Source: Pseudomonadota bacterium (GTDB lineage: Bacteria > Vulcanimicrobiota > Xenobia > RGZZ01). From it: a DNA stretch of 35,436 bases. This document shows, one piece after another, positions 1 through 35,436 of the stretch (positions within the stretch are counted from its first letter, which is position 1; each line of letters starts with the position of its first letter). The notes beneath the pieces were generated by a model. It saw nothing but the letters and a program-made list of their open reading frames with translations, was not told the DNA's origin and did not search any database. Made by a program: the position numbers and the translations under genes. The stretch covers positions 1-35,436 of the forward strand of contig RGZZ01000009.1 of the NCBI GenBank assembly GCA_010028905.1, in the 5' to 3' direction.

Positions 1-181
1 CCTCGCGCCGGACTTGCGCCGCGCCCGCCCCTCCCGCAGTCACCGCGTCGATGCCGCGGCGCACACACGCGGGCGTGATGAGCTGGCACACGTCTGAAGC
101 CGCGAGCGCCGCAAGGCCGGCCAGAAATCGCCACCGCTGACGCGCAAAGCATTCCGCGAGTCCGCGGGCGCCACGCTTCAA
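1..181 (-). CDS. ABC transporter, N-terminus of membrane domain (partial)
   Basis: This is the first 60 codons of a gene that runs off the left edge. The minus strand reads MKRGARGLAECFARQRWRF, then a hydrophobic stretch, then QLITPACVRRGIDAVTAGG. That pattern (basic loop, first membrane helix, xxPxxxxRxIDA) is how type 1 exporter-family ABC transmembrane domains (MdlB/MsbA-like) begin, so I infer an ATP-binding/permease half-transporter. The ATPase part lies outside the window. The start is TTG at 181, with GGAGG (192-196) ten bases upstream. The TTG overlaps the TGA of the upstream hydrolase as TTGA, which implies translational coupling and one operon. The substrate cannot be told. Confidence 0.6.
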   Translation of the reverse strand, partial: MKRGARGLAECFARQRWRFLAGLAALAASDVCQLITPACVRRGIDAVTAGGAGAAQVRRE

Positions 182-1230
182 GCCGTTTCTCCCTCCGACG
201 CGAGGGCCGGCTCCACAGACACGCCCCGCGCGGCGGAGACCGACGGGCGAGAGGCGTCGATGTCGAGGGGGGCCTCGATGAACGCGAGGGCGCGCTTCTC
301 GGTCCACCAGCGACCGCGAAAGCGCACGTTGCCAGACATGAACCCCACGTGACCACCGGCCTCGGTCACCTCGAGGAAGACCCAGGGGCTGCTGCGCGCC
401 TGCTCGTAGGGCAGGCAGTCATCGGTGAGAAAGGGGTCGTTTCGCGCGTTGACGATGAGCGATGGAACCCGTATGGCAGAGAGGAAGCGCTTGCTGCTGC
501 AGATCTCCCAGTAGTCGTGCGCGTCTCGAAAGCCGTGCAGCGGCGCGGTGAAGCGATCGTCGAAATCACCAAATGTGCGAATGGCGCCGTAGTCCCGGGT
601 GTTGATGTGCGGCGGGAGGAGATGGCGCTTGGCCTCGATCTTGCGCTTGAGCGAAGTGAGGAAGCGCGCCAGGTACACGCGACTGAATCCGCTCGAGAGC
701 GCGCGGGCAGCAGCACCGAGATCGCACGGCACCGAGAAGGCCACGATGCGGTGGATGCGGGGGTCGATGCCCGCGCCCTGCTCCCCCGCGTGCTTCAGAA
801 CGAGGTTGCCGCCCAGGCTGAACCCCACGAGCACGATCTGGGCATATCCTGGGGTCGCGTGGGCGAGCACGACGGTCAGATCGTCGGTTGCGCCGCTGTG
901 GTAGAAGCGGGCGGTGCGGTTCATCTCTCCGCTGCATCCGCGGTAGTTCCAGGCGAGGGCGTCGAAGCCGGCGTCGTTGAGCGCGCGCGCCATGCCCACG
1001 ACGTAGGCGCCCGCACTGCTGCCCTCGAGACCATGGCAGATCACGGCGAGCCGTCGCGACCCGACACGTGACCAGTCGAGGTCGAGGAAGTCGCCGTCCG
1101 GTGTATCGATGCGCTCGCGACGGTACGGCACGGGGTCGACACGACGACCGATACGCGCCACGATGGTCTGGACATGGCCATTGCCAAGGCCGGGGGGGCA
1201 ACGATAGCTGCTGTCATGGACGATGGGCAT
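178..1230 (-). CDS. YheT-family alpha/beta hydrolase
   Basis: A 350-residue hydrolase of the YheT/COG0429 group (ABHD1/2/3 relatives), whose members are poorly characterised esterases. It opens with the family's N-terminal signature, CPPGLGNGHVQTI (11-23). It then has the oxyanion strand VICHGLEGSS, the family motif AWNYRGCSG, and nucleophile elbow GFSLGGN with Ser138. The acid lies in NARNDPF and the His in AGGHVGF. I chose ATG at 1230 because GGAAGGAA lies just upstream; a longer reading would run to 1383 and nearly reach the divergent sigma-factor gene. The stop overlaps the TTG of the ABC transporter gene. Substrate is unknown. Confidence 0.88.
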   Translation of the reverse strand: MPIVHDSSYRCPPGLGNGHVQTIVARIGRRVDPVPYRRERIDTPDGDFLDLDWSRVGSRRLAVICHGLEGSSAGAYVVGMARALNDAGFDALAWNYRGCSGEMNRTARFYHSGATDDLTVVLAHATPGYAQIVLVGFSLGGNLVLKHAGEQGAGIDPRIHRIVAFSVPCDLGAAARALSSGFSRVYLARFLTSLKRKIEAKRHLLPPHINTRDYGAIRTFGDFDDRFTAPLHGFRDAHDYWEICSSKRFLSAIRVPSLIVNARNDPFLTDDCLPYEQARSSPWVFLEVTEAGGHVGFMSGNVRFRGRWWTEKRALAFIEAPLDIDASRPSVSAARGVSVEPALASEGETA

Positions 1231-1406
1231 GGCAGGGTTCCTTCCACGTGCGCGCGCGCAATCCCGCGCCACGGGTGCGTGCTCGAGCAGCGGCGCGGTT
1301 GCGCCATTCAATATTGCTGCGACCGCAAGAAGCCCTGTCGTGGCGGGTACATCGCAAGATGGCCCCGCCGCAAGACCATCCACGCGCGGCGAAACGGAGA
1401 ACCCGA

Positions 1407-2255
1407 ATGCAAGAGCCCATCGAAACCGCTGTTGCGGATCCAGTCGGGTCAGCCCCCCCCCAGGGGAACCATCGCCGCCCGACTGCTGAGAGAGCGGCGG
1501 CCAGTCATGAAAGAGACGATACCCAGCAGATCTTCGAGGAGTTCTGCCGAACCCGCGACCCGGAGCTTCGCGCGCGCCTCGTGGAGCGCCACACGCGCCT
1601 GGTCCGGCACATCGCCTACAAGTTCGCCAATCGCGGAGAGCCTGTCGAAGACCTGATCCAGGTCGGCAGCCTGGCCCTCGTGAAAGCCATCGACCGCTAC
1701 AACCCGAGCGTGGGCGCGGCCTTCACCACCTACGCCACGCCCACCATCATCGGCGAGATCAAGCGCTACTTCCGCGATCTCGCCTGGACGATGCGCGTGC
1801 CAAGAAGCCTGCAGGAGCTGCGTCTGCAGGTCAACCGCACCAGCGAGCAGCTCTCACAGACCCTCGGGCGCATCCCCACGGTGCGTGAGATCGCCGCGGC
1901 GCTCAACGTCAGCCAGGAGCAGGTGCTCGAGGCCGAGGAGATGGGGTCGGGCCACGGGCTCACCTCGCTCGACATCGAGGTCGACAATGGCGATGACGCC
2001 AGGATGTCACGCCTTCTCGACTTCATGGGCGAGTCTGAGGGGGGATACGGCCATGTGGAGAATCGGCTCCAGCTGCAGCGCGCCATCGGCGCCCTCAACC
2101 CGCAGCAGCGCGCCGTCATCTACCTGCGCTACTACGCGGGACTGTCGCAGAGCGCGTGCGCGCGTCAGCTCGGCGTATCGCAGATGCAGGTCTCCCGCCT
2201 GCAGAGCCAGGTTCTGAAGCGGTTGCGCGCCCTGTTGCAGGAGCATATCGCATGA
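1407..2255 (+). CDS. Alternative RNA polymerase sigma factor, SigB/SigF/SigG type
   Basis: A 282-residue group 3 sigma-70 factor. Region 2 is well conserved (EDLIQVGSLALVKAIDRYNP at 81-100, then FTTYATPTIIGEIKRYFRD). Region 3 follows (VPRSLQELR, TVREIAAALNVS), and region 4 ends in a helix-turn-helix (LSQSACARQLGVSQMQVSRL, 246-265). Such factors direct general-stress or developmental transcription and are usually held by an RsbW/SpoIIAB anti-sigma kinase. No such partner is adjacent, but a receiver-HATPase fusion at 21018-22052 is a candidate. Start ATG at 1407 has GGAGA six bases upstream. The first 40 or so residues are a variable extension. It diverges from the hydrolase; I saw no clear promoter in the 176-bp gap. 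Confidence 0.93.
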   Translation: MQEPIETAVADPVGSAPPQGNHRRPTAERAAASHERDDTQQIFEEFCRTRDPELRARLVERHTRLVRHIAYKFANRGEPVEDLIQVGSLALVKAIDRYNPSVGAAFTTYATPTIIGEIKRYFRDLAWTMRVPRSLQELRLQVNRTSEQLSQTLGRIPTVREIAAALNVSQEQVLEAEEMGSGHGLTSLDIEVDNGDDARMSRLLDFMGESEGGYGHVENRLQLQRAIGALNPQQRAVIYLRYYAGLSQSACARQLGVSQMQVSRLQSQVLKRLRALLQEHIA

Positions 2256-2262
2256 CGGCACT

Positions 2263-2316
2263 GAACGCGTGTTCGAGATCAAGAACATACGTTCTTAAAA
2301 GTACGAACACGCGTTC
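2263..2316. promoter_or_regulatory. Array of three LexA-type SOS boxes
   Basis: Three copies of GAAC-N4-GTTC occur at 2263-2274 (GAACGCGTGTTC), 2283-2294 (GAACATACGTTC) and 2305-2316 (GAACACGCGTTC). The N4 of all three fits RNRY of the Gram-positive LexA/DinR consensus CGAACRNRYGTTYC. Box centres are 20 and 22 bp apart, about two helical turns, so bound dimers would lie on one face. Boxes 1 and 3 are also inverted copies of each other, so the array could fold as a hairpin after the sigma-factor stop. The downstream gene is the M20 peptidase at 2413. A weak promoter TTCGAG (2272) - 17 bp - TTAAAA (2295) would be inside the array. Confidence 0.72.
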
Positions 2317-2412
2317 TGCAGGCTAGTGACCTCTTGTTTCTGCTCGTAGCGCATCGTCGCTCTTCCTGTGAATCGCAGAGGAGGCTGCCCACATTCCACA
2401 GAACACCCGGGC

Positions 2413-3813
2413 ATGCGCCGAACTCTGCCGATTCTTGCCCTGCTCGTCTCGCTCGCGCTCGCCTCCCCGCCCGCGCGCGCCCAGTCACCCGTTGATGCGG
2501 CCGCCAAGGCCGCGCCACAGCTGCTGGCCGATTACCTGAAGATCGACAACACGAATCCACCCGGAAACGAGCTGGCGGCCTGTCGCTTCCTCGAAGCCCA
2601 TCTTGCCAAGGCCGGGCTCAAGAGCACCGTGTGGGAGTCGGCGCCGGGACGCGGCAACCTGCTCGCCGTGCTGCCCGGGCGCAACCCATCGCTGGGCGCG
2701 CTCATCCTGCTCTCACACAGCGACGTGGTTCCAGCCGACCCACGATACTGGAAGCACCCGCCGTTCAGCGGACGCATCACTGACGGGCGCATCTGGGGCC
2801 GAGGCGCCCTCGACATGAAGGGCATGGGCATTCTCGAGACCCAGGCGTTCATCGCCCTGGCAAAGAGCGGCCTCCCCGTGGAGCGCACCGTCATGCTGCT
2901 CGTCGTGGCAGACGAGGAGATGGGCGCAGACGCCGGCGTGAAGTGGATGTTCGAGCACCACCCCGAGGTGTTCAAGAACGTGGCGGGCATCATCAACGAA
3001 GAGGGGCCCGGCCTGCTTGAGAACGGCCGGCTGAAGTTCTGGGAGGTGCGCCCCGGCCAGAAGGGCATCGCCTGGCTGCAGCTGATTGCCAAGGGCACGC
3101 CGGGGCACGGTTCGCTGCCCTTTCGCGACGCCGCGCCCAATCGCTTGATCAGAGCCCTCGACCGCGTGCTCGCCTATGAGACCCCGATACAGGTACTGCC
3201 CGAGGCGCAGCAGTTCTTCGCCCAGATATCCGCGCTCGAGACCGACCCGAAGCACGCCGCCCAGCTGCGCGATGTGCGCGCCTCGCTGCGCGACCCCGAG
3301 TTCTCGCGCTGGTTCTTCTCGAACCGGGTATGGAACGCCATGGTACGCAACACCATCACCCTCACCCAGCTCGAGGCGAGCAACAAGACCAACGTCATCC
3401 CGCCCCAGGCCACCGCGGCCCTCGACTGCCGCCTGCTGCCCGGACAAGACACCACCACCTTCATCGAGAGCATCCAGAAGCTCGTGGCGCCCGAAGGGGT
3501 CGAGGTAAAAGGACTCGATCTCGAAACCGCGGTAGCCGCCTCACCGACCAACACCGAGCTCTTCCGGGTCATCAGCGGGGTCATCGGCGAGTGGTTCCCG
3601 AAGGCCCTGGTGGTCACGCCCTACTCGCGGGCCGCCAACGACAGTCGCTACTTCCAGGAGAAGGGCATCGTGTCGTACGGCTTCGTGCCCTTCGCCCTCA
3701 CCCAGGGCGAGCTCGACACCATGCACGGCAATGACGAGAGCGTCTCGGTGGAGAACGTCGAGCGCGGCGTGCGCATGCTCTACGATGTGGTGAAGCGCTT
3801 CTCCACGAAGTGA
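2413..3813 (+). CDS. Secreted M20-family metallopeptidase
   Basis: A 466-residue zinc-dependent peptidase or deacylase of family M20 (ArgE/DapE/CPG2/carboxypeptidase S group). Metal and catalytic motifs are present: SHSDVV (H102, D104), GRGALDMKG (bridging D134), ADEEMG (catalytic E168, metal E169), NEEG, and TPGHGS in the dimerisation lid. A final TMHGNDE supplies the last His. Residues 1-23 form a Sec signal peptide (MRRT, hydrophobic core, ARA|QS), so it acts outside the cytoplasm. ATG 2413 is chosen because it begins the signal peptide, although its Shine-Dalgarno is poor; GTG 2368 would hide the signal. The LexA-type boxes lie about 97 bp upstream. It converges on the VapC gene. Confidence 0.9.
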   Translation: MRRTLPILALLVSLALASPPARAQSPVDAAAKAAPQLLADYLKIDNTNPPGNELAACRFLEAHLAKAGLKSTVWESAPGRGNLLAVLPGRNPSLGALILLSHSDVVPADPRYWKHPPFSGRITDGRIWGRGALDMKGMGILETQAFIALAKSGLPVERTVMLLVVADEEMGADAGVKWMFEHHPEVFKNVAGIINEEGPGLLENGRLKFWEVRPGQKGIAWLQLIAKGTPGHGSLPFRDAAPNRLIRALDRVLAYETPIQVLPEAQQFFAQISALETDPKHAAQLRDVRASLRDPEFSRWFFSNRVWNAMVRNTITLTQLEASNKTNVIPPQATAALDCRLLPGQDTTTFIESIQKLVAPEGVEVKGLDLETAVAASPTNTELFRVISGVIGEWFPKALVVTPYSRAANDSRYFQEKGIVSYGFVPFALTQGELDTMHGNDESVSVENVERGVRMLYDVVKRFSTK

Positions 3814-3828
3814 CGCGCGGTCGTCTTG

Positions 3829-4218
3829 CTACCAGACGATGGCGACAGGAAACAGTTTGAACACCTCGTCGTCGGTGACGAGGGGCAGCCCTTCGAGGAG
3901 GCTCTGCGCGGCCAGCATTCGATCAAACGGATCACGATGTGCCTGCGAGAACGAACCCGCAGCGAGCGCATGCGCCGAGGTGATGGCCAGCTCGTCGGCC
4001 TGAAAGTACCGAAGGTGATCGCGGTAGCTCTCGACCACCGCGTGGGCCTCATGCAACTTGCCCAGCCTGTGCTTAGTCGAGATCTCCCAGGCGCTGGCCG
4101 CGGAGACCACCACCGCAGTGGCCGGATCACGTAGGAGCTCTCGCACCTTTCGAGACAGCCGGGAAGGGCTGACAAGAGCCCACAGCAAGACGTGGGTGTC
4201 GAGCAGCAGGCGGCTCAA
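3829..4218 (-). CDS. vapC: VapC-type PIN-domain toxin
   Basis: A 129-residue PIN-domain ribonuclease, the toxin of a type II toxin-antitoxin pair. The acidic active-site residues are visible: D7 in LLLDTHVLLW, E45 in SAASAWEIS, D96/D99 in HRDPFDRML, and D116/D117 in VTDDEVF. Length and motif spacing are those of an intact VapC, so it is probably active; family members cleave tRNA or rRNA. The start is TTG at 4218, sharing TTGA with the antitoxin stop, so its translation depends on that of the antitoxin. It is the second gene of the pair and ends 15 bp from the convergent M20 peptidase gene. Confidence 0.93.
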   Translation of the reverse strand: MSRLLLDTHVLLWALVSPSRLSRKVRELLRDPATAVVVSAASAWEISTKHRLGKLHEAHAVVESYRDHLRYFQADELAITSAHALAAGSFSQAHRDPFDRMLAAQSLLEGLPLVTDDEVFKLFPVAIVW

Positions 4219-4448
4219 GCAGGCTCCCAGCCCACCATCTCGTCTTCGGGCAACGGCTCGAAGAAAGCTTTCGTGACGCGACCTTTCACGAACCCCATGG
4301 GGCGCTCGGCAGGTTGCTCGAGAGGAACGAGGCGAGCACAGGGCTTGCCTCCCTTGGCTACGATGATCTCGTGGCCTTCTCGCACCTCTTCGAGCAACCT
4401 GGACAGGTGCGTCTTGGCTTCGTGCACGTTGACGATTCGAGGTTTCAT
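4215..4448 (-). CDS. Phd/YefM-type antitoxin
   Basis: A 77-residue antitoxin. The N-terminal Phd/YefM fold is clear (VNVHEAKTHLSRLLEEVREG, then EIIVAKGGKPCARLVP). It normally makes a DNA-binding dimer that represses its own promoter. The C-terminal part, from about residue 48, would wrap the PIN toxin. Pairing of a Phd-type antitoxin with a VapC toxin is common. The ATG at 4448 has no Shine-Dalgarno and lies six bases after a -10 box, so the mRNA should be leaderless. Overlap with vapC ensures coupled synthesis. Confidence 0.92.
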   Translation of the reverse strand: MKPRIVNVHEAKTHLSRLLEEVREGHEIIVAKGGKPCARLVPLEQPAERPMGFVKGRVTKAFFEPLPEDEMVGWEPA

Positions 4449-4454
4449 GATGTT

Positions 4455-4483
4455 AGTCTACCAAACTAGACCAAGATGGTCAA
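4455..4483 (-). promoter_or_regulatory. Promoter of the antitoxin-toxin operon
   Basis: On the minus strand, TTGACC (4483-4478), a 17-bp spacer and TAGACT (4460-4455) form a near-consensus sigma-70 promoter. Six bases separate the -10 from the antitoxin ATG, so transcription should begin at or next to the A of the start codon. Confidence 0.75.
4456..4471. promoter_or_regulatory. Probable antitoxin operator
   Basis: An inverted repeat, GTCTA-N6-TAGAC, covers most of the -10 box and enters the spacer of the antitoxin promoter. Phd/YefM dimers typically bind such short palindromes to autorepress. The site is inferred by position and symmetry. Confidence 0.55.
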
Positions 4484-4541
4484 CGTGTACTGATCACCCG
4501 TGAGCGCACGCTTCTGCCACGGGGCGTGAATGAAGAGCGTG

Positions 4542-5489
4542 TCAGCGCGTCGGCGTGCTCGGGGTCACCACCACGGTGGGGGCGTCGAGCACTGGCGCCC
4601 AGCCCACGCGATAGGGACGCCCCTCAAGCGTCACGATGTTCGACTTCCCCAGCATATCGACAGCACGACGCGCCTCTTCTCCCTCGTAGATGACGGCGTG
4701 GCCACTGGCCAGGGTCGAGCCGAGCGGAAGATCCCAGGCTGCAGCAGCGGCATCTGCTTCCGCTGGAACAGCGCGCAACCGGATCGAGGTTGGGCGATAT
4801 GCATCGCTCACCCGCTGGGTGAGCACGCGCAAGCCGTCGATCACCTCGCCCATGCGAACGACCCAGCGTCGGCTGCCTGCAGATTCGGGGGCGTATCGCG
4901 AGCGCAGAACGATCTCCCGAACGCCGCCGAGCTGTAGCCCCACGCGCACCGACACGCTGCCGGAGATGTCCACCCCCTCGGTGCGCGCAGGCAGCGCGAT
5001 GGTGTAGAACTCAGAATCGATGGCGAGCAGGCGCAGATCGATGCGCTCGCGCTCGCTCAGCACCGCCGTGCGCCACGCATCCGGATCCTGACGGTCGCGC
5101 GCCACCGCGCGCATCGCGTCACGCCAGACCAGGCGGCCATCGCGATAGAGAACAAGATCCGGCGCGCTGCGCAGAACAGCCTCGAGGGGCTGAGGAGAGA
5201 CCGGGACCCACTGCGCGTAGGCGAGCCAGTGTGTGGGCTGAACCGGATCCATTGCCCCCCCAGAGCGATCAGCCGTGCCAGTTGGGGAAGTGACGGGAGC
5301 CCCTGAGGAATCGGCCTTCAGTGAGGAGGGCGCGCCGCTCGCCGACGGGGGGGACTTCTGCGCTTCCGGCTGCGCGCCCACCGGATGCGAAGCCGCGGAT
5401 GACGCCACCAGCGAGAATGCGCAGATCGAGGCCAACACGACCATCAAGTGGCGTGCAACGAGTGCGAACGTCGACCGTGAGAGAGACAT
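4542..5489 (-). CDS. Secreted or membrane-anchored protein of unknown function
   Basis: A 315-residue protein I do not recognise. Residues 1-34 look like a signal peptide or anchor (MSLSRSTFALVARHL, then a hydrophobic run to SSAAS). A Ser/Ala/Pro/Gly-rich linker to about residue 85 follows. The rest is a mixed alpha/beta domain with APDLVLYRDGRLVWRD, then RTAVLSERERIDLRLLAIDSEFY. That layout recalls uncharacterised secreted domains in which a strand with xDGR is followed by a helix read as LSxxExxxLL; this is only a resemblance. The start ATG at 5489 has GGAG 11 bases upstream. It precedes the toxin-antitoxin operon but that has its own promoter. Confidence 0.75.
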   Translation of the reverse strand: MSLSRSTFALVARHLMVVLASICAFSLVASSAASHPVGAQPEAQKSPPSASGAPSSLKADSSGAPVTSPTGTADRSGGAMDPVQPTHWLAYAQWVPVSPQPLEAVLRSAPDLVLYRDGRLVWRDAMRAVARDRQDPDAWRTAVLSERERIDLRLLAIDSEFYTIALPARTEGVDISGSVSVRVGLQLGGVREIVLRSRYAPESAGSRRWVVRMGEVIDGLRVLTQRVSDAYRPTSIRLRAVPAEADAAAAAWDLPLGSTLASGHAVIYEGEEARRAVDMLGKSNIVTLEGRPYRVGWAPVLDAPTVVVTPSTPTR

Positions 5490-5602
5490 GTCCGGCCAGG
5501 CTCCTTCACATACGAGGGTGTCGGGAACGGGCTTCCGCCACGCCTGTGCGGCTTCCTTCCCGCCGAAGCGCGAGCTGAAACCATCGACGGGTTGGGTGCG
5601 AA

Positions 5603-5621
5603 GAAGCCGGCCGACGGCTTC
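5603..5621. repeat. Inverted repeat in the divergent intergenic region
   Basis: GAAGCCG-GCCGA-CGGCTTC, a perfect 7-bp stem with a 5-base loop, sits in the 292-bp gap between the divergent secreted protein (5489) and CZB gene (5782). It may be an operator or attenuator. I see nothing else convincing in the gap. Confidence 0.35.
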
Positions 5622-5781
5622 GTCAGCCCTGTGAAGGCCGCCCACGCGCCACATCTGTGGCAGTACGCGAGTCTGCTCAATGCTCCGCGTTCCTCTGGTG
5701 CGCATCACGCCCCAGACAGGGCACGTTGCAGCTCCAGCATCAGTCCGACACAAACGCAGAATCCGTTCAAAGGGGACCCTC

Positions 5782-6141
5782 GTGAATCTCGAAAGCGCAA
5801 TCGAAGCCCACAGCCAGTGGAAGGTCCGGTTTCGCACCGCCGTCACGAACGGGGAGCGGCTCGACGTGTCGATGCTCGAAAAGAACAACGTCTTTGAGCT
5901 GGGTGCCTGGCTGGCAGGCGAGGCGAAAGCGAAGTATGGCCGCCTGCGTGCGTACGAGACGTGCTTCACGCAGCACGCCGCCTTCCACAAGGAGGCCGCC
6001 AGGGTGGCGCTTGCCATCAACGAGGGCCGTCACGCAGAGGCGCTCGCGATGCTGGAGCCGGGCACGCCTTTCTACGCGATCTCGAGCGACGTCTGCGTCG
6101 CGATCATGCGCCTTCGCAACGAGGCGGCCCTCTCATCTTGA
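5782..6141 (+). CDS. Stand-alone CZB-domain protein, zinc Cys replaced
   Basis: A 119-residue protein that is almost entirely a CZB (chemoreceptor zinc-binding) domain, normally found at the C-terminus of cytoplasmic chemoreceptors or with diguanylate cyclases. The helical motifs align well: AIEAHSQWK (H10), then VFELGAWLAGE, then TQHAAFHKEA (H65, H69). The usual ligand set is His, Cys, His, His, with Cys in a CxxGxWL motif; here that position is Phe38 (codon TTT). Cys61 is close in sequence to H65 and might substitute. GTG 5782 is chosen because AGGGG lies seven bases upstream and the domain starts at once; an ATG at 5680 gives an unrelated-looking extension. No chemoreceptor is nearby. Confidence 0.8.
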   Translation: MNLESAIEAHSQWKVRFRTAVTNGERLDVSMLEKNNVFELGAWLAGEAKAKYGRLRAYETCFTQHAAFHKEAARVALAINEGRHAEALAMLEPGTPFYAISSDVCVAIMRLRNEAALSS

Positions 6142-6195
6142 GTGACATGCGACGCAAGCAGGTCCTGTCGCTGAGAACCCGCGGGCTCGTGAGGG

Positions 6196-8676
6196 CTACC
6201 CCCCCAGCCGCGTGGGGTCTTCCGGCCAGGCATGCCGCGGATACCGACGTGACAGCTCACGGCGCACAGACGGATAGGTTCGTACCCAGAACCCGGCGAG
6301 ATCGGTGGTGATCTGCACAGGGCGCTGGTTGGGTGCCAGGAGGTGGAGCACAAGTGGAGCCTGCCCGTCACCTACGCGAGGGCCTTCGCGAAGACCGAAG
6401 AAGTCTTGCAGGCGAGAGGCGATGTAGGGCAGGCGCTCGGCTTCGTAGCACACTGCTACGCGTCGGCTCGGAAGCTGCACATGGGTGGGGGCAAGGCGAT
6501 CGACCTGACGACGGGCCTGCGGCGCGAGCCGCTGCTCGAGGCACGCCAAAAACCCTCCCCTGCCCGCCGCCTCACGCACCTCATCGAACGACAAGCAGCC
6601 ATCGCAGAGCGCTTCCAGCACGTCGATGAGGGCCGCCTCGCCCAGCAGCGGTCGCTCTTCGGGGGGCATGAGGGTGGCCGCGAACGCCACGCGATTCAAA
6701 TACCCTTCGACGCTCTCCACATCGGTGAACGCGCGAACCCCCACGGCGCGGGCCGCCTCGCCCAGAACCGCAGCCGTGGCCGCGTCGCGGGGCGGATTGA
6801 CCCGCGTCTCGTCGAGCACGAGACGGTCGTACATGAGGCTGCGCACCAGCTCGACCCGCTCGCTCTTTGCGTTCCACCGCCGCTCGTCGGTCTCGTGCAC
6901 GTGGTCGATGCACAGGTCGAGCAGCCACGACGCCTCGATCTCGCTGGCCACTCGCACCAGCGTCCCCCCTGCCCGCTCCTCGGCATCGACGCACACCACC
7001 AGATCGGCCTCGCTCACCTCGGAAGCCTCCGACAGGCGAGCCGTTCCCCCGCCCGAGAGGAGCAGCTCGAACGCGCCGTCGCGACGTCGGCGGCGGGCCA
7101 CCCGATCCGGCCAGGCAGCGAGAACGGCTCGCTGCAGCGCATCGTCTCCTCCACCCGATGAAACGGGCGCAAGCCAGCGGCGAAGCTGCCGATCGAGGGC
7201 CTCGATGCGCTTCGCCACCCGCGTGTCGAGGTCGTGGCGAGCGCGGTATGCCTCGACCATGGCGAGCACATCCGACGGACCGCTGCGCACCCTGCGCGCT
7301 CTCTCGCCGCTCCCGAAGCGGGTGCGCGCATCGCGGCGAGGGTCTCCTTCAGACAGGATGGCGGCGGCAAGACGCCCATCATCCACCGCTCCGAGACGCT
7401 CCGCCTCCAGCGCGAGGCGGGCGAGGCGGGGCGACAGGGGCAAGGCGAGCATGCGGCGGCCGAGCGCGCTGATCGCCTCGCCTTCAAAAGCACCCAGACG
7501 CGCCAGAAGGGCTTCCGCCTGTGCCAGCGCCACCGACGGAGGCGCATCGAGCCAAGGCAGGCTGCGCACATCGGCTACACCCGCACCTCGCAGCATGAGA
7601 ACCATCTCGCTCAGATCAGCGCTCCCGATCTCGGGGGCCTCATTTGCAATGCGGTGAACATAGTCATGACTGGCATACAGTCGCACGCAACGACCTGGAC
7701 GCACGCGGCCCGCGCGACCCGCGCGCTGGTCGGCCGAGGCGCGACTCACCTTCTCGACGCGCACCTCTTCGAGCCCGGACCACGGCAAGGTGCGCACGCG
7801 ACGCACGAGTCCGCTGTCGATGACCGTGGTCACCCCCTCGACCGTGAGCGAAGACTCAGCCACGTTGGTGGCGAACACCACCCGCCGTCGCGCCCCGGGC
7901 GTGATCGCGGCCGCCTGCTGCTCGAGAGAGAGATCGCCGTGCAGCGGACGGGCATCAACGCCTCGATCGGCCAGCGAAGCCGCGCAGGCCTCCATGCAAC
8001 GCCGGATCTCGGCTGCCCCCGGCAAGAAGACCAGCACATCGCCCGCGTCGGCGTCGAGAGCGCCGCGCACCGCCGCCGCAACACGGCTGTCGAGCGGGCG
8101 GTCATCGACGTGCGCATATTCGACGCGCACGTCGAACTGCCGCCCCGAGGTCTCCACCACCTCAGCCCCACTCAGCCACGCCGCGACAGGACCGGGATCG
8201 AAGGTCGCCGACATCACCACGATGCGCAGATCCGGGCGGGCCGTCGCCTGCAGGCGTCTCAGCCAGGCCAGCGCCAGATCGGTGTTCAAGCGGCGCTCGT
8301 GGAACTCGTCGATCACCACCACGTCGACGTCGCGCAGCTCTGGGTCTTCGATGAGCTGGCGCATCATCACCCCGTCGGTGACGAACTGCACCCGCGTCGA
8401 CGGCCCCACACGTGCGTCGAAGCGCACCTGATAGCCGACCTCGTCACCCACCTGCCCCCCGCGCTCACGCGCCACCCAGGTCGCGGCCATGCGGGCCGCA
8501 AGCCTCCGAGGCTCCACGACACGGACCCGCCCGCTCAGCGCGCACGGCACGCGCGTGGTCTTCCCTGACCCGGGCGGGGCGAGCACCACAACGTTCCCCA
8601 GCGCACACGCCGCGCGAATGCGCTCGAGAACCGCATCAACCGGAAGCGCGGTCACCGAACCGGCCCGAGGGAGCAC
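6196..8676 (-). CDS. hrpB: ATP-dependent RNA helicase HrpB
   Basis: An 826-residue DEAH-box helicase of full length for HrpB. Motif I is APPGSGKTT (33-41), motif II DEFHER (123-128), motif III SAT, and motif VI QRAGRAGR. The helicase-associated HA2 region follows, then the HrpB-specific C-terminal domain ending in RYPRHAWPEDP, typical of the family. It is cytoplasmic and probably remodels RNA; in E. coli the exact role is unclear. The GTG start at 8676 is two bases past the stop of the FHA gene, so the two are likely co-transcribed. The opening LPVDAVLERI is the usual HrpB start. It converges on the CZB gene with a 54-bp gap. Confidence 0.96.
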   Translation of the reverse strand: MLPRAGSVTALPVDAVLERIRAACALGNVVVLAPPGSGKTTRVPCALSGRVRVVEPRRLAARMAATWVARERGGQVGDEVGYQVRFDARVGPSTRVQFVTDGVMMRQLIEDPELRDVDVVVIDEFHERRLNTDLALAWLRRLQATARPDLRIVVMSATFDPGPVAAWLSGAEVVETSGRQFDVRVEYAHVDDRPLDSRVAAAVRGALDADAGDVLVFLPGAAEIRRCMEACAASLADRGVDARPLHGDLSLEQQAAAITPGARRRVVFATNVAESSLTVEGVTTVIDSGLVRRVRTLPWSGLEEVRVEKVSRASADQRAGRAGRVRPGRCVRLYASHDYVHRIANEAPEIGSADLSEMVLMLRGAGVADVRSLPWLDAPPSVALAQAEALLARLGAFEGEAISALGRRMLALPLSPRLARLALEAERLGAVDDGRLAAAILSEGDPRRDARTRFGSGERARRVRSGPSDVLAMVEAYRARHDLDTRVAKRIEALDRQLRRWLAPVSSGGGDDALQRAVLAAWPDRVARRRRRDGAFELLLSGGGTARLSEASEVSEADLVVCVDAEERAGGTLVRVASEIEASWLLDLCIDHVHETDERRWNAKSERVELVRSLMYDRLVLDETRVNPPRDAATAAVLGEAARAVGVRAFTDVESVEGYLNRVAFAATLMPPEERPLLGEAALIDVLEALCDGCLSFDEVREAAGRGGFLACLEQRLAPQARRQVDRLAPTHVQLPSRRVAVCYEAERLPYIASRLQDFFGLREGPRVGDGQAPLVLHLLAPNQRPVQITTDLAGFWVRTYPSVRRELSRRYPRHAWPEDPTRLGG

Positions 8677-8678
8677 GA

Positions 8679-10124
8679 TCAGCCGAGCAATCCGTCGGGG
8701 CTGGGGCTGTCTCGCTCGACCAGCGTGACCTCGACCGAACCGTTCAAGTGAAGGCGATCGCCCACACGGAAGGAGACCTCTTTACCGAAAGAAACCTCAG
8801 CGCCATTGATCTGTGAGCGCCCCATGCGGTCGAGCGGTCGATAGACCACCCACCCCTTGCCCTTCACCTCGATGACCCCATGCCGCGAGCAGATGCGGCG
8901 ATCATCGATGCGCACGTCATTCTCAAGGCGATGCCCGATGGTGTTCTGCGCACGCAGCAGCGGTACCACCTCGTCGCCCCACTGAACGCCCAGCGACTCG
9001 ATGACACTCTGCAGGCGACGGTGCTCGAAGCTCACCATGGTGCGCCCCATGGTAAGACGGTCTCCACTCACGAGAGGCGTTCTGTCATCGGGCTTGAGCG
9101 TGTCGAAGTTCACGTTCAGGTTCATGGTGGCGTCTACGTTGAGCGCCTCCGGCCGCCCGTGGGCAATCGTGATCTCGAAGGTCGCACAGTCGCGTTCAGG
9201 GAGCTCGAGATGAAGGTCTGACCGTGCGCCCGGCTTGCCCACAACGATGGGTCCCTCGAGCAGGAAAGGCTCGATGTAGAGGGCAGAGCCTCGATCGGTT
9301 CCCGACAGGACGCGCAGCACGTACTCGAAATCGACGTCACCCGGCGTGTAGTACGGGGGCTCACCGAGGCAGATCTCGTCGATCACGGGGTTTCCGACAG
9401 GCCGCCCCTCGCGCAGCGCCGCGGCCATCCAGGCGGCCTGCTCGAGCTCGGCGGTGATGAGCGCCACGTCTCCGAACACGAGCACCGAGCCCTTGGGAAC
9501 GTCAACGCGCTCGCCTGAGCCGGGCAGCCTGCAGTACACCAGTCCCGGCCACTGGGCCACCATGCACGGGCGTTCGAAGCACTCCATGAAGAGATGCTCG
9601 CTGCCAAGCGACAGATCGATGTGCCACGACTCGAGTCCGGCAACGCTGAACGATTCGAGCGATTCCTCCTCTTCGGCGGGGGGCGTGCAGAGCCGCGTCA
9701 GCGGTCGCTTCAACGGGATGACGCGCCCGCTCTCAACTCCCCCCATGACGACCACGGCACGGCTTCCCTCATAGGTTCCCCCGCGGACCGGATAGTCGAC
9801 GACACGTCGCAGCTGCAGCGTGTTCGCGCCGATGCGGATGCGGTCGCCCAGGCGAAGGGCGTGAGAGGTGCTCACCGAGCTGCCGTTCACCACTGTGGGC
9901 TGAACCGGAGATCGATGCTCGATCACGTAGCAGCGCTTCTCGTCGTTCCATCGGAGGAACGCCTGGATGAGCGGAAGGCTCGCGTCATCGAACGTGATGC
10001 GTCGGGGGTCGGAGGCGTCGGCCGCATCGCACCGGCCAAGCACGAGCACAGGACGATCGAGCTCGATGGAAGTGCCTGCTCGACTCCCCTCGACCACAAA
10101 GAGCTCCAACCTCGCCCTCGGCAA
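8679..10124 (-). CDS. Protein with three FHA or FHA-like modules
   Basis: A 481-residue cytoplasmic protein built from FHA modules, which bind phosphothreonine peptides. The C-terminal module (about 387-470) is canonical: IGHR, a serine-arginine-histidine SRHG (413-416), then INGAEV. An N-terminal module (about 5-107) keeps LGRCD and VVNGSSV but lacks the SRxH, so its binding site looks degenerate. A middle module (about 266-367) is FHA-like by VVGKPGARSDL and LVSGDRLTMG only. TTG 10124 is chosen since a G-rich Shine-Dalgarno (GAGAGGGGGGGG) lies just upstream and the fold begins directly; a GTG at 10283 adds a nonconserved-looking segment. It precedes hrpB by two bases. Partners may be the Ser/Thr kinase or the VWA protein here. 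Confidence 0.85.
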   Translation of the reverse strand: MPRARLELFVVEGSRAGTSIELDRPVLVLGRCDAADASDPRRITFDDASLPLIQAFLRWNDEKRCYVIEHRSPVQPTVVNGSSVSTSHALRLGDRIRIGANTLQLRRVVDYPVRGGTYEGSRAVVVMGGVESGRVIPLKRPLTRLCTPPAEEEESLESFSVAGLESWHIDLSLGSEHLFMECFERPCMVAQWPGLVYCRLPGSGERVDVPKGSVLVFGDVALITAELEQAAWMAAALREGRPVGNPVIDEICLGEPPYYTPGDVDFEYVLRVLSGTDRGSALYIEPFLLEGPIVVGKPGARSDLHLELPERDCATFEITIAHGRPEALNVDATMNLNVNFDTLKPDDRTPLVSGDRLTMGRTMVSFEHRRLQSVIESLGVQWGDEVVPLLRAQNTIGHRLENDVRIDDRRICSRHGVIEVKGKGWVVYRPLDRMGRSQINGAEVSFGKEVSFRVGDRLHLNGSVEVTLVERDSPSPDGLLG

Positions 10125-10295
10125 TGTACCCCCCCCTCTCCCAGCGATTCGAGCAGAAGACGCTCCCCGATGCTGATTCTTACAAATGCTCGTGGTCCCT
10201 GCCTTGGGGGCGCGGCACCCACCTGGCAGCCACATCGCGCTCGAGACCGATTTCCAAGCCACGGGCCCTGTCGCGAGGAACACTCCCTGCGGGTG

Positions 10296-10301
10296 TAAAA
10301 T
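10296..10301 (+). promoter_or_regulatory. Possible -10 element for the small gene at 10313
   Basis: TAAAAT stands out in a GC-rich gap, 11 bases before the ATG at 10313, which has no clear Shine-Dalgarno. If used, the leader would be only about five bases. No good -35 was found. Confidence 0.35.
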
Positions 10302-10312
10302 AGGCCCCCACC

Positions 10313-10696
10313 ATGCCCCTGCGTCTGTGGCTCGTGTTCGAAGACCCGATCATCTCTCGCGTGAAGAGCGAAAGAATGGCGCGCGCCCAGACCATGGGCG
10401 TGCTCGACGAGATCGCGCTGCGAGAAGACGTGCTGCGCCTCGAGAACTTCTGCAGCCCGTCGGTCGAGCAGATATTGCGGGCCCTGGTCGATGGCGCAGA
10501 GGGAGGGCCGCTGCGCTGGTTCGACCCACGCGACGGCCTCGAGAGCGTGCGCGGCATCCTGCGACATGGCGAGAGCAACCCCTCCGCACTGCGAGGGGTG
10601 ACCCGCGACCTGAAGGCCTACCAGAAAGCGCTCGACGAGGCCGTGAGGCGCAAGATACGCTTCCGGCTGCAGGTCGACTACCGCGACGTGGTCTGA
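10313..10696 (+). CDS. Small protein of unknown function
   Basis: A 127-residue soluble, charged, mostly helical protein that I do not recognise. It begins MPLRLWLVFEDPIISRVK and ends in a basic stretch (EAVRRKIRFRLQVDYRDVV). There is no signal peptide, membrane segment or metal motif. Codon usage matches neighbouring real genes, with strong G/C at third positions. It is divergent from the FHA gene (188-bp gap) and lies before the esterase gene. The ATG lacks a normal ribosome binding site but follows a -10-like TAAAAT closely. Confidence 0.65.
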   Translation: MPLRLWLVFEDPIISRVKSERMARAQTMGVLDEIALREDVLRLENFCSPSVEQILRALVDGAEGGPLRWFDPRDGLESVRGILRHGESNPSALRGVTRDLKAYQKALDEAVRRKIRFRLQVDYRDVV

Positions 10697-10724
10697 CCCC
10701 CTTCCCTCCCTCGACGGCGCGCGG

Positions 10725-10730
10725 TACAAT
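10725..10730 (+). promoter_or_regulatory. Likely -10 element of the esterase gene
   Basis: TACAAT is a near-perfect -10, with a weak TTCCCT at 10702-10707 at 17-bp spacing. Transcription would start near 10737, just before the ATG of a short leader ORF at 10740. Confidence 0.5.
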
Positions 10731-10739
10731 GAGCAGGAC

Positions 10740-10808
10740 ATGACGTACACGGCCTCGCCGTCACCTTCTCGTACAGGCGGAGCACCACCGCCTCCAAAGC
10801 GATGCTGA
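10740..10808 (+). CDS. Putative 22-codon leader peptide overlapping the esterase start
   Basis: A short ORF starts with ATG about 10 bases after the TACAAT box, ends MxxxGGAPPPPKRC, and stops with TGA at 10806-10808, four bases inside the esterase coding sequence (ATG 10802). It holds four consecutive prolines, a ribosome-stalling type of sequence, just before its end. The esterase itself has no Shine-Dalgarno at normal distance, so translation of the leader could deliver ribosomes to it. This may also be chance in GC-rich DNA. Confidence 0.3.
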   Translation: MTYTASPSPSRTGGAPPPPKRC

Positions 10809-11587
10809 GCAACGAACCCGTCTTTCGTGACGGGGCCCGCGGTGAAGCCTGTCTGCTGCTTCACGGACTGGGCGGGGGCAGCTTCGAGATGAGCCTCCTG
10901 GCAGAGCATCTGCACCACCTCGGCTATGCCGTGCAGACCGTGAACTACCCTGGCCACGACCGTCCCTCAGCGATCATGCCCGCCTCCCGATGGGAGCAGT
11001 GGTATACCCACGTCGAACAGGCCTGGCTCTCACTGAGGCGCCGATACCCCCGCGTGTCGGTGATCGGGTTCTCCACGGGCAGCCTTCTCGGGCTGCATCT
11101 CGCAGCCCGCCACCCCGTCGACACGCTGGTGGCCCTCAGCCCTTTCCTGGCCGTTCGCCATCAGTGGTACTACGTTCTGCGCCCAGAGGCCTACCTCTTC
11201 TCCATCGGACACCTGTTGCCGTTCGTGCCCAAGATGAGCGCCCCGCTCAAAGATCGGGAGATGGCACGCCAGGTCAGCAACGCCACCTGGTTTCGCACGT
11301 TCAGCCTTGCCTCTGCGCGCAGCGCCGTCGCGCTCATCGCCGAGGTGAAGCGCGAGCTGCGCAACGTGCACTGCCCGATTCTCGTGATGCAGTCACCCCA
11401 TGACCGTGTGGTCGATCCGAACGGGGCCGAATATCTCTTCCGCGAGGTCGGGGCACGCATCAAGAAGATGCACTGGCTGCGCCGCTCCGATCACATCATC
11501 ACGCTCGACCTCGAGCGCGACGAGGTCTTCGAGCGTGTGGCGAGCTTCCTGCACGCCTGCGTCGACGCGGGTGAAGCCGCGGTCTGA
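10802..11587 (+). CDS. Est30-like alpha/beta hydrolase (carboxylesterase)
   Basis: A 261-residue cytoplasmic hydrolase resembling Est30-type carboxylesterases and monoacylglycerol lipases (COG1647). It has the oxyanion motif LLLHGLGGGSFEM, the cap entry NYPGHDRP, and nucleophile elbow GFSTGS with Ser91. Asp201 lies in QSPHDRVVDP and His231 in RRSDHIITLD, completing the triad. Length matches the family (about 250 residues). It ends three bases before the convergent glgA stop. The start ATG at 10802 overlaps a possible leader ORF. The natural ester is unknown. Confidence 0.88.
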   Translation: MLSNEPVFRDGARGEACLLLHGLGGGSFEMSLLAEHLHHLGYAVQTVNYPGHDRPSAIMPASRWEQWYTHVEQAWLSLRRRYPRVSVIGFSTGSLLGLHLAARHPVDTLVALSPFLAVRHQWYYVLRPEAYLFSIGHLLPFVPKMSAPLKDREMARQVSNATWFRTFSLASARSAVALIAEVKRELRNVHCPILVMQSPHDRVVDPNGAEYLFREVGARIKKMHWLRRSDHIITLDLERDEVFERVASFLHACVDAGEAAV

Positions 11588-11590
11588 GCC

Positions 11591-12973
11591 TCAGCGCACG
11601 CTTGCCGCCCAGCGATAGATGTCGGCATACACACGGGCCGACCTCTCCCACGAGACGTCTGTGAGCATGGCGCGACGCATTGCCTGCTGCCAGCTCTCAC
11701 GATGACGGTAGTCGCCCAATGCGCGTCCGATGGCACCCAGCATCTCGTCTTTCGAGTAGCGACCGAAGAGATAGCCGGTGCCCGAACCGCCTCCGCGATC
11801 GGTGATGGTATCGACGAGGCCGCCGGTGGCGCGCGCGATGGGCAGCGTGCCATACCGCATCGAGATCATCTGTGCAAGCCCACATGGCTCGAACGACGAT
11901 GGCATCAGGAACATGTCGCTGCCCGCATAGATTCGCCGCGCGAGATCGGCATTGAATCCGATGTGGCAGGCGATGCGGCTTGGATTTCCGGCCGCCGCCA
12001 TGCGGATGCTGTGCTCGTAGCTGTCGGCCCCTGAGCCCAGCAGAACCATCTGGGCGTCGCTGTAGTGGAGGATCTCGTGGAAGCTCTTCACGATGAGATC
12101 GATGCCCTTCTGCGGATCGAGCCGGGTGACCACACCGATGAGCGGCACATCTGGACGTTGCGGCAGCCCCATCGCCGCCTGCAGCTCGCGCTTGCAGGCG
12201 GCTTTCCCGTCGAGGCCGTCAACACTGAACCGAGCCGCGATCCGACGATCGGTCATGGGGTTGTAGTCGTCGGTGTCGATGCCGTTGAGCACCCCGACCA
12301 GGCGCCCGTGACGCTCGCGCAGCACGCCGTCGAGACCGAGGCCGTACTCTGGTCTGCGGATCTCGTCAGCGTAGGTGGGGCTCACCGTGGTGATCACGTC
12401 TGCTGTGCGAAGCGCCTGCTCCATAAGATTGACGGGGCCGTGGGCGTCATACACGCCGATGAGCGGCCACTTCGATGGGCCGAACAGCCCTTGGTGGGCG
12501 ATGTTGTGAATGGTGAACACGAGCCCCGGACGCATGGGGGCCGCCCACGCGATTCGAACCGCCGCGGCCGCATGCCAGTCGTGCGCGTGCACGACGTCGG
12601 GCATCCAACCCGCCCGGTGACACGCCTGAAGCGCGGCGCGACAGAAGAGGACGAAGCGCTCCGCGTCGTCGCCCTCGCCGTAGACCCTCCCCCGAGAGCC
12701 GAAGAAGTGGTGGTTCTCGACGAACAGGGTGCGGCCTTCATCACACCCCCAGACCTGGCTCTCCTCCCCCCGCCACTCGAGAGGGGTGGGAAAGTTGTCG
12801 AGGATCTTCGTGAGCCCCACCTGGCCCGGATGGATGGTCCCGTAGCGCGGAAGCATCAGCCGAACATCGATGTCTAGCCGGCGCAGCGCAGCAGGCAGCG
12901 CACCTGCAACATCGGCCAGGCCTCCAACCTTCACCCAGGGGGCGGCCTCTGCGGCCAGGAACAGTACTCTCAT
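11591..12973 (-). CDS. glgA: Glycogen synthase (ADP-glucose type, GT5)
   Basis: A 460-residue GT-B glycosyltransferase that extends alpha-1,4-glucan chains from ADP-glucose. It shows the GT5 signature KVGGLADVAGALP (15-27), HAHDWHAA, TIHNIAHQG, VLNGIDTDDYNP and the C-terminal SSFEPCGLAQM motif with catalytic Glu. Length is normal for bacterial GlgA. The start ATG at 12973 has AGAGGA upstream; the longer frame to 13087 adds no family sequence. It stands alone with no other glg gene in view. It is divergent from the lipoprotein gene, with a 12-bp palindrome (13055-13066) between them. Confidence 0.96.
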   Translation of the reverse strand: MRVLFLAAEAAPWVKVGGLADVAGALPAALRRLDIDVRLMLPRYGTIHPGQVGLTKILDNFPTPLEWRGEESQVWGCDEGRTLFVENHHFFGSRGRVYGEGDDAERFVLFCRAALQACHRAGWMPDVVHAHDWHAAAAVRIAWAAPMRPGLVFTIHNIAHQGLFGPSKWPLIGVYDAHGPVNLMEQALRTADVITTVSPTYADEIRRPEYGLGLDGVLRERHGRLVGVLNGIDTDDYNPMTDRRIAARFSVDGLDGKAACKRELQAAMGLPQRPDVPLIGVVTRLDPQKGIDLIVKSFHEILHYSDAQMVLLGSGADSYEHSIRMAAAGNPSRIACHIGFNADLARRIYAGSDMFLMPSSFEPCGLAQMISMRYGTLPIARATGGLVDTITDRGGGSGTGYLFGRYSKDEMLGAIGRALGDYRHRESWQQAMRRAMLTDVSWERSARVYADIYRWAASVR

Positions 12974-13054
12974 CGCGCAAGCTTCCTCTCTCGACCGACC
13001 ATTGTCTGACGAGGCGATGGTTCCCTCCTCTGCCGTCTTCCCCCTCACGGCTCC

Positions 13055-13066
13055 CTCCCGCGGGAG
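13055..13066. promoter_or_regulatory. Palindrome between glgA and the lipoprotein gene
   Basis: CTCCCGCGGGAG is a perfect 12-bp palindrome in the 128-bp divergent gap, 82 bp from the glgA start and 36 bp from the lipoprotein start. It may be an operator; GC-rich DNA makes chance matches more likely. Confidence 0.3.
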
Positions 13067-13101
13067 AGGAGCGCCCGTGACGCCCACAGAAATCGAACGC
13101 G

Positions 13102-13512
13102 ATGAGCAAGATCACCTCTCCCGCCATGTTGACCACAAGCGCAGTCGCCCTCCTGCTCCTGGCAAGCGGATGCGCGCATCTCACCCCAGGCGGTGCAGCG
13201 CAGAGCCCCTCACCCGCGATGTCTGCCTCGGCCGCTCCAAGTGGGACGGCAGGCACGCCCGCCTTGGCCGCAAGCCCGAGCAGTGTGCCCGCGGGTGCGC
13301 CCCCATCGGCGTCGGCCTCGCCAGGAGACCACGCTTCGGGCACCCCGTCTCCCGCTTCTTCTTCGGCGGCATCTCCCGCGGCCTCCGGAACGCCTGCGAC
13401 CTCAGCCGCTTCCCCTGAGCCCTCTGGCCATCCCCGCCTGCGCGACCGCCTCAAGGACAAGATCAAGCAGCATCTGCCCGGCGCAAGCACGCGCGAAGAA
13501 GAATCGAACTGA
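13102..13512 (+). CDS. Small low-complexity lipoprotein
   Basis: A 136-residue predicted lipoprotein. The signal peptide (MSKITSPAMLTTSAVALLL) ends in the lipobox LASGC, with Cys24 as the lipidated residue. Residues 30-110 are an unstructured Ala/Ser/Pro/Gly linker, and the end (RLRDRLKDKIKQHLPG) is a short amphipathic basic helix. The layout suggests a membrane-tethered spacer carrying a charged tail; function is unknown. The ribosome binding site is weak. A strong hairpin follows the stop. Confidence 0.75.
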   Translation: MSKITSPAMLTTSAVALLLLASGCAHLTPGGAAQSPSPAMSASAAPSGTAGTPALAASPSSVPAGAPPSASASPGDHASGTPSPASSSAASPAASGTPATSAASPEPSGHPRLRDRLKDKIKQHLPGASTREEESN

Positions 13513-13521
13513 GCGAACGCA

Positions 13522-13554
13522 ACAGACGCACCCCCCTGTGGCGGATGCGTCTGT
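13522..13554. terminator. Hairpin terminator between convergent genes
   Basis: ACAGACGCA (13522-13530) pairs perfectly with TGCGTCTGT (13546-13554), a 9-bp stem with a 15-base loop. It lies ten bases after the lipoprotein stop and before the convergent kinase gene stop, so may serve both strands. There is no long T-run. Confidence 0.6.
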
Positions 13555-13589
13555 CTTCGAATGCCCTCGCGCCCGACGTGGGCGCTATC

Positions 13590-16007
13590 TCAGCCCAGGA
13601 AGCTCTGCAAGCTCTCGAGCTCTGCCGCGTCGTTGCGCAGGCGCGCAAGCGCAAGTGCGCGCTCGGCACACGCGCGGCCACCCGCTTCATCGCCACGCGC
13701 GCGACGCAGATGCGCGAGGCGCTTGAACGCATGCAACCGCTGCTCGAGCGAAATGCTCTCGATAGGCTCGGCGATCTCGAGCGCGCGAGCATAGAGCGCC
13801 TCGCTCAGCTCGCTCTCCCCCATGGCGTGATAGCGATCGGCCGCGAGAAGCACGTAGTCGAAGGCCTTCTCGTACTGCTCCGACTCGAGGAAGTGATGGG
13901 CCAGCGCCTCGTACACCTCACGCAGGCGAGGCGCAAAAGCCTCTTCGGTGGCGCCGCCGATGAGCAGATGCAGGCGGTTGCGCGAGCGTGACTCGAGCCC
14001 ATTCTGCAGGGCCGCCTGCAAACCGTCGTGCCGGAAGCGGAAGCACTCGCGGCCTGGGATCCACTCCTCCTCGATGAGGTGATGGCGCGTGGCCCACTGC
14101 AGAATGCTGATGACCTCATCTTGAGGCTTGCCGGAGACCTTCATCAGCACCTCGAAATCAAAGACAGGTCCGATGCAGGCCGCAACCGTGAGCAGCATGG
14201 CCACCTTCTCCGGCAATGTGGCCACGCGGCTCTCAAACACGCTTCGAAGGCCCCGGAGCGATTCGATGCGTTCCCGAACCACGTCATCGGAGGCGCCTGC
14301 GGCAAAGCGCAGGATTCCCTCATCGGTCACCAGCACACGCTCGCGCAGCAGCACGGCCAGCATCTCCTCGACATGCAGGGGGAGCCCCTCGCTCACAGAG
14401 GCAATGCAGCTGACCACCGCATCATCGACCGAATCGGCACCGACCAGCGAGAGCATGAGCTCACGAACCAGCGCGCCGTCGAAAGGCTTCAACGAAGCGG
14501 TGACCGTGGAGGCCTCTCGCTCGAGGTCGTCTGCGAGTGCGTGCGCCGCGCTGCCCGCGGTCAGTGAGCCATCGCGCCACGTGAGCGCCACGAGCAGGGC
14601 GTGATGGCCCTCGTCAGAGACCAGACGACGGATCAATCGCAGCGATGCGAGGTCGAACTGATCGATGTTCTCGAGCACCAGCATGAGGGGCTGTGCGGCA
14701 GCGGCCGTCACAATGAAGCGAAACACCATGTCTTCGCAGCGCGCAAGCCCGCGGGACGGCTCGGCACCCAGCACGTGGTCGACACGCCCTTCGAGCAGGT
14801 ACTCGAGTGTGGAGCCCTCGTCGGTCACCACGTCCTTCACGCGCAGCTCACGGCGCTGCAGATACTGCCGCATGAGCGGCAGGAACGGTGCGAGCGGGCC
14901 GTGATCGCGGGCGTTGCCCACCGCCCAGAGCGCTGAGAAGCCAATGAGATTGGCATATGAGGCGAGATCAGAGAGAAGCCTCGTCTTCCCGGTGCCGGCG
15001 GGGCCGTGAACAAGGAGCGATGCACGGGTGCCGGCGGCAACACGATCAAGCAGCGCGCGCACCGCGCGCTCCTCGGACTCGCGACCCACCAGAGGAGCAA
15101 ACGCCACGGGCCGACGGGCGATGGCGGAGTCAGACGTGTCGAGCTCGATGAACTCACCCTCGCCATGGCGCTCGAGACGTGTGATCTCATCGGCCAGGTC
15201 GCGGGCTGACCCGTACCGCTGCGCAGGGTCTTTCTGGAGCAGGCGGAGGGCGATGTGCTCGACCCACATGGGTACCTTGGGATTGATGTGGCGAGGCCTG
15301 ACCGGGACCTCGTTGATGTGCATGAAGACGATTCGCACCGGATCCGGTGCCCAGAACGGCACTTTGCCCGTGGCCAGCTCGTAGAGCAGCACGCCCAGCG
15401 AGTACAGATCGGAGCGCGCGTCTCCCCGCTGCCCCTTGGCCTGCTCGGGCGTGATGTAGGCGACGCCGCTCGACTCGCCGGGCGCGACACGGGTCTCGCC
15501 TTCGAGACGGCGGGCAAAGCCGAAGTCAGCGATGCGGATGCAATCGTTCTCATCGACCAGGATGTTCTCAGGGCGCAGGGAGCGATGGAGGATGCCGTTG
15601 GCGTGCGCGTGGGCAAGGGCCTCGCAGATCACCTTCAGCGCATCGCGCAGGCGGCTGAAATCACGTTGCTCGTCGTTGAACCACTGGCGAAGGTTGCGCC
15701 CCTGCACCAGCTCGGTGACCAGGAAGAAATGGCCGTCCTCACCGCCCGTGGCAATGCTGCGAACCACGTTCGGGTGGCTCAGCTTGAAGCCGTCTTCTGC
15801 CTGCTTGAGGAAGCGGACGGTGGCCTCCGGCTGTGCGGCGACCTCATCAGACAAGACCTTGACCGCCACGCGCTGCCCTGTTGTCACGTCCTGGGCGATG
15901 TACATGTTCCAGATCGATCCGTCACCCAGGCGCTCACCGATGAGGTAACGGCTCGCCACCATGCGTCCAGAGAGACTGCGCGCGCCGTCGACCTTGTTGT
16001 CCACCAA
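13590..16007 (-). CDS. Ser/Thr kinase-like protein fused to an AAA-type ATPase, HRD changed to HRS
   Basis: An 805-residue protein. Residues 15-280 form a Hanks-type kinase domain with a glycine loop (GERLGDGSIW), VAVK (K50), DFG (161-163) and TPEQA. The catalytic loop reads HRSLRPEN (141-148), so the catalytic Asp is Ser143; the other core residues are kept. A short linker leads to a STAND/PknK-like ATPase (about 303-600) with Walker A GPAGTGKT (335-342) and a Walker B-like LMLVLENID (441-449). TPR-like helices fill the C-terminus. Start is TTG 16007 or GTG 16004 after GGTGAG. It follows the transglutaminase-like gene by 120 bp on the same strand. It may be a pseudokinase scaffold or signalling ATPase. 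Confidence 0.9.
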   Translation of the reverse strand: MVDNKVDGARSLSGRMVASRYLIGERLGDGSIWNMYIAQDVTTGQRVAVKVLSDEVAAQPEATVRFLKQAEDGFKLSHPNVVRSIATGGEDGHFFLVTELVQGRNLRQWFNDEQRDFSRLRDALKVICEALAHAHANGILHRSLRPENILVDENDCIRIADFGFARRLEGETRVAPGESSGVAYITPEQAKGQRGDARSDLYSLGVLLYELATGKVPFWAPDPVRIVFMHINEVPVRPRHINPKVPMWVEHIALRLLQKDPAQRYGSARDLADEITRLERHGEGEFIELDTSDSAIARRPVAFAPLVGRESEERAVRALLDRVAAGTRASLLVHGPAGTGKTRLLSDLASYANLIGFSALWAVGNARDHGPLAPFLPLMRQYLQRRELRVKDVVTDEGSTLEYLLEGRVDHVLGAEPSRGLARCEDMVFRFIVTAAAAQPLMLVLENIDQFDLASLRLIRRLVSDEGHHALLVALTWRDGSLTAGSAAHALADDLEREASTVTASLKPFDGALVRELMLSLVGADSVDDAVVSCIASVSEGLPLHVEEMLAVLLRERVLVTDEGILRFAAGASDDVVRERIESLRGLRSVFESRVATLPEKVAMLLTVAACIGPVFDFEVLMKVSGKPQDEVISILQWATRHHLIEEEWIPGRECFRFRHDGLQAALQNGLESRSRNRLHLLIGGATEEAFAPRLREVYEALAHHFLESEQYEKAFDYVLLAADRYHAMGESELSEALYARALEIAEPIESISLEQRLHAFKRLAHLRRARGDEAGGRACAERALALARLRNDAAELESLQSFLG

Positions 16008-16033
16008 GAATGCTCACCGCCTCGATTGATGTT

Positions 16034-16051
16034 GGAGACGCGCAGGTCTCC
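16034..16051. repeat. Inverted repeat upstream of the kinase gene
   Basis: GGAGAC-GCGCAG-GTCTCC, a 6-bp perfect inverted repeat, lies 26 bp upstream of the kinase-like gene start. It could be an operator or a leader hairpin. Confidence 0.35.
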
Positions 16052-16082
16052 GATATGAACGAACGGCGCTCACCGTGGGCCG

Positions 16083-16097
16083 GCCGCCTTCAGCGGC
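16083..16097. terminator. Possible hairpin after the transglutaminase-like gene
   Basis: GCCGC-CTTCA-GCGGC, a 5-bp stem with a five-base loop, lies about 31 bp after the stop at 16128 on the minus strand. It has no T-run, so it is at best a weak terminator. Confidence 0.25.
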
Positions 16098-16127
16098 TGG
16101 CGTTACGGGGAGCGCCGCTCTACCGGG

Positions 16128-18341
16128 TCAGAGCCGTGTCGCACTTTCGACCAGCTGGAGCACGATGTCCTGACGGGGGGCTTCGATGCGCACCACCTGT
16201 CCGGATGATTTCTCCATGAAGAAGCTCAGACCGTCGGGCGTCTCACAACGCCACGTGTCCTTCTCTTCACCGCCCACGCCCACTTTTTCCTCCTGCCGTA
16301 TCTGGAGGGTAATCTCCCGGGTGGCGTGGGTCTGCGGGTCGTAGACGTGCATCGTCGCCTTGGTTCCACGCCCGGGATTGGGAAGCTGTCCGACGACCAG
16401 CGCGTACATGGCATAGAAGTGAGGGTCGAGAACGTACACGCCCTCGGAGAGAGGTGTGGTCTGGACCTTGGTCTCCGCCCCGACCTGCACGCGCTCGGTT
16501 GCCGCGTCGGCGGTGAAGTCAAAGGCCCGCTCCCAACGAACCCCATCATCGCTCCCGTCGACGCTGCATCGTCGCGGCAGCACATCCGGCGTGACGAGAA
16601 GGCGGCTCTTCGCCGTTGAGCGCTTGCCGTCGAGGGTTCGCACCATCGAGAACGAGACGTCGTACACATCGTGGCCGTCGAGCTTCGTCAGCCCGTTGAC
16701 CTGTGCGATCTCGGTGCCGATCTCCTTGCCGCCGTGAACGACCGTGTAGACCCTGCGCTGACCCACGGGCCAGGTGAGCTCGCGCGTGAAGAAGGGGACG
16801 CGACGCGGGGGCGTGGGACTGTACGACGAGACCGCGACCTCGATGCGGCTCGCCTCGCATGCCTCACCGAGAGCCACATGTGTCGCGCCGAGCGTGCCCG
16901 CCTCGCCCGTGGAGGGATCGATGGGAACCCAGCCCTCGTCGCCCACGTACACCTCGACCCAGGAATGGGGCGCGAAATACCCCTTCTGGAAGGCAACCCC
17001 GCTGACACGGCGGGCCGGGATGTTGATCGATCGGAGCAGCGTCACCGCAAGCAATGCCTTGCTCTCACTGTTACCAGACATGGTCTGCAGCACATAGCGC
17101 CCGCTCGGCATCGAGAACCCGTCGGCCACCTTGTCGTGAATCCACGTGTTGACACGTGTTGCGGCCTCCCACGAGGTGCGCGACCGCCAGGCCACCTCCT
17201 CGCCCTTGCTGTGGACCTCTTCGTCTGCGGCTTCGACGCCGGGCTCGGCTCGCGTGAACGAAGCCAACGCCCCCTCGTAGGCGGCGCGGCGGGGGAACGG
17301 CGTGGATGCCTTGACCGTCACCGTCCGGGTCTCCACGGTGACGGTGCCCTTCACCGCGCCGTCCGTCAACGTGCCATCGAACGTCTGGCTGTATCCGCCG
17401 GCACTTCGGGTGAGGCTGGGCTGACCGCTGACCTTGAGGTCGACGGTCGCACGGAAGGACCGCAAGGCGGCGCTGTCGGGAAACCAGATGTTGGAGAAGC
17501 CGAGGCGATCCCGGTTGAGATCGACGCCCACGGACTTCTTGAGCAGCGCCTCGACCCGTACGTCAGAGAGCGTGAAGACGAATCCCCCGTGGATATCATC
17601 GAGGCGGAGCAGACGACCGCCATCAGACACCCAGGCCCGTGCCAGCGGTCCGCGCGAATCGGAGACGAGCACCACGCGTGCAGGCATGTCGCTGCGTCCC
17701 GGGACCGATACGGTGCTTCGCCCCTCGCTCTTGAACGACAGGGGCTGACTGCTGCGCAGCACGGGATCGTAGACGCTGATGGTAGACCCTTCGCCCCGCG
17801 CGCGCCAGGCGGCGAGCAGCACGGCGTAGTGCTCCACCATGGAATCGATGCGCCCCCAGATGTTGTTGCACAGGAGGAATGGGGGCGTCTCCACGTTCAC
17901 GGTGTGCGTGATCTCCTGATTGCCCTGGGCATTCTTCTGCGCCACGAGGCGAGGCGTGAAGAGGCACTCGGTGCGCAGGTCGAGAGCACCCTGCCGCTGC
18001 GAGCACACGAAGAGCGAAGGCAGCAGGCTGGCGCGATTGAGCAGGAGACGCGAGGCAAAGACCACCTCGTTGATCGCTTCCGGCCCCAGCTTGACGCGTG
18101 AGACGGAGTTGATGACATAGAACCGATCGCTGCCGAGCTCCACCGATTCCTCGATGGAGTAGCGCGAGTATCCGATCAGTGCGTTCTGGAAGCGTATGGC
18201 ATACCAGTTGTCACGCTCGACCGCGAGCACGGGCGCGGTGGGCGCCGCCAGCACCGACGTCGTGAGCGAGAGCAGGAACATCGCCGCCAGCACCCCGTGC
18301 CGAGCGACCGTGGAAAGAAACCGCTGTGAGATGCGCCTCAT
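16128..18341 (-). CDS. Secreted transglutaminase-like protein with Ser at the Cys site
   Basis: A 737-residue exported protein. Residues 1-32 are a Sec signal peptide (MRRISQRF, hydrophobic run, VLAA). A long beta-rich N-terminal region precedes a transglutaminase-core fold (about 385-485). The core aligns with cysteine-protease-like TGase domains: SGNSESKALLAVTLLRS, IPARRVSG, APHSWVEVY (His459) and WVPIDPSTGE (Asp475). The usual GxCxxxA nucleophile is Ser425 (codon AGT), so normal thiol chemistry is absent. A C-terminal beta domain follows. ATG 18341 has AGAGGA six bases upstream. It lies upstream of the kinase-like gene on the same strand. It may be a pseudoenzyme or a serine-dependent variant. 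Confidence 0.88.
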   Translation of the reverse strand: MRRISQRFLSTVARHGVLAAMFLLSLTTSVLAAPTAPVLAVERDNWYAIRFQNALIGYSRYSIEESVELGSDRFYVINSVSRVKLGPEAINEVVFASRLLLNRASLLPSLFVCSQRQGALDLRTECLFTPRLVAQKNAQGNQEITHTVNVETPPFLLCNNIWGRIDSMVEHYAVLLAAWRARGEGSTISVYDPVLRSSQPLSFKSEGRSTVSVPGRSDMPARVVLVSDSRGPLARAWVSDGGRLLRLDDIHGGFVFTLSDVRVEALLKKSVGVDLNRDRLGFSNIWFPDSAALRSFRATVDLKVSGQPSLTRSAGGYSQTFDGTLTDGAVKGTVTVETRTVTVKASTPFPRRAAYEGALASFTRAEPGVEAADEEVHSKGEEVAWRSRTSWEAATRVNTWIHDKVADGFSMPSGRYVLQTMSGNSESKALLAVTLLRSINIPARRVSGVAFQKGYFAPHSWVEVYVGDEGWVPIDPSTGEAGTLGATHVALGEACEASRIEVAVSSYSPTPPRRVPFFTRELTWPVGQRRVYTVVHGGKEIGTEIAQVNGLTKLDGHDVYDVSFSMVRTLDGKRSTAKSRLLVTPDVLPRRCSVDGSDDGVRWERAFDFTADAATERVQVGAETKVQTTPLSEGVYVLDPHFYAMYALVVGQLPNPGRGTKATMHVYDPQTHATREITLQIRQEEKVGVGGEEKDTWRCETPDGLSFFMEKSSGQVVRIEAPRQDIVLQLVESATRL

Positions 18342-18457
18342 GATAATTCCTCTTTTGCAGGCGTGAGCAGTACGGGCGTCCCCCTTCGCGCGCGCATCGC
18401 AGGTGCGACAGACGTCTGCGGCAGGCCGCGCAGTGGAAGCGAGGGGGGCGGTGTCCT

Positions 18458-18473
18458 TTGACAAAGGCGCCTT
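18458..18473 (+). promoter_or_regulatory. Candidate -35 with adjoining palindrome
   Basis: TTGACA (18458-18463) is directly followed by the perfect 10-bp palindrome AAGGCGCCTT (18464-18473) in the divergent gap before the methyltransferase gene. No good -10 follows at 16-18 bp, so either an activator or another sigma factor would be needed, or the match is chance. Confidence 0.3.
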
Positions 18474-18565
18474 CACTCCTGCCCTGCGCACAGACGGCTG
18501 ACGCAGCGACGTGATGCACCAACCAGGAAGGGGACCACGACCGACAGGCGAACTACGCTCTCGCC

Positions 18566-19306
18566 ATGACCATGCCGCCCACCCCGCGAATGGCCGCATC
18601 CCCGACCGAGAAAGGCACTCGTGTTCGAGAGATGTTCAGCGCCATCAGCCGACGCTACGACCTGCTCAACCGCGTGCTGAGCGCTGGCCTCGACCAGGGC
18701 TGGCGCCGCCGTGTGGTCGCCTTGACCGGCGCCAGCGAGGGGCGCAGCGCGCTCGACCTGTGCACGGGCACGGGCGATCTGGCCGTGATGCTCGCCTCCC
18801 GGGTCGGTCCCACAGGGAGCGCCGTGGGCCTCGACTTCTGCGCAGAGATGCTCGACATCGCCCGCACCAAGTACCCGCCCTCACGATGGCCGCGACTCGA
18901 CTTCGTGCGCGGGGACGCCCACGCGCTTCCTTTTGAGGACGATGCGTTCGACACCGCCACCATGGCGTTCGGTCTGCGAAACCTCTCGAGCCCGTCGCGG
19001 GGCTTCGAGGAGATGGCACGGGTGGTGCGCGCCGGGGGCACCGTTCTCGTGCTCGAGCTCACGCGCCCCAAGGGCCTGCTGCGGCTCCTGTACTACCCCT
19101 ACCTCTTCGTGGTGCTCCCTCTGCTGGGAGGCCTCTTGTCGGGACGCTTCAGCGCCTATCGCTATCTCGCGCGCTCCATCGCAGAGTTCCTGCCGCCGCA
19201 GCGGGTGCTCGACGAGATGCGCGGCGCAGGTCTCGTCGATGTCTGCGCCCTTCCCCTTCTGGGAGGCATTGCCACGATCTTCTTCGGTCGGGTTGGCGAA
19301 GGCTGA
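18566..19306 (+). CDS. ubiE: UbiE/MenG-family quinone methyltransferase
   Basis: A 246-residue class I SAM-dependent methyltransferase that C-methylates demethylmenaquinone or a ubiquinone precursor. UbiE signatures are clear: SAISRRYDLLNRVLSAGLDQ (25-44), SAM motif LDLCTGTGDLA (63-73), and AFGLRNLSSPSRGFEEMARV. It then has VVRAGGTVLVLELTRP and the membrane-facing region YYPYLF. As no ubiquinone genes are present, menaquinone is the more likely substrate, but this is inference. Several Met codons near the start (18566, 18572, 18590) are possible; none has a clear Shine-Dalgarno. It stands alone and ends next to a terminator shared with the VWA gene. Confidence 0.92.
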   Translation: MTMPPTPRMAASPTEKGTRVREMFSAISRRYDLLNRVLSAGLDQGWRRRVVALTGASEGRSALDLCTGTGDLAVMLASRVGPTGSAVGLDFCAEMLDIARTKYPPSRWPRLDFVRGDAHALPFEDDAFDTATMAFGLRNLSSPSRGFEEMARVVRAGGTVLVLELTRPKGLLRLLYYPYLFVVLPLLGGLLSGRFSAYRYLARSIAEFLPPQRVLDEMRGAGLVDVCALPLLGGIATIFFGRVGEG

Positions 19307-19315
19307 GCTTCCCCC

Positions 19316-19333
19316 GCGCGCCTCCAGGCGCGC
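19316..19333. terminator. Bidirectional GC hairpin
   Basis: GCGCGCC (19316-19322) and GGCGCGC (19327-19333) form a perfect 7-bp stem with loop TCCA, filling the 27-bp gap between convergent ubiE and VWA genes. Confidence 0.55.
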
Positions 19334-20992
19334 TCACACACCGAGGCCGTACTGGCCGAAGACGTTCATGATCATCTCGACCGTGGCGAGCACTTCGTCG
19401 TTGCGCTGGTGCAGGGCAAGATGAGGGTCCGGCACCTGCACGGGCAGCGCGAAGCTCATGTTGATGATGTCATCGCGCGGGAAGTCGCATACAACCTCGC
19501 ACAGCCCGAGCACCGGCCGGAGCGCGCTCGTGTCCACGGGCGAGAACTCGAAGAGCAGCGACTGATCTTCGTAGAGCTGCAGATCGATCATCTTGATCGA
19601 GAACGTCTGCTCGTCGGCGAACTTGCGCCCCAGATCGACGATCACCGGGCTGATCTTGAACGCGCGCGACACCGCCCACGATGGGTCGACGTGAACGAAC
19701 ATCTCCACCTGTGTCGTGAACGTGGCACGCACGTTCATGAGCTCCTGCGACAGGATCTCGGGCACGTGACGCAGATCGACGTCCGGATAGCACTGGCCAT
19801 GTCCCACCGCAGAGAGCTGCGCCAGCACGTCGACGAACGGCCCGTTCCCCACCGACATGGTCGAGAAGCCGATTCCTCCCTCGGCCTCGATCTCACAGGC
19901 CTTCAGCGTCTCGTCGAGGTCGGCGATGGGGCCGTCGGTGATGACCACGACACGGTTCACCTTGTCGGGGGAGAAGTTGCGTCGAACCTCTCGGCACACC
20001 TGCTCCAGGGCCTCGGCAAGATAGCGACCCTCCCCCAGGTCGAGGGTCTCCATCTTCTTCTGCAGCAACCGTCGCGTGGCTTTCTTGTCTTCCACGCGCT
20101 CGGCCGTGAGGAAGAGATAGGGCCTGCGCCCGAAGAAGCAGACGCTGAGAGTGTCGCTCGGGCCGAGCTCTTCAACCGCGAGCTCGAGGATCTGCTGCTT
20201 CGTCGACAGCCGCTGGCGCGCGTCTCCCTTGCCATCGGTTGCCGACATGTCGACCAGCAGCCCGAGGTTGCGGGATGGGGCCGACGACAGGAAGCGGATG
20301 GATGGCTTCACGGTCACGATGGCATACACCGCACGCTCCCCTGCCGGCGTGACGCCGGCACTCCAGCGACACGTCAGGCGAACGGCGCCATCGACATTGG
20401 TGAGCGGACGCCCACAGTGATCGCAGTACGGCGACTTCTTGCGCGTGGCGCGATCGCAGCTCTTGCAGAGGATGCCGATGGGGCGCGACGGCACCCCGAC
20501 ACGCAGACGCGTCTCTACGCGAGGAACATCGCCAACGATCATCTCTCGTGTCTTCGAGCCGTCGTCACCGTCGTTCGAATCTCTCGAGCGCCGCGATGCC
20601 TCTCCCCCATCGCCCAGACGACGCGCACCACTGTCGAGAAGCGCGTCGCTGCGCCTCCGCTCGCTCCCCCCGGCGCGCCGATCGGGCGTGAACGAGTCAA
20701 ATGTGTCTTCACGCCTGCGATTGGGAGCTGCCGTGGATGCTTCGCCTCCCTTTCGCTGCTCGGTCGGTCGCTGCTCGGTCGGGCGCTCCTCACCCCCCCC
20801 TCGGAGGATCGTGGTCTCGCGCGCGGGAGACCGCAAGATGGTGGTGCGTCTCGAATCTGCCTGCGGAACGTCAGGCGCCGACGGACGGGACGACTCGCTG
20901 GCCACCCCCGACCGGTCTAGCCGTGTACCGCATCCGACGCAGAACTGTGCCCCCGGCCGATTCGGCCGGCTGCACGAGGGGCAGTGTACCAA
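19334..20992 (-). CDS. Zinc-ribbon and VWA-domain protein with TTILR repeats
   Basis: A 552-residue cytoplasmic protein. An N-terminal zinc ribbon uses C4, C7, C18 and C21 (CPSC...CVGCG). A disordered, charged stretch (about 28-170) follows with TTILR at 50-54 and 60-64 and two PTEQR copies at 71-80. A second zinc ribbon (C176, C179, C190, C193) leads to a VWA domain (about 240-420) with MIDAS-like DMSAT (248-252) and ITDG (351-354), then a beta-rich C-terminal domain. TTG 20992 is chosen: GAGGAG is nine bases upstream and the ribbon starts at once. It begins 25 bases after the receiver-ATPase stop, so is probably in that operon. The Thr motifs resemble FHA ligands. Confidence 0.85.
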   Translation of the reverse strand: MVHCPSCSRPNRPGAQFCVGCGTRLDRSGVASESSRPSAPDVPQADSRRTTILRSPARETTILRGGGEERPTEQRPTEQRKGGEASTAAPNRRREDTFDSFTPDRRAGGSERRRSDALLDSGARRLGDGGEASRRSRDSNDGDDGSKTREMIVGDVPRVETRLRVGVPSRPIGILCKSCDRATRKKSPYCDHCGRPLTNVDGAVRLTCRWSAGVTPAGERAVYAIVTVKPSIRFLSSAPSRNLGLLVDMSATDGKGDARQRLSTKQQILELAVEELGPSDTLSVCFFGRRPYLFLTAERVEDKKATRRLLQKKMETLDLGEGRYLAEALEQVCREVRRNFSPDKVNRVVVITDGPIADLDETLKACEIEAEGGIGFSTMSVGNGPFVDVLAQLSAVGHGQCYPDVDLRHVPEILSQELMNVRATFTTQVEMFVHVDPSWAVSRAFKISPVIVDLGRKFADEQTFSIKMIDLQLYEDQSLLFEFSPVDTSALRPVLGLCEVVCDFPRDDIINMSFALPVQVPDPHLALHQRNDEVLATVEMIMNVFGQYGLGV

Positions 20993-21017
20993 ATGCAGCG
21001 ACTCCTCTGCCTGTGAT

Positions 21018-22052
21018 TCAGCCCGTGCCCGGCTCGTTCCAGTCGGACAGGAAACGTTCCACCGTCGAGCCGCTGGCGTCCGGGAGAGGTTCGAGCCCCA
21101 TCTCCATGACGACGATGGTTCCCTTCCGGCTCGTTGAGAGCAGCACGCGATCGAGCAGCTCGAGAAGGATCGTGTACCCATAGCCCAGCGACGTCTTCGA
21201 CGACCAGCCCTTCATGAGCGTGCTGCGGGGCAGCAGCGAGAAGTCGATGCCACCTCCCTGGTCACTCACCCAGATCTGTGCCCGATCGCTGAAGCGGTAG
21301 ATGTCGAGCACCCCACCACTGGCGTGCTTGAGGGCATTCGTGGCCGCCTCCGACACACAGAGCACCACGTCGAACACGCGATCGCGGTCCATGTGCATGG
21401 AGAGCAGCGCCTCCTCGGTGGCGGCTCGCGCCGTCCCCACGTCTGAAGAGTCGGAGATCGGAAGGCTGCGCACGCGCTCGCCTCCACCGCGCAGGAGAGC
21501 AAGTTCGCTGTCTTCTGCCAGCACGAGCTTGCCACCGCTCACAGCATAGATGACATCGCGCATGATGGTGCGCCGCTCGCGCTCCATCTCGAGGCGGCGC
21601 TCGCTCTCGATCTTGTCGTCGATGAGAGACTTCAGGCGAATCAGGTTGCGCACGCGCGAGAACAGCTCGAGGCGGTCGAAGGGCTTCACGAGGAAGTCGT
21701 CTGCGCCTTTGTCGAGCCCCTTGATCTTGTCTTGCAGATCGTTCAGGTTCGTGAGCATCACGATGGGAATGAGTCGCGTCTTCTCGGCGTTCTTCAGGGT
21801 CTCACAGACCTGGTATCCATCAACCCCCGGAAGCATGACGTCGAGAAGGATGAGATCGGGGGGATCGCGCTCCACCATCTCGAGCGCTGTCTCTCCATCG
21901 TAGGCGACAGAGACCTCGTAATCGTTCTCGAGGTGCTTCTGCAGCAGCAGAACATTCGCTTCGTTGTCGTCGACGACAAGGACGCGGCGACGCCGACCGC
22001 TCGTGTCGAACGCAGCGGTGAGGTCGGGGCGAGTGGGCTCGGTTGTCGGCAC
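21018..22052 (-). CDS. Receiver domain fused to RsbW/SpoIIAB-type HATPase
   Basis: A 344-residue response regulator. Residues 22-140 are a receiver with phospho-acceptor Asp71 (LILLDVMLPG) and Lys123 (LVKPFD). A coiled coil (about 140-165) leads to a GHKL ATPase (about 205-320) of the anti-sigma kind. The N-box is SEAATNALKHASGG (E235, N239), the G1 box DQGGGID and the G2 box SLGYGYTIL. There is no HisKA dimer or phosphorylatable His, so it is not a normal histidine kinase; family knowledge suggests a Ser kinase or anti-sigma or anti-anti-sigma partner. GTG 22052 has GGGAG nine bases upstream. It follows the receiver-kinase gene, with a hairpin in between. The SigB-like factor at 1407 is a possible target. 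Confidence 0.88.
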   Translation of the reverse strand: MPTTEPTRPDLTAAFDTSGRRRRVLVVDDNEANVLLLQKHLENDYEVSVAYDGETALEMVERDPPDLILLDVMLPGVDGYQVCETLKNAEKTRLIPIVMLTNLNDLQDKIKGLDKGADDFLVKPFDRLELFSRVRNLIRLKSLIDDKIESERRLEMERERRTIMRDVIYAVSGGKLVLAEDSELALLRGGGERVRSLPISDSSDVGTARAATEEALLSMHMDRDRVFDVVLCVSEAATNALKHASGGVLDIYRFSDRAQIWVSDQGGGIDFSLLPRSTLMKGWSSKTSLGYGYTILLELLDRVLLSTSRKGTIVVMEMGLEPLPDASGSTVERFLSDWNEPGTG

Positions 22053-22159
22053 GTCAGGACGCTCCCGTTGCAGTGTACCAAGCGTTTGGAGTCGCCGATC
22101 CTTTTGGGGTTCACGGCTTCACCGGCGCGTTCCTTCCACAGCGCACAAACGACCATGCG

Positions 22160-22185
22160 ACGGCGTCGCCGCAACGCGACGCCGT
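22160..22185 (-). terminator. Hairpin terminator after the receiver-kinase gene
   Basis: ACGGCGTCGC (22160-22169) and GCGACGCCGT (22176-22185) form a perfect 10-bp stem with a six-base loop, 12 bases after the stop of the receiver-kinase gene on the minus strand. A short TTT follows. It separates that gene from the next, at least in part. Confidence 0.6.
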
Positions 22186-22197
22186 GGAGATCGTCAC

Positions 22198-23496
22198 TCA
22201 CTCGGCGGCAGGTTCAGACGACAGCCTGCCCGCGGCGGATGGATCTTCCTGCGAGCGCTGGATGGCCAGCAGCTGCTCCCTCAGGTCTCGCAGTATCTCA
22301 CGAACATCTTCCGCGCTGCGGGGGACATTCACCGTGAACGTGGTGCCCTGGTTCGGTTCGCTCACGACGTCGATTCGCCCGCCGTGGTCCTCGATGATGT
22401 GCTTGACGATGGAGAGACCGATGCCCATGCCCTCGACCTTGCGCGTCATGTAGTGGGCAACCTGGTAGAAGGGGTCGAAGATGCGCGAGACGTGCTCTGG
22501 CGATATTCCGATGCCGGTGTCACACACGCGCACCTCTACAGCGTCTCCGACCTCTATCGCGTGAATCGATACGCGGCCGCCAGACGGCGTGAAGCTCATG
22601 GCGTTCTGAACGAGATGGGCGAACGCATGGGTCAGCTTCTCCTCGTCGGCACGTACGGGCAGCAGGTTCGGTTCGTGCTCGACCGTCAAGGTGAGGTTCC
22701 GCTCGAGCGCGGTGGCCTGCAGACCATCGACGAGACGCACGAGCAGCTCCGAGATGGACACCTGGGCCTTGCGCAGAAGAGCCAGGCCCGATCGCATGCG
22801 TGAAAGGTCGAGCAGCTGGCGCAGCAGCGACTCGAGCTCGGACATCGACGTGTCGAGCCCTTCGACGATTCGGGTCATCATCTCGTCCGGACCGTCGTTG
22901 CGATGCAAGGTGCGCAACAGGCTGACATAGCCCTTCATCACCGTGAGAGGGGTCTTCACCTCGTGCGAGACGATGGAGATGAAGGCGTCCTTCAGCCGCT
23001 CCGCCTCCTGTGACATCTGGAAGCGCGCGCGCAGACGCTCGGTCTCCAGCTGCTCCTCCTGGAGGAACTTCATGCGCAGCAGCGACCGAACCCTCGCCTG
23101 CAGCTCTGCCCGGTTGAACGGTTTGGAGATGAAATCCTCGGCGCCGGCGCGAAGCCCCCGGATCTTGTCTTCGAGCTCTTGCAGGGCCGTGATCATGAGC
23201 ACGGGGATGTGCTTGGTCATGGCGGTTGCCTTCAGCTTCTCACACACCTGAAAACCATCGAGCCCCGGAAGCATGATGTCGAGGAGGATGAGGTCGGGAG
23301 GGCTGTCGACCGCCATCTCGTAGCCGCGCTCACCGTCTGGCGCAACGAGGCACTCGAGCTGCTCGCTCTTCAGGCAGGCCTTGGCGAGGAGGACGTTCGT
23401 CGGATTGTCATCGATGATGAGAACCCTCGGCAGGCGAGCGGGTTCTGTGTCTGCAGTTCCAATCATGGCGCTGTTCTGGGAATCGACGTCACGCAC
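22198..23496 (-). CDS. Receiver-histidine kinase protein
   Basis: A 432-residue cytoplasmic protein in the order receiver, coiled coil, HisKA, HATPase. The receiver (24-140) has Asp73 (LILLDIMLPG) and Lys125 (ISKPFN). HisKA has SHEVKTPL with His178. The ATPase has an N-box (HAFAHLVQNAM), G1 CDTGIGIS, and G2 VEGMGIGLSIV. There is no membrane segment, so it likely senses through its receiver, being fed by another kinase. A receiver before the kinase core is typical of relay proteins. GTG 23496 has GAGGAG seven bases upstream. Its receiver resembles that of the next gene, suggesting the two act on one pathway. Confidence 0.92.
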   Translation of the reverse strand: MRDVDSQNSAMIGTADTEPARLPRVLIIDDNPTNVLLAKACLKSEQLECLVAPDGERGYEMAVDSPPDLILLDIMLPGLDGFQVCEKLKATAMTKHIPVLMITALQELEDKIRGLRAGAEDFISKPFNRAELQARVRSLLRMKFLQEEQLETERLRARFQMSQEAERLKDAFISIVSHEVKTPLTVMKGYVSLLRTLHRNDGPDEMMTRIVEGLDTSMSELESLLRQLLDLSRMRSGLALLRKAQVSISELLVRLVDGLQATALERNLTLTVEHEPNLLPVRADEEKLTHAFAHLVQNAMSFTPSGGRVSIHAIEVGDAVEVRVCDTGIGISPEHVSRIFDPFYQVAHYMTRKVEGMGIGLSIVKHIIEDHGGRIDVVSEPNQGTTFTVNVPRSAEDVREILRDLREQLLAIQRSQEDPSAAGRLSSEPAAE

Positions 23497-23555
23497 CGCT
23501 CACTCCTCGACGGAGATGTTGGCCCGTACGTCACGTCTTTCCTCCTGGAATCAGT

Positions 23556-23588
23556 GAGGCGACGCACCGCACAGCGATGCGTCGCCTC
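23556..23588 (-). terminator. Strong hairpin terminator after the aminotransferase gene
   Basis: GAGGCGACGCA (23556-23566) and TGCGTCGCCTC (23578-23588) form a perfect 11-bp stem, with a further CGC/GCG pairing possible inside. It lies 31 bases after the stop at 23620 on the minus strand. There is no T-run. Confidence 0.65.
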
Positions 23589-23619
23589 CGCCCTGGTGCA
23601 ACGCGAGCCCGAGCAGGGC

Positions 23620-25014
23620 CTACCCCATGGTCTTCTCCACCGCGGTGAACACCTCGTCGAGGATATCGATGCCGCGATCGATCTGCTCGGCAGTGATGAC
23701 GAGCGGAGGGGAGAACCGGATGACGCTCTCGCCACAGGGAAGCAGCAGGACGCCCTTGGTGAAGGCCATCTGGATGACCTGATCGCACTCGGCCTCGGCA
23801 GGCTCCTTCGTGTCGCGATCGACCACCAGCTCGATGCCCTGCATGAGGCCCTTGCCGCGGATGTCGCCGATGAGCCGATGCTTCTCCTTGAGCCTGTGAA
23901 GGTGGGCTTCGAGCCGCTTGCCCATCTCGGCGCCGTGGTCAAGTGCGCCATCGCGCAGCGCGTGCACGGTGGCCAGGGCCGCCTCGCACGAGACCGGGTT
24001 GCCGCCGTACGTGCTGCCGTGGCTGCCTCGCCCCCAGGTCATGACCTCATCGCGCGCGATGAGCGCGCCGAGCGGCATGCCGGACGAAAGCCCCTTGGCC
24101 GTCACGATGACGTCCGGCACAACGTCGTAGTGCTCGATGGCGAACATCTTTCCGGTGCGCCCCATGCCGCTCTGCACCTCGTCGGCAACCAGCATGATGC
24201 CGTGCCGGTCTGCCATGTCGCGCAGCTTCTGATGGAACTCGAGGGGAGGAACGATGTAGCCGCCCTCGCCCTGCACCGGCTCCACGAAGATGCCTGCGAT
24301 CTCGTCTGGCGGCACCATCGAGGTGAGCAGCCTCTTCTCGATGACGTCGGCGCAGTACACGTCGCAAGAGGGGTAGGTCTTGCCGTACGGGCAGCGGTAG
24401 CAGTAGGCGTAGGGAACGTGGTGCACCGACGGCACGAACGGAGCGAATCCGCGGCGCTGACCCACCTTTGACGAGGTGAGCGAGAGCGAGCCGTAGGTGC
24501 GACCGTGGAAGGCCCCGTGGAAGGCCAGCAGGTGCGGGCGACGGGTGTGGAAGCGTGCCAGCTTCATGGCCGCCTCGACCACCTCGGTGCCGGAGTTGCC
24601 GAAGTAGACCTTCTTCTTGCCCGGCCCAGGCGCGAGCTCGGCCAGTGTCTTGGCGAGGTTCACCATCGACGAGTAGTAGAAGTCGGTTCCGCAGATGTGC
24701 AGGAAGCGATCGGCCTGCGCCTTGATGGCCTCGACGACGCCAGGCGGGCTGTGGCCCACCATGGCCACGCCTACCCCCCCCATGAAGTCGAGGAAGCGGT
24801 TCCCGTCGACGTCTTCGATGACCGCACCGCGCCCGCGTGCCACGGCAAGCGGATACTCCTTGATGTAGGAGTGCGAGACGTACTCGTGATCTTCTTCAAC
24901 GAGGCGACGTGCGCGCGGCCCCGGGATCTCGGTGTGGATGTAGGGCGCGTCGAGGGCGAGCAGATCGTCGTCCGGATGCGCCGTCGCGCTGCTGGGAGTG
25001 TGGGTCTCGCTCAT
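23620..25014 (-). CDS. Class III aminotransferase, 4-aminobutyrate/ornithine type
   Basis: A 464-residue PLP enzyme that moves an amino group from an omega-amino compound to a keto acid. PLP-site motifs are GNSGTEVVEAAMK, FHGAFHGRT, ADEVQSGMGRTG (Asp278) and TAKGLSSGMPLG (Lys307). It carries a cluster C205-x2-C208-x8-C217-x3-C221, shared with the aminotransferase at 31284. The nearest types I recall are archaeal-style 4-aminobutyrate or ornithine aminotransferases. Its ATG overlaps the stop of the aldehyde dehydrogenase gene (ATGA), so the two are coupled and likely act in sequence, with the aldehyde from this enzyme oxidised by its partner. Exact substrate is not settled. Confidence 0.92.
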   Translation of the reverse strand: MSETHTPSSATAHPDDDLLALDAPYIHTEIPGPRARRLVEEDHEYVSHSYIKEYPLAVARGRGAVIEDVDGNRFLDFMGGVGVAMVGHSPPGVVEAIKAQADRFLHICGTDFYYSSMVNLAKTLAELAPGPGKKKVYFGNSGTEVVEAAMKLARFHTRRPHLLAFHGAFHGRTYGSLSLTSSKVGQRRGFAPFVPSVHHVPYAYCYRCPYGKTYPSCDVYCADVIEKRLLTSMVPPDEIAGIFVEPVQGEGGYIVPPLEFHQKLRDMADRHGIMLVADEVQSGMGRTGKMFAIEHYDVVPDVIVTAKGLSSGMPLGALIARDEVMTWGRGSHGSTYGGNPVSCEAALATVHALRDGALDHGAEMGKRLEAHLHRLKEKHRLIGDIRGKGLMQGIELVVDRDTKEPAEAECDQVIQMAFTKGVLLLPCGESVIRFSPPLVITAEQIDRGIDILDEVFTAVEKTMG

Positions 25015-26582
25015 GTCATCACCGTCCTTGATTGCTCACGCATGAACTGCATCACGTAATACGGTCCGCAGCCCCCCTTGCCGCTCGACCCGCTCCCCTT
25101 CCAGCCGCAGAACGACTGCACCCCGGGCCAGGCGCCCGTGGTTGCGCCGGTGCGACGGTTGGCGTACAGAACGCCCGATTCGATGGTGTTGAAGAACACA
25201 TCGAGCTCGGCCTGCTCGGCGGTGAAGATGCCCGCGGTGAGACCGTAGTCTGCCGCGTTCGAGAGGGTGATCGCCTCTTCGAGGGAGTCGACCGGCGCCA
25301 CCGCCAGCACCGGGGCGAAGAGCTCGGTGTAGAACAGCGGGTGATCTTTCGGAAGGTCGGTGACGATGGTGGGCGCCAGGTAGTACCCCGCACCGTGCTC
25401 TTCGAGACGACGCCCGCCCGCGCGGATGATACCGCCATCGGCCCGCGCTCTCTCGACCCAGTGCAGGTAGCGATCAACCGCTGCCTGGTTGATGATGGGG
25501 CCCAGGTACACGTCGGGAAGGGTGGGATCGCCGATGCGGATGGCCTCGGTCTTCTCGACCAGCAGCGCGAGGAAGCGATCGTACACCGAGCGATGCACAT
25601 AGGCACGTGAGCACGCGCTGCACTTCTGCCCCCCGAAGCCGAACGACGAGCGCATCGTGCCCTCGGCCGCCTTGTCGAGGTCTGCGCTGGGCATCACGAT
25701 GCTCGGGTTCTTTCCCCCCAGCTCGAGGATGCACGGGCGCGGATAGCGCATGCTGAACGCGTGGTAGAGCGACATGCCCACCTCTTTGGAGCCTGTGAAG
25801 ATCATGCCTTCGACCCGGCGCGACTGCGTCACGGCATCTCCGAAGATCGCCCCGGACGCGGTGACCAGGTTGAACACCCCCGACGGCAGTCCGGCCTCGT
25901 GGAACAGGTGCGCCATGCGAACGGCCAGCAGCGGCGCCTCTGACGCGGGCTTGAAGACCACCGTGTTGCCCGCCACGAGGGCGCCCGCGCTCATGCCCGC
26001 GGCAAGCGCGAGGGGAAAGTTGAAGGGGCACACCACGGCCCACACGCCGAGGGGACGCAGCACCGACGACGTGTTCTCGTTGTCAGACAGTCGCCCGAGC
26101 GGAAGGGTGAAGCCCTTGGCGTCGTCCATCTGCTGGCAGTAGTAGCGGATGAGGTCGGCTGCCTCTTCCACGTCACCCATGGCCTCGAGGCGGTTCTTGC
26201 CCACCTCGAGTGACATGGCGGCGGAGAGCGCATACTTGTCACGACTGATCAGATCAGCAGCGCGGCGCAGCACCGCCAGACGCTCCGACCACGGGGTATC
26301 GCGCCACGCGGGCCAGGCGGCGTGCGCGAGTTCGATGGCCTGGTCGACATCGGCCCTCGTGCCCACGGCGAAGCGCCCGATGAGCACGTTCGGATCGATG
26401 GGCGAGCGATCATCGAACGTGGTGGCAGACATCACCTCACGACCTCCGAGGAACTGGCCGTGGGTGGCGCCCAGCGTGGCGCGCACGGCGGCGAGGGCCT
26501 CATCGAACGCGGCGTTGAAGGCCTCTTGGTTGGCCCCGAGCGTGCTGTAGGTGATCTTGAACGAAGCGGCTTGAACGGTCAT
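25011..26582 (-). CDS. Aldehyde dehydrogenase, glutamate-semialdehyde type
   Basis: A 523-residue NAD(P)-dependent dehydrogenase. It has the cofactor-site FTGSKEVG, the catalytic Glu in LELGGKNPS (E287), and the catalytic Cys in GGQKCSACSR (C321). The end, GWKGSGSSGKGGCGPYY, then MQFMREQSRT, is typical of ALDHs annotated as L-glutamate gamma-semialdehyde (1-pyrroline-5-carboxylate) dehydrogenase-like. With the overlapping aminotransferase gene it suggests ornithine, 4-aminobutyrate or similar amino-acid breakdown. ATG 26582 is preferred over GTG 26594 because GGGGTG lies nine bases before it. It diverges from the OmpR-type regulator gene with a 142-bp gap, in which I see no clear promoter. 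Confidence 0.93.
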   Translation of the reverse strand: MTVQAASFKITYSTLGANQEAFNAAFDEALAAVRATLGATHGQFLGGREVMSATTFDDRSPIDPNVLIGRFAVGTRADVDQAIELAHAAWPAWRDTPWSERLAVLRRAADLISRDKYALSAAMSLEVGKNRLEAMGDVEEAADLIRYYCQQMDDAKGFTLPLGRLSDNENTSSVLRPLGVWAVVCPFNFPLALAAGMSAGALVAGNTVVFKPASEAPLLAVRMAHLFHEAGLPSGVFNLVTASGAIFGDAVTQSRRVEGMIFTGSKEVGMSLYHAFSMRYPRPCILELGGKNPSIVMPSADLDKAAEGTMRSSFGFGGQKCSACSRAYVHRSVYDRFLALLVEKTEAIRIGDPTLPDVYLGPIINQAAVDRYLHWVERARADGGIIRAGGRRLEEHGAGYYLAPTIVTDLPKDHPLFYTELFAPVLAVAPVDSLEEAITLSNAADYGLTAGIFTAEQAELDVFFNTIESGVLYANRRTGATTGAWPGVQSFCGWKGSGSSGKGGCGPYYVMQFMREQSRTVMT

Positions 26583-26724
26583 GGACAGATTCACCCCTGG
26601 AAGATGGTCGGAGCCTCTTCTTCAAATCCCTGGGGGTTCCTCTGCCGAGAACTGTTGCACTGTCTTGCGTCGCGCGCCCCCTTGGCGGCAGGCCGCAAGG
26701 CCGGCCCCCGCGAAGCCCTGCGTC

Positions 26725-27408
26725 GTGAGCAGCAGCGGTTCTGGCAGGCGTGTCCTCGTGGTCGACGACGAGGAGGCCATCGTCGATTTTGTCGTGATGG
26801 GCCTGGGATACGAGGGGTTCGAGACCGCGTCGGCGGCCGGCGGACGCGAGGCCCTCGAGAAGTTCCATGACTTCCGCCCCGACGTGGTGATCCTCGACTG
26901 GATGCTCCCTGATCTCGATGGTCTCGAGGTGTGTCGTCGCATCCGGAGCATGTCCGATGCAGGCATCGTCATGCTGACGGCGCGCGGAGAGCTCGAGGAC
27001 CGGGTGGCCGGTCTGGAGACCGGGGCAGACGACTACCTGCCCAAGCCCTTCAAGTTCCAGGAGCTCCTCGCTCGGGTGAGAGCCCTGCTGCGCAGGTCGG
27101 GCAAGGCGCCGACGACCGTGCTCGCACACGAAGACCTCGAGGTCGACACCCTCCGGCGACGCGTGACCCGTGGCACGCGGGAGATCGAGCTGACGCCGCG
27201 GGAATACGACCTCCTCGAGCTGCTCGCTCGACGCCCCGGGCAGGTCTTCACGCGCGACCAGATCCTCGGTCGGCTGTGGGGCGGCGACTTCCACGGCGAT
27301 ACCAACGTGGTCGAGGTTCACGTGAGCGCATTGCGCGCCAAGCTGGCCGACACCGAGCGCCGCCTCATCCGAACGGTGCGCGGCGTGGGATACGCGCTCG
27401 GACGCTGA
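26725..27408 (+). CDS. OmpR/PhoB-family response regulator (CpxR-like)
   Basis: A 227-residue DNA-binding regulator of normal family length. The receiver (8-122) has the acidic pair VVDDEE, phospho-acceptor Asp58 (VVILDWMLPD), Thr85 (VMLTARG) and Lys107 (LPKPFKF). The C-terminal winged helix shows ELTPREYDLLELLARRPGQV, FTRDQIL, DTNVVEVHVSALRAKL and RTVRGVGYAL. GTG 26725 gives the usual N-terminus; upstream in-frame codons look noncoding. The sensor kinase gene follows by 89 bp. The direct repeats at 27448-27465 and 29022-29039 have the architecture expected of its binding site. Confidence 0.93.
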   Translation: MSSSGSGRRVLVVDDEEAIVDFVVMGLGYEGFETASAAGGREALEKFHDFRPDVVILDWMLPDLDGLEVCRRIRSMSDAGIVMLTARGELEDRVAGLETGADDYLPKPFKFQELLARVRALLRRSGKAPTTVLAHEDLEVDTLRRRVTRGTREIELTPREYDLLELLARRPGQVFTRDQILGRLWGGDFHGDTNVVEVHVSALRAKLADTERRLIRTVRGVGYALGR

Positions 27409-27447
27409 CGCCAGCCCCTTCCCCACCCGATGGCCGGCGCCGCGTTT

Positions 27448-27465
27448 CTTTAGGAGATCTTCAGG
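27448..27465 (+). promoter_or_regulatory. Direct-repeat operator before the sensor kinase gene
   Basis: CTTTAGG (27448-27454), four bases, CTTCAGG (27459-27465). This 7+4+7 direct repeat has the 11-bp period of PhoB/OmpR-type sites. The same motif occurs at 29022-29039 before the Spy-like gene. It ends 20 bases before the -10 box and covers the -35 region, as in activation by direct contact with polymerase. Confidence 0.7.
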
Positions 27466-27482
27466 CTCGGGCGCAGACGACC

Positions 27483-27491
27483 TGATATACT
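27483..27491 (+). promoter_or_regulatory. Extended -10 promoter of the sensor kinase gene
   Basis: TGATATACT is an extended -10 (TG-N-TATACT). The GTG start (27498) is six bases after it, so transcription should begin at or next to the start codon and give a leaderless mRNA. No clear -35 is present; the direct repeat takes its place. Confidence 0.65.
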
Positions 27492-27497
27492 GAACGC

Positions 27498-29027
27498 GTG
27501 AACAGGCAGCGGGCAGCCGACAGTCCTCCTCTCTCATCGATGCGTCGACCGTCGCTGCGACGGGTTCTCAGCAGCTGGTTCCTGGTCATCTTGACCGTCA
27601 CGATCGCCCTTCTCGGGGCCATCGTGTACATCACCGTCGACCGCCACACCCAGCAGCGCAACCAGGCCCGTCTGCGCGCCACGGCCCTGGCCGGGCTGGC
27701 CCAGGTCGAGCGAGAGTCAGAAGACCCGGAAACGAACGCCCCTTCTGACCCTCCCCGACTGCTCGACGTCGGCCCGTCGCTCGACACCATCGCCCCACGC
27801 CTGGTCGAGGCCATCGGATCGCGCTACGTGCTTGCGCGCATCCTCACCCGCGACGGGCAGGTCATGGCTTCGTCGACCGCCACTGTGAAGAGCGCACCGC
27901 CCCCGACTGAAGCGCTGCGCGACAAGCTCTCCACCTGCTTGTCGTGCCCTCCCCCCACCTCTAGAGGGCACCGCCTGCCGCTCACGCTGTACACGGAGAG
28001 TGCGGGCGATCGTGACTGGCTCGTGATGCTGATCCCCCTCTACCACGCCGAGCGCGCGGTCGGCGTGCTGCAGGTGGCCATGCCATCGCGCGAGCAGCGC
28101 CGGGTGATGAGCACCCTCGCCTGGACGCTGCTGGCAGGCGGACTGCTCGCCTTGAGCCTCGGCCTGGGAGCGGCCGAGGTTCTCTCTCGCCGGCTCTCGG
28201 CGCCCCTGGAGCGCATCGAGGAGACCGCACGCGCGGCGGCCCACGGAGATCTCAGTGCGCGCACCCATCTCACAGTGGGAACCCGAGAGACGCGCGAGGT
28301 GGCCGACGCGCTCGACGACATGATCGCGCGCCTGCAGAAGTCCCTCGAAGCCCAGCGGCGCTTCGTGGCCGACGCTTCGCATGAGCTGAAGACACCGCTG
28401 ACAGCCATCAGCGGCATGGCCGAGATGCTCCGCACGGGGCGCGCAGACACGTCCCCTGAGCAGCGAGAGAAGGCGTTGCGAACCATCGAGGCAGAGATCG
28501 ACAAGATGGCTCGCCTCGTCTCCGATCTGCTCACGCTTTCGAAGAGCAGCGAGGCTGAGGCACCGCTCCACGCCCGCACGTCAATCGACGTGAGGGCGCT
28601 GATCGAGAGCGCCACGGCAAGCGCACAAGACGCGATATCGAATGGGCGCCTGCGCCTCGACGCGCTCCCCCCGATGACCGTGGAGGGCGACGCCGACATG
28701 CTCTCTCGCGCCATTCGCAATCTCGTAGACAACGCCCTGGCCTACTCACCGCCCACGGGAACCGTCACGGTCCGCGCGGAGAGCGCGAACGCTGAAGCCG
28801 TGATCGAGGTGATCGACGAAGGGCCCGGCATCTCTGCCGAAGACCTGCCCCGCGTCTTCGACCGCTTCTACCGCGCCGACGCATCCCGCAGCCGACAGAC
28901 CGGCGGTGCCGGACTCGGCCTGCCCATCGTGGCGGCCATCGCCCAGCAACACGGTGGAAGGGTTACCCTTCACAGCGCTCCGGGGAAGGGCACCCGCGCC
29001 TGCCTGCACCTCCCCCGGAAACTTTAG
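27498..29027 (+). CDS. Membrane sensor histidine kinase (CpxA-like)
   Basis: A 509-residue kinase. Transmembrane helix 1 is about 27-46. A periplasmic sensor domain (about 47-205) contains a CxxC pair, STCLSCPPP (C147, C150). Helix 2 is about 206-226, followed by HAMP (227-280). HisKA has DASHELKTPL with His295, then the ATPase with N-box (IRNLVDNALAYSPP), G1 DEGPGIS, F-box and G2 GGAGLGLPIV. The GTG at 27498 has no Shine-Dalgarno and lies directly after a -10 box. Its stop TAG lies within the next operator. It forms a pair with the upstream regulator, but is probably also transcribed alone, by that regulator. Confidence 0.93.
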   Translation: MNRQRAADSPPLSSMRRPSLRRVLSSWFLVILTVTIALLGAIVYITVDRHTQQRNQARLRATALAGLAQVERESEDPETNAPSDPPRLLDVGPSLDTIAPRLVEAIGSRYVLARILTRDGQVMASSTATVKSAPPPTEALRDKLSTCLSCPPPTSRGHRLPLTLYTESAGDRDWLVMLIPLYHAERAVGVLQVAMPSREQRRVMSTLAWTLLAGGLLALSLGLGAAEVLSRRLSAPLERIEETARAAAHGDLSARTHLTVGTRETREVADALDDMIARLQKSLEAQRRFVADASHELKTPLTAISGMAEMLRTGRADTSPEQREKALRTIEAEIDKMARLVSDLLTLSKSSEAEAPLHARTSIDVRALIESATASAQDAISNGRLRLDALPPMTVEGDADMLSRAIRNLVDNALAYSPPTGTVTVRAESANAEAVIEVIDEGPGISAEDLPRVFDRFYRADASRSRQTGGAGLGLPIVAAIAQQHGGRVTLHSAPGKGTRACLHLPRKL

Positions 29028-29061
29028 GCGCGCTTCAGGATCCTCTCTCTTGTTCCTCAGG
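29022..29061 (+). promoter_or_regulatory. Direct-repeat operator before the Spy-like gene
   Basis: CTTTAGG (29022-29028), four bases, CTTCAGG (29033-29039), the same 7+4+7 motif as before the kinase gene. A further CCTCAGG at 29055-29061 is exactly 22 bp (two 11-bp periods) after the second repeat. The first repeat overlaps the kinase stop codon. The main repeat pair ends 31 bases from the -10, against 20 for the kinase gene, an 11-bp difference that keeps the same helical face. Confidence 0.7.
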
Positions 29062-29070
29062 AAGACCCGC

Positions 29071-29076
29071 TATGAT
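29071..29076 (+). promoter_or_regulatory. -10 element of the Spy-like gene
   Basis: TATGAT lies nine bases after the CCTCAGG half-site. A weak TTGTTC (29050-29055) could be a -35 at 15 bp. The leader would be about 38 bases, with AAGGAG ahead of the ATG at 29121. Confidence 0.55.
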
Positions 29077-29120
29077 GCAGTCATCCCCCAAATTCCATGA
29101 GAGAGAAGGAGAAACCCCCG

Positions 29121-29831
29121 ATGAGAATCCCTCGAATGCTGATGACGGCGCTGATGCTGCTGGCGATGACCATGCCCTTCGCCCACGCCGAGCGCCACAC
29201 CAACAAACCGGGTCGCATGTTCAGCATCCTCACCGATCGGCTCAACCTCACGCCTGATCAGCAGAGCCAGCTCAAACCCCTCGTCGACGCACGCGAGGCC
29301 CAGCTCAAGAGCCAGTGGAAGGCCAATCGCGAGGAGATGCGCGCCGTGCTCACCGATGCGCAGCGCACGCGGCTCGACCAGATGATGGCCGAGCGCCGCG
29401 CACGACTCTCCGATCGCTGCGCCAGGAAGCAGGACGGTTCGTGCACGGGCCAGCAGGGCGCCGCCGACAGCCAGGGCTCTTCGGCCTGCAAAGCCGAAGA
29501 GGGAAAGCCTTCAGGACCGTGTGCTTCTGCCGGCACAGCAGGCGCCAACAAGCACAACCGTGCCTGGAAGCACGGCGACCGCGAGGCCTGGATGCGCAGC
29601 CTCGACCTCACCGATGAGCAGAAGACCAGGCTCGCCACGATGCGCGACCGAAACCGCGCGCAGATGAAAGCCGAACGCGAGCAGTTCAACACCAAGGTGA
29701 TGGCCCTGCTGACGCCGGACCAGAAGGCGAAGTTCGAGGAGATGGGCAAGCGCCATCGTCTCCGCGATGCGTCTGGTCGCCACGAGAAGAAGCCGGGAAG
29801 CGCCTCACCCGCGCCTGCGTCCGGCACGTAA
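29121..29831 (+). CDS. Spy/CpxP-like periplasmic protein with two LTxxQ modules
   Basis: A 236-residue exported protein. A signal peptide (1-23, MRIPRMLMTALML, then FAHA|ER) is followed by two tandem Spy/CpxP-type helical modules. Each holds two LTxxQ motifs: LTPDQ 43-47 and LTDAQ 77-81, then LTDEQ 163-167 and LTPDQ 197-201. The linker between modules (about 98-148) is low in complexity and has four cysteines (C100, C108, C123, C134). Spy and CpxP are ATP-independent periplasmic chaperones or inhibitors of the Cpx kinase and are about 160 residues with one module, so this is a doubled form. AAGGAG is nine bases before the ATG. Its promoter has the operator shared with the sensor kinase gene. 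Confidence 0.88.
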   Translation: MRIPRMLMTALMLLAMTMPFAHAERHTNKPGRMFSILTDRLNLTPDQQSQLKPLVDAREAQLKSQWKANREEMRAVLTDAQRTRLDQMMAERRARLSDRCARKQDGSCTGQQGAADSQGSSACKAEEGKPSGPCASAGTAGANKHNRAWKHGDREAWMRSLDLTDEQKTRLATMRDRNRAQMKAEREQFNTKVMALLTPDQKAKFEEMGKRHRLRDASGRHEKKPGSASPAPASGT

Positions 29832-29844
29832 CCCCCCTCTTCTT

Positions 29845-29880
29845 CCCCGATGGCGGCGGCGGCGCTCCTCTCCCTCGGGG
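29845..29880. terminator. Possible weak hairpin between convergent genes
   Basis: CCCCGA (29845-29850) and TCGGGG (29875-29880) could form a 6-bp stem with a long 24-base loop after the Spy-like gene stop. This is a weak candidate only. Confidence 0.25.
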
Positions 29881-29909
29881 CGCCGACCGTCGTCTTCCTG
29901 TTCTGCGCG

Positions 29910-30578
29910 TCAGATGCCTGCGGGAGGGCGAACCACCGGCACGTGCGCGCTGTGCGCGAGGGGCGCCCCCGTGCGCGCGAGCACCTCGTCCACCGTCACG
30001 TCGGGGGCGATCTCGCGCAGCCTCAGCCCCTCGTCGGTGACATCGATGACGGCGAGCTCGGTGACGATGACGTCGACCACACCCAGGGCCGTCAGGGGCA
30101 GCGAGCAGACGGGCACGATCTTGGGGTTCCCCTTCTTGTCGGCGTGGGCCATCATGGCCACCACGCGCCGAGCCCCCACTGCGAGATCCATGGCCCCGCC
30201 CATCCCCGTCACCTTCTGGCCCGGCACCATCCAGTTCGCCAGGTCGCCCCCTTCAGAGACCTCCATGGCGCCGAGCACCGCCCAGTCGACGTGTCCACCG
30301 CGAATCATGCCGAACGACCATGACGAGTCGAAGAACGCGGCGCCAGGACGCACCGTGATGGTCTCCTTGCCGGCGTTGATGAGCGTGGGAGAGACCTGGG
30401 CGCGAGTGGGATAGGGGCCCACCCCGAGAACCCCGTTCTCGCTGTGCAGCGTGACCTTGCGTCCCTCGGGGATGTAGTTCGCCACCAGCGTGGGCATGCC
30501 GATGCCGAGATTGACGTAGTCGCCGTCGCGAAACTCCTGGGCCACGCGCCAGGCAATCTGTGTGCGGCTCAAAGGCAT
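29910..30578 (-). CDS. CoA-transferase subunit B
   Basis: A 222-residue beta subunit of a 3-oxoacid-type (succinyl/acetoacetyl/butyryl) CoA-transferase. It has the opening [19 protein letters not shown] and the catalytic Glu motif [10 protein letters not shown] (E47), where the CoA thioester forms. It continues [15 protein letters not shown] and ends in the [19 protein letters not shown] typical of the family. ATG 30578 has AGGAGGAG seven bases upstream. It starts four bases after the subunit A stop, so the two form a complex from one mRNA. Substrate is uncertain. Confidence 0.93.
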
Positions 30579-30582
30579 GGGT

Positions 30583-31287
30583 TCACTCCTCCTGAAGCGT
30601 GAGCTTCTCGATGGTGTTGCGGTGGTCGCGACCCTCGAAGATGCGCTGCACGAAGATGCCCGGCGTGTGCACCTGGTCAGGATCGATCTCGCCGGCAGGC
30701 ACGAGCTCATCGACCTCGGCGATGGTGATGCGCCCCGCCGCCGCCATCAGCGGTGAGAAGTTGCGCGCGCTCTCCTTGTAGACGAGATTCCCCTCGGTGT
30801 CGCCCTTCCAGGCGCGCACGATGGCGAAATCGGCCACGAGGGCCGTCTCGAGAAGGCAGTCGACCCCGTTGAAGGCGCGCACCTCCTTCCCCTCGGCCAC
30901 CACCGTTCCTACCCCCGTGGGGGTGTAGAAGCCGGGGATCCCGCATCCGCCCGCGCGGATGCGCTCGGCAAAGGTGCCCTGCGGATTCAGCTCGACCTGA
31001 ACCGTGTTGCTCAAGATCTGCTCCTCGAGGTCCGGATTGCCCCCGACGTACGAGCAGATGACCTTGCGCACCTGGCGCGATTTGAGCAGAACCGCCAGAC
31101 CCATGCCCATGTTTCCGCAGTTGTTGCTGATGATGGTGAGATCCTTGACCCCACGGCGCTCGAGCTCATCGATGCAGTTCTCGGCGATGCCGCAGAGACC
31201 GAAGCCGCCGCTCATGATCGACGCGCCGTCGAACACGTCGGCCAGCGCCTGGTGGGCATCAGAGACGACCTTGCCGTGCTCGCTCAT
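30583..31287 (-). CDS. CoA-transferase subunit A
   Basis: A 234-residue alpha subunit of the same transferase. It shows the family glycine motif [17 protein letters not shown], then [15 protein letters not shown], and FYTPTGVGT with [21 protein letters not shown]. Partner is subunit B, the next gene. ATG 31287 has AAGGAGG eight bases upstream and overlaps the stop of the aminotransferase gene (ATGA), placing the transferase in an operon with an aminotransferase. That layout suggests removal of an amino group and handling of an acyl-CoA or keto acid in one amino-acid pathway, for example beta-amino acid or lysine-type breakdown; the exact route is inference. Confidence 0.93.
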
Positions 31288-32684
31288 TCGCCTGCCTCCT
31301 TGCGATGGGTTGAAAGGGCCGCCTCGAGCGCCAGCAGCCCCTCCTCGATGATGTCGAGGCCATGCTCGAGATCGCTCGGCGCGATGTTCAGCGGTGGCAC
31401 GATGATGACGGTGTTCCACCGCACGTTCACGTACAGACCGCGCGCCTCGAACACCTCGATCATCGGAGCGAGACGCTTCATCTCGGCTGCGGTGGCGTTC
31501 CACGGCACCAGCGGCGGACGTCCGGCGGCCTGTCGCGACCACGGCTGGGTCACGCGGCTGCCCTGAGCCGTGGCGCCCCCGGCAGGCTCGGTGAGCTCGA
31601 CCACCTGCAGCAGCCCCTGGCCCCGCACGTCGCCCACGAAGGCAAAGCGCTCGGCGAAGCGCAGCAGCCGCGCGCGCAGATGGTCTCCCAACGTGGCGGC
31701 GCGGGTCACGAGGTCTTCCTCTTCGTACACGCGGAGCGATTCGAGGCCTGCCGCCACGCAGACCGGTGGCGCGTACCCCGTGAGGCCGCACCACAGCGTC
31801 TCTTGCTCGAAGTGCTCGGCGACGCGGCGATTCGTGATCACGGCGCCCAGCGGGGCGTGCCCCGCGCCGAGACCCTTGGCCATGGTGATCATGTCGGGCA
31901 CGACGCCCCAGTGGTCGACCGCGAACCAGCGCCCGGTTCTCCCCAGCCCGGTGAACACCTCGTCACTGATGAGCAGGATGCCGTAGCGATCGCAGATCTC
32001 GCGCAGACGTGGCCAGTAGTCCGGCGGCGGTACGTGGCCGCCGTTTGCGCCGGAGTAGCCTTCGATGAGCAGCGCCGCGATGGTCTCCGGGCCTTCGAAG
32101 AGAATGACATCCTCGATGTGGGTCACGCACTCGCGACCGCAGGTCTCCACACGCTGTCCGAAGGGGCAGCGATAGCAGTAGGGGTCTTGCACCCGCACCA
32201 CGCCAGGTGTACCCGGCTCGAACGGGATGCGGCGCGGGTCGCCCGTCCAAGAGCCCGCGCCGGCTGTTGCGCCGTGATAGCTGCGATAGCGGGTGATGAT
32301 CTTGTCTCGCCCCGTCACCATGCGCGCCATCTTGATGGCGTTCTCGTTGGCTTCCGCCCCGCCCCCGCAGAAGAAGGTCTTGCACAGATCGCCCGGCGTG
32401 ATGCGGGCCAGCATCTCACCCAGCGCCGCCTTGGCGGGGTACGCGGCCTTCGGGCCGGCCGCGCACAGCTCGGCGGCCTGCCGCTGGATTGCAGCGATGA
32501 TGCGGGGATGCTGGAATCCCACGCTGAGGTTGTAGGCCTGGCAGGCGAAATCGAGCCAGCGCTTGCCACGGGCGTCGACGTAGTGCGATCCCTCAGCGGC
32601 CACGATCTCGACGGGGCGGGCGCCCGCCTGGCGGGTCCAGGTCTGGTAGACGTATTCGTGGGTCTTGTCGGCGATCTCAGTCAT
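31284..32684 (-). CDS. Class III aminotransferase, Kat/taurine type
   Basis: A 466-residue PLP enzyme. Motifs include CGGGAEANENAIKMAR, YRSYHGATAG, SDEVFTGLGRTG (Asp241) and TMAKGLGAGHAPLG (Lys270). It has the same C170-x2-C173-x8-C182-x3-C186 cluster as the other aminotransferase in this window. It most resembles taurine:2-oxoglutarate and 3-aminobutyryl-CoA (Kat-like) aminotransferases, as far as I can recall. A proline/arginine-containing insertion (about 365-390, PWSRQAAGRPP) is less conserved. It overlaps the CoA-transferase A gene by ATGA and begins inside the last codons of the S9 peptidase gene, an 8-bp overlap. Confidence 0.9.
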   Translation of the reverse strand: MTEIADKTHEYVYQTWTRQAGARPVEIVAAEGSHYVDARGKRWLDFACQAYNLSVGFQHPRIIAAIQRQAAELCAAGPKAAYPAKAALGEMLARITPGDLCKTFFCGGGAEANENAIKMARMVTGRDKIITRYRSYHGATAGAGSWTGDPRRIPFEPGTPGVVRVQDPYCYRCPFGQRVETCGRECVTHIEDVILFEGPETIAALLIEGYSGANGGHVPPPDYWPRLREICDRYGILLISDEVFTGLGRTGRWFAVDHWGVVPDMITMAKGLGAGHAPLGAVITNRRVAEHFEQETLWCGLTGYAPPVCVAAGLESLRVYEEEDLVTRAATLGDHLRARLLRFAERFAFVGDVRGQGLLQVVELTEPAGGATAQGSRVTQPWSRQAAGRPPLVPWNATAAEMKRLAPMIEVFEARGLYVNVRWNTVIIVPPLNIAPSDLEHGLDIIEEGLLALEAALSTHRKEAGE

Positions 32685-34575
32685 GGGTGCTCCCCTTCAG
32701 CCACGTGTCGAAGAAGCGAGAGACCTCGGTGTAGGCCTTGATGCGGTTGGGCAGCTTCGCCAGGCCGTGCCCTTCATCATCGAACACGAGGTAGACCACG
32801 GTGCGGTTGAGACCTCGCAATGAGGCCACCATCTGGTCGGCCTCCGACTTCGGCACCCGCGGATCGTTGGCGCCTTGAATCACCATGAGAGGAGCGCGGA
32901 TGTCGGCCACCTTGTGGATGGGCGAGAAGCGCCGGAGCGCTTCCCGATCCTTGTCGGGATCGCCGTACTCGGCGATGCGCAGCTTGCGCCGCCAAGGCCC
33001 CGTGTTGGCCAGAAAGGTCTCGAAGTTCGAGATGCCCACGATGTCGACAGCGGCCGCGTACAGCTCTGGATGAAAGGCCACCTGGGCCAGGGTCATGTAG
33101 CCGCCGTACGACCCCCCCATGACGGCGATCTTCTCGCCGTTGACGTCTGGCTGCGCGCGCAACCAGGCCACTGCTCGCGCCACGTCTTCGATGGCATCGC
33201 CCCGCAGGCGCGCGTCATCGAGATGGGTGTAGGTCTTCCCGTAGCCGAGGCTGCCGCGGATGTTCGGCGCCAGAACGGCGTAGCCACGAGACGTGAAGTA
33301 CTGGTACAGACCGTTCCAGACCGGGCGCTCCTGGGCTTCGGGACCGCCGTGCACGCTGATGATCACAGGATGGCGCCCATCCCCGCGCGGACGATAGAAG
33401 AGCGCGGGAATGGACCGCCCGTCAAACGTGGGGAACGTGACGCGCGAAGGCTCGACCAGCGTGTCAGGGGCGATGCCGTTCAGCGCGGGCGTGACGAGGG
33501 CCACGCTCTTGCCGGTGGCGGTATCGAGGCGCCAGACCGAGGCCGGCTGCCGAGGGGCGGTCAGTCCGAATGCCGCACCTGCGCCCGATTCGCTGAACGA
33601 GAGCCCCGTGAGCACACCGAGCGGCAGGGAGACCGCGCGACCGTGCGCCAGGTCGTTTGCCTCGCACAGCCGCAGCACCGATGCGCCGTTCTCGTTGCGC
33701 ACGACGGCCGCTCTCGCTCCGTCTCGGCTCATCACCAGATCGCTCACGCTCCACCGCTCTTGCGATGTGAGCCAGCGGAACGCCCCTGTCTGCAGATCGA
33801 TGGCGGCCAGCCCCGCGTGCTCGCGGTCTTGATTGGTCACGCAGTACAGGGTCTGCTGGCCTTGGGGGACGTTCACCGACGCGTACTCGGCCTCGCCCTT
33901 GTGCGGCGTGAGCAGCCGCGCGTCGCCCCCGTTGACGGGCTGCAGGAGCAGATCGGCATCGAGGTTGGTGTTCTCGCGGCGCACGACGACCGCGTCGCTG
34001 CCGGCCCAGCCAGCCACGACGCAGGTCTCGTCGGTCTGGCGCACGCAACGGCTCTGGCCCGCGGCCACGTCGTAGACGTAGGCGTCGAAGAACGCGACGT
34101 TGCGGGCGTTCGACGCCCAGGCCAGACGCTTCCCGTCGGGTGACCACCCGCCAAAGGTGTGGATGGCCTTGGGGTTCTGGGTGACGGCGGTCACCTTGCC
34201 GCTCGCCACGTCGAGCAGGTGGATCTGGGTGCGCTCATTTCCCTTCTCGTCCTTGCCGAAGGCCAGGGTGCGCCCGTCCGGTGACCAGCTCACGAAGCCC
34301 ACCTTGTCATCGAACGACGTGAGCTGACGCGGTGGTCCCCCTTTCGTGTCGATGAGCCAGATCTGGAAGGTTCCGCTCATGTTCGACAGATAGGCCACCC
34401 GGGTGCCATCCGGCGAGATGGCGGGGGCCGACGCCGCGCGCACCTCGAGATAGCGCGCCACGGCAGGCGAAGAGGTGGAAGACGGGCTTGCGGGAGATGG
34501 CGCGGCAGGGGCCGCGGCGGAGAGCGACAGCAGTGCGACACCGGCAAGCGCAAGACGACGAACGTAGAGGAACAT
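32677..34575 (-). CDS. Secreted S9-family prolyl oligopeptidase-like peptidase
   Basis: A 632-residue exported serine peptidase of the acylaminoacyl/DPP-type S9 family. A signal peptide (about 1-24, FLYVRRLALAG, hydrophobic run, APAA) precedes a beta-propeller (about 40-380), with repeats such as SPDGTRVAYLSN, SWSPDGRTLAFG and WSPDGKRLAWAS. The alpha/beta-hydrolase end has GGSYGGYM with Ser489, the acid in QGANDPRVP and the His in DDEGHGL. ATG 34575 has AAAGGA upstream. Its stop lies inside the aminotransferase gene, so peptide hydrolysis outside and amino-acid use inside may be linked. Confidence 0.93.
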   Translation of the reverse strand: MFLYVRRLALAGVALLSLSAAAPAAPSPASPSSTSSPAVARYLEVRAASAPAISPDGTRVAYLSNMSGTFQIWLIDTKGGPPRQLTSFDDKVGFVSWSPDGRTLAFGKDEKGNERTQIHLLDVASGKVTAVTQNPKAIHTFGGWSPDGKRLAWASNARNVAFFDAYVYDVAAGQSRCVRQTDETCVVAGWAGSDAVVVRRENTNLDADLLLQPVNGGDARLLTPHKGEAEYASVNVPQGQQTLYCVTNQDREHAGLAAIDLQTGAFRWLTSQERWSVSDLVMSRDGARAAVVRNENGASVLRLCEANDLAHGRAVSLPLGVLTGLSFSESGAGAAFGLTAPRQPASVWRLDTATGKSVALVTPALNGIAPDTLVEPSRVTFPTFDGRSIPALFYRPRGDGRHPVIISVHGGPEAQERPVWNGLYQYFTSRGYAVLAPNIRGSLGYGKTYTHLDDARLRGDAIEDVARAVAWLRAQPDVNGEKIAVMGGSYGGYMTLAQVAFHPELYAAAVDIVGISNFETFLANTGPWRRKLRIAEYGDPDKDREALRRFSPIHKVADIRAPLMVIQGANDPRVPKSEADQMVASLRGLNRTVVYLVFDDEGHGLAKLPNRIKAYTEVSRFFDTWLKGSTHD

Positions 34576-34718
34576 GGCCCACGGTTTCCTTTGCGAGATC
34601 AACGACCTCTCAGCCGCGCAGACGAGCGCCCGACAGGCCCCGCTGGAGTTCCTCGCACGCTCGAGAACTCCTCGCGCTGGCGGGTTGGCGACGGTACCCC
34701 ACCCACGAACAGACGCAA

Positions 34719-34740
34719 CCGTCGAAGGAATCGAGACGGC
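34719..34740. repeat. Direct repeat copy 1 (22 bp)
   Basis: First of two identical 22-bp units with ends CCGTC and GACGG, which are themselves inverted (5-bp arms, 12-base centre). It lies in the 220-bp divergent gap between the S9 peptidase and plsC genes. Confidence 0.65.
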
Positions 34741-34750
34741 TTCATGGCAC

Positions 34751-34772
34751 CCGTCGAAGGAATCGAGACGGC
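34751..34772. repeat. Direct repeat copy 2 (22 bp)
   Basis: Second exact copy, 32 bp after the first (ten bases, TTCATGGCAC, between). It is 24 bp before the plsC ATG. The 32-bp period, about three helical turns, suits a cooperative DNA-binding protein. Confidence 0.65.
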
Positions 34773-34795
34773 GACATAGAACCGGGCGAGCGCCC

Positions 34796-35436
34796 ATGAG
34801 CACCGATACCGCCTCCACCCCCGCCGAGCCACAGCTGGCCCCCGATCCGCTCCCGCGGAAGGGCCTTCTCTACCCCTTCGCCTTCTGGACCCGCGCCGTT
34901 CTCGCGGTGATGTGGTTCTTGTTCAGCAGCGCCGCGGGCATCGTGTTCTCGCTCGTGAAACCTGGCGATCCCACGAACAGCCGTCGCTTCTCGCGCCTCA
35001 ACTCGTGGCTGGGCCTCAAGATTCTCGGCATCCACGTCGAGCTCGTGGGGCGCGAGACCATGTGGAGCAGCCGGCCCTGCGTCTTCGTCACCAACCACCA
35101 GGGCAACGAAGACGTCTTCATCCACGGCTGGGTCTTCCCCACCCGTTCGGTGGTCACGGGCAAGCGCGAGCTCATCAAGATCCCCCTGTTCGGATGGATG
35201 TTCAAGAACATGGGCAACATCATGCTCGACCGCGCGAACCACCGCTCTTCGGTGCAGACCCTCGAGGCCGCGGCCGAGCGCATCCGCAAGGAAGAGCTGT
35301 CGGTGTGGATCTTTCCGGAGGGCACCCGCAACCGCAACCGCCAGATGCTTCCCTTCAAGCGCGGTGGCTTTCATCTCGCCGTGCTCGCGCAGGTTCCCGT
35401 GGTGCCCATCGCCACGCAGCAGTACCTGGGCATCCT
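34796..35436 (+). CDS. plsC: 1-acylglycerol-3-phosphate acyltransferase (partial)
   Basis: The first 213 codons of a gene running off the right edge. It has an N-terminal membrane segment (about 34-52), then the acyltransferase HX4D motif in TNHQGNEDVF (H101, D106), GKRELIKIP, and the phosphate-binding motif FPEGTRNRNR (173-182), then VPVVPIA. These are the four blocks of PlsC, which adds the second acyl chain in phosphatidic acid synthesis at the membrane. A GGGCGAG about five bases before the ATG may be the ribosome binding site. Two 22-bp direct repeats precede it. Confidence 0.92.
   Translation, partial: MSTDTASTPAEPQLAPDPLPRKGLLYPFAFWTRAVLAVMWFLFSSAAGIVFSLVKPGDPTNSRRFSRLNSWLGLKILGIHVELVGRETMWSSRPCVFVTNHQGNEDVFIHGWVFPTRSVVTGKRELIKIPLFGWMFKNMGNIMLDRANHRSSVQTLEAAAERIRKEELSVWIFPEGTRNRNRQMLPFKRGGFHLAVLAQVPVVPIATQQYLGI

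Follow-up and report, generated by a model that had tools for sequence, protein, structure and literature searches.

The window, i.e., the entire 35,436-nucleotide stretch of DNA analyzed here, carries three perfect GAAC-N4-GTTC palindromes in the gap between two plus-strand genes, one coding for a SigB-like sigma-70 family factor with regions 2, 3 and 4 (1407..2255) and the other for a secreted-looking M20 peptidase with a dimerization domain (2413..3813), which is the presumed target of the array. Box 1 (2263-2274; GAACGCGTGTTC) is the reverse complement of box 3 (2305-2316; GAACACGCGTTC), and the 12-mer of box 1 begins two further arrays of this genome, those on contigs C51 and C5. Box 2 (2283-2294; GAACATACGTTC) has AA..TT flanks, as does the middle one of the three boxes at C51, and the same sequence as the third box of the acidimicrobial lexA array described below. 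None of the boxes is assigned to a strand. Their positions, their centre-to-centre spacing of 20 and 22 bp and the RNRY centre in 3/3 are exactly as given in the preliminary description (starts at 2263, 2283 and 2305). The boxes thereby combine the core and the centre of Gram-positive type LexA boxes. There are no other such sites in the window; shuffled versions of it hold 0.45 on average, and three were reached in 0 of 100 shuffles.

The boxes had been said to overlap the 3' end of the sigma-factor gene; however, its stop codon lies at 2253-2255 and box 1 begins 7 bp later. On the other side, box 3 is separated by 96 bp from the ATG of the peptidase gene, and this presumed leader (2317..2412, plus strand) shows no sigma-70 consensus promoter, terminator or RNA family. 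The long hairpin proposed earlier does exist at the sequence level, where 13 bp can form between boxes 1 and 3, and the predicted RNA fold has an energy of -33.3 kcal/mol (z = -3.8). Searches of the array and its surroundings found no GC stem with a T-run of the terminator kind, no recognizable sigma-70-type promoter and no credible Rfam match. The suggested small RNA is thus unsupported, all the more so as the hairpin is not common to the other arrays, and the idea of a conserved terminator fares no better, since folds differ between arrays; we accordingly dropped both readings. Beyond the peptidase gene, and convergent with it, lies a pair of genes for a PIN-domain toxin and a Phd/YefM antitoxin (3829-4448, minus strand).

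A search for other GAAC-N4-GTTC sites, as had been proposed, recovered four further arrays of three to four boxes, bringing the total in this genome to five. A first-order chance model of the 5.69 Mb genome predicts about 60 single sites, 0.005 tandem pairs and 4e-7 triples. Single sites number 44 versus 47 in the reversed control, i.e., they show no excess, and hence only the arrays stand out. The C51 array (10998-11051; three boxes) precedes the gene for a UbiX-like flavoprotein; the C5 array (21604-21657; three boxes) lies between tRNA-Val and a GDSL hydrolase gene; the C113 array (3675-3767; four boxes) is between folD and an uncharacterized gene; and the C143 array (1658-1708; three boxes) is at the stop codon of a carbon-nitrogen hydrolase gene, before the gene for a 68-residue protein. 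In the C5, C113 and C143 arrays some outer boxes have one altered end base (GTTT or AAAC). Across the five arrays neighboring boxes are spaced by 19-22 bp, about two helical turns, with one exception of 39 bp, and 60-115 bp separate the arrays from the start codons that follow. Possible single-site regulon members are marked by two lone GAACACGCGTTC boxes, which lie a short way upstream of genes for DNA polymerase III alpha (L028:5847-5858; contig C174) and a FecR-domain protein (L027:4822-4833; contig C97). Another single site (C4:23635) falls within a long perfect palindrome, and we left it out of the operator count.

The array boxes are further distinguished by their centres: 15/16 have a purine in the first and a pyrimidine in the last centre position (RNNY), which lone sites mostly lack. 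When only perfect boxes are considered, an RNRY or RYNY centre is seen in 9/10 array boxes against 6/34 lone sites (p = 6e-5). Copies within and between arrays have almost nothing but GAACR..YGTTC in common, with no common flanks and unrelated spacers; the flanks are inconsistent and conform neither to the C..G found with LexA-A in family f2 nor to the GT..AC found with LexA-B (see below). The unlike spacers disfavor recent copying, and the differing spacers and centres led us to drop simple tandem duplication. On average the arrays fold more stably than their shuffles (z -1.2 to -3.8), but the folds have no common shape and the window hairpin is absent from the others. Because centres such as A..C cannot pair, recognition by a protein is favored over stem pairing, and selection for an RNA stem was likewise dropped. 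Taken together, the arrays are real and non-random, and they probably serve a dimeric protein as operators. Next to the arrays of this genome we saw no dedicated repressor gene, nor was any known SOS gene seen with an array; the array-associated genes are not known repair genes.

Upstream of recA, the imuB-like gene and lexA of this genome there is no GAAC-N4-GTTC site. Instead, the pattern GTGTWC-N4-GWACAC has exactly two matches genome-wide, before recA (C52:10451) and before a gene for an imuB-like Y-family polymerase (C179:7813; Pfam IMS match, E = 2.3e-5). Both boxes are of the GTGTAC-N4-GWACAC type and sit between a TTGAC-type -35 element and a -10-like hexamer. As these two promoters account for both matches, this species has a GTAC-type SOS box, resembling the cyanobacterial AGTACWNWTGTACT (PMC3091678). 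The arrays have neither a GTAC-type core nor GT..AC flanks. This genome has two recA genes (L255 on C52 and L258 on C65), as does that of the sister genus G002 (L242 and L257), in which GGTTAACC repeats occur in the promoter region of the second copy.

The class to which this organism belongs holds two LexA paralogues, LexA-A and LexA-B, which we compared across four families (f1-f4). The check for lexA suggested in the preliminary description was positive: LexA-A is present, in two pieces on contigs C47 and C85, with the contig gap falling exactly over the recognition helix. LexA-B was not found in this assembly and is present in genomes G001 and G002. It is canonical, with an AAG cleavage site and the Ser and Lys residues. 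In families f3 and f4 its promoter contains TGAAC-N4-GTTCA, through which it appears from sequence to be autoregulated; GT..AC flanks are found in 9/10 of these boxes versus 0/16 array boxes. LexA-B of the window's own family (f1) differs in its recognition helix, and halves of the GTGTWC/GTACAC type are seen in its promoter region. The recognition helix of LexA-A reads S-S-x-T-V-H in the sister genera (SSSSTVH in G002), and we take this helix and the DNA-binding domain to be of the Bacillus type by comparison with B. subtilis. In family f1 LexA-A lacks the Ala-Gly scissile bond, with Gly-Gly in this genome and Glu-Gly and Pro-Gly in sister genera (the linker alignment is somewhat uncertain), and retains the Ser-Lys dyad (GDSM, TVKRFF); as the dyad is kept, some cleavage may still occur. 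In families f2-f4 (L190, L192, L197, L200, L202) LexA-A has kept the DNA-binding domain and lost the Ser-Lys catalytic dyad, and for this reason a non-proteolytic LexA appears to be widespread in the class. No GAAC-N4-GTTC box lies upstream of lexA-A itself in G000, G001 or G002; in family f2 a CGAAYANNTRTTCG palindrome occurs upstream of lexA-A in four genomes of one genus, in varying surroundings.

A scan of public genomes for triple arrays returned at least 118 stretches, and among the matches listed just one lies at a lexA. This array, in an acidimicrobial MAG (L150), directly precedes lexA, with centres ATTT, GTAT and ATAC at distances of 21 and 23 bp, and the DNA-binding domain of the adjoining LexA is identical to LexA-A at 44/75 positions versus 27-35/75 to LexA-B. 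Within the phylum (149 genomes) no triple array was found outside the window's family. No box lies upstream of the M20 orthologue in the sister genus G002 (58% identity), and the 61%-complete G001 yielded no M20 orthologue. G001 does have four GAAC-N4-GTTC boxes at 18-bp spacing, which lie in frame inside the ORF of an Lhr-like helicase (contig C226; L060:1915-1980); there they encode a cysteine- and threonine-rich hexapeptide repeat in an apparent variable insertion. Farther afield, a Nitratifractor MAG has a triple GAAC-N4-GTTC array (L107:127-182), with a TTGACA -35-like element inside it, directly before a TetR-like gene (family assigned by eye from sequence). Palindrome arrays of many kinds occur in unrelated genomes, especially Bacteroidales, in which multiple arrays are built from three to four palindromes resembling GAACATATGTTC, set apart by unlike spacers of ~10 nt. 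Such loci are found in Bacteroidaceae RGIG1657 (L084, L087, L089, L110, L121, L129, L151) and in Parabacteroides PH5-46 (L077, L104, L117, L127, L134), the latter framed by TCCCACA..TGTGGGA.

The window boxes match the core of the B. subtilis LexA box, CGAACN4GTTCG (PMC3091678). With the LexA boxes of B. subtilis and Actinobacteria they share this palindrome, the RNRY centre and, as is sometimes seen there, several boxes per promoter, besides the triple array before the acidimicrobial lexA; they differ in that the arrays here lack the CG flanks, are not associated with repair genes and coexist with another box at recA and imuB. For the protein, a parallel is offered by LexA of Synechocystis sp. 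PCC 6803, which has Gly-Gly in place of Ala-Gly, as LexA-A does here, and is thought not to run the SOS response (PMC3091678, PMC7567884); its proposed role is instead the control of general metabolism and of stress genes (PMC3091678, PMC7567884, PMC4759255). However, the catalytic Ser is lost there and kept in LexA-A of family f1, and the sister genera here have a second, canonical LexA. Two LexA-like repressors within one lineage are also seen in Leptospira interrogans, with two lexA genes (PMC3789691), and in Bacteroidetes, where diverged binding motifs of LexA paralogues have been reported (PMC8565304). The class studied here differs in that one paralogue has lost its scissile bond in f1 and the entire Ser-Lys dyad in f2-f4.

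With about an even chance of being right, our preferred reading is that the array is an operator read by LexA-A, which controls non-repair genes without a damage response; that the reader is probably this second LexA relative rather than the SOS system follows from the use of another binding sequence by the DNA-damage genes. Each of the three boxes would be bound by a dimer of a LexA-type winged-helix protein; their spacing of about two helical turns would put them on the same face of the helix and allow the dimers to bind together before the M20 peptidase gene. LexA-A would be the most likely reader, given its Bacillus-type DNA-binding domain, and in the window's family it would not be released by RecA upon DNA damage because the Ala-Gly bond is missing at the cleavage site. 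Its role would thus be that of an ordinary repressor, or tuner, of genes outside DNA repair, such as those for the M20 peptidase, the UbiX-like flavoprotein, the GDSL hydrolase and others. The arrays, their excess over the chance model, the restricted choice of centres, the other box at recA and imuB and the lost scissile bond are observed; that LexA-A binds the arrays, that it represses, which genes it targets and that damage elicits no response we infer. LexA-A itself may bind the recA and imuB boxes. Likewise, we infer the array-binding protein from relatives, as the contig gap covers the recognition helix of LexA-A in this genome and LexA-B is absent from the assembly. Besides this gap, the points against an operator of LexA-A are the lack of a box at the lexA-A promoter, the absence of the array at the M20 gene of G002, the array inside the G001 helicase gene, which is odd for an operator, the dyad kept in f1 and the lack of a recognizable promoter at the window array.

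The preliminary description read the boxes as LexA-type SOS boxes, in which case a damage-responsive LexA would bind the array and DNA damage would induce the peptidase. The LexA-type part of that reading has held up: a lexA exists, the core is that of the B. subtilis LexA box and of the Gram-positive SOS box, and the lexA genes of relatives carry such boxes, including the LexA-B of f3/f4 with its apparent self-regulation. The SOS part has not, in view of the separate box in the promoter spacers of recA and the imuB-like gene, and because the arrays lack both the GTAC core of that box and the GT..AC flanks of the LexA-B boxes in f3/f4, and no known SOS gene was seen with an array. On this sequence comparison, we regard true SOS operators as quite unlikely. 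Similar palindrome arrays precede other genes, such as the Nitratifractor TetR-like gene, and the core is therefore not unique to LexA. The boxes might then be operators of another dimeric regulator, e.g., a TetR-type repressor, and resemble the LexA box by chance, as their want of consistent C..G or GT..AC flanks would allow; nevertheless, a LexA with a LexA-A-like DNA-binding domain adjoins a matching array, and no dedicated repressor gene was seen beside the arrays here, leaving this option unlikely. We also keep open an origin as palindromic repeats or DNA/RNA structures from a mutational or mobile process without any regulator, because the G001 array sits in frame inside the helicase gene. 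The variety of palindrome arrays in Bacteroidales and other unrelated genomes, the stability of all array folds relative to shuffles on average and the absence of the array at the orthologous M20 gene point in the same direction. Against this, the copies have little beyond GAACR..YGTTC in common, the A..C centres break the pairing and the folds lack a common shape, making such an origin rather improbable.

On a wider evolutionary view, which we offer tentatively, LexA would have been duplicated in this class: the copy retaining the SOS genes would have shifted its box from GAAC to GTAC. The other copy would have become non-cleavable and stayed with the ancestral GAAC box, and phased arrays of three to four boxes would have brought a few unrelated genes under its damage-independent control. 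Evenly spaced LexA-like boxes are commonly read as a sign of SOS control. As recA and imuB here carry a separate, conventional box, an annotation based on the box sequence alone would be misled. If LexA-A does read the arrays, this uncultured class would show, cleanly and within a few related families, how a repressor was duplicated, its motif shifted and its cleavage lost.

Follow-up and report, generated by a model that had tools for sequence, protein, structure and literature searches.

Three genes in a row on the forward strand, together with their promoter elements, constitute a compact module in the window, that is, the whole 35,436-nt stretch of DNA analysed:

26725–27408, + strand: OmpR/PhoB-type response regulator, receiver and winged-helix domains (Pfam Response_reg, Trans_reg_C)
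27448–27465, + strand: operator 1, half-sites CTTTAG (27448–27453) and CTTCAG (27459–27464), conserved before the kinase in G001 and G002
27486–27491, + strand: kinase-promoter -10 element TATACT, at +38 from the first half-site (+39 in relatives)
27498–29027, + strand: membrane sensor histidine kinase, GTG start (Pfam HAMP, HisKA, HATPase_c)
29022–29039, + strand: operator 2, half-sites CTTTAG (29022–29027) and CTTCAG (29033–29038), position kept in class relatives
29055–29060, + strand: third half-site CCTCAG, at +33, ending 10 bp 5′ of the -10
29071–29076, + strand: Spy-promoter -10 element TATGAT, at +49
29121–29831, + strand: secreted LTXXQ/Spy-like protein with two Spy-like modules (Pfam LTXXQ, 1.2e-11; profile match to E. 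coli Spy structures)

The initial annotation of these genes as an OmpR-type regulator, a membrane kinase and a Spy/CpxP-like protein is borne out by Pfam, NCBIfam and profile searches. PF00072 and PF00486 both score above the Pfam cut-off in the regulator, placing it in the OmpR/PhoB family, and HAMP, HisKA and HATPase_c all exceed theirs in the kinase, as in kinases of that family. The LTXXQ domain of the third protein scores 45.6 bits against a Pfam cut-off of 24.3 and assigns it to the Spy/CpxP (LTXXQ) proteins. Its reading frame ends at 29831 and could open at an ATG at 29097 or 29121; the latter is the better start, with the ribosome-binding-like sequence AAGGAGA at 29106–29112. In three genomes of the family, proline-metabolism genes lie next to parts of the module (L117, L118, L317; 25011–26594 in the window). 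A glutamate-semialdehyde-dehydrogenase-like gene lies near the module in the window and in G001, and in G002 proB adjoins the regulator gene and proA the Spy-like gene. This neighbourhood was considered as a possible clue to the signal, but it differs from genome to genome.

The 18-mers at 27448–27465 (CTTTAGGAGATCTTCAGG) and 29022–29039 (CTTTAGGCGCGCTTCAGG) are both exact instances of the repeat CTTTAGG-N4-CTTCAGG that had been reported before the kinase and Spy-like genes, and the regulator gene indeed lacks an upstream copy. The first half-site of operator 2 (29022–29027) is at the same time the last codon and stop codon of the kinase gene, CTT TAG. The gap between 18-mer and -10 is 20 bp at the kinase promoter (TATACT, 27486–27491) and 31 bp at the Spy promoter (TATGAT, 29071–29076). 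The difference is thus exactly the 11 bp claimed previously and keeps both sites on the same helical face, so that the operator-like element stands in fixed helical phase with the -10. Such a direct repeat, with a period of about 11 bp and upstream of a -10, conforms to an OmpR/PhoB-family operator. A search of 26550–29950 found no consensus sigma-70 promoter that includes a -35, which fits activator-dependent promoters. With first-order Markov statistics taken from the window, exact copies of the repeat are expected 2.5e-5 times in 35 kb and 0.004 times in 5.69 Mb. When the 5.7-Mb genome is scanned, as the initial annotation had proposed, the C/T-relaxed form CTTYAGG-N4-CTTYAGG matches with zero mismatches at these two sites and nowhere else; CTTYAG-N5-CTTYAGG gives 2 matches genome-wide against 0 in a backwards-read control. 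The N4 spacers (AGAT and CGCG) differ between the two sites, as do the flanks, and the repeat is therefore not a recent copy. A literature search by motif letters returned nothing relevant.

A search for the kinase covered 58 genomes of the phylum, and the class loci were then retrieved. Both sites are present in two genomes of the same family (G001 and G002), whose kinases are 44–45% identical to that of the window: an exact CTTTAG-N5-CTTCAG precedes the kinase, and the Spy-gene doublet carries one mismatch in each. Spy-promoter sites are also found across the class. In four loci of family f3, as in the window, the end of the kinase gene and the Spy-promoter repeat overlap; in several loci of family f2 the site comes first, followed by Spy-like gene, kinase and regulator; and in G008 (family f4) regulator and kinase are followed by the site and a DUF3300 gene. 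These relatives provide a strong phylogenetic footprint for both sites. The repeat is not enriched among regulator relatives from cyanobacteria and elsewhere (7 matches versus 9 in the control).

At the Spy promoter, the 7+4+7 repeat as originally described accounts for two half-sites but misses a third, CCTCAG at 29055–29060. In aligned Spy-type promoters, TTCAG begins 33 bp downstream of where the first half-site starts, and the -10 lies at +49, which gives a layout with half-site starts at 0, 11 and 33. The triple pattern matches 32 times in 18 class genomes versus 5 in a backwards control, and together with the -10 it matches 28 times versus 1 in 149 genomes of the phylum, an excess that is partly built in, as these patterns were drawn up after some loci had been seen. 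A cleaner test comes from 59 doublets in the 18 class genomes, picked regardless of third site or -10 and including some orthologous promoters within one genus as well as unrelated families of downstream genes: a third half-site lies at +33 in 21 of the 59 and TANNNT at +49 in 16, and any other offset has at most two. The genes downstream include those for LTXXQ, DUF3300 and DUF5666 proteins, for small secreted proteins and for an ECF sigma factor, and many of the products are secreted (LTXXQ/Spy, DUF3300). The doublet by itself is not enriched in these genomes (59 matches versus 63 in the control) and was rejected as a means of finding targets; specificity comes only from the third half-site and the -10. 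In the module's own genome, the full pattern with up to three mismatches has a single match, the Spy gene, and none in the control.

Further promoters of related form occur in the class. An ECF sigma factor gene (L260, 932–1756) stands behind a CTTCAG-type promoter that has CTTCAA as its third half-site and its -10 at +49, and the promoter at L261 is near-identical to this one; the two represent a possible link from the circuit to a sigma cascade. A second promoter class has TTTGAG half-sites at 0, 11, 22 and 33, with the -10 also at +49 and a TTAAC/TTAC-like element immediately upstream, and stands before small proteins (L185, L188, L191, L192, L200, L204, L205 and L206; site at locus position 1501). 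It probably constitutes the regulon of a paralogous regulator.

The kinase promoter places its -10 one 11-bp register nearer than the Spy type, at +38 in the window and +39 in both relatives. The kinase start codon follows 12–14 nt after the start of the -10 in all three genomes (12 in the window), a proximity that predicts a leaderless, or nearly leaderless, kinase mRNA. The kinase-type pattern with two mismatches shows no excess over the control in the module's own genome, and we therefore claim no further targets of this type. A conserved thiol or metal sensor was also considered and rejected, as the CxxC motif (CLSC) in the kinase sensor region is missing in relatives.

The two halves of the Spy-like protein align with a score of 83 versus 30 ± 5 for shuffled sequences, which marks an internal duplication, and the double-module arrangement is common to relatives of the protein. 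A four-sequence profile matches E. coli Spy structures (E 9e-9 to 3oeo). The protein shares with E. coli Spy the LTXXQ motifs, a signal peptide and this profile-level relationship, but it scores under the NCBIfam Spy cut-off (32 versus 174) and differs in carrying two Spy-like modules in one chain, with a four-cysteine linker between them (29418–29522). The four cysteines are missing in aligned relatives. One chain may act like a pair of Spy subunits.

A comparison with known systems retains the earlier label "Cpx-like" as a description of how the module works, but not as a family assignment. The regulator reaches 136 of the 341 bits of the NCBIfam CpxR cut-off and the kinase 176 of 486 for CpxA; the regulator likewise falls short of PmrA (162 of 330 bits) and PhoB (226 of 296) and passes no named NCBIfam family cut-off, the best being MtrA (251 of 300). 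The likeness to E. coli CpxR–CpxA with CpxP/Spy lies in the combination of an OmpR-type regulator, a membrane kinase and a Spy/CpxP-type periplasmic protein, and an LTXXQ protein lies downstream of the operator here, as expected of a Spy/CpxP-type target of CpxRA. The targets overlap in kind (Spy, DUF3300): E. coli yacH (DUF3300) is under CpxR regulation (PMC9600279), and the DUF3300 genes of relatives bear the promoter described here. In contrast, the gene order differs, the window regulator gene has no site, and the operator is CTTYAG-N5-CTTYAG, whereas the CpxR motif is GTAAA-N5/6-GTAAA (PMC9600279). On sequence comparison, the repeat geometry is that of the PmrA and Pho boxes and not that of the CpxR box. 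The Salmonella PmrA (BasR) box, CTTAAG-N5-XTTAAT (PMC3973317), likewise consists of head-to-tail hexamers with five-base spacing (CTTTAG-N5-CTTCAG here), and CTTAAG is present in one half-site of some relatives. The fourth base, however, is T or C here and A in PmrA, and the targets here are envelope chaperones, with no lipid A modification genes seen among them. The Pho box is built of 11-bp direct repeats with 7-bp conserved and 4-bp variable units (PMC2648988), the same 7+4+7 layout, but the half-site sequence differs, the Spy-type array has one empty register, and the targets seen here include no phosphate genes.

We consider it likely that the locus encodes a self-wired envelope-stress-type two-component module, in which the OmpR/PhoB-type regulator activates its own kinase and a tandem-duplicated Spy chaperone. 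The kinase would sense a signal outside the inner membrane and phosphorylate the adjacent regulator, whose phosphorylated dimer would bind the head-to-tail CTTYAG half-sites 11 bp apart and bring RNA polymerase to promoters with a -10 and no -35. One output would be the kinase gene, expressed from a two-half-site promoter as a nearly leaderless transcript. The other would be the secreted tandem Spy chaperone, expressed from a promoter with three half-sites, the last of them ending 10 bp short of the -10, with chaperone protection of the envelope as the presumed outcome. The regulator gene would not itself be a target at this locus. That an OmpR-type regulator controls both kinase and chaperone, as in the feedback loop proposed at the outset, is the best explanation because the placement of the sites is conserved in relatives; we infer the sign, activation, from the missing -35 and the position of the sites. 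Points that weigh against this reading are the lack of doublet enrichment across the class, the absence of such a repeat from cyanobacterial relatives of the regulator, and the single mismatch in each of the Spy-gene doublets of G001 and G002.

The identity of the binding protein bears on this reading. The recognition helix NVVEVHxSxLR is preserved in orthologs whose genes adjoin CTTCAG sites, and in G001, where a 69% regulator ortholog lies on another contig beside a Dna2-like helicase and unrelated neighbours, the kinase–Spy pair retains both operators. Such evidence is consistent with the adjacent regulator as the binder, but is not proof. The module's own genome encodes at least eight other OmpR-type regulators at E ≤ 1e-40, and the equally spaced TTTGAG promoters of the class suggest related regulators with the same geometry and near-identical sites; the repeats could then be real operators of a different OmpR-type regulator, the adjacent one having other or shared targets. 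We judge this unlikely, given that the genes for regulator, kinase and Spy protein lie together with the site in three more families of the class, that the adjacent regulator is the closest match in each of them, and that the genomes with only distant regulators (G004–G006) have no triple site.

Activation by PhoB-type regulators expects an array upstream of the -10 in fixed register, and the arrays here follow that arrangement, with the last half-site stopping 10 bp short, at promoters without a -35. Repression of one or both promoters, as in negative autoregulation, is accordingly improbable, even though a protein bound at the third Spy half-site, between the -35 and -10 positions, could obstruct polymerase. 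It is harder still to see the repeat as chance or as a copied DNA segment without function. Doublets by themselves do occur at background frequency class-wide, but the small number of copies expected in the window, the differing spacers and flanks, and the retention of the sites in relatives at fixed -10 offsets make this extremely improbable; the footprint and the register lock already contradict it.

Under the preferred reading of an activating, self-wired module, we have here a well-supported new case of a familiar circuit type with an unusual gapped promoter. A more tentative extension, which we hold to be possible but somewhat doubtful, is a fixed four-register promoter grammar in the class (0, 11, 22 and 33; -10 at +49), where promoter strength or induction order depends on which registers are filled: 0/11/33 would be filled at chaperone promoters, 11/22 at the kinase promoter and all four in the paralogous TTTGAG regulon. 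If true, the conserved gapped array with one skipped register would represent an activation architecture of its own among OmpR/PhoB regulators. The 0/11/33/+49 layout is specific enough for genome-wide target finding against almost no background, and it puts helical phasing and the number of half-sites within direct experimental reach. An operator, its promoter geometry and a predicted envelope-stress regulon are obtained from sequence alone for a class of mostly fragmented genomes.
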